From Clostridia bacterium (GTDB taxonomy: Bacteria; Bacillota; Clostridia; Christensenellales; Aristaeellaceae), in contig JAGBDE010000022.1 in assembly GCA_017937655.1 (NCBI GenBank), positions 1-43,417 of the forward strand: DNA of 43,417 bases. Reading direction: 5' to 3'. Below the pieces are notes generated by a model. The model was given only the letters and a program-made list of their open reading frames with translations, was not told the origin of the DNA and made no database searches. Both the position numbers and the translations under genes were made by a program. Positions 1 to 43,417 of this stretch are shown one piece after another. Each line of letters opens with the position of its first letter. Within the stretch, counting starts at the first letter, position 1.

Positions 1-174
1 CAGGTGCTTCATGAGCTTGCCGGACAGCAGGAGCTGATTGAACAGGAGGAAACGATGCTCCCGGAGGTAGTGCATGCGCATTCTGCCGTACTTACCAAGC
101 GGGCGCATGTCATCGGCAGGAATGCCAATGTTGGGCAGGTAGTAGTCTCCACAGCGGCGATAGGTCAGTTTCAT
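1..174 (-). CDS. tnpV: TnpV family transposon protein, 5' part only (runs off left edge)
   Basis: The first 58 codons of a leftward gene are present; the rest lies outside the window. The protein starts MKLTYRRCGDYYLPNIG and continues with LGKYGRMRMHYLREH and LLSGKL, the pattern of the small TnpV proteins carried by Tn4451/Tn4453-like transposons and related elements of clostridia. The biochemical role of TnpV is not known. The ATG at 172-174 is preceded by GAGG, a usable ribosome binding site. The gene faces away from the neighbouring phosphoglucomutase gene, so it marks the inner edge of a mobile element whose body is to the left. Confidence rests on the recognisable N-terminal motif rather than on a full-length match. 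Confidence 0.8.
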   Translation of the reverse strand, partial: MKLTYRRCGDYYLPNIGIPADDMRPLGKYGRMRMHYLREHRFLLFNQLLLSGKLMKHL

Positions 175-205
175 GGGGTATCCTCGCTTTCTGCTGCAAT
201 GAAAA

Positions 206-250
206 AAGCAGCTATGTACTTGAAGGTTTCCCTTCAAGCCATAACTGCTT
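206..250. repeat. Nested inverted repeat beside tnpV
   Basis: A perfect 8-bp inverted repeat, CTTGAAGG (219-226) and CCTTCAAG (231-238), with a TTTC loop is nested inside a second pair, AAGCAG (206-211) and CTGCTT (245-250). It lies just upstream of tnpV. A further imperfect pair GAGGA...TCCTC spans 281-301. It could be a regulatory hairpin or part of the end of the mobile element; no direct repeat was visible to fix the boundary. Confidence 0.5.
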
Positions 251-344
251 GAATTACTTGTATTTCCCGCGACTCATGACGAGGAGGGGTAAACCTTCCT
301 CTACATAATAACGCGTCACGGCCATGGGGGTTTTAACAAAAATG

Positions 345-374
345 AAGCCGCTGCATAGGATGATGCAGCGGCTT
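345..374 (-). terminator. Intrinsic terminator of the phosphoglucomutase gene
   Basis: A perfect 12-bp stem, AAGCCGCTGCAT (345-356) and ATGCAGCGGCTT (363-374), lies 25 bp beyond the stop codon of the leftward phosphoglucomutase gene. On the minus strand it is followed by CATTTTTG. Confidence 0.85.
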
Positions 375-399
375 TCGCTCGTTAGATTCCTTGGAAGCG

Positions 400-2124
400 T
401 TACTTGAGCAGCAGGGAGGATTCCTTGGTCAGGGTGGCAAGCAGCTCCTTGGCCTTGGCTTCTTCCTTGTGGTTGACGTTCACGTACAGCTTGATCTTGG
501 GCTCGGTGCCGCTGGGGCGCACGCAGACGAAATGTCCGCCTTCCAGAGCAAAGTACAGCACGTCGCTTTCCGGATAATCCATCTTGGCCACTTCGCCGGT
601 GAGGAGGTTGGTGTCGGTGCCGGACAGGAAGTCCTTCACATGGGCCACCTTCACGCCGCCGATCTCCTTGGGCGGATCCTTGCGGATGCGGGCCATGATG
701 TCCGCCATCAGCTTCAGGCCGTCGATGCCGGGCAGAGTGGTGGAGGTAACGTGCTCTAGGTAGTAGCCGTAGGTCTCAAAGATGTCGTTCATCACGTCGC
801 AAAGGGTCTTGCCCTTGGTGCGGTAGTAAGCGGCGGCCTCGGCGATGAGCAGGGAGGCGTTCACGCCGTCCTTGTCACGGACGAAGGTGCTGCTGAGAAA
901 ACCGTAGCTCTCTTCGAAGCCGAAGAGGAAGGTGTGGCTGCCGTCGTCCTCAAACTGCTGGATCTTCTCGCCGATGAACTTGAAGCCGGTGAGGGTATCG
1001 TAGAGATCCACGCCGTAGGCGGCGCAGATGGGCCGTGCCAGTTCGGTGGAGACGATGCTCTTGACCGCAGCGCCGTTGGCGGGCAAAGTGCCCAGTTCCT
1101 TCTTGCCGCTGAGGATGTAGTTCAGCATCAGGCAGCCGATCTGGTTGCCGGTCAGCAGGCGGAAGCTGCCGTCGGCCTCGCGGACGGCCACGCCCAGACG
1201 GTCGCAGTCGGGGTCGGTGCCGAAGATGGCGTCGGCGCCCACTTCGTTGGCCAGCTTGATGCCAAGGGTGAAGGCGTCCGGATCCTCGGGGTTGGGAACC
1301 TTGATGGTGGAGAAGTTGGGATCAGGCATTTCCTGTTCCTTGACCACGCTCACGTTGGTGATGCCAATTTCCTTCAGAATGCGGCGCACAGGCACATTGC
1401 CGCTGCCGTGGAGGGGCGTGTAGACAATCTTCAGGTTCTTGCCCTCTTCCTTCACCAGCTCGGGGTGGATGGACAGGGTCTTCACCTGGGCGATGTAGTC
1501 GTCGTCCACCTCGGCGTTGCCAATGATCTTCAGCAGGCCGGAAGCCAGGGCTTCGTCCTTGGAGATGCGCTTGGCGGCGGTGAAGGACAGGCTGTCGATG
1601 CGGGCGATGACTTCGTTGGCCACTTCCGGGCCGATCTGGGCGCCGTCCTCGGCGTAGACCTTGTAGCCGTTGTACTGGGGCGGATTGTGGCTGGCGGTGA
1701 TGACCACGCCGGCCACAGCGTTCAGGTGACGCACGCCGTAGCTCAGCAGGGCCACAGGGCGCAGGGCGTCGAACAGGAACGCGCGGATGCCGTTGGCGCA
1801 AAGCACCAGAGCGGTCTCCAGGGCAAACTCGCTGCTCATGCGGCGGCTGTCATAAGCGATGACCACGCCACGTTCTTTGTTTTCCTCGTTGGTGAGAAGG
1901 AAGTCGGCCAGGCCCTGGGTGGCACGGCGGACGGTGTAGATGTTCATCCGGTTCATGCCGGCGGCCAGCACGCCGCGCATGCCGGCGGTGCCAAAGCTCA
2001 GGTTGCGGTAAAAACGGTCTTCAATTTCCTTCTCGTCGCCGGCGATGGACTGCAGCTCGGCCACAACGGCTTCGTCGCAGGCAAAGTCTTTCAGCCACTG
2101 CTCGTAATTGTCGCGGTAACTCAT
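400..2124 (-). CDS. pgcA: Phospho-sugar mutase (alpha-phosphoglucomutase, PgcA type)
   Basis: This 574-residue cytosolic enzyme interconverts glucose 1-phosphate and glucose 6-phosphate through a phosphoserine intermediate. The family landmarks are all visible: the phosphoserine loop TASHNPPQYNGYKVY, the magnesium site DPDCDRLGV, the sugar-binding loop GFEESYGFL and the C-terminal phosphate-binding loop RPSGTEPKIKLY. The length matches Bacillus PgcA (about 580). The start is fixed by GGGAGG nine bases upstream of the ATG. It is a single-gene unit with its own promoter (2192-2220) and terminator (345-374). It would connect glucose 1-phosphate from the cellobiose phosphorylase at 36108-38549 to glycolysis and also supply wall precursors. 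A phosphomannomutase side activity is possible in this family. Confidence 0.93.
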   Translation of the reverse strand: MSYRDNYEQWLKDFACDEAVVAELQSIAGDEKEIEDRFYRNLSFGTAGMRGVLAAGMNRMNIYTVRRATQGLADFLLTNEENKERGVVIAYDSRRMSSEFALETALVLCANGIRAFLFDALRPVALLSYGVRHLNAVAGVVITASHNPPQYNGYKVYAEDGAQIGPEVANEVIARIDSLSFTAAKRISKDEALASGLLKIIGNAEVDDDYIAQVKTLSIHPELVKEEGKNLKIVYTPLHGSGNVPVRRILKEIGITNVSVVKEQEMPDPNFSTIKVPNPEDPDAFTLGIKLANEVGADAIFGTDPDCDRLGVAVREADGSFRLLTGNQIGCLMLNYILSGKKELGTLPANGAAVKSIVSTELARPICAAYGVDLYDTLTGFKFIGEKIQQFEDDGSHTFLFGFEESYGFLSSTFVRDKDGVNASLLIAEAAAYYRTKGKTLCDVMNDIFETYGYYLEHVTSTTLPGIDGLKLMADIMARIRKDPPKEIGGVKVAHVKDFLSGTDTNLLTGEVAKMDYPESDVLYFALEGGHFVCVRPSGTEPKIKLYVNVNHKEEAKAKELLATLTKESSLLLK

Positions 2125-2191
2125 GGGTAGACGCCTCCCGTTTATTCTGTTGATGGTATTGATTTCCGCTTGCGGATAAATCTATGCTCCT

Positions 2192-2220
2192 ATTATATAG
2201 GATAAACGGCCGGTTTGCAA
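2192..2220 (-). promoter_or_regulatory. Sigma-A type promoter of pgcA
   Basis: On the minus strand TTGCAA (2215-2220) and TATAAT (2192-2197) are 17 bp apart, a near-consensus housekeeping promoter pointing at pgcA. It lies back to back with the promoter of the large wall protein in a 301-bp divergent intergenic region. Confidence 0.8.
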
Positions 2221-2312
2221 TTGCTTCTTTTCAAAGAACAGGTTTTTTGGTATGATTATGACAGGAGAATGTAACAATGAACAAAATTGGCAAAAGTTTT
2301 TACGATTAAGCA

Positions 2313-2341
2313 TTGACATCGTAATATTTTTGTAATAGTAT
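2313..2341 (+). promoter_or_regulatory. Strong sigma-A type promoter of the wall-protein gene
   Basis: TTGACA (2313-2318) and TAGTAT (2336-2341) are separated by 17 bp in AT-rich surroundings, about 85 bp upstream of the start codon at 2426. The leader also holds a small hairpin CTGCGC/GCGCAG (2363-2378). Confidence 0.8.
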
Positions 2342-2353
2342 AGTCATGCTATA
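2339..2353. promoter_or_regulatory. Inverted repeat over -10/+1, possible operator
   Basis: TATAG-TCATG-CTATA overlaps the -10 box and the expected start point of the wall-protein promoter. The place and symmetry fit a repressor site, but the motif matches no operator that I recognise. Confidence 0.35.
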
Positions 2354-2425
2354 GAAGGAAAACTGCGCCCTTGCGCAGATTGACCGTTTTTCTGTATATG
2401 CACATGATTGCGGAGGGAATCAGTT

Positions 2426-5400
2426 ATGACGGCAAATCGTGAAGCAAATTACAAATGGGTACGGAGGGGACAGCGGCTTGTAACGCTGGTCCTGACCCTT
2501 TGCATGCTGGTATCTATGATGCCGCAAGCGCTGGCTGGAAAATCTGTTGGCGGCTCCCCAAGCGGCCTTTCTCTTTCCAGCGAAAAGAGCTTTATCCAGA
2601 TTCCTGCTTCTGGGGCCACGTTCTTCACCGGTGACACCTTCGGCGAAGGTACCGTTGTGAATGTGCCTGCAGGTTCTGTTTGGATGCTGTATAGCGATGA
2701 TTTTTACACGGTGGATTCCGTGGATTATTATGCGGTATTCTATCAGAACAAGGTTCATCATGTGCGCTGCGTAGATGTTCATTTGATGACGGCAGAACAG
2801 GTACAGCAGTATATTAAACAGAATATTTGGGGTGCCAGTTCTTTTACCACGCTGAAAATGCCTTTAGAGTTGGTAGGCGATGTCAGAGTCTATGCTTTGC
2901 AGTTGGCGCTGAAGACTTTGGGCTATTCTGTTACCCCCGACGGCGATTATGGTCAGAAGACGGACGATGCTGTGTATCGTTTCCAGAAGGCCGCCGGTCT
3001 GACCAAGGATGGCGACGCAGGTCCTGCTACGCAGAAAGCGCTTTATGCGCAGGTTTTGGGCAGCAGTTCTTCGAGTACCGGTAGTGGAACAAGCGCTGGA
3101 ACCAGCACGGGCACCTCTACTGGAAGTGTATCTTCTGGCTTGGTGGCTTCTTCCAGCAAGTCCTTCATCCAGATTCCTTCCGGCGGCGCAAAGTTCTTTA
3201 CAGGAAAGACCTATGGCACCGGTACTGTGGTCAGCGTTCCCGCTGGTTCCGTGTGGATGCTGCTTACCAGCCAGAAGTACACCGAGGGCGGCGTAGACTA
3301 TTATGCCCTGTACTACAACAATGCGGAATATCATGCCCGCGTTGCTGATGTGAAGGTTCTCACCGACGCAGAGGTGCAAGCGTATTTCAAGACCAACATT
3401 TGGGGTTCTTCCACCTTTACCACATTAAAGCAAACCATGGGTTTGGTGGGCGATGTCAAAGTATACGCCCTGCAGCTGGCATTGAAGACCCTAGGCTACA
3501 ATATCGCTCCTGATGGAGATTACGGAAAAAAGACGGATGATGCGGTTTACGCTTTCCAAAAGGCCAACGGCCTGGTGAAGGACGGCGACGCTGGTCCTCT
3601 GACTCAGAAGAAACTTTATGATCAGGTGCTTGCAAAACTGAATGCAAGTACTGGAAGTGGTTCCGGCAGCGGTACAAGTACTGGTACTGGAACAGGAACC
3701 GGCACGGGTAGCGGCTCCGGCACAGGAAGTGGCAGTGGTACTGGCACCGGAACCAGCACGGGCACTACCACTACCTCCGGTGTTTCCGTCAGTTTGATTG
3801 AAGGGGCGAAGAAGAGCTTTGTGCAGGTTCCTGCTGCAGGCGCTTCCATTTTTACCGGAAAGACCTTCGGCGCAGGCACTGTAGCCACTGTGCCCGCCGG
3901 AACCGTGCTGATGCTTATCACTGGTACTCCTTACACCGAGGGCGGAGTGGAGTATTATGCTCTGTATTATCAGAATGCAGAATATCACGTCCGCAAAGCT
4001 GATGTTACGCTTCTGACGAACGCCCAGGTGAAGGATTATGTGGATAAGAACATCTGGGGCGCAACCACCTTTACCACGCTTAAGCAGAGCATGAATCTGG
4101 TGGGCGATGTACGTGTATACGGCTTGCAGCTGGCTCTGAAATCTTTGGGTTATCTGCCTGGCAACGCTGATGGCGACTATGGAAAGCTTACTGACGATGC
4201 GATTTACAAGTATCAGAAGGCTTCTGGCCTGGTCAAAGACGGCGACGCCGGCCCCCTGACCCAGGCAGCCCTTTATGCGGATGCCCTGGGCAAGAGCGAT
4301 TCCGGCTCCACCGGCACGGGTACTGGCACCGGCACCGGAACCGGCACGGGCAGCAGCGCCACCAGCGGCAGTCTGCGTACTAAGGCATCGGTGAACCTTC
4401 GCCAGAAGGCCACACAGAAGTCTCCGAAGCTGGGAGCTGTTCCCATCAACACCCTGCTGACTTTCTACAATACTTTCAACGATGGCTCCGTCACCTGGTA
4501 TCAGATTATCTATCAGGATAACATCGGCTGGCTGATGGGTACCTATGTGGACGTGATCGGCTCCGGCAGCGGAACCGGTGCGGGCACTCTGACCACCATT
4601 GACAGCGTCAACCTGCGTAAGACCGCATCTACCTCCTCTGCACGCCTGGGTGTTGTTCCCCGGAACGTAACCATGGCGTATTCCGAGGCAAAGAACGTGG
4701 GCGGCATCACTTGGTATAAGATCACCTACGGTATCAACACCGGCTGGGTCATGGGAAGCTATGTTAAGGCTTCCGGTACTGCTGGCGGATCGGGCTCTAC
4801 CGGTACAGGTACCGCTATCCCCGATAACTACACTGTCATTGGCTCCCTGCGCATCACCAAGACCAGCACTCGCGTCCGTAAAGGCCCCAACGGTGCCAAG
4901 ACCGGCATTGTGCTGGCCAAGGGATCCACCGTATCTTTGGTGGGCGAGGCTGTCAGTTCTGGCGGATACAAATGGTATCCCATGGTGACTGCTGGTGGCG
5001 TGAAAGGTTATGTCCGTGATGATTGCGCAACGATCATCGGTTCTACTAATTCCAGCGGCGGCGCTGGCAGCGTGACCATCACAAACGCATATCAGTTCAT
5101 CAAACTCCCCGCTGATACCCCTGCATACGCTGACAATAAGACCACCCAAGCCAGCCTGACGATGCCCAAGGACACCATTGTCCGGCTGGTGGACACAGAG
5201 CTCCTTGGTGGCCCCAACGGCGAAATGCTGTGCCGTGTCTATTATCTGGGCAGCGAATATTACGCCGTGTATTCCGCCATTTCCGGCGGCGCTATTGGCG
5301 AAAAGGATCTGGCAAACATGGTTGTGAACCTGTGGAACAGCCCGTCCAGCATTCGCATGGCCAACGAGGGTAATCTCCGCGGCGATATCCGTGTGTACGC

Positions 5401-6265
5401 TGCTCAGCTGGCGCTTTACGCTCTGGGTTATTACACCGGCACCCTGGATGGCAGCTATGGCAACCAGACAGCGGCCGCTGTGAAGAATTTCCAGCGTGCG
5501 CAGAAGGTTGAGGCTGATGGTGTCATCGGTACACAGACCTGGCCTCTGCTGGCCGGCCTTGCCAAGGAGATTTCCGACGGTACCACGACTGTCGTTCCTG
5601 GCGCGGGCGCTGGCACCGGTGCCACCGTGACCGAATTCGGCACCGTGAACAAGGTCACCAAACCTACCTGGACCGAGGCCGATAACGGCAACTTCTGGCC
5701 CAAGTACTCCTTCGCCACCGTGCTGGATGTGAAGACTGGCAAGGTGTTCACCATCTACCGCACCGGCGGCAGCAACCACCCCGACGCCGTGCCCTATACC
5801 ACCAACGATACCAAGACCATGTGTGAGATCGTTGGCTTCACCTATCCCAACCGTCGGCCCACCAGCGAAGAGCTGAAGAAGATTGTGGCGGACAGCCCCA
5901 ATAGCAACACTTCTTACACCTGGCCCGACTTCAAGGGCAAGCTGACCGGCGTGGCTTCCATCGGCAGCGCATGGGACCGCCGTCCCGCCCTGCTGAACGT
6001 GAACGGCAACGTTTACGCCGTCAGCATCTACGGCTGGCCTCACGGCTTCGAGGGCATCGGCGCCAGCGACGGTCTGTCCACCCAGAAGTTCCCCAACGGC
6101 AAGCTGCTGTACGAGAACAACAACTTCTACGGCTGTATGTGCATCCGTTTCTACAACTCCAAGGGACACGGAAGCGCCAACCAGACCGTCATCAACGAGC
6201 ACAACAACGCCATCAACACGGCTTACAACTACGCCAAGACCAAGTGGCCCACTCTGTGCAAGTAA
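2426..6265 (+). CDS. Large secreted modular cell-wall protein with four peptidoglycan-binding and three SH3-type domains
   Basis: A 1279-residue exported protein. The ATG at 2426 is chosen over an in-frame TTG at 2408 because GGAGGG lies just upstream. Residues 1-38 form a signal peptide ending in ALA. Three long repeats follow (about 51-212, 242-405, 460-622); each has an unrecognised module of about 85 residues (KSFIQIP...TGxTFGxGTV...NIWGxSxFTTLK) and then a PG_binding_1 domain (ALQLALKTLGY...DGDYGxKTDDAVYxFQK). Gly/Ser/Thr linkers separate them. Three SH3-like domains (about 648-711, 725-782, 805-872), a diverged fourth copy of the long repeat (about 888-1050) and a C-terminal domain (about 1068-1279) complete it. 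It is probably bound to the cell wall non-covalently; no LPXTG or S-layer motif is visible. The C-terminal domain contains H1206 and C1237/C1239 (YGCMCIRF), faintly like an L,D-transpeptidase site. Its function is unknown. Confidence 0.9.
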   Translation: MTANREANYKWVRRGQRLVTLVLTLCMLVSMMPQALAGKSVGGSPSGLSLSSEKSFIQIPASGATFFTGDTFGEGTVVNVPAGSVWMLYSDDFYTVDSVDYYAVFYQNKVHHVRCVDVHLMTAEQVQQYIKQNIWGASSFTTLKMPLELVGDVRVYALQLALKTLGYSVTPDGDYGQKTDDAVYRFQKAAGLTKDGDAGPATQKALYAQVLGSSSSSTGSGTSAGTSTGTSTGSVSSGLVASSSKSFIQIPSGGAKFFTGKTYGTGTVVSVPAGSVWMLLTSQKYTEGGVDYYALYYNNAEYHARVADVKVLTDAEVQAYFKTNIWGSSTFTTLKQTMGLVGDVKVYALQLALKTLGYNIAPDGDYGKKTDDAVYAFQKANGLVKDGDAGPLTQKKLYDQVLAKLNASTGSGSGSGTSTGTGTGTGTGSGSGTGSGSGTGTGTSTGTTTTSGVSVSLIEGAKKSFVQVPAAGASIFTGKTFGAGTVATVPAGTVLMLITGTPYTEGGVEYYALYYQNAEYHVRKADVTLLTNAQVKDYVDKNIWGATTFTTLKQSMNLVGDVRVYGLQLALKSLGYLPGNADGDYGKLTDDAIYKYQKASGLVKDGDAGPLTQAALYADALGKSDSGSTGTGTGTGTGTGTGSSATSGSLRTKASVNLRQKATQKSPKLGAVPINTLLTFYNTFNDGSVTWYQIIYQDNIGWLMGTYVDVIGSGSGTGAGTLTTIDSVNLRKTASTSSARLGVVPRNVTMAYSEAKNVGGITWYKITYGINTGWVMGSYVKASGTAGGSGSTGTGTAIPDNYTVIGSLRITKTSTRVRKGPNGAKTGIVLAKGSTVSLVGEAVSSGGYKWYPMVTAGGVKGYVRDDCATIIGSTNSSGGAGSVTITNAYQFIKLPADTPAYADNKTTQASLTMPKDTIVRLVDTELLGGPNGEMLCRVYYLGSEYYAVYSAISGGAIGEKDLANMVVNLWNSPSSIRMANEGNLRGDIRVYAAQLALYALGYYTGTLDGSYGNQTAAAVKNFQRAQKVEADGVIGTQTWPLLAGLAKEISDGTTTVVPGAGAGTGATVTEFGTVNKVTKPTWTEADNGNFWPKYSFATVLDVKTGKVFTIYRTGGSNHPDAVPYTTNDTKTMCEIVGFTYPNRRPTSEELKKIVADSPNSNTSYTWPDFKGKLTGVASIGSAWDRRPALLNVNGNVYAVSIYGWPHGFEGIGASDGLSTQKFPNGKLLYENNNFYGCMCIRFYNSKGHGSANQTVINEHNNAINTAYNYAKTKWPTLCK

Positions 6266-6275
6266 TAGGGGACGA

Positions 6276-6319
6276 TTTGGGGCAGCGCCCCAAACCCTGG
6301 CAGGGGGATCATCCCCCTG
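6276..6319. repeat. Tandem hairpins after the wall-protein gene
   Basis: Two perfect inverted repeats follow each other: TTTGGGGC/GCCCCAAA (6276-6283, 6287-6294) and CAGGGGGAT/ATCCCCCTG (6301-6309, 6311-6319). GC-rich 'ggggc..gcccc..ccctg..ccc' strings of this type recur between genes in clostridial genomes, so this is probably a copy of a dispersed intergenic element. Confidence 0.55.
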
Positions 6320-6330
6320 CACCCCGTACA

Positions 6331-6359
6331 AGGCCGGAAGATGAATCTTCCGGCCTTTT
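6331..6359 (+). terminator. Intrinsic terminator of the wall-protein gene
   Basis: AGGCCGGAAGAT (6331-6342) and ATCTTCCGGCCT (6345-6356) make a perfect 12-bp stem followed by TTTTCTCT. Confidence 0.85.
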
Positions 6360-6385
6360 CTCTATCCAAGAAACAGAACAAAGAA

Positions 6386-6421
6386 CTTCTTTTGCTTCTT
6401 TTCTTCTTAGAAGAAAAGAAG
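6386..6421 (+). repeat. Dispersed inverted repeat, copy 1
   Basis: CTTCTTTTG (6386-6394) is followed by a 27-bp inverted repeat with 13-bp perfect arms (6395-6407 and 6409-6421) around a single T. The same design, in the opposite orientation, is found at 11643-11680. The two copies share the flanking CTTCTTTTG and most arm bases. Confidence 0.75.
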
Positions 6422-6489
6422 GCCGCCGGCAGGCATCCCCATCACCCCCGCCGCATATCCTTCCGAGAAAAACGCAAGGGAGGCGCAGA

Positions 6490-7518
6490 ATGAGTACGAT
6501 GCACTATTTTGCCGGGGGCAATACGGCCCAGGGGTTCTTTTCCTGCTTTGAGGACATCGTGCAGGAAAAACAGCGCAAAAGGATGTTTTACATCAAGGGC
6601 GGCCCAGGGGTGGGCAAAAGCAGCCTGATGAAGAAAATCGGCCTGGCGGCAGAAAAGGCGGGCTGGGAGGTGGAGTACTTCCATTGCTCGTCCGACCCGG
6701 ACAGCCTGGACGGCGTGGCGTTCCCGGAAAAGGGAGTGGCGCTGATGGACGGCACGTCGCCCCACGTGTACGACCCGGCTGTGCCCGGCGCGCGAGACAC
6801 GCTGGTATCGTTGGGGGATTATCTGGACGAAAAGCAGCTGCGGCCTGCGCTGGAGGACGTGCGGCGCATCCAGGGGGAGATCAGCCGGCGGTTTGGCAGG
6901 TGTTATCAGTATCTGGCGGCGGCGGAGAAGATCCTGGCTGCCGCGCCCCAGGGAACAGAAAACCAAGAAAAGGCCAGGGATCTGGCGGCGGAATGGATCG
7001 AGGCCTTGCCCCTCAGGGGCGGCATCGGCAGGCGGCGCAGCTTCCTGGGCAGGGCATTCACCCCCAAGGGCCTGGTGGAAGTGACGGTGTTCCCGGCAAA
7101 CACCCGGCATTTTTTGGTGGAATGCCCCTTTGGCGCCTGGGCGGACGGCCTGATGTCCCGCCTGGATCAGGCCATGGGGGACAGGGGACTGGACAGGATC
7201 GCGCTGCTGGATCCGCTGTCGCCCGGGCATATGGAAAAGCTGTGGCTGCCCGCACATGGGCTGGTGTTCGGCTGCGTGGCAAAGGATGCAAGTCCGTCGG
7301 CGGTGAAGGCGGAAAGATTGTTCGACTTGTCGCCCGGAGAAGAATACAGCTTCGACCGCAATGCTTACGAGCTGCTTTGCCAGCGCGGGCTGGAGCAGCT
7401 GGTGCAGGCAAAATCCTTCCATGACGAGCTGGAAGCGCCCTATATCCGCAGCATGGATTTTGGCCGGCTCGGCGAAAAGAAAAAGGAGCTTTTTTCCTTG
7501 CTCGGGCTTGAGGAATAG
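6490..7518 (+). CDS. P-loop ATPase, PRK06851-like
   Basis: A 342-residue soluble protein beginning MSTMHYFAGGNTAQGF, with a Walker A motif GGPGVGKSS at residues 37-45 and the conserved strings EYFHCSSDPDSLDG and DGTSPHVYDP. These match the PRK06851 group of uncharacterised ATPases of Firmicutes, which are about this length. The ATG at 6490 has GGGAGGC upstream. No transmembrane segment or partner gene is visible: it is preceded by a terminator and a repeat and followed by a terminator, so it is probably monocistronic. The substrate and process are unknown. Family membership is fairly sure; any role in metabolism or sporulation would be a guess. Confidence 0.85.
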   Translation: MSTMHYFAGGNTAQGFFSCFEDIVQEKQRKRMFYIKGGPGVGKSSLMKKIGLAAEKAGWEVEYFHCSSDPDSLDGVAFPEKGVALMDGTSPHVYDPAVPGARDTLVSLGDYLDEKQLRPALEDVRRIQGEISRRFGRCYQYLAAAEKILAAAPQGTENQEKARDLAAEWIEALPLRGGIGRRRSFLGRAFTPKGLVEVTVFPANTRHFLVECPFGAWADGLMSRLDQAMGDRGLDRIALLDPLSPGHMEKLWLPAHGLVFGCVAKDASPSAVKAERLFDLSPGEEYSFDRNAYELLCQRGLEQLVQAKSFHDELEAPYIRSMDFGRLGEKKKELFSLLGLEE

Positions 7519-7521
7519 GGG

Positions 7522-7550
7522 TTTTCATTCGCGGGAAAATATGATAGAAT
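7522..7550 (+). promoter_or_regulatory. Promoter of rimO-pgsA-pncC-recA
   Basis: TTTTCA (7522-7527) and TAGAAT (7545-7550) are 17 bp apart and lie right after the stop codon of the upstream gene. The -10 box overlaps the ascending arm of the hairpin at 7546-7593, so transcripts from here would begin inside that hairpin. Confidence 0.55.
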
Positions 7551-7601
7551 GGGGAAAGAAAGATGCGCACATGTGTTTGTCTTTCTCCATTCTGTTTTTT
7601 T
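7546..7601 (+). terminator. Intrinsic terminator between the ATPase gene and rimO
   Basis: A 14-bp stem with one G-U pair (7546-7559 with 7580-7593) is followed by seven T. Its T run ends 12 bp before the rimO ATG, so reading frames extending upstream of 7614 through the hairpin are not real. Confidence 0.8.
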
Positions 7602-7613
7602 ATGGGGTGCCAA

Positions 7614-8924
7614 ATGACGACCGTTGGGGTTATTTCGCTGGGATGCAGCAAAAATCAGGTGGACACGGAGCTGATGCTGGGTATTTTGAAGAACCACGGC
7701 TATCAGATCACCGCCGATGAACGGGAAGCCGAGATTCTGATTGTGAACACCTGCGGGTTTATCGACCCGGCCAAGCAGGAGAGCATCGACACCATCCTGG
7801 CCATGGCGGAGTACAAGAAAACCGGCAAGTGCAAGCTTCTGGTGGCCACCGGCTGCCTGACCCAGCGCTACGAAAAAGACCTGATGGACGCCATGCCGGA
7901 GATCGACCTGATGCTGGGCACCAGCCAGTATCCCCGGCTGCCGGAAGCCCTGGAAGAGGCCGTGCGCGGCAAGCGGGCCAGCTACTGCGCCCAGGACATG
8001 AGCGTTCTTTCCGGCGACCGGGTGCTGACCACCGCGCCCTACACCGCATACATCCGCATTGCGGACGGCTGCGACAACCGCTGCGCCTACTGCGCCATCC
8101 CGCTGATCCGGGGCAGATTCCGCTCCCGGGACATGGAAAGCGTGCTGGAGGAGATCCGCACGCTGGCCCAGCAGGGCGTGAAGGAGCACGTGTTGGTGGC
8201 CCAGGACACCTCCCGCTTTGGCATCGACAAGGAAGGCCGTTCCCTGCTGCCGGAGCTGCTGGACAAGGCTGCCCAAATCCCCGGCGTGGAATGGCTGCGG
8301 GTGCTGTACTGCTACCCGGACGAGGTGGACGACGAGCTGCTTCGGGTCATGAGCAGCCACGACAACATCTGCAAGTACCTGGATCTGCCCTTGCAGCATG
8401 CGGACCCCGATTTGCTCCGGGCCATGAACCGCCGGGGCGACGGCGAGTCTACCCGCAGACTGCTGAAAAAGGCCCGGGACATGGGGTTCATCCTCCGCAC
8501 CACCTTCATTACCGGCTTCCCCGGGGAGACCGAGGAGCAGTTTGATCATCTGATGGATTTTGTGGAGGACATCCAGTTTGACCGCCTGGGCGCGTTCACC
8601 TTCTCCCCGGAGGAGGACACCCCTGCCGCCGAGATGCCTGACCAGTTAGGCGAAGAAGTGAAGCAGGAGCGTCTTGACCGGCTCATGACCCGCCAGCAGC
8701 AAATTTCCCTTATGCGGAACCAACTGCGGGTGGGAACGGTGGAAAAGGTGCTGGTGGAATCGGTGGACGGCATGGGCGGCGGCATCGGCCGCACCGCCTC
8801 CGAAGCCCCTGACACCGACGGCATCGTGAAGATTCAGGGCGTTACCGAGGACGACCTGGGCAATTTTGTCACAGCCCGCATCGTGGATGCAGAGCCCTAC
8901 GACCTGCACGCCCAGCGCCTCTGA
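7614..8924 (+). CDS. rimO: Ribosomal protein S12 methylthiotransferase RimO
   Basis: A 436-residue radical SAM enzyme that adds a methylthio group to the conserved Asp of ribosomal protein S12. It has the N-terminal UPF0004 domain (VGVISLGCSKNQVDTE, NTCGFIDPAKQES), the radical SAM cluster C153-x3-C157-x2-C160 in GCDNRCAYCAIPLIRG, and a C-terminal TRAM domain. 'AYCAIPLIRG' separates RimO from the tRNA enzyme MiaB. The ATG at 7614 is preferred because the upstream extension (7563) is terminator hairpin; the GGGGTG before it is a weak Shine-Dalgarno. It is the first gene of a run with pgsA, pncC and recA, an order common in Firmicutes. Confidence 0.95.
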   Translation: MTTVGVISLGCSKNQVDTELMLGILKNHGYQITADEREAEILIVNTCGFIDPAKQESIDTILAMAEYKKTGKCKLLVATGCLTQRYEKDLMDAMPEIDLMLGTSQYPRLPEALEEAVRGKRASYCAQDMSVLSGDRVLTTAPYTAYIRIADGCDNRCAYCAIPLIRGRFRSRDMESVLEEIRTLAQQGVKEHVLVAQDTSRFGIDKEGRSLLPELLDKAAQIPGVEWLRVLYCYPDEVDDELLRVMSSHDNICKYLDLPLQHADPDLLRAMNRRGDGESTRRLLKKARDMGFILRTTFITGFPGETEEQFDHLMDFVEDIQFDRLGAFTFSPEEDTPAAEMPDQLGEEVKQERLDRLMTRQQQISLMRNQLRVGTVEKVLVESVDGMGGGIGRTASEAPDTDGIVKIQGVTEDDLGNFVTARIVDAEPYDLHAQRL

Positions 8925-8941
8925 GAAAGGAAGATACGAAG

Positions 8942-9505
8942 ATGAAGAATATGAATTGGCCCAACCGCCTGTCCATCCTGCGCATTTTGCTGGTGCCGGT
9001 GTGCGTCGTTTTGCTGACCATCGGCGGAACGTTCTGCCGCCTTGCGGCGCTGGCAGTGTTTTCCATCGCTGCCTTCACGGATTTCCTGGACGGCTGGATG
9101 GCCCGCAAATACAAGCTGGTCACCAATTTCGGCAAGTTTATCGACCCCGTGGCGGACAAGCTGCTGGTGCTCAGCACTTTGATCGCCCTGTGCGGCTGTG
9201 ACCTGGTCCCCGCCTGGGTCTGCGTGGTGATCCTGTTCCGGGAACTGGCCGTGGACGGCCTGCGCCTGGTGGCTGTGGAGCAGGGCAAGGTCATCGCCGC
9301 GGGCAAGCTGGGCAAGATCAAGACCGTGACCCAGATCGTGGCCATCATTCTCTTCCTGCTGTTTGGCCGTGCCTTCGGCGCGCCTGACTTTATCCTGGGC
9401 ACCCTGGCCATCCTGGCCGCCGTGGTGATGACCCTCTGGTCCGGCGTGGACTACTTTGTGCGCAACATTTCCGTGCTCAGCCTCAAGGAGGACAAGGCAG
9501 AATGA
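8942..9505 (+). CDS. pgsA: CDP-diacylglycerol--glycerol-3-phosphate 3-phosphatidyltransferase
   Basis: A 187-residue integral membrane enzyme that makes phosphatidylglycerophosphate, the first step to phosphatidylglycerol and cardiolipin. The CDP-alcohol phosphotransferase signature D-x2-DG-x2-AR-x8-G-x3-D-x3-D is complete in DFLDGWMARKYK...GKFIDPVAD. Several hydrophobic helices span the sequence (for example ILRILLVPVCVVLL and VAIILFLLFG). AAAGGAAG precedes the ATG, 17 bp after rimO. Its end overlaps pncC by 4 bp (ATGA), which suggests translational coupling. Confidence 0.95.
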   Translation: MKNMNWPNRLSILRILLVPVCVVLLTIGGTFCRLAALAVFSIAAFTDFLDGWMARKYKLVTNFGKFIDPVADKLLVLSTLIALCGCDLVPAWVCVVILFRELAVDGLRLVAVEQGKVIAAGKLGKIKTVTQIVAIILFLLFGRAFGAPDFILGTLAILAAVVMTLWSGVDYFVRNISVLSLKEDKAE

Positions 9506-9993
9506 CCGATCTTGAACGTACCGCCCGGCGGGTGGTGGAAACCTTCTCGGCCAGGGGGGCGACCCTGGGAACGGCGGAAAGCCTGACCGGCGGCATGATC
9601 GCCGCGGCTGTGGCCGACGTCAGCGGCGCATCCAAGGTGCTGATGGGCGGCGTGGTCAGCTATGACCCCAAGGTGAAACGGGATGTGCTGGGCGTATCCC
9701 AGGTCATTATCGACGGAGTGGGCGTGGTCAGCGAGGCCTGCGCCATCCAGATGGCCAAGGGCGCCCGGAAGATTCTGGACACAGATATCGCCGTCAGCGC
9801 AACGGGCATTGCCGGACCCACCGGCGGCACGGAGGAGAACCCCGTGGGCACCGTCTGGCTGGGCGTCAGCGGCCACAAGGGCACCTTTGCCAAGAAATGC
9901 CATTTTGAGGGCGACCGCATGGCCGTCCGGGAGCAGAGCGCCCAGGTGGTGCTGGATATGGCCCTGGAGATCCTGCTGGAGGAATCCCGATAA
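9502..9993 (+). CDS. pncC: CinA-family nicotinamide-nucleotide amidohydrolase
   Basis: This 163-residue protein consists only of the C-terminal CinA domain, the PncC type that deamidates nicotinamide mononucleotide to nicotinic acid mononucleotide in NAD recycling. Visible motifs are TAESLTGGMIAA near the N terminus, VVSYDPKVKRDVLGV, and ATGIAGPTGGTEENPVGTVW. The N-terminal MoCF-like domain of full CinA is absent, which is normal for PncC. GGAGG lies upstream of the ATG, and the start overlaps the end of pgsA. recA follows after 40 bp, the common CinA-RecA neighbourhood of Firmicutes. Confidence 0.93.
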   Translation: MTDLERTARRVVETFSARGATLGTAESLTGGMIAAAVADVSGASKVLMGGVVSYDPKVKRDVLGVSQVIIDGVGVVSEACAIQMAKGARKILDTDIAVSATGIAGPTGGTEENPVGTVWLGVSGHKGTFAKKCHFEGDRMAVREQSAQVVLDMALEILLEESR

Positions 9994-10033
9994 CATAGAA
10001 CCATCGCAAATGAGAAAATAAAGGAGAAGCATC

Positions 10034-11176
10034 ATGGCAGCAAAGAAAGACACCAAAAAAGAAACCTCCAAGGCAGCGGAACTGCGGGAGGAGAAGATGA
10101 AAGCGCTGGAAAGCGCATTGGCACAGCTGAACAAGACCTACGGCAAGGGCGCAGTCATGAAATTCAGCGACGCAGCCGCAGACGCCAACCTGCAGGTCAT
10201 TTCCACCGGCTGCCTTGAGCTGGACCTGGCTCTGGGCGTAGGCGGACTGCCTCGTGGCCGCGTGGTGGAGATCTACGGCCCGGAAAGCAGCGGTAAGACC
10301 ACCGTGGCCCTGCACTGCGTAGCAGAAGCCCAGAAAATCGGCGGCGTATGCGCCTTCATCGACGCAGAGCACGCCCTGGATCCCGTGTACGCACGCAAGC
10401 TGGGCGTGGATGTGGACGAACTCTACATCTCCCAGCCCGACACCGGCGAGCAGGCCCTGGAAATTTGCGAAGCTCTGGTTCGTTCCGGCGCTGTGGACAT
10501 GATCGTTATCGACTCCGTGGCCGCTCTGGTGCCCCGGGCTGAAATCGAAGGCGAGATGGGCGACAGCTTCGTCGGCCTGCAGGCCCGCCTGATGAGCCAG
10601 GCCCTGCGCAAGCTGACCGGCGTCATCTCCAAGACCAACTGCGTGGCCATTTTCATCAACCAGCTGCGCGAGAAAGTCGGCGTGATGTACGGCAATCCCG
10701 AGACCACCACCGGCGGCCGCGCCCTGAAGTTCTACGCCAGCGTCCGTCTGGACGTGCGCCGCGGCGAGCAGCTCAAGAGCGGCTCCGAAGTGGTGGGCAA
10801 CCGCACCAAGGTCAAGGTGGTCAAGAACAAGGTGGCCCCGCCCTTCAAGGTGGCCGAGTTCGACATCATTTACGGCGAAGGCATCTCCGCCGAGGGCACT
10901 TTGCTGGATATGGCCGTGGAACGGGACATCATCCACAAGAGCGGCGCGTGGTTCAGCTACAAGGATCAGCGCATCGGCCAGGGCCGCGAGAACGCCCGCG
11001 TGTTCCTGCGTGACAATCCTGACGTCGCCGCCGAGATCGACCGCATCATTCGTGACGAAGCCAAGGCCGCTCTGGCCGCCGGCAAGGACGTGAGCAAGGC
11101 CGAGGCCCCCACCGCCCAGGAGCGGGCCGACGCTGAGGCCGACGAAGATCCGGATCTGGCCCTGCTGGACGAATAA
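10034..11176 (+). CDS. recA: Recombinase RecA
   Basis: A 380-residue DNA strand-exchange ATPase. The Walker A motif GPESSGKTT is at residues 82-90, followed by [10 protein letters not shown], the Walker B region [12 protein letters not shown], loop L1 [19 protein letters not shown] and loop L2 [20 protein letters not shown]; the tail is acidic ([12 protein letters not shown]). AAGGAG precedes the ATG. No LexA-like box is visible in the 40 bp before the gene, so it is probably transcribed with rimO-pgsA-pncC, unless an SOS promoter is hidden inside pncC. A clear terminator follows at 11188-11220. Confidence 0.98.
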
Positions 11177-11187
11177 CGAATATTTGA

Positions 11188-11220
11188 CGGAGGAGTCCTG
11201 CGGGATTCCTCCGCTTTTTT
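11188..11220 (+). terminator. Intrinsic terminator of recA
   Basis: CGGAGGA (11188-11194) pairs with TCCTCCG (11207-11213) and is followed by CTTTTTT. The T run is immediately followed by the GGAGGG ribosome binding site of the next gene, so expression of that gene depends on read-through or on an unseen promoter. Confidence 0.85.
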
Positions 11221-11230
11221 GGAGGGCAAT

Positions 11231-11635
11231 ATGGAATATAAGAAAAGCTACCTGGGCCTGGTGATCTGGCTGGTTTTGTTTATGGCAATTCCTTTTGTGA
11301 TGATCGTGCTTCCACCTCTTGATGGAAGCACGATGATGCGCCTTTTTCTCAACTACATGGCCATTTCCCTGGCCCTGCTCATGCTGATCATCCACCAAAC
11401 CGAGGCCATCTACTGGATCAACGGCGTGGAGTTTGACCAGGCCAAGGAGGCGGGCTCCGAGAAGCGAAAGGCATTTGCCATGCGCCACCTGGAGCGGTTC
11501 GGCTGGTTCGCGCTGCTCTTCGCTGCCTTCTCCTGCCTTTGCCACATCCTTGGCTGGAGCGAGTGGATCGACTTTGCGGTGTGCGTGGTGGGCATTTTCG
11601 GCGTGGCCATCAGCACGATTTCGATCAAGTTATGA
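11231..11635 (+). CDS. Small integral membrane protein of unknown function
   Basis: A 134-residue hydrophobic protein. The ATG at 11231 follows GGAGGG by four bases; a TTG upstream would lie in the terminator. Four membrane segments are likely: about residues 8-28 (LGLVIWLVLFMAIPFVMIVL), 38-58 (FLNYMAISLALLMLIIH), 88-108 (FGWFALLFAAFSCLCHIL) and 113-132 (IDFAVCVVGIFGVAISTISI). A charged cytoplasmic loop (VEFDQAKEAGSEKRKAF) lies between segments 2 and 3. I recognise no family. It sits directly behind the recA terminator and in front of a repeat-rich stretch. Confidence 0.7.
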   Translation: MEYKKSYLGLVIWLVLFMAIPFVMIVLPPLDGSTMMRLFLNYMAISLALLMLIIHQTEAIYWINGVEFDQAKEAGSEKRKAFAMRHLERFGWFALLFAAFSCLCHILGWSEWIDFAVCVVGIFGVAISTISIKL

Positions 11636-11642
11636 CGGGGGC

Positions 11643-11680
11643 GTTCTTTTCTTCCCGGGGAAGAAAAGAACCAAAAGAAG
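11643..11680 (-). repeat. Dispersed inverted repeat, copy 2
   Basis: Perfect 14-bp arms (11643-11656 and 11658-11671) surround one G, and CCAAAAGAAG follows (the complement of the CTTCTTTTGG flank). Read on the minus strand it aligns with copy 1 at 6386-6421, including the flank, with differences mainly at the centre and at the outer ends of the arms. Confidence 0.75.
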
Positions 11681-11870
11681 CCCGCTGTGTTGGCGGGCTT
11701 GGCCATTGGAAAGAAAATAGATCTTTTCGGGAGGGGGACGGAGGGAAGCGTGTGCCCAGTGGGCACAACAGCGAAGCTGTTAGCGCCCCGCAGTCGTCAA
11801 CCGAAGCGAGTGCGGGCCACGGTTAGTGGCATGCACGACGACTGAGGTTGCGGGCGGTTATCGAAAGCCG
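11678..11870. other. Intergenic stretch packed with hairpins
   Basis: About 190 bp without an ORF hold a series of stems: AAGCCCGC/GCGGGCTT (11678-11685, 11693-11700), GTGCCC/GGGCAC (11752-11757, 11761-11766), AACAGC/GCTGTT (11767-11772, 11776-11781), a long-range pair CAGTCGTC/GACGACTG (11791-11798, 11837-11844) enclosing CCAC/GTGG (11817-11820, 11826-11829), and a further GGCGG/CCGCC stem up to about 11870. The first stem could end transcription of the small membrane protein gene. The rest could be a structured RNA or a dispersed repeat; I do not recognise it. Confidence 0.5.
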
Positions 11871-11878
11871 CCTCTCAG

Positions 11879-11914
11879 AAAAAGACTGCTGCTTTCATGA
11901 AGCAACAGTCTTTT
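11879..11914 (-). terminator. Terminator of the aroA-aroC-rlmD operon
   Basis: AAAGACTG-C-TGCTT and AAGCA-A-CAGTCTTT form a stem (11881-11894 with 11900-11913) with one mismatch and a TCATG loop. On the minus strand it ends in TTTTTC, ten bases after the stop codon of the HD gene. Confidence 0.8.
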
Positions 11915-11923
11915 ATCATGCGA

Positions 11924-12487
11924 TTATTCCGCGGGTTTGTACTTTTTCATGCCGCTGAGGGTTTCCTCGAAGAGTTTTTCCAGCTCCCAGCCCAGGTTTT
12001 CTGCGCCCTGGCGGATCACGTCACGGGAGCAGCCGGCGGCAAACTTCTTGTCCTTGAATTTCTTCTTGATGCTGCTCACTTCCATGTCGTCCACGCTCTT
12101 GGAGGGGCGCATCAGGGCCGCCGCGCCGATGAGGCCGGTGAGCTCGTCCGCCGCAAAGAGCACCTTCTCCATCTCCAGCTCTGGCTTCACATCGCAGCAA
12201 AGGCCGTAAGCGTGGGAGCAAACCGCGTGGATGAACTCGTCCGTTGCGCCGATCTCCCGGAGCAGCTCCGGCGCGCGCAGGCAGTGTTCCTCGGGGAAGC
12301 GCTCAAAGTCCACGTCGTGGAGCAGGCCCACCAGCGCCCAGTCGTCGGACTCGGCTTCATAGCCCAGGGTTTCCGCAAAGTAGCGCATCACGCCCTCCAC
12401 GGTCAGGGCATGCTGAATGTGAAAAGGCTCCTGGTTGTATTTCTTGAGCAGGTTCAGGGCTTCGTCCCGGGTAAAAGTGGCTTTCAT
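11924..12487 (-). CDS. HD-domain hydrolase
   Basis: A 187-residue soluble protein with the metal-binding pattern of HD phosphohydrolases: HIQHALTVEGVMRYFAE, then LLHDVDFERFPEEH, then VCSHAYG further on. It matches the short HD proteins that are annotated only as HDIG-domain hydrolases. The substrate is unknown; nucleotides or phosphate esters are typical for the superfamily. GGGGAGG precedes the ATG. It is the last gene of the operon, 14 bp after the thioesterase gene and just before the terminator. Confidence 0.85.
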   Translation of the reverse strand: MKATFTRDEALNLLKKYNQEPFHIQHALTVEGVMRYFAETLGYEAESDDWALVGLLHDVDFERFPEEHCLRAPELLREIGATDEFIHAVCSHAYGLCCDVKPELEMEKVLFAADELTGLIGAAALMRPSKSVDDMEVSSIKKKFKDKKFAAGCSRDVIRQGAENLGWELEKLFEETLSGMKKYKPAE

Positions 12488-12501
12488 GATGTGTCCTCCC
12501 C

Positions 12502-12900
12502 TTACAGTTTGTAGCCGGTGCCCACAAACTGGGCGATGTCCCGGCCAAGATCGTCGGTGATGTCAACGTTGTAGACGCAGGTGGTCTTGCCGTCCTTCTT
12601 GCATTGGGCCCGGGCGATGAGCTTCGTGCCCCGGCTGCCGCTGAGAAAATTCACGCTGACCTGCTGCGCCACGGTGGTGCGATGCATGTTGTTGGACGCC
12701 ACGGCGAAGGCTAGGTCGGCCAGGGTGAAGATGGCGCCGCCCATGACGCCTCCTGCGGCGTTTTTGTGGGCGTCGGTGATAGGCATGCTGCAGACGCAGT
12801 AGTCCTCGCCAAGCTGGTCAATGGTCACGCCGGCGTTTGCGGCAAACAGGTCGCCCGCAAAGTAGGCGCGGGCTTCGTCAATGGATGAAAACTGGGCCAC
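12502..12900 (-). CDS. PaaI-like hotdog-fold thioesterase
   Basis: A 132-residue hotdog protein probably hydrolysing an acyl- or aryl-CoA thioester. Family features are the AAGGVMGGAIFTLADLAFAVAS helix region with the conserved GG(A) and Asp, and the central strand VSVNFLSGSRGTKLIARA. The start is GTG at 12898-12900, supported by AGGAGG upstream; no better ATG exists. It lies 12 bp behind rlmD and 14 bp before the HD gene on the same strand. The substrate cannot be read from the sequence, and the shikimate neighbours do not obviously need it. Confidence 0.88.
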   Translation of the reverse strand: MAQFSSIDEARAYFAGDLFAANAGVTIDQLGEDYCVCSMPITDAHKNAAGGVMGGAIFTLADLAFAVASNNMHRTTVAQQVSVNFLSGSRGTKLIARAQCKKDGKTTCVYNVDITDDLGRDIAQFVGTGYKL

Positions 12901-12912
12901 GGATATGCCTCC

Positions 12913-14271
12913 TTAGTCGTCCAGGGTCAGAACGGCCACGTTTTCCACGCCGCCCGCCCAGCAGAACATGTCCACCGGCTGGCAGGATTCAAAGCGGTAG
13001 CCGCCCTCGCAGAGCAGCTTGATGTCCCGGGCCTGGGTGGGCACGTGGCAGCTGACGTATACCACGCGGCGAGGCCGGGCCTTCAGCACCGCGTCGATGA
13101 CCGGCGGCTCCACGCCCTTCCGGGGCGGATCCAGCATGATGACGTCGGGCCGGAGGCCGTCCTTGACCAGCACGGGCAGGAGATCCTCCACGGCGGCGGT
13201 GTGGAACTCGGCGTTCTGGATGTTGCCGGCAGCGGCGTTGCGTCTGGCCGCCTCAATGGCCTGGGGGACAATTTCAATGCCGATGACCTTTTTCACGTGA
13301 GGGGCCATGCACAGGCTGATGGTGCCTGCGCCGGCGTAGGCGTCCACCACGGTGTCACCGGGCTGGAGATGGGCCAGGTCGATGGCGCATTGATAGAGCC
13401 GCTCGGTCTGGTCCGGGTTGACCTGGAAAAAGGACAGGGGGGCGATCTCAAACCGGTGCCCCAGCAGGGTTTCGTAGATGGCTTCCGCGCCGTAAAGGCA
13501 GCGGGAATCCTTGCCCAGGATCACGTTGTTCCGGGCCTTGTTCACACTGAGGTGCAGGGCGCAGAAACCGGGCAGTTCCTGCTTCAGAAAGCGGATGAGC
13601 GTTTCCGTCTCCGGCAGCTTGGGGCTGGTGACCACCAGCAGCACCATGCTTTCGCCGCTGCGGCTCTGGCGGAGGATGACGTGCCTGAGAAGGCCGCTGG
13701 CTTTGGTTTCGTCGTAGGGCTGCACGTGGGCGATGTGCATCCACCGGCTGATGGCACGGATGACAGGGCTCAGCTTGCCCATGGTGACAGGGCAGTCCTC
13801 AATGGGCACGATCTGGTGGCTGCGGCGGCGGTAAAAGCCCAGCTCCGGCTGGCGGGCGGTGCCGCCTACGGGCAGAGCCGTCTTGTTGCGGCAATGCCAG
13901 GGATCGGCCGCGCCAAGGACGGGCGGAACATCGGCATCGGAAAGGGACAGGCCGCCGATGCGGGTCAGGCAGTCGAACACCTGCATCCGCTTGGCTTCCA
14001 GGGTGGCGGCGTAGGTCATGTGCTGGCCGCTGCATCCGCCGCATTTGTCGTACACGGGGCAAAGGGGCTCCTGACGGTGGGGCGAGGGCTCCAGAACCCG
14101 GCGCAGCTTGGCAAAGGCGTAGGTGGGGTGCACTTTCAGCACCTGGGCCTCCACCGTCTCGCCAGGCAGAGCGCCCGCCACAAAGACCGTCATGCCCTCG
14201 TGGGTGCATACGCCTTCCAGCTCGCTGCCCAGACGGGTGCAGCGGAGGGTCAGCAGTTCATTTTTCTCCAT
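12913..14271 (-). CDS. rlmD: 23S rRNA (uracil-C5)-methyltransferase, RlmD/RumA family
   Basis: A 452-residue SAM-dependent enzyme that methylates a uracil of 23S rRNA. Domain order: N-terminal TRAM domain (EGVCTHEGMTVFVAGALPGETVEAQV), an iron-sulfur site with CPVYDKCGGCSGQH plus a later Cys, the Rossmann core VDAYAGAGTISLCMA, the DPPRKGVEPP motif and the catalytic Cys region VYVSCHVPTQARDI. The length is normal. The ATG has AAGGAGG upstream. It is the third gene of the operon, 12 bp after aroC. RlmD versus the RlmCD type of Firmicutes cannot be decided here, so the exact target base is uncertain. Confidence 0.92.
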   Translation of the reverse strand: MEKNELLTLRCTRLGSELEGVCTHEGMTVFVAGALPGETVEAQVLKVHPTYAFAKLRRVLEPSPHRQEPLCPVYDKCGGCSGQHMTYAATLEAKRMQVFDCLTRIGGLSLSDADVPPVLGAADPWHCRNKTALPVGGTARQPELGFYRRRSHQIVPIEDCPVTMGKLSPVIRAISRWMHIAHVQPYDETKASGLLRHVILRQSRSGESMVLLVVTSPKLPETETLIRFLKQELPGFCALHLSVNKARNNVILGKDSRCLYGAEAIYETLLGHRFEIAPLSFFQVNPDQTERLYQCAIDLAHLQPGDTVVDAYAGAGTISLCMAPHVKKVIGIEIVPQAIEAARRNAAAGNIQNAEFHTAAVEDLLPVLVKDGLRPDVIMLDPPRKGVEPPVIDAVLKARPRRVVYVSCHVPTQARDIKLLCEGGYRFESCQPVDMFCWAGGVENVAVLTLDD

Positions 14272-14283
14272 GGAGGGGCCTCC

Positions 14284-15381
14284 TTACAGGGTTTGGTCGC
14301 CGCGATGCTGCAGCCACATTTCCAAAAGGCCGATGGCCAGCGCGCTTTCCACCACCGGCACGCCCCGGACAGCCACGCAGGGATCGTGGCGGCCCTTGAC
14401 TTGCAGGGTCTGCTCGTTGCCCTGGGACAGGGAAACGGTCTGCTGGGCCTTGGAAATGGAGGGGGTAGGCCGAAACGCCACCCGGGCGATGACCGGCATG
14501 CCGTTGGTCAGACCGCCCAGCAGGCCGCCTGCGTTGTTGGTGGATGTGCGGATCGTGTCGCCGTCGTAGCGGTAGCAGTCGTTGTACTGGCTGCCCAGCA
14601 TGCGGGCGGCGGCAAAGCCTGCGCCAAATTCCACGCCCTTCACGGCGGGGATGCTGAAAAACTGCTTGCTGAGCACGGCTTCCATGCCGTCAAACCAGGG
14701 CGCGCCAAGGCCCACGGGCAGCCCCGTGGCAACCACTTCCACCACGCCGCCCAGAGAATCGCCGTCGACTTTGGCGGCGAGGATGGCGTCAAACATCTTC
14801 TGGCCTGCATCCTCGTTGAGGGTGGGCACGGGATGGGCAAGGCCGTCCTTCAGGGCCGACAGATCGGGGGCGACAGGGTCGATGGGGGAGTCCTGCACGT
14901 CGCCCACGGACAGAACGTGGGAGGCAATGGCGACGCCCAGCTGTTCCAGCACCTGTACCGCCACCGCGCCCGCGAAGGCGTAGGGGAGGGTCAGCCGTCC
15001 GCTGTGATGGCCGCTGCCCCGGAGGTCGTCGTGGCCGCCGCTGCGCACAATGGCAGGGTAGTCCGCGTGGCCGGGGCGGGGATTGTCAGGCAGGAAAGCG
15101 TAGTCCGCGCTGTGGGCGTCCTTGTTGTAAAACAAGGCGGTGAGGGGGTAGCCGGTGGTGCAGTCCTCCTTCAGGCCGGAGAGGATATGCGCCTTGTCCT
15201 CCTCCTTGCGGCCGGTGGCGATGGGACTGCCAGCGGCTGCCCGGCGCTGAAGAAACGCGTCAATCCGAGGCAAATCCAGCCGGATGCCCGCAGGCAGGCC
15301 GTCCAGGGTCACGCCCACCATAGGGCCGTGGCTTTCGCCGAAAATCTGGATACCAAGAGCTCGTCCGTCGCGGCTGCTCAT
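14284..15381 (-). CDS. aroC: Chorismate synthase
   Basis: A 365-residue flavin-dependent lyase that converts 5-enolpyruvylshikimate 3-phosphate into chorismate, the last shikimate step. It has FGESHGPMVGVTLDGLPAG near the N terminus, RRAAAGSPIATGRKEEDK, RPGHADYPAIVRSGGHDD, the GSGHHSGRLTLPYAFAGA segment in the form I know from clostridia, and EFGAGFAAARMLGS and NNAGGLLGGLTNGMP toward the C terminus. The ATG overlaps the aroA stop by 4 bp, with GGGAGGG upstream. With aroA before it, the two genes give consecutive reactions. Confidence 0.96.
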   Translation of the reverse strand: MSSRDGRALGIQIFGESHGPMVGVTLDGLPAGIRLDLPRIDAFLQRRAAAGSPIATGRKEEDKAHILSGLKEDCTTGYPLTALFYNKDAHSADYAFLPDNPRPGHADYPAIVRSGGHDDLRGSGHHSGRLTLPYAFAGAVAVQVLEQLGVAIASHVLSVGDVQDSPIDPVAPDLSALKDGLAHPVPTLNEDAGQKMFDAILAAKVDGDSLGGVVEVVATGLPVGLGAPWFDGMEAVLSKQFFSIPAVKGVEFGAGFAAARMLGSQYNDCYRYDGDTIRTSTNNAGGLLGGLTNGMPVIARVAFRPTPSISKAQQTVSLSQGNEQTLQVKGRHDPCVAVRGVPVVESALAIGLLEMWLQHRGDQTL

Positions 15382-16697
15382 GAGATGATCCCTCCCAACT
15401 GCTGGATGGTGTCAAAGAAGCCTGGCCAGGACTTGGTGATGGCTTCCACGCCGTGCACCGTGATGGGGCCGTCGGCGGCGGAGGCGGCTGCGGCCAGGAG
15501 CATCACCAGCCGGTGGTCGCCCCGGGCATCGGCCTCAAAACTGCCGCGAAGGGGACTGCCGCCGAAGATGTGCAGCACGTCGCCGTTATCCTCCACGGTG
15601 GCTCGGGTTCCAAGCTGGGCAAGGGTTTCCACCGTTGCCTTCAGCCGGTCGCTTTCCTTGATGGTCAGGCGGTGCACGCCGGTGAGGACGCTCTCGCCCG
15701 GGGCGCGGCTCAGGGCCAGCGCCAAAATGGGGGCGATGTCCGGAATGTCGCTGCAATCAACGGTCACAGGCATGAGCTGCGTTTGAGCGGGACAGACCAT
15801 GGACAGCGCGCCGTCCGCCGCCTGCTTCACAAGGCCCATGCGGGAAAGAACGTCCATGCAGGCTTTGTCGCCCTGGACGCTGGTCTCGGAAAGGTTGCTT
15901 ACGCGGACGTTTCCGCCCAGGGCGCCCACGCACATCAGCACCGCGGCCTGAGACCAGTCGCCCTCCACCATCACGGTGTCCGGCGAGGGGGCGCGGCGGG
16001 GCTGCAAGGTGAATCGGCCGGGGGCGGATTCCTCGTATTGCAGGCCGAAATTCTGCATCTGATGAAGGGTCATGTCCAGGTAGGGGCGGCTGACTATCTG
16101 CCCGGTAATCTGCACTTCCGCGGGGGCGGGCTGGCCTTTGTCGTCCCGGCAATGGCTCAGGGCGATGAGCAGCCCGGAGGCAAACTGGCTGGACTGGCTG
16201 CCGTCAATCTGGTAGCTGCCGGCGGGCAGGCGGCCCTCCACCTCAATGGAGCAATAGCCGCCGTTTTCCCCGGGAATGCGGCAGATGCTTCCGCCAACCG
16301 AGGCGATCAGATGGTCATAAGCGGTCTGGGGGCGGCGGAACAGGGCTTCCTCCATGGTGAAGCGCACCCGCTGGCCACGGACCAGAAAGGCGGGGATCAG
16401 CATCCTGAGGGCTGCCGCGCAGGCGTGTACGTGGCAGGGGACCATATCGGCGGTGGGGGAGGCGGGCGCGGGGGTCACCAGCAGGGAATCCTGGCGGATC
16501 TCCACCGTTGCGCCCAAAGCGCGCACGCCGGCGATCATGGCTTGCACGTCGTCGCAGAGGGGCTGGGCAAAGCCGATCAGGCGGCAGGGGGTCACGCCCA
16601 GCGCAGCCAGCAAAAGCGCCCGGTGGGCCTGGCTTTTGGCCGGGGGAACTGCCGCCGTGCCGTGCAGCCGGGAAGGATGAAAGGTGAGGGTGGACAT
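15378..16697 (-). CDS. aroA: 3-phosphoshikimate 1-carboxyvinyltransferase (EPSP synthase)
   Basis: A 439-residue enzyme that transfers enolpyruvate from PEP to shikimate 3-phosphate. Visible landmarks are VPPAKSQAHRALLLAALG (the Lys, Ser and Arg of the substrate site), DGSQSSQFASGLLIAL, CSDIPDIAPILALAL, KESDRLKATVE and DHRLVMLLAAA. The start is placed at the ATG 16695-16697 because GGAGGA lies eight bases upstream; an upstream extension to 16778 would cover the promoter and resembles no EPSP synthase. First gene of the aroA-aroC-rlmD-thioesterase-HD operon. Glyphosate sensitivity class cannot be judged safely. Confidence 0.95.
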   Translation of the reverse strand: MSTLTFHPSRLHGTAAVPPAKSQAHRALLLAALGVTPCRLIGFAQPLCDDVQAMIAGVRALGATVEIRQDSLLVTPAPASPTADMVPCHVHACAAALRMLIPAFLVRGQRVRFTMEEALFRRPQTAYDHLIASVGGSICRIPGENGGYCSIEVEGRLPAGSYQIDGSQSSQFASGLLIALSHCRDDKGQPAPAEVQITGQIVSRPYLDMTLHQMQNFGLQYEESAPGRFTLQPRRAPSPDTVMVEGDWSQAAVLMCVGALGGNVRVSNLSETSVQGDKACMDVLSRMGLVKQAADGALSMVCPAQTQLMPVTVDCSDIPDIAPILALALSRAPGESVLTGVHRLTIKESDRLKATVETLAQLGTRATVEDNGDVLHIFGGSPLRGSFEADARGDHRLVMLLAAAASAADGPITVHGVEAITKSWPGFFDTIQQLGGIIS

Positions 16698-16748
16698 TGG
16701 AAAAATCCTCCGAAAAAAGAGTGGGAAAGCTGAATAAATAACGTTTTG

Positions 16749-16778
16749 ATGATAACACATCAGGCCCGGGAAACACAA
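16749..16778 (-). promoter_or_regulatory. Promoter of the aroA operon
   Basis: On the minus strand TTGTGT (16773-16778) and TATCAT (16749-16754) are 18 bp apart, about 50 bp upstream of the aroA start codon and beyond the terminator of the upstream transporter gene. Confidence 0.5.
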
Positions 16779-16790
16779 GGGAAATGCAAC

Positions 16791-16825
16791 AAAAAACCGA
16801 CGCGGCAGTCAGGGCCGCGCCGGTT
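16791..16825 (-). terminator. Intrinsic terminator of the AEC transporter gene
   Basis: AACCG-A-CGCGGC (16795-16806) pairs with GCCGCG-C-CGGTT (16814-16825) with one mismatch; on the minus strand the stem runs into TTTTTTG. Confidence 0.85.
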
Positions 16826-16836
16826 TGGTTTTCTTG

Positions 16837-17778
16837 TCAGCCGATGAACCCCAGGGTCTTGAGCAGGTACACCCACAGGAACACCGTCACAATGCAGAAG
16901 GCTGTGGTGAAGACCACCTGACCGCCTGCCAGGTCATCGTTGCCGCCCATCTGCTGGGCCATGGGGAAGCTGGAAACGCTGACGGGGGACGCAAACACCG
17001 CAATCAGCGTGGCCAGGGACACGTCCCGGATGCCCATCAGCACCGCCAGACTCAGGTACACTAGGGGCACAAACACCAGCTTGCCCAGAACGCTCCAGAT
17101 AAGCAGGCGACGGTTGGCCTTGGCCTTGCTGAAATCCAGGGTGGCGCCCAGGGAGAACAGGGCCAGGGGGGTGGAGATGTTGGCCATCTGGCGGAGGGGT
17201 TTCTCCAGCAGCGCGGGGATCTGGATGCGCAGTCCCCAAAGAAGGAAACCGACGGCGGTGGCCAGGATCAGCGGGTTGAGCAGCACGCCCCGGGCGATTT
17301 TCCAGGGGGAGGACTTGTTTTCCGTGCCGTAGATCATCAGCGCGATGGTGGCCATCACATTAAACACCGGCACAACCACCGCCACCATCAACGAGGCGAT
17401 GGCGTTGCCCTCGGGGTACATCATGGCCACCAGGGGGATGCCGAAAATGGCGTAATTGCTGCGGCACACGCCCTGGATGAATACGCCCCGGTCCCGGCGT
17501 TCCTTTGCAAACAGGGGGGCGATCAGGAACAGCACGCCAAAGCAGCTCAGGCTGCCCAGCAAGCCAAAGAGCAAAGTTTTCCAGTCGATGGACGAAACCA
17601 CCTGCATATCCACCAGGTTAAAGCAGATGAGCAGCGGCAGGAAAATGCGGAAAACACAGGCGTTGATCTGCCGTGTGGTATGGTCGTCAATCCAGCGAAG
17701 GCGGCGGGTCAGGAAGCCTGCCGCCATGATCAGCAGCAGCGGAAAAATGGTTTTCAGGGAAAACAGAAGATCCTCCAA
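16837..17778 (-). CDS. AEC-family (auxin efflux carrier type) transporter
   Basis: A 313-residue integral membrane protein with about ten hydrophobic segments in two halves, beginning MEDLLFSLKTIFPLLLIMAAGFLTRRLRWID. The segment QGVCRSNYAIFGIPLVAMMYPEGNAIASLM and the late PVSVSSFPMAQQMGGN match AEC/malate permease-like carriers. The start codon is TTG at 17776-17778, nine bases after AAGGAGG; the next in-frame ATG would remove the first membrane helix. Substrates in this family include malate and other organic anions, and none can be assigned here. It has its own promoter and terminator. Confidence 0.9.
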   Translation of the reverse strand: MEDLLFSLKTIFPLLLIMAAGFLTRRLRWIDDHTTRQINACVFRIFLPLLICFNLVDMQVVSSIDWKTLLFGLLGSLSCFGVLFLIAPLFAKERRDRGVFIQGVCRSNYAIFGIPLVAMMYPEGNAIASLMVAVVVPVFNVMATIALMIYGTENKSSPWKIARGVLLNPLILATAVGFLLWGLRIQIPALLEKPLRQMANISTPLALFSLGATLDFSKAKANRRLLIWSVLGKLVFVPLVYLSLAVLMGIRDVSLATLIAVFASPVSVSSFPMAQQMGGNDDLAGGQVVFTTAFCIVTVFLWVYLLKTLGFIG

Positions 17779-17825
17779 AGTGCGCCGCCTCCTTGCATTG
17801 CGCGGTTTCGCGATTGTATACAGTC

Positions 17826-17855
17826 ATTATACGCCCATTTTGGCAGGCGCGTCAA
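17826..17855 (-). promoter_or_regulatory. Promoter of the AEC transporter gene
   Basis: On the minus strand TTGACG (17850-17855) and TATAAT (17826-17831) are 18 bp apart. Only two base pairs separate its -35 box from that of the divergent promoter at 17858-17886. Confidence 0.8.
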
Positions 17856-17857
17856 CC

Positions 17858-17886
17858 TTTACAAGGGCATGGAAATTTGCTACAAT
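17858..17886 (+). promoter_or_regulatory. Promoter of the ECF/kinase/DUF3842/Mrp operon
   Basis: TTTACA (17858-17863) and TACAAT (17881-17886) are 17 bp apart. A leader of about 85 bp follows, with a GATGTC-ATGAA-GGCATC stem (about 17906-17922); I recognise no known riboswitch in it. Confidence 0.8.
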
Positions 17887-17976
17887 ACCCTCAACCCTGA
17901 GCCGGATGTCATGAAGGCATCTTTTTCCGTCCGAAGGCGGAGAAGGGTGTATTTTTGATGTTCCGGAGGAAAGATC

Positions 17977-18564
17977 ATGAACGCAACAAAAATTCTGAAA
18001 CTGGTGCTGTCTGCGCTGCTTTTGGCGGTGGGCCTTGTGCTGCCCATGCTGACGGGAAACATCCCCCAGATGGGCAGCATGCTTCTGCCCATGCATCTGC
18101 CGGTGCTTTTGTGCGGCTTTGTGTGCGGCTGGAAATGGGGTATGGCGGTGGGGTTCATCCTGCCCATCCTGCGCAGCCTGCTGTTTTCCATGCCGCCCAT
18201 GGTGCCCACGGCGCTGGCCATGGCTTTTGAACTGGCCGCCTACGGCGCGGTGAGCGGCCTTTGCTACCGCCTGTTTGCCGGCAAAAAAGGCCGGGTGATC
18301 CTCTCGCTGGTCATTGCCATGGTGGCGGGACGGCTGGTGTGGGGCCTTGTGAGCATTCCCATCTACGCTATGTTCACGGACAAAACCTTTACCCTGGCCG
18401 CTTTCTGGGCCGGTGGATTCGTCAACGCCTGGCCTGGCATCCTGTTGCAGATGGTGCTGATCCCCGCCATTGTGCTGGCACTGGAAAAGGCCGGGCTGCT
18501 GCCCCTGAAAACCAATGCTTCACCGAAAGGAAAGGGAGACCATGAAGGTTTCACTGCTGCTTGA
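17977..18564 (+). CDS. ECF transporter S component (substrate-binding membrane subunit)
   Basis: A 195-residue membrane protein with about six hydrophobic segments, starting MNATKILKLVLSALLLAVGLVLPML. The segment QMGSMLLPMHLPVLLCGFVCGWKWG and the following FILPILRSLLF are typical of ECF-type S components, which bind a vitamin or precursor and work with a shared EcfA1/EcfA2/EcfT energising module; that module is not in the window. CGGAGGA precedes the ATG. The C-terminal end overlaps the kinase gene by 23 bp. The substrate is not evident, but the tightly coupled kinase suggests a compound that is phosphorylated after uptake. Confidence 0.88.
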   Translation: MNATKILKLVLSALLLAVGLVLPMLTGNIPQMGSMLLPMHLPVLLCGFVCGWKWGMAVGFILPILRSLLFSMPPMVPTALAMAFELAAYGAVSGLCYRLFAGKKGRVILSLVIAMVAGRLVWGLVSIPIYAMFTDKTFTLAAFWAGGFVNAWPGILLQMVLIPAIVLALEKAGLLPLKTNASPKGKGDHEGFTAA

Positions 18565-19633
18565 TCTGTTTGGCAAAACCCCGTCCATGCAATGCGTGGA
18601 TGGGGTCAAGCTGCTTTATCAGCACCATTTTGGCTGCGGGCACCTGCTGGCCGCGCCGGAGAAGGTGGCTGCCCGGGTGGCGGAGGAACTGTCCGCCACC
18701 GAACCCTCGGCGGATGTTTCGCCAGCGGAGTTCATCGGCGGGGGACTGTGCCGCCTGAACCTGCGCAACGCCGACGTGCGGCGGCTTTCGCCGGAGATCA
18801 TCGCCCGGATGATGCTCCTCACCCAGGAGCATCACGGAAATGCGCCCCAGAACAGCCAGGAGGCGTTCCTCGGCAGCCTTGCCACGCTGACGGATCTGGC
18901 CCGGCAGGGCAAAACGCCCTTCTCCGCGGATGATCTGGCCGATTATCTGCGCCTTTATGCCGCCGAGGGCTATCCCATGGTCAGCCACAGCGAGGAATAT
19001 CGCCGCTTGTATCAGCCTGCCTATCGGGTGGTTTTGAGCGACTTTGCGACGCTCCTGCCGGTGGTGCTGGCCATCGAGGAGCGGCGCAGCGTCGGCCCGG
19101 CCCTGGCGGTGCTGGACGGCCCCTGCGGCAGCGGAAAATCCACCCTGGCGGGGCTGCTTTCCCGCCTGTATGACGCGCCGGTTATCCCCATGGACGACTT
19201 TTTCCTGCCGCCGGAACTGCGCACGCCCCAGCGGTTTGCAGAGCCTGGCGGGAACATCCACCACGAGCGGTTCCTGGCGGAGGTCATGGCGCCCCTTGTT
19301 TCCGGCGAAGCGTTTACCTATCAGCGTTTTGACTGCTCCACATTCGGCCTGTCGCCCAAAAAAGTGGAGGCCGCGCCGGTGCGCATCGTGGAGGGCAGTT
19401 ACAGCCTGCACCCGGTTTTCCGGGATGGGTGGAAAAGCGCAAACGCCGTCACCGCCTACGTTTCCGTGGACGAGAATGCCCAGCTTGAGCGCATCGCCGC
19501 CCGGAATCCGGAAATGCTGGAGATGTTCAAAACCCGCTGGATACCCCTTGAAAAAAAGTATGCGGAGGCGTATCATAGCATATGTTGGGCAGATTTTTGC
19601 CTGACCAGCATATCTTGGGAGGCCGATGCATGA
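18542..19633 (+). CDS. Uridine-kinase-like P-loop kinase with an extra N-terminal domain
   Basis: A 363-residue cytosolic protein. Residues 1 to about 185 form a domain I do not recognise as an enzyme (starting MKVSLLLDLFGKTPSMQCVDG). The C-terminal half is a nucleoside/uridine-kinase-like NTPase: Walker A GPCGSGKST at residues 193-201, then PVIPMDDFFLPPELRT, GGNIHHERF, DCSTFGLSPKKV and VEGSYSLHP, ending with the family-typical ARNPEMLEMFKTRWIPLEKKYAEAYH. The ATG at 18542 has AAAGGGAG upstream. It overlaps the ECF gene before it and the DUF3842 gene after it, so it is translated with them. The substrate may be the molecule brought in by the ECF S component; this is inference. Confidence 0.85.
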   Translation: MKVSLLLDLFGKTPSMQCVDGVKLLYQHHFGCGHLLAAPEKVAARVAEELSATEPSADVSPAEFIGGGLCRLNLRNADVRRLSPEIIARMMLLTQEHHGNAPQNSQEAFLGSLATLTDLARQGKTPFSADDLADYLRLYAAEGYPMVSHSEEYRRLYQPAYRVVLSDFATLLPVVLAIEERRSVGPALAVLDGPCGSGKSTLAGLLSRLYDAPVIPMDDFFLPPELRTPQRFAEPGGNIHHERFLAEVMAPLVSGEAFTYQRFDCSTFGLSPKKVEAAPVRIVEGSYSLHPVFRDGWKSANAVTAYVSVDENAQLERIAARNPEMLEMFKTRWIPLEKKYAEAYHSICWADFCLTSISWEADA

Positions 19634-20067
19634 AGATCCTTGTCATTGACGGACAGGGCGGCGGAATGGGCAAAAGCATCGTCGCCGCGCTGAAACAGCG
19701 CATGCCGGGCATGCCGGTGATGGCGCTGGGCACCAACGCCCAGGCCACAGCAGCCATGCTCAAGGCGGGCGCCGATCAGGGCGCCACCGGCGAGAGCGCC
19801 ATCCGCTACCAGTGCAAAAGCGCGGATATCATTCTGGGTGTGAGCGGCATCCTGCACGCCAACGCCATGCTGGGAGAGATATCGCCTGCCATCGCCATGG
19901 CGGTCAGCCTCAGCGAGGCCAAGAAAGTGCTCGTTCCCCTGGAAAAGTGCGGACTGTACGTGTCCGGCGTGGGCAAGCAGCCCATGGACGCGCTGATCCG
20001 GGAAGCGGCACGCATCACCCAGACCCTGATTGAGAATGCTGAAAACGGGCAAGCCCCGAATGAATAA
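19630..20067 (+). CDS. DUF3842 family protein
   Basis: A 145-residue soluble protein beginning MKILVIDGQGGGMGKSIV, with MALGTNAQATAAMLKAGADQGATGE, ADIILGVSGILHANAMLGEISPAIA and KCGLYVSGV. This is the pattern of DUF3842, a small uncharacterised Firmicutes family with a Rossmann-like glycine-rich start. The ATG at 19630 overlaps the stop of the kinase gene (ATGA) and has GGGAGG upstream; the longer in-frame extension to 19582 would lie inside the kinase gene. It is followed 15 bp later by mrp. Function unknown; the glycine-rich loop suggests nucleotide binding, though it is not a classical P-loop. Confidence 0.88.
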   Translation: MKILVIDGQGGGMGKSIVAALKQRMPGMPVMALGTNAQATAAMLKAGADQGATGESAIRYQCKSADIILGVSGILHANAMLGEISPAIAMAVSLSEAKKVLVPLEKCGLYVSGVGKQPMDALIREAARITQTLIENAENGQAPNE

Positions 20068-20082
20068 CGGAGGAAGATTTTT

Positions 20083-20925
20083 ATGAGCGAATGCACCCAC
20101 GATTGCTCCACCTGCAGCGCAAACTGCGGATCCCGCAACGAACCCCAGAGCCTTCTCCAAAAACCCCACCAGCTGAGCCGGATCAAGAAGATCATCGGCG
20201 TATGCAGCGGCAAGGGCGGCGTTGGCAAGAGCATGGTCACCGCCCTTTTGGCCGTGATGATGCAGCGCATGGGCCTGAAGGTGGGCATCCTGGACGCCGA
20301 TATCACCGGCCCCTCCATCCCCAAGGCCTTCGGCATCAAGGATAAGGCCTACGGTGACGAGACCGGCATGTACCCCGTCAAGACCACCACCGGCATCGAC
20401 GTGATGAGCCTGAACCTGCTTCTTGAAAACGACAGCGATCCCGTCGTCTGGCGCGGCCCGGTTATCGCCGGCGCTGTGGGCCAGTTCTGGACCGACGTCA
20501 TCTGGGGCGACAAGGACATCCTGTTCATCGATATGCCTCCGGGAACCGGCGACGTCATGCTGACCGTGTACCAGTCCATCCCCGTGGACGGCGTGGTGCT
20601 GGTGTCCACTCCCCAGGAGCTGGTGGGCATGATTGTTGAAAAGTCCATCAAGATGGCCGAAATGCTGGACATCCCCGTGGTGGGCCTGGTGGAAAACATG
20701 AGCTATGTGGAATGCCCTGACTGCGGCAAGAAGATTGAGCTGTTCGGCCAGAGCCGCCGGAACGAGATCGCTGCCCAGTACAACATTCCCCGCACCGCTG
20801 CGTTGCCCATCGACCGCAAGCTGGCCGGCGGCGTGGACAAGGGCATGATCGAGCTGTTCAACGGCGACTGGCTCAATGAACTGGCCGACGCCATCTACGA
20901 GCTGCAGCCCAAGGAGCACAAATAA
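20083..20925 (+). CDS. Mrp/NBP35-family ATP-binding iron-sulfur carrier
   Basis: A 280-residue ParA-like ATPase thought to carry iron-sulfur clusters to apoproteins. It has an N-terminal Cys cluster C4-x3-C8-x2-C11-x3-C15, the deviant Walker A GVCSGKGGVGKSM, DADITGPSIPKAFG, FIDMPPGTGD and VGLVENMSYVECPDCG, where C211-x2-C214 would bind the bridging cluster. GGAGG precedes the ATG. The N-terminal Cys stretch recalls Nbp35 and many clostridial Mrp proteins. It lies between DUF3842 and a C_GCAxxG_C_C protein, a context that points to redox or metallocofactor work. Confidence 0.93.
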   Translation: MSECTHDCSTCSANCGSRNEPQSLLQKPHQLSRIKKIIGVCSGKGGVGKSMVTALLAVMMQRMGLKVGILDADITGPSIPKAFGIKDKAYGDETGMYPVKTTTGIDVMSLNLLLENDSDPVVWRGPVIAGAVGQFWTDVIWGDKDILFIDMPPGTGDVMLTVYQSIPVDGVVLVSTPQELVGMIVEKSIKMAEMLDIPVVGLVENMSYVECPDCGKKIELFGQSRRNEIAAQYNIPRTAALPIDRKLAGGVDKGMIELFNGDWLNELADAIYELQPKEHK

Positions 20926-20928
20926 GCC

Positions 20929-21387
20929 ATGACCCCTTATGCAGAAAAGAAAGTGGCCTGCGCCAGAGAGCTGTACCTGAACGGCTACAACTGCGCCCAG
21001 GCTGTGTTTGCCGCCTTTGCCGAGGAAATGGACCTTCCCCGGCAAACGGCGCTGCTCATTGCCAGCGGCATGGGCGGAGGCATCGGCGGCCTCAGGGAGA
21101 CCTGCGGCACCGTATCCGCCATGGCGCTGGTGCTAGGCAAGCTGCGGGGCTACAGCGACGCCTCTGACTACGACGGCAAGAAAGCCCTCTATGCCGCCAT
21201 TCAGAAGCTGCACGGCCAGTTCACGGAGCAGTTTGAAACCTCCAACTGCCGCCAGCTGCTGGTGTCCGCGGGCATTGCCGTCAGCAGCGTTCCCGCAGAG
21301 CGCACCCCGGAATATTACAAAAAACGCCCCTGCTGCCGTTACATCGAAAAAGCGGCGGAATTGCTGGCTTCGGAGCTGGAAGGGTAA
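20929..21387 (+). CDS. C_GCAxxG_C_C family putative redox protein
   Basis: A 152-residue Cys-rich soluble protein. Conserved pieces are ARELYLNGYNCAQAVFAAFAEE, GMGGGIGGLRETCGTVSAMALVLG (variant of the GCAxxG core), TSNCRQLL and KKRPCCRYIEKAAELL. This matches the family named after its C...GCAxxG...C...C motif, found mostly in anaerobes and proposed to be redox-active; no reaction is established. It starts three bases after mrp with AAGGAG about 12 bases upstream. It closes the operon before a strong terminator. Confidence 0.9.
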   Translation: MTPYAEKKVACARELYLNGYNCAQAVFAAFAEEMDLPRQTALLIASGMGGGIGGLRETCGTVSAMALVLGKLRGYSDASDYDGKKALYAAIQKLHGQFTEQFETSNCRQLLVSAGIAVSSVPAERTPEYYKKRPCCRYIEKAAELLASELEG

Positions 21388-21394
21388 AAAAAAG

Positions 21395-21426
21395 GCACCT
21401 TTTGGAGATTTCCAAAGGTGCTTTTT
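21395..21426. terminator. Bidirectional terminator between convergent genes
   Basis: GCACCTTT (21395-21402) pairs with AAAGGTGC (21414-21421), extended by GGA/TCC, with TTTTT after it on the plus strand and a run of eight A before it that serves the minus strand. It separates the Mrp operon from the convergent MazG-like gene. Confidence 0.85.
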
Positions 21427-21441
21427 GATTATGGATAGCCC

Positions 21442-21768
21442 TTACCACCTGGTCAGATTTCGCTGGAATTTCTGCTCATAGGCCTGCTTCATCTCGTCAG
21501 TGGTGATGCCGTAGCAAAGCATCACGTCGTGGAAGTACATCAGCACGTCGGCCATTTCCTCCACCAGATCCTTACGCAGGGCGGGGTCGGAGGAGGCCTT
21601 CTCCCCGCCGTGCTTTTTCACAATGTCGATGACCTCGCCAACCTCGCCGATCATCCACAGCAGCTTGTTTTTGCCGGTATCCGGGCCGATGGGCTCCCAT
21701 TTGTCCTTGTATTTATCCTGGAGGATGCGCTGCATCTCCAGCATTTCGTTCATGCCAAAATCCGTCAT
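21442..21768 (-). CDS. MazG-like nucleotide pyrophosphohydrolase
   Basis: A 108-residue all-helical NTP pyrophosphatase. The metal-binding pattern of the MazG/dUTPase-like superfamily is visible in WMIGEVGEVIDIVKK (E-x2-E) and DLVEEMADVLMYFHDVM (E-x2-D). Such proteins hydrolyse (d)NTPs or modified nucleotides to the monophosphate. The start at 21766-21768 has AGGAGG upstream; an extension to 21843 would run through the promoter. Possible promoter at 21798-21803. The exact substrate is unknown. Confidence 0.88.
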   Translation of the reverse strand: MTDFGMNEMLEMQRILQDKYKDKWEPIGPDTGKNKLLWMIGEVGEVIDIVKKHGGEKASSDPALRKDLVEEMADVLMYFHDVMLCYGITTDEMKQAYEQKFQRNLTRW

Positions 21769-21797
21769 GGTACGCCTCCTGCATGTTTTCTGAAAGC

Positions 21798-21803
21798 ATT
21801 GTA
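21798..21803 (-). promoter_or_regulatory. Extended -10 element of the MazG-like gene
   Basis: On the minus strand the sequence reads TG-C-TACAAT, an extended -10 box about 30 bp upstream of the start codon. No good -35 box is found at 17 bp; a TTGACG lies too far upstream (28 bp). Confidence 0.4.
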
Positions 21804-21896
21804 GCACAAAATGCAGGAAAAGAAAAATATGCGTCAAATGCAATATTTTGGAAATGTGTTACGTTTTTTCAATGAAAGACGAAAGGAGCGAGGGGA

Positions 21897-23324
21897 ATGC
21901 GGAAAATAGTCTTTGCGGCGCTGATCTGCCTGCTGCTATGCCTGATGGCGGTGCAGTCTGCGCTGGCGGGATACAACCCGCTGATGGTGACTACGGACGG
22001 CAAGGGCATCAAGGTGTATGAGTCCTCACAGGGCGGAAAGGCCATCGGCTTACTATATAATGGCTTTCACTCCAGCTTGAGTCTGCATGATGAAAACGGT
22101 CTGCATTCCTGCTGGCTGACCCGGGATGTGACGGTGTGGCTGAACCAGGATAAGGCGCAAAAAAATTACCCCCGAAACGAAAACGGCTATTTTTCTGAAA
22201 AAGCCTGGCAGGAGCGGCGGGATCAGATGGACTGCAACGTGTTTGTGGGGGAGATTACCCAGGAGGACGCGCCGCTGTATACGTCCACAAAGCACAAAAC
22301 AGTATGCGCCAAGCATGCGCAGGGTACGCTGGTGATGGTTTTCGGCGAGTTCGGGGACGATTATCTGGTGGAGTTCGGCAGAGATGCTGGGTTTATGCCC
22401 AAGAAGGCCATCAAGCACTACGCAGATATAAAAAACAGCCAGAGTAGTGGCTTGGCATACAGCGAACTTCCCATGGAAAAGCGAACTGTGCACACCGGCG
22501 GCCCGGAGCTGGCCATTGGCTATTCCGCTACCGGCTACTGCGAAATGCAACCCACCTATGTGAAGGACGGGGACGAGGTGGAGGTGGTCAAGTACCTGGA
22601 TGGGTGGGCCCAGCTGATCGGCGGCGCGTTTATTGAGACCCGGTTTCTGGAGCCGGAGGGCGACCACAGCATCCGCTACGCCCGGGTGAAGTCCTCTGGA
22701 ATTCTGGACAGGCTGAATGTGCGCGGCGAAGCCGCGGAAGACGGCTACATGAGGTGCAAGCTCTGTTCCGGCGTAAAGGTACAGGTGGCCTCTTATACGG
22801 ATGAATGGGCCGCGGTGTTCCTCACCGGGGAAAATGGGGGACAGCGTATCACCGGCAGCGCCATGACCAAGTTCCTGGTCTTTGATGACAGCGAGGTTGA
22901 AAATGGCTGTACACGGGTGAGACTGACGGAAATAGTGTATGATAACAATGGCAATGACACCTATCGTCCGAAGTACCTTGGAACGCTGGAGCAGGCCCGG
23001 ATTGCCATGGACCCCGGAACCGAACTGACGGTCATCGGCATGGGAAATTGGGGTGAAGGATTTTTGTGCTTGACGGACGACGGGCGTTTGATTGGCGTTA
23101 ATGATTTTGGAGGGATCCTGGAGCCGATAGATACCCTGGAAGTATTCGTCAAAACCAGAGACAGCGTCCGCTTCCGGGAAGAGCCCAGCACGGATGCCAG
23201 CGTGATCAGCACCCTGCCCAAAGGCGCCAGGGTGGAGGTTCTCCTCCGGGGTGAGGAGTGGACCATGGTCCGCTACAAGGACCAAACCGGCTATGTGATG
23301 AGCCGCTATCTCAAATTTCCCTGA
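21897..23324 (+). CDS. Secreted SH3-domain protein
   Basis: A 475-residue exported protein with a signal peptide (MRKIVFAALICLLLCLMAVQSALA, cleavage after about residue 24). The mature part is built of SH3-like beta repeats: diverged ones (KGIKVYESSQGGKAIGLLYNGF; DAPLYTSTKHKT...GTLVMVFGEFGDDYLVEF), one at about 280-340 (LDRLNVRGEAAEDGYMRCKL) and a clear SH3_3 domain at the C terminus (DSVRFREEPSTDASVISTLPKG...GYVMSRYL). Such domains bind cell-wall peptides or mediate protein contacts. AAAGGAG precedes the ATG. No catalytic domain is visible. It resembles the SH3 region of the large wall protein at 2426-6265 only in fold. Confidence 0.85.
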   Translation: MRKIVFAALICLLLCLMAVQSALAGYNPLMVTTDGKGIKVYESSQGGKAIGLLYNGFHSSLSLHDENGLHSCWLTRDVTVWLNQDKAQKNYPRNENGYFSEKAWQERRDQMDCNVFVGEITQEDAPLYTSTKHKTVCAKHAQGTLVMVFGEFGDDYLVEFGRDAGFMPKKAIKHYADIKNSQSSGLAYSELPMEKRTVHTGGPELAIGYSATGYCEMQPTYVKDGDEVEVVKYLDGWAQLIGGAFIETRFLEPEGDHSIRYARVKSSGILDRLNVRGEAAEDGYMRCKLCSGVKVQVASYTDEWAAVFLTGENGGQRITGSAMTKFLVFDDSEVENGCTRVRLTEIVYDNNGNDTYRPKYLGTLEQARIAMDPGTELTVIGMGNWGEGFLCLTDDGRLIGVNDFGGILEPIDTLEVFVKTRDSVRFREEPSTDASVISTLPKGARVEVLLRGEEWTMVRYKDQTGYVMSRYLKFP

Positions 23325-23338
23325 GTGAAATGAAAAGA

Positions 23339-23376
23339 GCGCAAACGGTTTGAAATCAGCCGTTTGCGCCCTTTTT
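23339..23376 (+). terminator. Intrinsic terminator of the SH3 protein gene
   Basis: GCGCAAACGG (23339-23348) and CCGTTTGCGC (23360-23369) form a perfect 10-bp stem followed by CCTTTTTC. Confidence 0.88.
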
Positions 23377-23530
23377 CTCATGGGGGATTTCAGAAGCATT
23401 CAGAAAACCTTAATCTTGTTTTCAGCAAAGAAGCATGGCGTTCTCAAGCATCTCATTTTCCAATGTGTTACCATATGACTGTCGAAAGGAGCAGAAAGCC
23501 CCGCGACCACTTGAAAGGAGAAAGACATTT

Positions 23531-23974
23531 ATGGATAATCAGTTTGGAAATTGTGCACAGCAGCAGGCCCCCGCAGAACCCATCGTACTGCAGATTCCCG
23601 AGAGAGCCCAGTTTGAGCAGTTTGCCAAGGAGCACGAGGAAGCCCAGGCCCGCATGGAGACCCAGCCCGAGGTGCAGCGCGCCCAGCCTGCCCAGGAAGA
23701 AAAGAAGGAAGGCAACCTGTTCTCCCGCCTGTTCCGCACCCGCATCAAGGTGGCCAAGGGCAAGACCCCCATCATGAACGTCAGCGCGCTGTTTTTGATC
23801 ATCGCTTCCCTGAGCGCCATCTGGCTGGTGGTGGGCGGCGCCATCGCCGCGCTGCTGCTGGGCTACACCTTCTCCATGGAAAAGGATTCCCCCGATTTTG
23901 GCGGCGACTTCAAGAAAATGGTCAAGGATGCCGGCCAGAACATGCAGAATGCGGTGGATTCTCTGAACAAATAA
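23531..23974 (+). CDS. Small membrane protein, possibly DUF4342-like
   Basis: A 147-residue protein. Residues 1 to about 75 are polar and rich in Gln, Ala and Glu, then comes a basic stretch (FRTRIKVAKGKTP), a hydrophobic region (IMNVSALFLIIASLSAIWLVVGGAIAALLLGYTF; two short helices or a re-entrant pair) and an acidic tail with FKKMVKDAGQNMQNAVDSL. The 'KxGKTP...V...hydrophobic...GY' pattern resembles DUF4342, but I would not insist on it. The ATG at 23531 has AAAGGAG upstream. It stands alone before a terminator. Confidence 0.65.
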   Translation: MDNQFGNCAQQQAPAEPIVLQIPERAQFEQFAKEHEEAQARMETQPEVQRAQPAQEEKKEGNLFSRLFRTRIKVAKGKTPIMNVSALFLIIASLSAIWLVVGGAIAALLLGYTFSMEKDSPDFGGDFKKMVKDAGQNMQNAVDSLNK

Positions 23975-23986
23975 TCATTGCGAGTA

Positions 23987-24020
23987 AAGCCGAATGGTTG
24001 ATGGATCATTCGGCTTTTTT
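23987..24020 (+). terminator. Intrinsic terminator of the small membrane protein gene
   Basis: AAGCCGAATG (23987-23996) and CATTCGGCTT (24007-24016) form a perfect stem that runs into TTTTTT. Confidence 0.88.
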
Positions 24021-24060
24021 GACTGAAAAAACGTCAGTGCATTCTATATGAAAAGTTTTG

Positions 24061-24089
24061 TTGCAAAAGAAAAACAGATTGAGTATAAT
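24061..24089 (+). promoter_or_regulatory. Promoter of the MFS transporter gene
   Basis: TTGCAA (24061-24066) and TATAAT (24084-24089) are 17 bp apart, 37 bp before the start codon. The inverted repeat ATAAC-GT-GTTAT (24101-24112) lies around +6 to +17, a possible repressor site. Confidence 0.8.
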
Positions 24090-24126
24090 GGCGGCAATGC
24101 ATAACGTGTTATACGGAGGTTTTTTT

Positions 24127-25326
24127 ATGGCGACCAACTGCAAGAGAACCATTCGCGCCTGTTTTGTGGGTTATGTGGTGCAGGCCATTGTCAACAGTTT
24201 TGTGCCGCTGCTCTTTGTGACCTTCCAGAGTCAGTATGGCATTCCGTTGAGCCAGATTACGATTTTGATCACATTCAATTTTGCTCTCCAATTGCTGACG
24301 GACTTTGTGGCAGCTTTTTTCATTGACAAGATTGGCTATCGGGCTGCGGCGTTGCTGGCTCATGGCTTTTCTGCGGCTGGCTTGATTTCCCTGACTTTCT
24401 TGCCGGATTTGGTGGGCAATCCTTTTGTGGGTCTGCTGCTGAGCGTTAGCCTGTATGCCATCGGCGGCGGGCTGCTGGAAGTAATCATCAGCCCCATCGT
24501 GGAGGCTTGCCCCAACGACCACAAGGAGCGCACCATGAGCATGCTGCATTCCTTTTATTGCTGGGGTTGCGTGGCTGTGGCTGGCGTCAGTACGCTGTTT
24601 TTTACCTTTGTGGGCATTCAGAACTGGAAGCTTCTGGCCTTGCTTTGGGCGATGGTTCCGCTGGTCAACGGCATCATTTTCATCAAAACGCCGCTTTTCC
24701 CGCTGATCGCCGAGGGGGAAGAACAATTCAGCCTGGGTCAGCTGTTTCGCAGCAAAATGTTCTGGCTGCTGATGGTTATGATGGTCTGCGCTGGCGCCAG
24801 CGAGCAGGCTGTCAGCCAGTGGACATCGGCCTTTGCGGAAAAAGGCCTGGGCATTTCCAAGGAGCTGTGCGACCTGGTAGGCCCCATGCTGTTTTCTGTG
24901 CTGATGGGAACCTCCCGCGCGCTATACGGTAAGTATGGTGATAAGCTGGAATTGCGAAAAATGATGGGCTTTTGCGCATTGCTGTGCGTGGCGTCTTACT
25001 TGATGATCTCGCTGACCAAGTCCCCCATTTGGGCATTGGTAGGCATTGGCATTTGCGGTTTTTCTGTGGGGGTGATGTGGCCTGGCAGCTTCAGCACGGC
25101 AGCCGCTACCATGAAGGGTGGCGGAAACGCCATGTTTGCATTCCTGGCCCTGGCAGGCGACTTGGGCTGCTCCGGTGGCCCCACCTTTGTGGGCCTGGTG
25201 GCGGGCGCGGCCAGCGACAATCTGAAAATCGGCATCCTGGCGGCAGTTGTTTTCCCGCTGCTGATGGCAACGCTGGTTTTCGGGCGCAAGAAGGAAAAAG
25301 AGGCTGAACAATCGCTGGAAGCTTGA
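24127..25326 (+). CDS. MFS transporter (FucP-like group)
   Basis: A 399-residue integral membrane protein with about twelve hydrophobic segments. The N-terminal half contains SQITILITFNFALQLLTDFVAAFFIDKIGYR, with the MFS motif A position filled by DKIGYR, and the string IVEACPNDHKERTMSMLHSFYCWG typical of sugar-type (FucP-like) major facilitator proteins. The start at 24127 has GGAGG eight bases upstream; earlier in-frame starts lie in the promoter. It is a single-gene unit. The substrate is unknown; a sugar or an organic acid is likely from the subfamily. Confidence 0.88.
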   Translation: MATNCKRTIRACFVGYVVQAIVNSFVPLLFVTFQSQYGIPLSQITILITFNFALQLLTDFVAAFFIDKIGYRAAALLAHGFSAAGLISLTFLPDLVGNPFVGLLLSVSLYAIGGGLLEVIISPIVEACPNDHKERTMSMLHSFYCWGCVAVAGVSTLFFTFVGIQNWKLLALLWAMVPLVNGIIFIKTPLFPLIAEGEEQFSLGQLFRSKMFWLLMVMMVCAGASEQAVSQWTSAFAEKGLGISKELCDLVGPMLFSVLMGTSRALYGKYGDKLELRKMMGFCALLCVASYLMISLTKSPIWALVGIGICGFSVGVMWPGSFSTAAATMKGGGNAMFAFLALAGDLGCSGGPTFVGLVAGAASDNLKIGILAAVVFPLLMATLVFGRKKEKEAEQSLEA

Positions 25327-25340
25327 TCAACAGAATGGAA

Positions 25341-25380
25341 TCCCCCCTTTGCAAGGAAATGTGCAGAGGGGGAGATTGTT
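25341..25380 (+). terminator. Probable terminator of the MFS gene
   Basis: TCCCCCCTTTGCA (25341-25353) pairs with TGCAGAGGGGGA (25362-25373) with one mismatch; the T-rich tail (GATTGTTTGTT) is poor. Confidence 0.55.
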
Positions 25381-25420
25381 TGTTGGCAAAAGAAAAATAC
25401 AAAAAATAGACGATGGCATC

Positions 25421-25449
25421 TTGACAAAATACAACATATAGTGCAAAAT
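25421..25449 (+). promoter_or_regulatory. Promoter of the pyrimidine operon
   Basis: TTGACA (25421-25426) and CAAAAT (25444-25449) are 17 bp apart. A TTTTT run (25453-25457) sits near the expected start point, followed by the hairpin GTAGC-CAA-GCTAC (25462-25474). The leader is only about 40 nt, too short for a PyrR-type attenuator. Confidence 0.6.
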
Positions 25450-25494
25450 ATATTTTTGAGCGTAGCCAAGCTACACCATCCAAAGAAGGGGGCG

Positions 25495-26751
25495 ATGTAC
25501 TTGCAAAACCGGTTGGAAAACGTGCTTTTCTATTGCAAGGGCAAAGTGTCCGTTGGAGATGTGGCCTTGTCTGATGGCCGCATTGTTAACGTTTCCGTTT
25601 CTCCTGATACCGCTGTTTCTATGGCGGGAAAGTTGTTGATACCCGGTCTTGTTGATGTCCACGTACATCTTCGAGAGCCGGGCTATTTTTATAAGGAGAC
25701 CGTCCTGACGGGAACCAAGGCTGCGGCCCGGGGAGGTTACACCACGGTATGCTCCATGCCCAACCTGAACCCGCCGCCGGACTGCCCGGAAAACGTGAAG
25801 CTCCAGCAGCAGATCATCGACCGGGATGCGCTGGTGAACGTGCTTCCCTACGGATGCATCACCGTGGGGCAGAAGGGCGCAGGCCAGCTTTGCGACTACG
25901 AGGCCATGAAGGACATGGTGGTCGGCTTCTCGGACGACGGCAAGGGTGTGCAGAGCGAAAGCACCATGCGCAGCGCCATGGAGCAAATCGCCAAGACGGG
26001 CCGCATCCTGGCCGCCCATTGCGAGGACGAGAGCCTGCTCCGCGGCGGATACATCCACGACGGTGAGTACGCCCGGGCCCATGGGCATCGGGGCATCTGC
26101 AGCGAAAGCGAATGGGGCCAGATCCAGCGCGACCTGAAGCTGGTGAAGGAAACCGGCTGCCGCTACCATGTGTGCCATGTGTCCACCAAGGAAAGCGTGG
26201 AATTGATCCGCCAGGCCAAAAAGGAAGGCGTGGATGTGACCTGCGAGACCGGCCCCCACTACCTGCTTCTGTCTGACGCAGATCTGCAGGAGGATGGCCG
26301 CTTCAAGATGAACCCGCCCCTTCGCGGCAAGGCCGACCGGGAAGCTTTGATCGAAGGCCTGCTGGACGGCACCATCGATATGATCGCCACGGACCACGCG
26401 CCCCACAGCGCGGAGGAAAAATCCCGGGGGCTGGAAAAGAGCCTCATGGGCGTGGTGGGACTGGAAACCGCTCTCCCGGTGCTGTACACCGGTCTGGTAA
26501 AACCGGGCATTGTGCCCCTGGAACGCATCATTCAGGCCATGACCGACGCGCCCAGACAGCGCTTCGGGCTGCCTGTGATGGATATTCTGGATGACCCCTC
26601 GGACTTCGCCCTGTTTGACCTGGACGAAGAATATGTGATCGACCCTCAGACCTTTTTGAGCCAGGGACGGGCGACACCGTTCGCAGGCTGGAAGGTACAA
26701 GGAAAATGCGAAATGACGGTAGTGGGAGGTAAAGCAGTATGGCAGAAATGA
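25495..26751 (+). CDS. pyrC: Dihydroorotase
   Basis: A 418-residue zinc amidohydrolase that closes carbamoyl-aspartate to dihydroorotate. The metal ligands are visible in DVHVHLREPG (H56, H58), the GFSDDGKGV loop where Bacillus-type enzymes carry Asp instead of carboxylated Lys, LAAHCEDE, CHVSTKES and TDHAPHS. The length matches the type I bacterial enzyme. The ATG at 25495 follows AAGGGGG; upstream in-frame codons lie in the promoter. First gene of the ten-gene pyr operon; its end overlaps carA by 13 bp. The A/T-rich 5' end contrasts with the GC-rich rest of the operon. Confidence 0.95.
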   Translation: MYLQNRLENVLFYCKGKVSVGDVALSDGRIVNVSVSPDTAVSMAGKLLIPGLVDVHVHLREPGYFYKETVLTGTKAAARGGYTTVCSMPNLNPPPDCPENVKLQQQIIDRDALVNVLPYGCITVGQKGAGQLCDYEAMKDMVVGFSDDGKGVQSESTMRSAMEQIAKTGRILAAHCEDESLLRGGYIHDGEYARAHGHRGICSESEWGQIQRDLKLVKETGCRYHVCHVSTKESVELIRQAKKEGVDVTCETGPHYLLLSDADLQEDGRFKMNPPLRGKADREALIEGLLDGTIDMIATDHAPHSAEEKSRGLEKSLMGVVGLETALPVLYTGLVKPGIVPLERIIQAMTDAPRQRFGLPVMDILDDPSDFALFDLDEEYVIDPQTFLSQGRATPFAGWKVQGKCEMTVVGGKAVWQK

Positions 26752-27833
26752 GAAAACAGCGCATGCTGGTGATGGAAAACGGCAGCGTACACTACGGCTA
26801 CGGCTTCGGATCCGGCAAGGATTGCCTGTGTGAATTGGTGTTCAACACCGCAGTGGTGGGCTATCAGGAATTGGTGACCGATCCCGGCTGCATGGGCCAG
26901 GGCGTGGTCATGACCTATCCCCTCATTGGCAATTACGGCATCACCGCGGAGGACAACGAGTCCCGCATGCCTGCTCTGGGCGCGCTGATCGTGCGTGAAT
27001 ACTGCGATGAACCCAGCAACTTCCGCTATGTGCAGACTTTGGCCGAGTTCATGGAGGACAATGGCGTGGTGGGCCTGGAGGGCGTTGACACCCGCACCAT
27101 TACCCAGATGATCCGAGACGAAGGTTCCCAGCTGGGCTTGATCTGCGACGCTGACACCGCCGTGGAGGACGCCATGGCCCGCATCAAGGCCTATGAGCAG
27201 CCCCATGATCTGATCAGCCAGGTCAGCTGCAAGAAGAAGTGGTACGCCCGTACCCCCAACCCCAGCTACAATGTGGTGGCTGTGGACTGCGGCATCAAGC
27301 AGAACATCGTCCGCCTGCTGAACCAGTGCGGCTGCAACGTGACTGTGGTGCCCTTTGACACCCCCGCCGAAACCATCTTGTCCATGAAGCCCGATGGCGT
27401 GGTCATTTCCAACGGCCCCGGAGATCCCCGGGACGCCAAGGCCACCATCGAGACCATCCGCCAGCTGCGGGGCAAGCTGCCCCTGTTCGGCATCAGCGCC
27501 GGCTATCAGATGATCTGCCTGGCCGCTGGCGCCAAGGTCAGCAAAATGAAGGCGGGCCATCACGGCGGCAACCAGCCTGTGCGGGAAGTGAAGACCGGCA
27601 AGGTCATCATCACCAGCCAGGGCCACAGCTATGTGGTGGATGAAGCCAGCCTGGCCGATACCGTGCTCACCGTCAGCTACAAGAACGTGCTGGACGGCAC
27701 CGTGGAAGGCGTGGAGGGCGACAAGATCATCGGCGTGCAGTTCCACCCCGAAGGAGCCCCCGGCCCTCAGGACAGCGACTACCTGTTCAAGCAGTTTATT
27801 GACATGATGAAGGAGGCCAGCAAAAATGCCTAA
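26739..27833 (+). CDS. carA: Carbamoyl-phosphate synthase small subunit lacking the glutaminase Cys
   Basis: A 364-residue protein with the CarA N-terminal domain ([35 protein letters not shown]) and a class I glutamine amidotransferase domain ([43 protein letters not shown]). The nucleophile motif GICLGHQ of active enzymes reads GISAGYQ here: Ser253 (codon AGC, 27495-27497) replaces the Cys. H336 and E338 of the triad remain. Other positions that touch glutamine in E. coli CarA are changed too: Ser47 to G50, Leu270 to A254, Asn311 to G295, Gly313 to S297. Human CPS1, which uses ammonia, has GISTGN at this place. The protein probably keeps a structural role while CarB uses free ammonia. GGAGG lies nine bases upstream of the ATG. 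Confidence 0.95.
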
Positions 27834-30800
27834 GCGTACAGATATCAAGCGAGTACTGGTTATCGGTTCCGGCCCCATCGTCATCGGCCAGGCCGCAGAG
27901 TTTGACTATGCCGGCACCCAGGCCTGCCTGGCCCTGCGGGAGGAAGGCTATGAGGTCATCCTGGTCAACTCCAACCCCGCCACCATCATGACCGATACCC
28001 ACATCGCGGACAAGGTCTACATGGAGCCCCTGACCCTGGAATACGTCGCCAAGATCCTCCGCTACGAGCGTCCCGACGCCATCCTGCCCGGCCTGGGCGG
28101 CCAGACCGGCCTGAACCTGGCCATGCAGCTGAAGAAGAAGGGCGTTCTGGACGAGTGCCAGGTGGAAATCCTGGGCACCGGCTTTGACAGCATCGAAATG
28201 GCGGAAGACCGCGAGCTGTTCAAGGAGCTCTGCGAGCGCCTGGGCGAGCCCGTGCTGCCCTCTGCCATCGCCTCCACCGTGGAGGAAGGCCTGAAGGCTG
28301 CCGAGGAGATCGGCTACCCGGTGGTGCTGCGTCCCGCTTTCACGCTGGGCGGCACCGGCGGCGGCTTCGTGGACAACGAAGAAGAAATGGTGGAGCTGTG
28401 CAAGCACGCTTTGATGCTGTCCCCCGTGAACCAGGTTCTGGTGGAAAAGAGCATCAAGGGCTATAAGGAAATTGAATTCGAGGTCATGCGCGATGCCAAC
28501 GACACCGCCATCGCCATCTGCTCCATGGAGAACGTGGACCCCGTGGGTATCCACACCGGCGACAGCGTGGTGGTCTGCCCTGCACAGACCCTGACCAACA
28601 AGGAATACGGCATGCTCCGCGACAGCGCTCTCAAGATCATCCGCGCGCTGAAGGTGGAAGGCGGCTGCAACGTCCAGTTCGCGCTGGATCCCTACAGCTT
28701 CCAGTACTACCTCATCGAGGTCAACCCCCGCGTGAGCCGTTCCTCCGCTCTGGCCAGCAAGGCCAGCGGCTATCCCATCGCTCGGGTATCTGCCAAGGTG
28801 GCCATGGGCATGCACCTGGAGGAGATCATGCTCTCCACCACCCCCGCCTGCTTCGAGCCCTCCATTGACTACGTGGTCAGCAAGATCGCCCGTTTCCCCT
28901 TCGATAAGCTGGAGGGCGCCAGCAACCAGCTGTCCACCCAGATGAAGGCCACCGGCGAGGTCATGAGTCTGGGCCGCACCGTGGAGGAAAGCCTGCTCAA
29001 GGCCATCCGCTCCCTGGAAATTGGCGTGTGCCACCTGTACATGCCCAAGTTTGACAACTACACCAACGACGAGCTTTTGGACTACGTCCACGAAGGCAAG
29101 GACGACCGTCTCTTCGCCATTGCCCAGATGATCCGAAACGGCGTTGACCTGGGCATGATCTACGACGTGACCAAGATCGACATGTTCTTCCTGAACAAGC
29201 TCAAGAAGATTGTGGAGTTCGAGACCGTGCTCAAGTCTTCCGTGGGCGATGTGGACGTGCTGGCCGCCGCCAAGAAGATGGGCGTCAGCGACAAGTACAT
29301 CGGCCAGTGCTGGAACATGACCCAGGCCGAGGTCTACAAGCTGCGCAAGGCCAATAACCTCTGGCCCGCTTACAAGATCATCGACACCTGCGGCGGCGAG
29401 TTCGCCAGCTACGTGCCTTACTTCTACTCCACCTACGAAGGCCGCAACGAGTCCAAGGTGTCCGACCGCAAGAAGATTGTGGTGCTGGGCTCCGGCCCCA
29501 TCCGCATCGGCCAGGGCGTGGAGTTCGATTACTCCACCGTCCACGCCATCTGGACCATCCGCAAGGCTGGTTATGAAGCCATCATCATCAACAACAACCC
29601 CGAGACCGTCTCCACCGACTACACCACCAGCGACAAGCTCTACTTTGAGCCCCTGGCCATCGAGGACGTAATGAACGTCATCGAGCTGGAGAAGCCGGAA
29701 GGCGTTGTGGTCAGCCTGGGCGGCCAGACCGCCATCAACCTGGCCGAGGGCCTGCACGACCTGGGCGTGAACATCATCGGCACCGGCGTGGAAGCCATCA
29801 ACCGGGCCGAAAACCGCGATTCCTTCGAGAAGATCATGAACGAGCTGGGCATTCCCCAGCCCAACGGCGAAGCCGTGACCGACATCGAGGCCGGTGTGCG
29901 GGTCGCCAACCGCATCGGCTACCCGGTGCTGGTGCGCCCCAGCTTCGTGCTGGGCGGCCGCGCCATGCAGATCGTCAACGACGAAGCCGGCCTGCGCCAC
30001 TACCTCAAGACCGCCGTGGCCCTGAACGAAGATCAGCCCGTGCTGGTTGACCACTACATCACCGGCAAGGAGCTGGAGACCGACGCTGTTTGCGACGGCG
30101 AGAACGTCTACATCCCCGGCATCATGGAGCACGTGGAGCGCACCGGTATCCACAGCGGCGACTCCATCAGCGTCTATCCCACCTTCTCCGTCAGCGAGAA
30201 GGCCAAGCAGACCATTATTGACTACACCGTGCGGCTGGGTCTGGGCATCGGCATCGTGGGCCTGTACAACATCCAGTTCATCGTGGATAAGAACGACAAT
30301 GTGTACGTCATCGAGGTCAACCCCCGTTCCTCCCGTACCGTGCCCTTCCTGAGCAAGGCCACCGGCGTGCCTCTGGCCGACGTGGCTACCCGCGTCATGC
30401 TGGGCGAAAGCCTGCAGCAGCAGGGCATCTTCGATGTGATCGCCCCCGAGCGCAGCAAGTGGTACGTGAAGGCCCCCGCCTTCAGCTTCTCCAAGCTCCG
30501 CGGCATGGACGCCTACCTGAGCCCGGAAATGAAGTCCACCGGTGAGGCCATCGGCTACGACCGCAAGCTGACCCGCGCCCTGTACAAGGCCATGCAGTCC
30601 TCTGGCATGAACGTGGCCAACTACGGCACCATCTTCGTCACCATTGCCGACCAGGATAAGGCCGAGGCCCTGCCTCTCATCCGCCGCTTCTACGACATGG
30701 GCTTCAACATCGAGGCCACCCGCGGCACCGCCGAATACCTGAAGAACCACGGCATCCGCACCCGCGTGCGCAACAAGATCAAGGAAGGCACCGAGGAGAT

Positions 30801-31008
30801 CCTCACCTCCCTCCGGCAGGGCCACGTGAACTACGTGATCAACACCCGTGCCGCCGGCGGCGCCTCCGCAGACTCCGACGGCGCCCTCATCCGCCGCTGC
30901 GCCGTGGAAAACAACGTGACCATGTTCACCGCTCTGGACACCGTCCGGGTGCTTCTGGAGGTGCTGGAGGAGATCACTTTGGGTATCTCCACCATCGACA
31001 GCGAATAA
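27826..31008 (+). CDS. carB: Carbamoyl-phosphate synthase large subunit
   Basis: A 1060-residue enzyme that makes carbamoyl phosphate from bicarbonate, ammonia and two ATP. It has the two homologous ATP-grasp halves: the carboxyphosphate half ([48 protein letters not shown]) and the carbamoyl-phosphate half ([45 protein letters not shown]), then the C-terminal MGS-like allosteric domain ([33 protein letters not shown]). The length and motifs are normal, so the catalytic core looks functional. The start overlaps the carA end by 8 bp. With the altered CarA the nitrogen donor is probably ammonia. Confidence 0.97.
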
Positions 31009-31023
31009 GGAAGGATATTTGTC

Positions 31024-31782
31024 ATGCGATTTATCGTCAAGGAAAACCGCTGGCTGACCAAGGACGTGCTCCTGATGCGCCTTATGGGCGACACCCGGAG
31101 CATCGTCCGGCCCGGACAGTTTGTCCAGATCGCCCTGCCCGGCTTCTACCTGCGCCGCCCCATTTCCGTGTGTGACTGGGAGAGTGGGGAAGAGGGCAGC
31201 CTGACCCTGATCTACAAGGTGGTGGGTCACGGCACCGAGGCCATGAGCCTGATGGAAGAAGGCACGGAGCTGGATCTGCTCATGGGCCTGGGCAATGGCT
31301 TTGACATCCAGGCCGATGAAATGCAGACTGTGGAAAACCCGCTGCTGGTAGGCGGCGGCGTGGGCGTGCCGCCCATGTACGGCCTGTGCAAGCGCCTTGT
31401 GGAAATGGGCAAGAAGCCTACCATGGTCATGGGCTTTGGCAAGGAAAACGAGATCTTCTGGAAGGCCGAGTTCGAGGCCCTGGGCGTTCGTACCATCGTG
31501 ACCACCATTGACGGCTCTGTGGGCGTGAAGGGCTTTGTGACCGACGCCATGAAGCAGATGCCCGGTGAGTATGACGGCGTGATGTGCTGCGGCCCCGAGC
31601 CCATGCTGAAGGCCGTGTACGACCTGTGCCAGCCCGAAAACATTCCCGGCTGGTACAGCTTTGAGGAGCGGATGGCCTGCGGCTTTGGCGTATGCATGGG
31701 CTGTAGCTGCCAGACCAAGTACGGCAGCAAGCGCATCTGCAAGGATGGCCCGGTGCTCAGAGGGGAGGAGATTGTATGGTAA
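31024..31782 (+). CDS. pyrK: Dihydroorotate dehydrogenase electron-transfer subunit
   Basis: A 252-residue FAD and [2Fe-2S] protein that passes electrons from PyrD to NAD+. It has the ferredoxin-reductase-like FAD domain (GQFVQIALPGFYLRRPISVCDW), the NAD-binding part (LLVGGGVGVPPMYGLCKRL) and the C-terminal cluster ligands C219-x4-C224-x2-C227-x11-C239. AAGGA precedes the ATG. It overlaps pyrD by 7 bp. Together they form the heterotetrameric class 1B enzyme of Gram-positive bacteria. Confidence 0.96.
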   Translation: MRFIVKENRWLTKDVLLMRLMGDTRSIVRPGQFVQIALPGFYLRRPISVCDWESGEEGSLTLIYKVVGHGTEAMSLMEEGTELDLLMGLGNGFDIQADEMQTVENPLLVGGGVGVPPMYGLCKRLVEMGKKPTMVMGFGKENEIFWKAEFEALGVRTIVTTIDGSVGVKGFVTDAMKQMPGEYDGVMCCGPEPMLKAVYDLCQPENIPGWYSFEERMACGFGVCMGCSCQTKYGSKRICKDGPVLRGEEIVW

Positions 31783-32690
31783 ATACCAAAGTCACTCTTT
31801 CCGGCTGGGAGCTGGACAACCCCATCATCCCCGCCAGCGGCACCTTCGGCTACGGCAAGGAATTTGCCGAGCTGTGGGATATCAACATGCTGGGCTCCTT
31901 CTCCTTCAAGGGAACCACCCGGGAAGCCCGCTTCGGCAACCCCACGCCCCGCATCGCGGAATGCAGCGCGGGCATGATCAACGCCGTGGGCCTGCAGAAT
32001 CCCGGCATCCAGCATGTGGTGGAGCATGAGCTTCCCGAAATGAAGAAGTTCTTCCACAAGAAAGTGGTGGCAAACATCAGCGGCTTTTCCCTGGAGGAGT
32101 ACGTGGACTGCTGCCGCATCATGGACAAGGAAGACCAGGTGGGCATCATCGAGGTCAACGTCAGCTGCCCCAATGTGCATGGCGGCGGCATGGCCTTCGG
32201 CACCTCTCCGGAAAGCGCGGCCCAGGTGACCCGCGCCGTGAAGGAAGTGACCCAAAAGCCCGTTTACATCAAGCTCAGCCCCAATGTGACGGACATCGTG
32301 TCCGTGGCCAAGGCTTGCGAAGAAGCCGGCGCCGACGGCCTGAGCCTCATTAACACTCTGCTTGGCATGCGCATCGACCTGAAGAAAAAGAAGCCCGTCA
32401 TCGCCAACAAGATGGGCGGATTCTCCGGCCCCGCCATTTTCCCGGTGGCCCTGAGAATGGTCTTCCAAGTGGCGCAGGCCGTGAACATCCCCATCATCGG
32501 CATGGGCGGCGTCGCCACTGCCGAGGACGTGATTGAAATGATGCTGGCCGGCGCAACGGCGGTGCAGATTGGCGCGCAGAACCTGGTGGATCCCTACGTC
32601 TGCCCCAAGATCATCGCAGAGCTGCCCAGCGTCATGGAAAAATATGGTATCCAGTCCCTGACAGACATTATCGGAGGTGCGTGGAAATGA
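31776..32690 (+). CDS. pyrD: Dihydroorotate dehydrogenase B, catalytic subunit
   Basis: A 304-residue FMN TIM-barrel enzyme that oxidises dihydroorotate to orotate. Motifs are [37 protein letters not shown] with the catalytic Cys of class 1 enzymes, [20 protein letters not shown] and the FMN-phosphate loop [33 protein letters not shown] precedes the ATG. It overlaps pyrK before it and pyrF after it (ATGA). Confidence 0.97.
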
Positions 32691-33391
32691 AAAAGGGCGA
32701 CGTGATCATTGCTTTGGACTTCCCCAGCGCAGAGAAGGCTTACGCTTTCCTGGATCAGTTCCAGGAGGAAAAGCCTTTTGTGAAGATCGGCATGGAGCTC
32801 TACTATGCCGAGGGCCCGGAAATTGTGCGGCAGATCAAACAGCGCGGACACAAGATCTTCCTGGACCTGAAGCTGCATGACATTCCCAACACCGTGAAGA
32901 GCGCCATGGCGGTTTTGAGCCGCCTGGACGTCGATATGACCAACCTGCATGCCGCCGGCACCATCGACATGATGAAGGCCGCCGTGGAAGGCCTGACCCG
33001 CCCCGACGGCACCCGTCCCATGCTGCTGGCCGTGACCCAGCTGACCTCCACCAGCGAGGAGCGCATGCAGAACGAACTGCTCATCAATGCCACCATGCCT
33101 GCCACCGTGCAGAAGTACGCCCAGAACGCGCAGGAAGCCGGCCTGGACGGCGTGGTCTGCTCTCCCCTGGAGGCCAAGCTGGTGAAGGAAGCCTGCGGCG
33201 ATACCTTCCAGACCGTGACCCCCGGCATCCGCTTCGCTGACGGCGACGTGGGCGACCAGGTGCGCGTCATGACCCCCGAAAAGGCCCGGGTGGGCGGCAG
33301 CGACTACATCGTGGTGGGCCGTCCCATCACCAAGGCGGAGGATCCCGTGGCTGCCTACCGCCGCTGCGTGAAGGAATTCCTGGGCGACTGA
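32687..33391 (+). CDS. pyrF: Orotidine 5'-phosphate decarboxylase
   Basis: A 234-residue TIM-barrel enzyme that decarboxylates OMP to UMP. The catalytic array is visible in [23 protein letters not shown] and [15 protein letters not shown] (Lys-Asp-x-Lys-x2-Asp), with PGIRF and [12 protein letters not shown] near the C terminus. The ATG at 32687 overlaps the pyrD stop and has GGAGGT eight bases upstream; a GTG two codons earlier is less likely. Confidence 0.97.
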
Positions 33392-33412
33392 ACTGCATAA
33401 GGAGGGAAAACC

Positions 33413-33895
33413 ATGGCTGTGAAGATCGTGGAAATCCAGAAGGAAAGCTGGCCTCAGGTGCGGCTCATCGGCAAGAAATACGATGGCGCGCCCAACTGGG
33501 GCGAATGGTGGGCAAACGACTGGTTTTCCAGGCTGGAGTGTAGTCCCCGCCACCCCATGAACCAGGATGCGTTCGTCGGCGCGGTGCGGATCAGAGACGG
33601 CAAGCCGCAGCGGTGGATCGGCATGTTTTTCCCCACGGAAACCGTGGCCCCGGAAGGGTTTGAGTGGGTGGACATCGGCCCTTTGGACTATGCGGTGTGT
33701 TATCTGCAAGCCCCGGACGGCAGCGGCGATTTCTACTCCATGGAAACCCATGAACAATGCCTTGCCGCGCTGAAAGCCCAGGGCCTGACCCGCAAGGAAG
33801 GCGACTGGTGCTTCGAGCGCTACCAATGCCCCCGCTTTACTACGCCTGACGCCCAGGGCAACGTGATCCTGGATTACGGCGTTTCCATTCTGTGA
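33413..33895 (+). CDS. GyrI-like (effector-binding type) protein inside the pyr operon
   Basis: A 160-residue soluble protein without a DNA-binding domain. The strings ARLIGKKY-like VRLIGKKYDG, WGEWWANDWF, DAFVGAVRI, WIGMFFPTETVAPEGFEWVDIGPLDYAVCYL and ERYQCPRFTTPDAQGNVILDYG resemble the GyrI-like small-molecule-binding domain that is fused to AraC- or MerR-type regulators or found alone. AAGGAGG lies upstream of the ATG. It is set between pyrF and pyrE with gaps of 21 and 20 bp, so it is co-transcribed with UMP synthesis genes. It may bind a metabolite; no reaction is known. The domain call is from motif memory. Confidence 0.8.
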   Translation: MAVKIVEIQKESWPQVRLIGKKYDGAPNWGEWWANDWFSRLECSPRHPMNQDAFVGAVRIRDGKPQRWIGMFFPTETVAPEGFEWVDIGPLDYAVCYLQAPDGSGDFYSMETHEQCLAALKAQGLTRKEGDWCFERYQCPRFTTPDAQGNVILDYGVSIL

Positions 33896-33915
33896 GATGA
33901 AAAGGAGATAAGAAC

Positions 33916-34572
33916 ATGGAAGCTTACAAGAGAGAGTTTATCAAGTTTCTGGAAGGCGCCGGCGTTCTGAAATTCGGCGATTTCACCGCCAAGTCCGGCC
34001 GCAAGATTCCCTACTTCATCAACGCCGGCGATATCAAGACCGGCGAGCAGATCGCCAAGCTGGGCGAGTTCTACGCCAAGGCCTATCTGGAGAAGGTGGG
34101 CAACCGCCGCACCGTGCTTTATGGCCCCGCCTACAAGGGCATTTCCATCGCTGTGTCTTCTTCCATCGCTCTCAGCAAGGAAGGCCTGGACGTTCCCTTC
34201 TTCTTCAACCGCAAGGAAGCCAAGGATCACGGCGAGGGCGGCGTGTTCGTGGGCTACGTGCCCAAGGCCGGTGAAGAAGTGGTCATCGTGGAAGACGTGA
34301 TCACCGCCGGTACCGCCATCCGCGAGAGCATGGCCATCCTCAGCAACTTGGAAGACGTGAAGGTGGCCGCCACCTTCGTCATGGTGGACCGCAAGGAAAA
34401 GGGCAAGACCGACAAGAGCGCCATGAGCGAAGTGGAAGAGGAATTCGGCTTCCCGGTGTACTCCGTGGTGGATGTGTATGACATCATCGAGTACCTGGAG
34501 GAGGACGAAAAGAACGCCGAGAACGTGACCCGCATCAAGAACTACCTGGCTGTGAACGGAGCAAAAGCATGA
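33916..34572 (+). CDS. pyrE: Orotate phosphoribosyltransferase
   Basis: A 218-residue type I phosphoribosyltransferase that joins orotate and PRPP to OMP. It shows [52 protein letters not shown] (catalytic Lys loop) and the PRPP-binding motif [24 protein letters not shown] precedes the ATG. It overlaps pyrB by 4 bp. Confidence 0.97.
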
Positions 34573-35483
34573 GACATCTCATCGATATTCTGGATCTGAC
34601 CATCGAGGAAATCGACCAGCTGATTGAGACGGCTGAGGACATTATGGCAAATCCGGCCAAGTACGCCCATGTGTGCGACGGCAAGAAGCTGGCCACCCTG
34701 TTCTTTGAGCCCAGTACCCGCACCCGCCTGTCCTTTGAGGCGGCCATGATGGAGCTGGGCGGCAATGTGCTTGGCTTCTCCGAGGCCAGCTCTTCCAGCG
34801 CTTCCAAGGGAGAAAGCGTCTGTGATACGGTGCAGGTGGTGGGCTGCTATGCGGACATCATCGCCATGCGCCATCCCAAGGAAGGCGCGCCTGTGGCGGC
34901 TGCCTCTGTGTGTCCTGTGCCCATCATCAACGCAGGCGACGGCGGCCACAACCATCCCACCCAGACCCTGACCGACCTGCTCACCATCCGCAAGGAGAAG
35001 GGCCGACTGAACCAGCTGGTCATCGGCCTGTGCGGAGACCTGCAGTTTGGCCGGACGGTGCACAGCCTGATCAACGCCATGAGCCGTTACAAGAGCATCC
35101 GCTTCGTGCTGATCTCTCCCAACGAGCTGAAGGTGCCTGAGTACATCAAGGAAAACATGCACCGGGACAAGGTCAGCTACATGGAAGTGGAGCGGCTGGA
35201 GGACGTCATCGGCACGCTGGACATCCTGTACATGACCCGTGTGCAGCGGGAGCGTTTCTTCAATGAGGCCGACTACGTCCGCCTGAAGGACAGCTACATC
35301 CTGGACACCGAGAAGATGAAAATGGCCCGGAAGGATCTGTGCGTGATGCATCCCCTGCCACGGGTCAACGAGATCAGCCGGGCCGTGGACAGTGACCCCA
35401 GGGCCGCTTATTTCCGCCAGGCCATGTACGGCAAGTACATCCGCGAGGCCCTGATCATGAAGCTGCTGGGGGTGGAAGCATGA
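34569..35483 (+). CDS. pyrB: Aspartate carbamoyltransferase catalytic subunit
   Basis: A 304-residue enzyme that joins carbamoyl phosphate and aspartate. The carbamoyl-phosphate loop [13 protein letters not shown], the [10 protein letters not shown] mobile loop, [21 protein letters not shown] and the aspartate-site HPLPRVNEI are complete. Both the start (ATGA with pyrE) and the end (ATGA with pyrI) overlap neighbours, so subunit synthesis is coupled. It consumes the product of CarAB. Confidence 0.97.
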
Positions 35484-35908
35484 ACATTGACAGCATCCAG
35501 AACGGTTACGTCATCGACCATATCAAGGCCGGCCGGAGCATGGAGCTCTACCGCCACCTGAAGCTGGACAGCCTGGACTGCTCCATCGCCATCATCCAGA
35601 ACGCCAAGTCCGAGCGCATGGGCAGGAAGGACATCATTAAGATTGACCAGGAGATTCCCATTGACTGGGATATGCTGGGCTACATCGACCCGGACGTGAC
35701 GGTGAATGTGATCCGCGGCGGCAAGCGGGTGGAAAAGAAGCAGCTGAAAATGCCTGACCGGGTGGTCAACGTAATGCGCTGCAAGAATCCCCGCTGCATC
35801 TCCCAGGTGGAGCATGAGCTGGATCAGATTTTCACCCTGGCAGACCGGGAAAAACGCGTGTACCGCTGCCACTATTGCGAAACCGCTTATAAGCGCAGCG
35901 AAAAGTAA
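35480..35908 (+). CDS. pyrI: Aspartate carbamoyltransferase regulatory subunit
   Basis: A 142-residue allosteric subunit. The N-terminal nucleotide-binding domain contains [20 protein letters not shown] and [15 protein letters not shown]; the C-terminal zinc domain has four Cys in CKNPRC and CHYC. CTP/ATP control of the holoenzyme is expected from the family. Its presence makes PyrB a regulated enzyme, a likely reason why no pyrR gene is found in this operon. It is the last operon gene. Confidence 0.96.
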
Positions 35909-35917
35909 AAAATCTAT

Positions 35918-35949
35918 GGCCGCCGGGGCAAAACGCTCGGGCGGCCGTT
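35918..35949 (+). terminator. Probable terminator of the pyr operon
   Basis: GGCCGCC (35918-35924) pairs with GGCGGCC (35940-35946), followed by GTTTGTG; the T tract is short. Confidence 0.6.
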
Positions 35950-35985
35950 TGTGTTCTTTGGCGGGAAATTTGTCCGCTTTTGGGA

Positions 35986-36014
35986 TTGCTTTTTTTCAGG
36001 ATTTGATGTATATT
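35986..36014 (+). promoter_or_regulatory. Promoter of the cellobiose phosphorylase gene
   Basis: TTGCTT (35986-35991) and TATATT (36009-36014) are 17 bp apart, about 90 bp before the start codon. Confidence 0.7.
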
Positions 36015-36026
36015 GATTTTACGAAA

Positions 36027-36050
36027 ACGATTGAGATTCATTCTCGTCGT
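36027..36050. promoter_or_regulatory. Imperfect palindrome at the start point, possible sugar-repressor operator
   Basis: ACGATTGAGA and TTCTCGTCGT (8 of 10 positions complementary) flank TTCA just after the expected transcription start. The AAAACGATT half resembles LacI-family sites, but it is not a good cre match. It may control cellobiose phosphorylase by sugar supply. Confidence 0.4.
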
Positions 36051-36107
36051 TGAAAGGGAATCACCGCCCGGATGGGCGATCAACCAAACACAATGGAGGT
36101 ATGCAGC

Positions 36108-38549
36108 ATGGAATACGGCCATTTTAACGACGCGAGCTGTGAGTTTATCATCACTCGCCCGGACACTCCCTACCCCTGGATTAACTACCTGGGCAGCGAA
36201 GACTTCTTCTCCCTGATGAGCAACACTTCCGGCGGATACACCTTCTACAAGGATGCCCGCCTGCTCCGTATGACCCGCTATCGCTACAACAACGTGCCCA
36301 CCGACGCCGGCGGACATTACTTCTACATCAACGACGGCGGCCTGGTGTGGAACCCCGGCTGGCAGCCCACCCAGACCCCTCTGGACAGCTATGAGTGCCA
36401 CATCGGTACCGGCTATACCCAGATCATCTCCTCCAAGAACGGCGTGAAGGCCACCCAGACCGTCATGGTTCCCCGTGGCTTCAAGGCGGAAGTGACCCGC
36501 GTCACCCTGACCAACGAAGGCAGCGAAGCCAAGAACCTATCCCTGTACAGCTTCATCGAGTTCTGCCTGTGGAACGCTCAGGATGACTCCACCAACTTCC
36601 AGCGCAACTACGCCCTGGCCGAGATGGAATACGAAAACGGCGGCGCTACCATCTACCACAAGACTGAGTACCGCGAACGCCGCAACCACTATGCCGTTTA
36701 CTCCGTCAACAGCAAGATCGACGGCTTTGACACCAACCGTGAAGCCTTTATCGGCCTGTACAACGGCTTTGGCAACCCCCAGGTTGTCATGAACGACGCC
36801 CCCACCAACAGCGATACCCATGGCTGGGCTCCCATTGCCAGCCATTGCATCCGCATCAGCCTGAACCCCGGTGAAACCAAGAGCTTTATCTTCACCCTGG
36901 GCTACTGCGAGAACCCCGTTGACAAGAAGTGGGAATCCCACGGCGTGATCAACAAGGAGCCCGCTCATGCGCTGCTGAAGGAATTCCAGACTGACGAGCA
37001 GTTCGAAGAGAAGCTGGCCGCCCTGAAGGCTTACTGGGCTAAGCTGCTCAACCATTACACCATCCAGACCGCCGACGAGAAGCTGAACCGCCAGGTCAAC
37101 CTGTGGAACCAGTACCAGTGCATGGTCACCTTCAACATGAGCCGCAGCGCCAGCTACTTCGAGAGCGGCATCGGCCGTGGCATGGGCTTCCGTGACTGCA
37201 GCCAGGACCTGCTGGGCTTTGTCCACCTGATCCCCGAGCGCGCCCGCGCCCGTATCCTGGACATCGCCGCCACCCAGTTCCCGGACGGCAGCGCCTATCA
37301 CCAGTATCAGCCCCTGACCAAGCGCGGCAACATGGACGTTGGCTCCGGCTTCAACGATGACCCCCTGTGGCTGATCTACGCCGTCAGCGCCTACATCAAG
37401 GAAAGCGGCGACATGAGCATCCTGGACGAGGTTGTGGACTTTGACAACAACCACGAGCTGGCCGACACCATGATGGTTCACCTGAAGCGCTCCTTCCACT
37501 ACATCGCCGAGCACAAGGGCCCCCACAAGCTGCCTCTCATCGGCCGTGCCGACTGGAACGACTGCCTGAACCTGAACTGCTTCTCCGCCGAGCCCGGCGA
37601 GAGCTTCCAGACCGTGACCAACAACGATACCGGCATCGCCGAGAGCGTGTTTATCGCCGGTATGTACGTTGGCGTGGCCGACGACTATGCCAAGCTGTGC
37701 GACCTGCGCGGCGAGACCGAGGAAGCCGCCTTCGTGCGTGCTGAGAAGGCCGCTATGATCGAAGCCATCGAGAAGGACGGCTGGGACGGCGAATGGTTCC
37801 TGCGCGCCTACGACGCCTTTGGCAACAAGGTGGGCACCAACGAGACCGCCGAGGGCAAGATCTTCATCGAGCCCCAGGGCATGTGCGTCATGGCCCGTGT
37901 GGGCATCGAGAATGGCATGGCGCAGAAGGCCATGGATTCCACCAAGAAGTACCTGGAGTTTGAATACGGCTGCGTGCTGAACTACCCCGCTTACACCGAG
38001 TATCACCTCGAACTGGGCGAAATCAGCAGCTATCCTCCGGGATACAAGGAGAACGGCTCCGTGTTCTGCCACAACAATCCCTGGGTCATGATCGCCCAGA
38101 CCGAGCTGGGCCACGGCGATGCGGCTTTCGATCTGTACAAGAAGATTGCCCCCGCCTACATCCAGGACCAGAAGCTCCACCGTACCGAGCCCTACGTTTA
38201 CGCCCAGACCGTGAACGGCAAGGAAAGCTATCTGCCCGGCGAAGCCAAGAACAGCTGGCTGACCGGTACCTCTGCCTGGAACTTCTTCGCCATCAGCCAG
38301 GCCATCCTGGGCGTGAAGCCCCAGTTTGACGGCCTGATGATCGACCCCTGCCTGCCCGGCAGCCTGAAGGATGTCAGCATCCGTCGTGAATTCCGCGGCA
38401 ACGTGTACGAGATTAAGATCACGAACAACGCCGGCGGCGAAAAGGGCAAGATCACCCTGAAGGTGGACGGCAAGGCCATCGACGGCCAGGTTGTGCCGCT
38501 GCCCGAAGGACAGGGCAACACCATCCAGGTGGAAGCCTCTATCGACTAA
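36108..38549 (+). CDS. Cellobiose phosphorylase (GH94)
   Basis: An 813-residue cytosolic glycoside phosphorylase that splits cellobiose with phosphate into glucose 1-phosphate and glucose. It begins MEYGHFNDASCEFIITRPDTPYPWINYLG, as cellobiose phosphorylases do, and contains NMSRSASYFESGIGRGMGFRD, QYQPLTKRGNMDVGSGFNDDP, the catalytic Asp (D485) in GRADWNDCLN, and GYKENGSVFCHNNPW with the phosphate-site residues. The length matches the family (about 810-820). The ATG at 36108 has GGAGGT upstream; an upstream in-frame start at 36072 lacks one. No signal peptide. It is monocistronic. The product feeds phosphoglucomutase (400-2124). No cellobiose transporter is adjacent. Confidence 0.95.
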   Translation: MEYGHFNDASCEFIITRPDTPYPWINYLGSEDFFSLMSNTSGGYTFYKDARLLRMTRYRYNNVPTDAGGHYFYINDGGLVWNPGWQPTQTPLDSYECHIGTGYTQIISSKNGVKATQTVMVPRGFKAEVTRVTLTNEGSEAKNLSLYSFIEFCLWNAQDDSTNFQRNYALAEMEYENGGATIYHKTEYRERRNHYAVYSVNSKIDGFDTNREAFIGLYNGFGNPQVVMNDAPTNSDTHGWAPIASHCIRISLNPGETKSFIFTLGYCENPVDKKWESHGVINKEPAHALLKEFQTDEQFEEKLAALKAYWAKLLNHYTIQTADEKLNRQVNLWNQYQCMVTFNMSRSASYFESGIGRGMGFRDCSQDLLGFVHLIPERARARILDIAATQFPDGSAYHQYQPLTKRGNMDVGSGFNDDPLWLIYAVSAYIKESGDMSILDEVVDFDNNHELADTMMVHLKRSFHYIAEHKGPHKLPLIGRADWNDCLNLNCFSAEPGESFQTVTNNDTGIAESVFIAGMYVGVADDYAKLCDLRGETEEAAFVRAEKAAMIEAIEKDGWDGEWFLRAYDAFGNKVGTNETAEGKIFIEPQGMCVMARVGIENGMAQKAMDSTKKYLEFEYGCVLNYPAYTEYHLELGEISSYPPGYKENGSVFCHNNPWVMIAQTELGHGDAAFDLYKKIAPAYIQDQKLHRTEPYVYAQTVNGKESYLPGEAKNSWLTGTSAWNFFAISQAILGVKPQFDGLMIDPCLPGSLKDVSIRREFRGNVYEIKITNNAGGEKGKITLKVDGKAIDGQVVPLPEGQGNTIQVEASID

Positions 38550-38562
38550 AAAAACCAGATTG

Positions 38563-38597
38563 GGCCGCCGTATCTTCATGATGCGGCGGCCTTTTTT
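38563..38597 (+). terminator. Intrinsic terminator of the cellobiose phosphorylase gene
   Basis: GGCCGCCG (38563-38570) and CGGCGGCC (38584-38591) form a perfect stem, followed by TTTTTT. Confidence 0.9.
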
Positions 38598-38607
38598 GGT
38601 TTACGCA

Positions 38608-38637
38608 TTGAAACCGGCGGCCTGGCTATGCTATAAT
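38608..38637 (+). promoter_or_regulatory. Promoter of the NusG-II/Gx/FMN/ApbE operon
   Basis: TTGAAA (38608-38613) and TATAAT (38632-38637) are 18 bp apart, with an extended -10 TG at 38629-38630. It begins right after the T run of the preceding terminator. Confidence 0.8.
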
Positions 38638-38671
38638 AAGCAGTACATTCTTGCAAAAATGGGGAGGAGCT

Positions 38672-39076
38672 ATGAAGCGCAAGGATCTGATCATCCTGCT
38701 GGCGGTGCTGGCGCTGGCGCTGGCAGCGTTCCTGACCCGGGAGATGTGGAGCGGCGCCCTTGGCATGGGGGAGGACGTTCCCCGGCTGAGGATTTCCATC
38801 GGGGGCGTGGTGGAACGTGAGATCCCCCTGAACAAAACCGATACCATCGAGCTTTTGCAGGAAGACGGAAAGCGCAACGTGGTCAGCATGTTCCCCGGCG
38901 GATTCGTCATGCAGGAAAGCAACTGCCATAATCAGGACTGCATCCACCAGGGCGAGGTCACCGTTGACAACGTGGATACCCGGCTGCTCTACCACCAGAT
39001 CATCTGCCTGCCCAACCAGGTGGTGCTGGAGATGGTGGACGGCGAGGAAACCCAGCTGCTGGAGGTTCTGCCGTGA
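38672..39076 (+). CDS. NusG domain II-containing membrane-anchored protein
   Basis: A 134-residue protein with one N-terminal membrane anchor (DLIILLAVLALALAAFLT) and an extracytoplasmic beta domain (PRLRISIGGVVEREIPL...VSMFPGGFVMQESNCHNQDC...IICLPNQVVLEMV) of the NusG-II type, which has no link to transcription factor NusG itself beyond the fold. The Cys pair NCHNQDC and the CLPN loop are typical. Proteins of this family sit beside Gx transporter and ApbE genes in flavin-based electron-transfer loci, where I recall the name EetA. GGGGAGG precedes the ATG; it overlaps the next gene by 4 bp. Confidence 0.85.
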   Translation: MKRKDLIILLAVLALALAAFLTREMWSGALGMGEDVPRLRISIGGVVEREIPLNKTDTIELLQEDGKRNVVSMFPGGFVMQESNCHNQDCIHQGEVTVDNVDTRLLYHQIICLPNQVVLEMVDGEETQLLEVLP

Positions 39077-39588
39077 ATAGAACCCAACGCTTAGCCCTGT
39101 GCGCCATGCTGGTGGCGCTGATGATGATTTTGAGCTACGTGGAGGCCCGGATTCCCGTATCCACGGTGCCGGGCATCAAGCTGGGCCTGGCCAACTGCGT
39201 GCTGCTGACGGGCCTGTTCTGGCTTCCCGGCGGCGACTGCTGGGCCATCATGGTCATCCGGGTGCTGCTCAGCGGCCTGCTCTTTTCCGGCCCCATGGCC
39301 ATTATTTACAGCCTGGCCGGCGGATGCCTCAGCCTGCTCCTGATGCAGCTGCTTCGCAAAATTCCCGGCTTCAGCCCGGTGGGCATCGGCATGGCCGGCG
39401 GCGCGGCCCACAACCTGGCCCAGGTGGTGACCGCCATCCTGATCCTCAAAACACCGTCACTGGTGGTGCAGCTGGCCATTCTGCTGCCTGTGGGCGCAGG
39501 CATGGGCGCTGTGACCGGCCTCATCGCAACCATATTGACCAAAAGAATCAAACTTCCGCAGCAAGGCTTGCCAAAGAAAGGAATGTAG
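39073..39588 (+). CDS. Gx transporter family protein (heptaprenyl diphosphate synthase component I family)
   Basis: A 171-residue membrane protein with five to six hydrophobic segments, beginning MNRTQRLALCAMLVALMMILSYVEARIP. The motif PGIKLGLANCVLL and GGAAHNLAQVV are landmarks of the Pfam family once named heptaprenyl diphosphate synthase component I, now often called Gx transporter; it looks like a small ECF S component. The GTG start at 39073 overlaps the previous stop. In electron-transfer loci of Listeria and lactobacilli I recall this family as EetB. The substrate is not established. Confidence 0.88.
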   Translation: MNRTQRLALCAMLVALMMILSYVEARIPVSTVPGIKLGLANCVLLTGLFWLPGGDCWAIMVIRVLLSGLLFSGPMAIIYSLAGGCLSLLLMQLLRKIPGFSPVGIGMAGGAAHNLAQVVTAILILKTPSLVVQLAILLPVGAGMGAVTGLIATILTKRIKLPQQGLPKKGM

Positions 39589-39592
39589 CGTC

Positions 39593-40117
39593 ATGAACAA
39601 GAACCCCTGGATCGTCCTGTGTATTATTACCATCGTCGCCGGTCTGGCTCTGGGCGCCACCTACATGATCACCAAGGGCCCCATCGAACAGCAGGAGCAG
39701 CAGGTGCTGCAGGCTGCCCTGGGCGATGTGTTCCCCGGCGCTACCTTCGCCGCCATCGAAGAGACCCCTGAAGGCCTGGACGGCCTCTACGAAGCCAAGC
39801 TGGATGGCGAGCTGGCCGGTTACGTGGGCCAGATCACCGTGAGCGGCTATAAGCCCGGCATCGTCATCGTTCTGGGCGTCGACCTGGAAGGCAAGATTAC
39901 CGGCATCAACGTGGGCGGCACCACCTTCGCAGAATCTCCCGGATTCGGCACCCGCACCCGTGAGCCGGAATTCACCACCCAGTTCATCGGCCTGGACAGC
40001 GCTCCCGTCATGGGCGAGAACGTGGATGGTATCTCCGGCGTTACCGTCAGTTCCAAGGCGGTCATCGGCGGCACCAACAGCATCTACACCGCCATTGAGC
40101 CGCTGCTGGCAAAGTAA
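39593..40117 (+). CDS. FMN-binding domain protein (RnfG-like)
   Basis: A 174-residue protein with an N-terminal membrane anchor (WIVLCIITIVAGLALGATYMI) and an extracytoplasmic FMN-binding domain (GYKPGIVIVLGVDLEGKITGI...ESPGFGTR). The flavinylation motif D-x2-SG-A-T appears as DGISGVT, with T151 the likely acceptor of covalent FMN, to be attached by the ApbE encoded next. It resembles a stand-alone RnfG/NqrC-type subunit that carries electrons on the outer face of the membrane. No other Rnf subunits are in the window. AAAGGA lies upstream of the ATG. Confidence 0.9.
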   Translation: MNKNPWIVLCIITIVAGLALGATYMITKGPIEQQEQQVLQAALGDVFPGATFAAIEETPEGLDGLYEAKLDGELAGYVGQITVSGYKPGIVIVLGVDLEGKITGINVGGTTFAESPGFGTRTREPEFTTQFIGLDSAPVMGENVDGISGVTVSSKAVIGGTNSIYTAIEPLLAK

Positions 40118-40133
40118 ATCATTGGCTGACTGT

Positions 40134-40167
40134 CAGGGCTTGCAGACAAACCTGCAGGCCCTGTTTT
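40134..40167 (+). terminator. Hairpin between the FMN-protein gene and apbE
   Basis: CAGGGCTTGCAG (40134-40145) pairs with CTGCAGGCCCTG (40152-40163), with one mismatch, and is followed by TTTT. It could end part of the transcripts so that less apbE than FMN protein is made. Confidence 0.65.
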
Positions 40168-40186
40168 GCTGAAAGGAGGAGCAACC

Positions 40187-41224
40187 GTGCGCAAAGTTTT
40201 CTGCGCCGTGCTGATCATTGCGGCGCTGGCCCTGTGTTTTGTCGGCCAGGCCGACGTGCAGAAATACCAGCTGCAGTTTTTTGACGTGTTCGACACCTTT
40301 TCCCAGATCACCATTTATTCGGACAACAAGCAGCTGGCCCAGAAGGTGACGGCCGACGCCCACGATGTGCTGCTGGAATGCCACCAGCTGTTTGACATCT
40401 ACAACGATTATCCCGGCCTGAACAACCTCAAGACCATCAACGACATGGCAGGAAAGGCCCCCGTTCAGGTGGACGACAAGCTGTTTGAGCTGATCCGCTT
40501 CGGCAAGGAGATGTATTACCGCACCGGCGGCAGGCTGAACATTGCCATGGGTGGGGTGCTGCGCATCTGGCATGACCACCGGGAAGCCGGCATGGCCGAT
40601 CCCGCGAAAGCCACCCTGCCGGACATGGCTGATCTCCGCGCCGCGGCAGCCACCGCCAATGTGGACAACATCATCCTGGACGAAGAAAACCGCACCGTGT
40701 TTTTGGCCGATCCCAACATGTCTTTGGACGTGGGGGCCATCGGCAAGGGTTTTGGCGTGGAGATGGCCGCCCGCACCATTGAGGCTTCCGGTGCCACCAA
40801 CGTGCTTCTGGACATTGGCGGCAACGTGCGGGCCATCGGCGTACGCAGCGAAAACACCCCCTGGCGGGTGGGCGTGCAGAACCCGGATCTTTCTTCCGAT
40901 CAGCCCTACCTGACCGTCACGTCCCTTCGGGATCTGTCCCTGGTTTCCAGCGGCGACTACCAGCGGACCTACACGGTGGACGGCAAGGCGTATCATCACA
41001 TCGTCCATCCTGAAACGCTGATGCCCGCGGAATATTTCCACCAGGTGACGGTTCTCACCCGTGATTCCGGCCTGGCCGACGGCCTGTCCACCGCCCTGTT
41101 CCTGATGCCTCTGGAGGAGGGTCAGGCGCTGGTAGACAGTCTGGACGGCGTGGAGGTCATGTGGGTCCTGATGGACGGCACCGTGGTCAGGAGCGACGGC
41201 TTTGCGGCGTTTGCAGGGGAATGA
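40187..41224 (+). CDS. apbE: FAD:protein FMN transferase
   Basis: A 345-residue enzyme that transfers FMN from FAD to a Thr of target proteins, here most likely T151 of the FMN-binding protein encoded just upstream. It starts at GTG (40187) with AAAGGAGGA upstream; residues 1-23 form a membrane anchor or signal (VRKVFCAVLIIAALALCFVG), placing the enzyme outside. Family motifs: FDVFDTFSQITIY, DIYNDYPGLNNL, YRTGGRLNIAMG, SLDVGAIGKGFGVEMAA, LLDIGGNVRAIG and the metal-site TRDSGLADGLSTALFLM. A lipobox is not obvious, although C16 is within the hydrophobic stretch. Confidence 0.94.
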   Translation: MRKVFCAVLIIAALALCFVGQADVQKYQLQFFDVFDTFSQITIYSDNKQLAQKVTADAHDVLLECHQLFDIYNDYPGLNNLKTINDMAGKAPVQVDDKLFELIRFGKEMYYRTGGRLNIAMGGVLRIWHDHREAGMADPAKATLPDMADLRAAAATANVDNIILDEENRTVFLADPNMSLDVGAIGKGFGVEMAARTIEASGATNVLLDIGGNVRAIGVRSENTPWRVGVQNPDLSSDQPYLTVTSLRDLSLVSSGDYQRTYTVDGKAYHHIVHPETLMPAEYFHQVTVLTRDSGLADGLSTALFLMPLEEGQALVDSLDGVEVMWVLMDGTVVRSDGFAAFAGE

Positions 41225-41718
41225 GAAGGGAAGTGTTTTCTTTGATTGAAATACGGGCACTTCGAAAAACAAGCCTTGCGAACATAGTCGGCTGGTGTCA
41301 GGACAGGGACGCGGATTTTTTGTACCAATGGGCTGGCAAAGGATATGAGTATCCTCTGACTGCACAGCAAATCGAAACCAGGCTGGCGAATGGTGCGGAG
41401 ATATTTGAGGCTGTTTTGGATGACAACGTGGTTGCCACCATTGAGATCATCGCCCGGGAAGAAAAAGGCACAGCTTTGATGGGCAGATACTTGCTGAATC
41501 CAGCCCTTGCCGGGCAGGGGCTAGGTACCCTTGTGCTCAAGGCATTTATGGCTGATTGCGAAAGAAAGCTGGGCATTAAAAAGCTTCAACTGTTTGTGTT
41601 TGACTTCAACCTATCAGCGCAGAAATGTTATCAGAAATGCGGTTTTGTTGAGGCGGAAACCGTGATCAGGCCTAACGGGTGGAAAGCCATCCGCATGGAA
41701 AAGACGCTGGGGGAATGA
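41221..41718 (+). CDS. GNAT-family N-acetyltransferase
   Basis: A 165-residue acetyltransferase. The acetyl-CoA motif is visible in GRYLLNPALAGQGLGTLVLKAFMADC, followed by LQLFVFDFNLSAQKCYQKCGFVEAE, the typical C-terminal GNAT half. The ATG at 41221 overlaps the apbE stop (ATGA) but lacks a well-placed ribosome binding site; a TTG at 41242 with GAAGGGAAG eight bases upstream is the alternative and would give MIEIRAL. The gene is visibly more A/T-rich than the operon before it and stands next to a recombinase, so recent transfer is possible. The substrate is unknown. Confidence 0.85.
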   Translation: MRREVFSLIEIRALRKTSLANIVGWCQDRDADFLYQWAGKGYEYPLTAQQIETRLANGAEIFEAVLDDNVVATIEIIAREEKGTALMGRYLLNPALAGQGLGTLVLKAFMADCERKLGIKKLQLFVFDFNLSAQKCYQKCGFVEAETVIRPNGWKAIRMEKTLGE

Positions 41719-41835
41719 TTGTTTCTGATAATTAGTTGCGCTTCTTCTGTTAGTTTCTGCATGTGATAGAGCACTAAAGGGCAATTCGATTTGCTTTGCT
41801 ATATATGAGAATCTATTTGAATGTGTAAAGAAAAA

Positions 41836-41855
41836 ACCTGCACTTAAGTGCAGGT
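41836..41855. terminator. Palindromic terminator of the serine recombinase gene
   Basis: ACCTGCACTT-AAGTGCAGGT is a perfect 20-bp palindrome two bases from the recombinase stop. T runs flank it on both strands (TTTT to the right, TTTTTT on the minus strand), so it can act for both the recombinase gene and the acetyltransferase gene. Confidence 0.8.
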
Positions 41856-41856
41856 T

Positions 41857-43326
41857 TTATGGTGGAGCACTACCGGCAATATCCGAACCGAAAACCTGCT
41901 GAACATCCTCCAGAGAAATCGTCTCCGATTCGTCTTTGTAGTTATAGGTCATCACCAGCTTGTCTTCAAACACATAAATGCTGTTGACGAAAACATCGAT
42001 AATCTGCTTCTGATATTCCAGATCGTTGGGATCGCCATATTTGAACCGTTCGATCCATCCAACGATCTGTTCTTTGGTGAACTTTGGCTTGCCCAGCTTT
42101 TCCTGCAGGATGCTGATGTTCAGTTCTTCCCGGCGGGCTTCCAGCTCTTCCAGCCGCTTCTTGGTGGAAGGCGTAATGATGCCGGCTTCGATGGCGCTCA
42201 GCATGTTCTCAATAGCCTTTTCGCATTCCTTCAACTGCTGACGAAGCGTGGGAAGCATCGTATTTTCCTGATCCTGCAAAGCAATGATCGCATCGGCAAT
42301 GCGGTTGATGACCTCGTCGTTCATGACGCGTGATACGGTTGCCTGCACCACAGCCCGTTCGATCCAATGCTTTTTGAGCGCTTTCAGATTGCAGCCCAGC
42401 TTGCGCTTGGCGCCGCCGCATTTGTAGTAATGATACACATCGCCGTTGTTGCTCCGACCGCTTTCGCCTGCCAGCATTCGTCCGCATTTTCCGCAGAACA
42501 ATTTGGTGGTCAGAAGATATTCCTCCGTGGCTTTCGCTCTTGCGGGGGCACGGCGGTTGACTTCCATTCGCTGCTGTACTCGGTTGAATTGCGCTTCATC
42601 AACAATGACAGGCAGCTTGCCGGGGATGACGATCTGACCATAGCGATATTCGCCGATATACTTCCGGTTTTTCAGCACGGTTTCCATGCTGCCGATGCGG
42701 AAGGGCTTCCCCTTGGAAGTGCGAACGCCCTGCTTGTTCAGAAAATCTACTATGCTTGTAAGCGATTCGCCGTTGTCATAACGGCGGAAGATTTCCTGAA
42801 CAATGGGAGCGGTGGCAGGATCAAGCTCCAATACACCGTCCGCGCCACGTCGGAAGCCCATCGGGATCGTTCCGCCATTGTTTCTGCCTTTGAGTGCGTT
42901 TTCTGTCTGTCCACGTTGAATCTTCACTGCAAGTTCCGCAGAGTAATATTCGGACAAGCCCTCCAGCAATGATTCCAGAAGGATTCCCTCGGGACTGTCG
43001 GCGATGTTTTCTGTGGCAGAGATCACCTTCACGCCATTCTTTTTCAGAATATGCTTGTAGGTGGCGCTGTCGTATCGGTCACGGGAAAAGCGATCAAGCT
43101 TCCATACAATGATCACATCGAACAGCTTTTTCTCGCTGTCGTTGATCATCCGCTGAAAGTCAGGACGGTCTGCCGTTCTTGCGGACATGGCACGGTCGAT
43201 ATAGTTGCCGATCACAGTGATCCCGTTGCGTTCCGCATAGGCCATGCATTCGCGCAGCTGACCTTCGATACTTTCTTCACGTTGATTATCCGAAGAATAG
43301 CGGGCATAAATCACGCCGGTCATCAT
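41857..43326 (-). CDS. Large serine recombinase (resolvase/integrase)
   Basis: A 489-residue site-specific recombinase of a mobile element. The N-terminal catalytic domain begins MMTGVIYARYSSDNQREESIEGQ, with the nucleophilic Ser in the YSSDNQ motif, followed by DRPDFQRMI, WKLDRFSRDRYDS and ENIADSPEGILLESLLEGLSEYYS. A recombinase domain (GFRRGADGVLELDPATAPIVQEIFRRYDNGES), a zinc ribbon (CGKCG, YKCGG...GCN) and a coiled coil (about residues 345-400) follow. The ATG at 43324-43326 is chosen over an in-frame GTG at 43332 because GGGAGG lies five bases upstream of it. The 3' end faces the chromosome, so an attachment site may lie at 41719-41835. Confidence 0.93.
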   Translation of the reverse strand: MMTGVIYARYSSDNQREESIEGQLRECMAYAERNGITVIGNYIDRAMSARTADRPDFQRMINDSEKKLFDVIIVWKLDRFSRDRYDSATYKHILKKNGVKVISATENIADSPEGILLESLLEGLSEYYSAELAVKIQRGQTENALKGRNNGGTIPMGFRRGADGVLELDPATAPIVQEIFRRYDNGESLTSIVDFLNKQGVRTSKGKPFRIGSMETVLKNRKYIGEYRYGQIVIPGKLPVIVDEAQFNRVQQRMEVNRRAPARAKATEEYLLTTKLFCGKCGRMLAGESGRSNNGDVYHYYKCGGAKRKLGCNLKALKKHWIERAVVQATVSRVMNDEVINRIADAIIALQDQENTMLPTLRQQLKECEKAIENMLSAIEAGIITPSTKKRLEELEARREELNISILQEKLGKPKFTKEQIVGWIERFKYGDPNDLEYQKQIIDVFVNSIYVFEDKLVMTYNYKDESETISLEDVQQVFGSDIAGSAPP

Positions 43327-43356
43327 CTTCACCTCCCATCTGCTTCATATGGCTGA

Positions 43357-43417
43357 TTACAGCTTGTGCACATAATCCTCCAGCTGGCTGAACAGACGCT
43401 CCACATAAACGGTGGTA
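43357..43417 (-). CDS. 3' end of an unidentified gene at the right edge
   Basis: The last 19 codons of a leftward frame (TTVYVERLFSQLEDYVHKL, then TAA at 43357-43359) enter from the right edge and end 30 bp before the recombinase start. The peptide is too short to identify. The spacing and strand suggest an operon with the recombinase, as in elements that carry several genes or several recombinases in a row. Confidence 0.6.
   Translation of the reverse strand, partial: TTVYVERLFSQLEDYVHKL

Follow-up and report, generated by a model that had tools for sequence, protein, structure and literature searches.

The window, that is, the whole stretch of DNA analysed (43,417 nucleotides of a Clostridia genome), holds an intact pyr operon in the order pyrC, carA, carB, pyrK, pyrD, pyrF, a 160-aa open reading frame (ORF), pyrE, pyrB and pyrI (Table 1). 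CarB, the large subunit of carbamoyl phosphate synthase (CPS), is a member of its family by both score (TIGR01369, 1459 bits against a cut-off of 1027) and domain make-up (two ATP-grasp halves by Pfam), and gives the one CarB match (PF02787) in the genome. A relative of the 160-aa ORF lies between pyrF and pyrE in four further genomes (G142, G338, G400 and G399). Near the window end, on the reverse strand (41857-43332), there is a large serine recombinase that resembles CcrB/XisF and scores below the family cut-offs.

Table 1. The pyr operon of the window and the altered or retained glutaminase residues of its CarA
Feature	Position	Strand	Basis or remark
pyrC, dihydroorotase	25441..26751	+	start codon uncertain
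carA, CPS small subunit with broken glutaminase triad	26739..27833	+	364 aa; TIGR01368, PF00988, PF00117, AlphaFold model
Gly50-Cys51, replacing near-invariant Ser47-Tyr48 (E. coli numbering)	26886..26891	+	CarA alignment
Ser253 codon AGC, position of catalytic Cys269 (E. coli)	27495..27497	+	alignment with E. coli CarA
Ala254, replacing Leu270 (E. coli)	27498..27500	+	CarA alignment
Gly295, replacing Asn311 (E. coli)	27621..27623	+	CarA alignment
His336 and Glu338, kept (E. coli H353, E355)	27744..27752	+	CarA alignment
carB, large (synthase) subunit, catalytic residues kept	27826..31008	+	TIGR01369, Pfam
pyrK, dihydroorotate dehydrogenase electron-transfer subunit	31024..31782	+	
pyrD	31776..32690	+	
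pyrF	32681..33391	+	
160-aa ORF inside the operon	33413..33895	+	without Pfam or NCBIfam match
pyrE	33916..34572	+	
pyrB	34569..35483	+	
pyrI, aspartate carbamoyltransferase regulatory chain	35480..35908	+	Pfam

A CarA altered at its glutamine site

The carA gene is a complete open frame of 364 codons plus stop, and in sequence and fold its product belongs with the glutamine-hydrolysing CarA family: it matches TIGR01368 with 415.5 bits (cut-off 307.35) as well as both Pfam families of the small subunit, is 37% identical to E. coli CarA, and yields an AlphaFold model (mean pLDDT 91) whose best PDB match is E. coli CarA (1cs0_B, TM 0.93), followed by human CPS1 (5dot_A, TM 0.88). The Cys-His-Glu triad of such enzymes is broken, with His and Glu kept and the nucleophile replaced by Ser in the motif GISAGYQ, and the NCBI model nevertheless still labels the protein 'glutamine-hydrolyzing'. 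An earlier note on this DNA had reported the Ser codon, the two retained residues and the open frame, all of which are confirmed by reading the frame and by alignment with E. coli CarA. In that alignment S47 is replaced by G50, C269 by S253, L270 by A254, N311 by G295 and G313 by S297, and a further change (H272 to Tyr256) was absent from the earlier list. All four substitutions listed there in addition to the Ser, at residues which we likewise take to contact glutamine, are thus present, and three of them (Gly50, Ala254 and Gly295) are counted with the defect. The fourth, Ser at position 313, is frequent among relatives whose CarA is intact, and the intact congener G397 also has Tyr at position 272, so these two are excluded.

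The closest comparison comes from a sister species (G221), whose CarA is 86% identical, has the motif GIDAGYQM with Asp at the Cys269 position, shares S47G, L270A and N311G with the window protein, and also keeps the His and Glu. Because the sister has Asp at this site together with the common glutamine-site changes, a sequencing error at the Ser253 codon, which the earlier note had named as a possible refutation, is ruled out. Gly293 of the ammonia tunnel (E. coli numbering) is kept in both proteins. A second, intact carA would also have spoken against the earlier claim, and none was found in the window genome (57 contigs, 94% complete), which has a single PF00988 match.

Relaxed selection, the remaining sequence-based objection, has left little sign. 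Between the window and the sister species dN/dS is 0.151 for carA, 0.130 for pyrC, 0.144 for pyrK and 0.052 for carB, and by these ratios carA and carB are under purifying selection, near or below their neighbours. A pseudogene (a broken frame or dN/dS near 1) is likewise rejected. Within carA, the part encoding the glutamine amidotransferase (GATase) domain changes somewhat faster than the N-terminal part, with dN/dS of 0.17 vs 0.13 against the sister and 0.29 vs 0.15 against the intact G403, values that we count against the use of free ammonia considered below.

Across 218 intact CarA sequences 64 columns are near-invariant, 10 of which are residues that we take to form the glutamine site or to be catalytic. 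In the window CarA 3 of the 10 are replaced, as against 1 of the 54 others (Fisher p=0.011), this one being Tyr48, which adjoins Ser47, while the mean losses of intact CarA are 0.03 and 0.41 columns, respectively. Without the three columns used to define 'intact' the counts are 2/7 vs 1/54 (p=0.03). Judged by these conserved columns, the defect is specific to the active site. Among CarA with broken triads, the 35 distinct changes at the glutamine site comprise 24 to a smaller side chain, 9 to a larger one and 2 to one of equal size, compared with 16, 26 and 5 of the 47 changes at other near-invariant sites (p=0.005). Since the starting residues differ in size, we offer only as a suggestion that the broken CarA may have been hollowed out to pass ammonia.

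Broken and missing CarA in relatives

CarA frames from 280 of 281 loci (one locus being E. coli and one duplicate being left out) gave 250 unique sequences plus that of E. coli. Thirty of the 250 depart from the standard triad; 10 of these are fragments without the motif columns, and 20 are full-length proteins with a broken triad, from 19 genomes. Half of the 20 are pyr-type (the window genome, its sister, G404, RGIG6518, G401, G365, G065, G219, G529 and G201), and the other half are a second, arg-type CarA, two of which adjoin a gene weakly similar to PyrB, as expected of ornithine carbamoyltransferase. G404 has one of each type, both broken. The breaks vary: the Cys is replaced by Ser, Asp, Gly or Ala, or the His is lost with the Cys kept (G365, G401 and G634). 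For 14 of the 19 genomes the searches gave no intact CarA, three have an intact copy as well (G201, G477 and G547), and G529 and RGIG6518 were placed in neither class. Within the genus of the window, all 17 genomes have CarB, with CarA intact in 6 (one of them, G405, counted although split over two contigs), broken in 5 and not found in 6. In three arg-type loci (L206, L213 and L232) CarB continues into a C-terminal diaminopimelate epimerase (DapF) domain, one piece of which was confirmed as DapF; many other carB frames are also ~1340-1390 aa long.

CarB also occurs without any CarA. Among 300 genomes of the window's family, CarA (PF00988) was matched in 215 and CarB in 255 with the PF02787 profile or 258 with the window CarB protein as query; by the two Pfam profiles, 42 have CarB without CarA and 2 the reverse (G481 and G515, both of which match the window CarB protein). 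Most of the genomes concerned are drafts, and 12 of the 42 reach 90% completeness or more with no more than 5% contamination. In 27 of the 42 CarB is near full-length and 67-85% identical to that of the window, the remaining 15 having CarB fragments or a more distant CarB. Twenty CarB-only loci, all pyr-type, were examined: 19 read pyrC, a gap of 5-235 bases, carB, then pyrK and pyrD, and in the twentieth (G406) the contig stops inside carB. In a chosen, non-random set of 97 pyr-type CarB loci the nearest upstream pyr gene is carA in 37 and pyrC in 57, with 3 unplaced. Against the use of free ammonia we count that in a further 38 of 38 genomes where carB adjoins pyrC, among them G554, G284 and G179 with their one or two contigs, CarA is matched elsewhere and could serve in trans.

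Several of these loci have peculiarities of their own. In L415 and L417 the gap between pyrC and carB is ~950 bases, and a diverged CarA hidden there was considered and rejected; the ~300-aa ORF in carA's place resembles, by eye, an aminoglycoside adenylyltransferase. Intact carA and carB are separated by ~500-600 bases in six genomes of genus g6 (L222, L223, L230, L235, L237 and L251). The carB of one CarB-only genome (G564:C97:2624-5794) has one in-frame TAA, and locus L034 comes from sheep rectum.

Other glutamine-dependent enzymes were compared across 14 genus members. Thirteen have a PurL match, each with an intact glutaminase motif, and HisH of the window genome is intact as well, so there is no general loss of glutaminases. 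CTP synthase (PF06418) is present in 8 of the 14, namely all 6 with intact CarA plus G404 and G406, and was not found in the window genome, its sister, G401, G365, G142 and G338; this association with the state of CarA (p=0.005) is not a proper test, given the relatedness of the genomes and the omission of G406. The frame that strongly matches GMP synthase in G221, G365, G142 and G338 is too short ahead of the PP-loop for a GATase domain (366 aa in G221, L295 682-1779), and each of these genomes has a second, weaker match in a ~500-aa frame. Proteins of the latter kind were examined in the window genome and G401; that of the window genome (495 aa, L298 1477-2961 on G000:C41) has a dead GATase half, with neither the Cys motif nor His-Pro-Glu, and is the only GMP-synthase-like protein found there. 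The same genome encodes hisH and hisA in one 443-aa frame (PF00117 and PF00977; G000:C40, L283 1492-2823).

CarB residues and the CarB tree

At 17 of 18 positions that we take to be catalytic, CarB is identical in all 27 rows with intact CarA, 9 with broken CarA and 57 without CarA; the exception, position 754, varies in every group. Among the gate residues (E. coli 232, 251 and 314), rows with intact and with broken CarA have either Ala or Cys at 251 (Cys in the window), and one intact row differs at 232.

The accessible text of a published account has CarA contacting the carboxyphosphate and oligomerisation domains of CarB (PMC6245113). In these two domains the CarA-less clade has lost 34 of the 309 residues that intact rows conserve, against 0 of 255 elsewhere (p=6e-10); with L277, an intact row described below, removed from the background the counts are 42/318 vs 1/262, and restricted to residues in common with E. 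coli they are 21/212 vs 0/175. As controls, two of three intact clades were unbiased and g9/g10 leaned the opposite way, and one lone intact row, L171, showed a bias in the direction of the CarA-less clade (p=0.04). The CarB losses of lineages with broken CarA overlap with those of the CarA-less clade: for residues shared with E. coli the window and its sister share 2 of 4 (p=0.016) and the other broken lineages give p=0.009, 0.003, 0.003 and 3e-5, all from small counts. In the wider residue set the overlap is 2/9 for the window and sister, which is not significant (p=0.097), and p=0.02 to 6e-6 for the others; intact rows except L277 share 2/73 losses with the CarA-less clade (by subtraction). 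The window CarB differs from E. coli at only 3 of the 21 columns lost in that clade (248, 533 and 550), so most of the CarA-contact surface is kept, which fits a CarA that would still be bound.

A CarB tree of 93 rows (92 pyr-type loci and the window; a quick IQ-TREE run with SH-aLRT support only) requires 7 changes between intact, broken and absent CarA, compared with 31.7 after shuffling. All 57 CarA-less rows fall into a single large clade, which also contains one intact row (L277, G635), and the 9 broken pyr-type rows need at least five origins: the window with its sister; G404, G401 and G365; G529 and G201; G065; and G219, the last two being long branches from other families whose exact placement is unsure. 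The CarA-less clade stands apart from the window, and a derivation of the CarB-only state from the window's lineage is unsupported; by the topology of the tree this lineage therefore represents one loss among several independent ones and did not give rise to the CarA-less clade. In L277 an intact CarA lies directly upstream of a CarB from the CarA-less clade, by regain, transfer or contamination, and we count this locus against the use of free ammonia.

The nitrogen donor and known carbamoyl phosphate synthases

We consider it likely that this bacterium makes carbamoyl phosphate from free ammonia and retains its broken CarA as a structural partner of CarB. From sequence comparison we infer that CarA has lost glutaminase activity, that free ammonia is the nitrogen donor of CarB and that the two proteins still bind one another. 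CarA would no longer hydrolyse glutamine, and the intact CarB would use bicarbonate, two ATP and free ammonia to form carbamoyl phosphate for the surrounding pyr operon, with CarA persisting as a folded partner that perhaps also gives ammonia an open way into the old tunnel. The earlier note had arrived at the same proposal, which the repeated breakage of CarA and the CarB-only state of 42 of 300 family genomes support. Several observations count against it: CarA keeps His336, Glu338 and the tunnel Gly293; glutamine is probably available to the organism, since glutamine synthetase is present and PurL and HisH are intact; and bacterial CPS is described, in the accessible text, as needing very high and likely unphysiological ammonia (PMC6245113).

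Were another glutaminase to act in trans, either as a foreign GATase subunit or as a stand-alone enzyme docking on CarAB, the ammonia would still derive from glutamine; the tunnel Gly293 kept in window and sister and the presence of glutamine synthetase speak for this. We regard this as improbable: the only class-I GATase matches in the genome are CarA, HisH and a 258-aa protein that is PuuD-like by eye, none of the other operon genes scanned resembles a glutaminase (class-I GATases being covered genome-wide), and the CarB-only genomes speak against it too. There is also little likelihood, in our estimate, that the whole pyr pathway is decaying in an emerging pyrimidine auxotroph, with CarA as an early casualty of relaxed selection. 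Such decay finds some footing, as PyrG (PF06418) was not found in 6 of 14 genus genomes, the window's among them, hinting at cytidine salvage, and as 45 of 300 family genomes lack a PF02787 match and 42 of 300 a match to the CarB protein. It is opposed by the dN/dS of carA and carB, which is like or below that of their neighbours, by an operon that is whole down to pyrI, by losses that fall on glutamine-site residues and not among the other 54 near-invariant ones, and by the confident AlphaFold model of CarA.

The retained His and Glu, in the sister as in the window, would also suit a Ser253 that acts as a weaker nucleophile and leaves CarA some residual glutaminase activity. This seems very improbable, as the sister has Asp and other broken lineages Gly, Ala or Asp at this position, S47, L270 and N311 are changed as well, Cys269 (like His353) is essential for glutamine hydrolysis in E. 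coli CarA (PMC6245113, accessible text), and human CPS1, with Ser at this site, is unable to use glutamine (PMC4655335, accessible text). With the glutaminase part broken or discarded, this bacterium and many of its relatives therefore most likely use free ammonia, and bacteria have here most likely, naturally and more than once, exchanged glutamine for ammonia in making carbamoyl phosphate. A broader account, to which we give an even chance, is that the family, whose members are mostly uncultured, repeatedly gave up glutamine for this step by killing the CarA site (pyr and arg) or dropping carA, that CarB adapted to free ammonia with the broken CarA as an open port with a hollowed pocket, and that GMP and CTP synthase followed in some members, putting much of nucleotide amination on ammonia.

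If the switch to ammonia is real, the ammonia-using CPS of the animal urea cycle has evolved again, several times, in bacteria, with all stages alive today (intact CarA, broken CarA and CarB alone), so that the transition from CPS II to CPS I and the entry of ammonia into CPS could be tested with natural enzymes. Metabolic models of such bacteria would then be wrong at the CPS step, because the NCBI model names the broken CarA 'glutamine-hydrolyzing'. The use of free ammonia runs counter to the accepted view, bacterial CPS being glutamine-using in published accounts as far as their accessible parts go. In a full-text search (titles and abstract starts; most subscription journals outside its scope) neither a bacterial CarA without the Cys nor a CarB-only bacterium was found among the matches listed.

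The window enzyme resembles E. coli CarAB (bacterial CPS II) in subunit make-up, gene order, CarB catalytic residues and CarA fold, and differs from it in the loss of the glutaminase Cys and several glutamine-site residues, and, at the level of the family, in the genomes with CarB in which no CarA was found. E. coli CarB alone and CarA C269 mutants support ammonia-dependent synthesis without glutaminase, and one of our structure matches (PDB 1c30) is titled C269S; these are laboratory states, whereas here the state would be natural and found in several lineages. An ammonia reaction of bacterial CPS is mentioned in the accessible text of PMC6245113. Carbamoyl phosphate is likewise made from ammonia without glutamine by the carbamate kinase-like enzyme of Pyrococcus (PMC13260591 and PMC6022934, accessible parts), which has an unrelated fold and a debated in vivo role.

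Human CPS1 (animal CPS I), with which the CarA model aligns (5dot_A), is the nearest parallel to the predicted mode of working: in CPS1 the triad Cys is also a Ser (Ser294), the next position is changed too (Thr295, E. coli 270), and it keeps a vestigial glutaminase region while using free ammonia (PMC4655335, accessible text). The description of the window enzyme as CPS I-like, made in the earlier note, is apt for this proposed mode of working and not for membership. CPS1, a single polypeptide, depends on N-acetylglutamate and supplies the urea cycle, whereas carA and carB are separate frames here. The window CarB is of the bacterial kind and encoded in a pyr operon, and it has relatives with intact CarA among its congeners. 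The old tunnel of CPS1 is blocked by Gln318 (E. coli Gly293), and a bypass ammonia entry has been proposed for it, while E. coli CPS may have one that is less clear (PMC4655335, accessible text). Since the window and sister proteins keep the Gly, unlike CPS1, ammonia might, as speculation, also enter through the vestigial glutaminase site, where most changed side chains have become smaller. The glutaminase Cys is thus replaced as in CPS I, without the fused polypeptide or the Gln at Gly293, and the window enzyme would work like animal CPS I, having evolved separately and without belonging to it.
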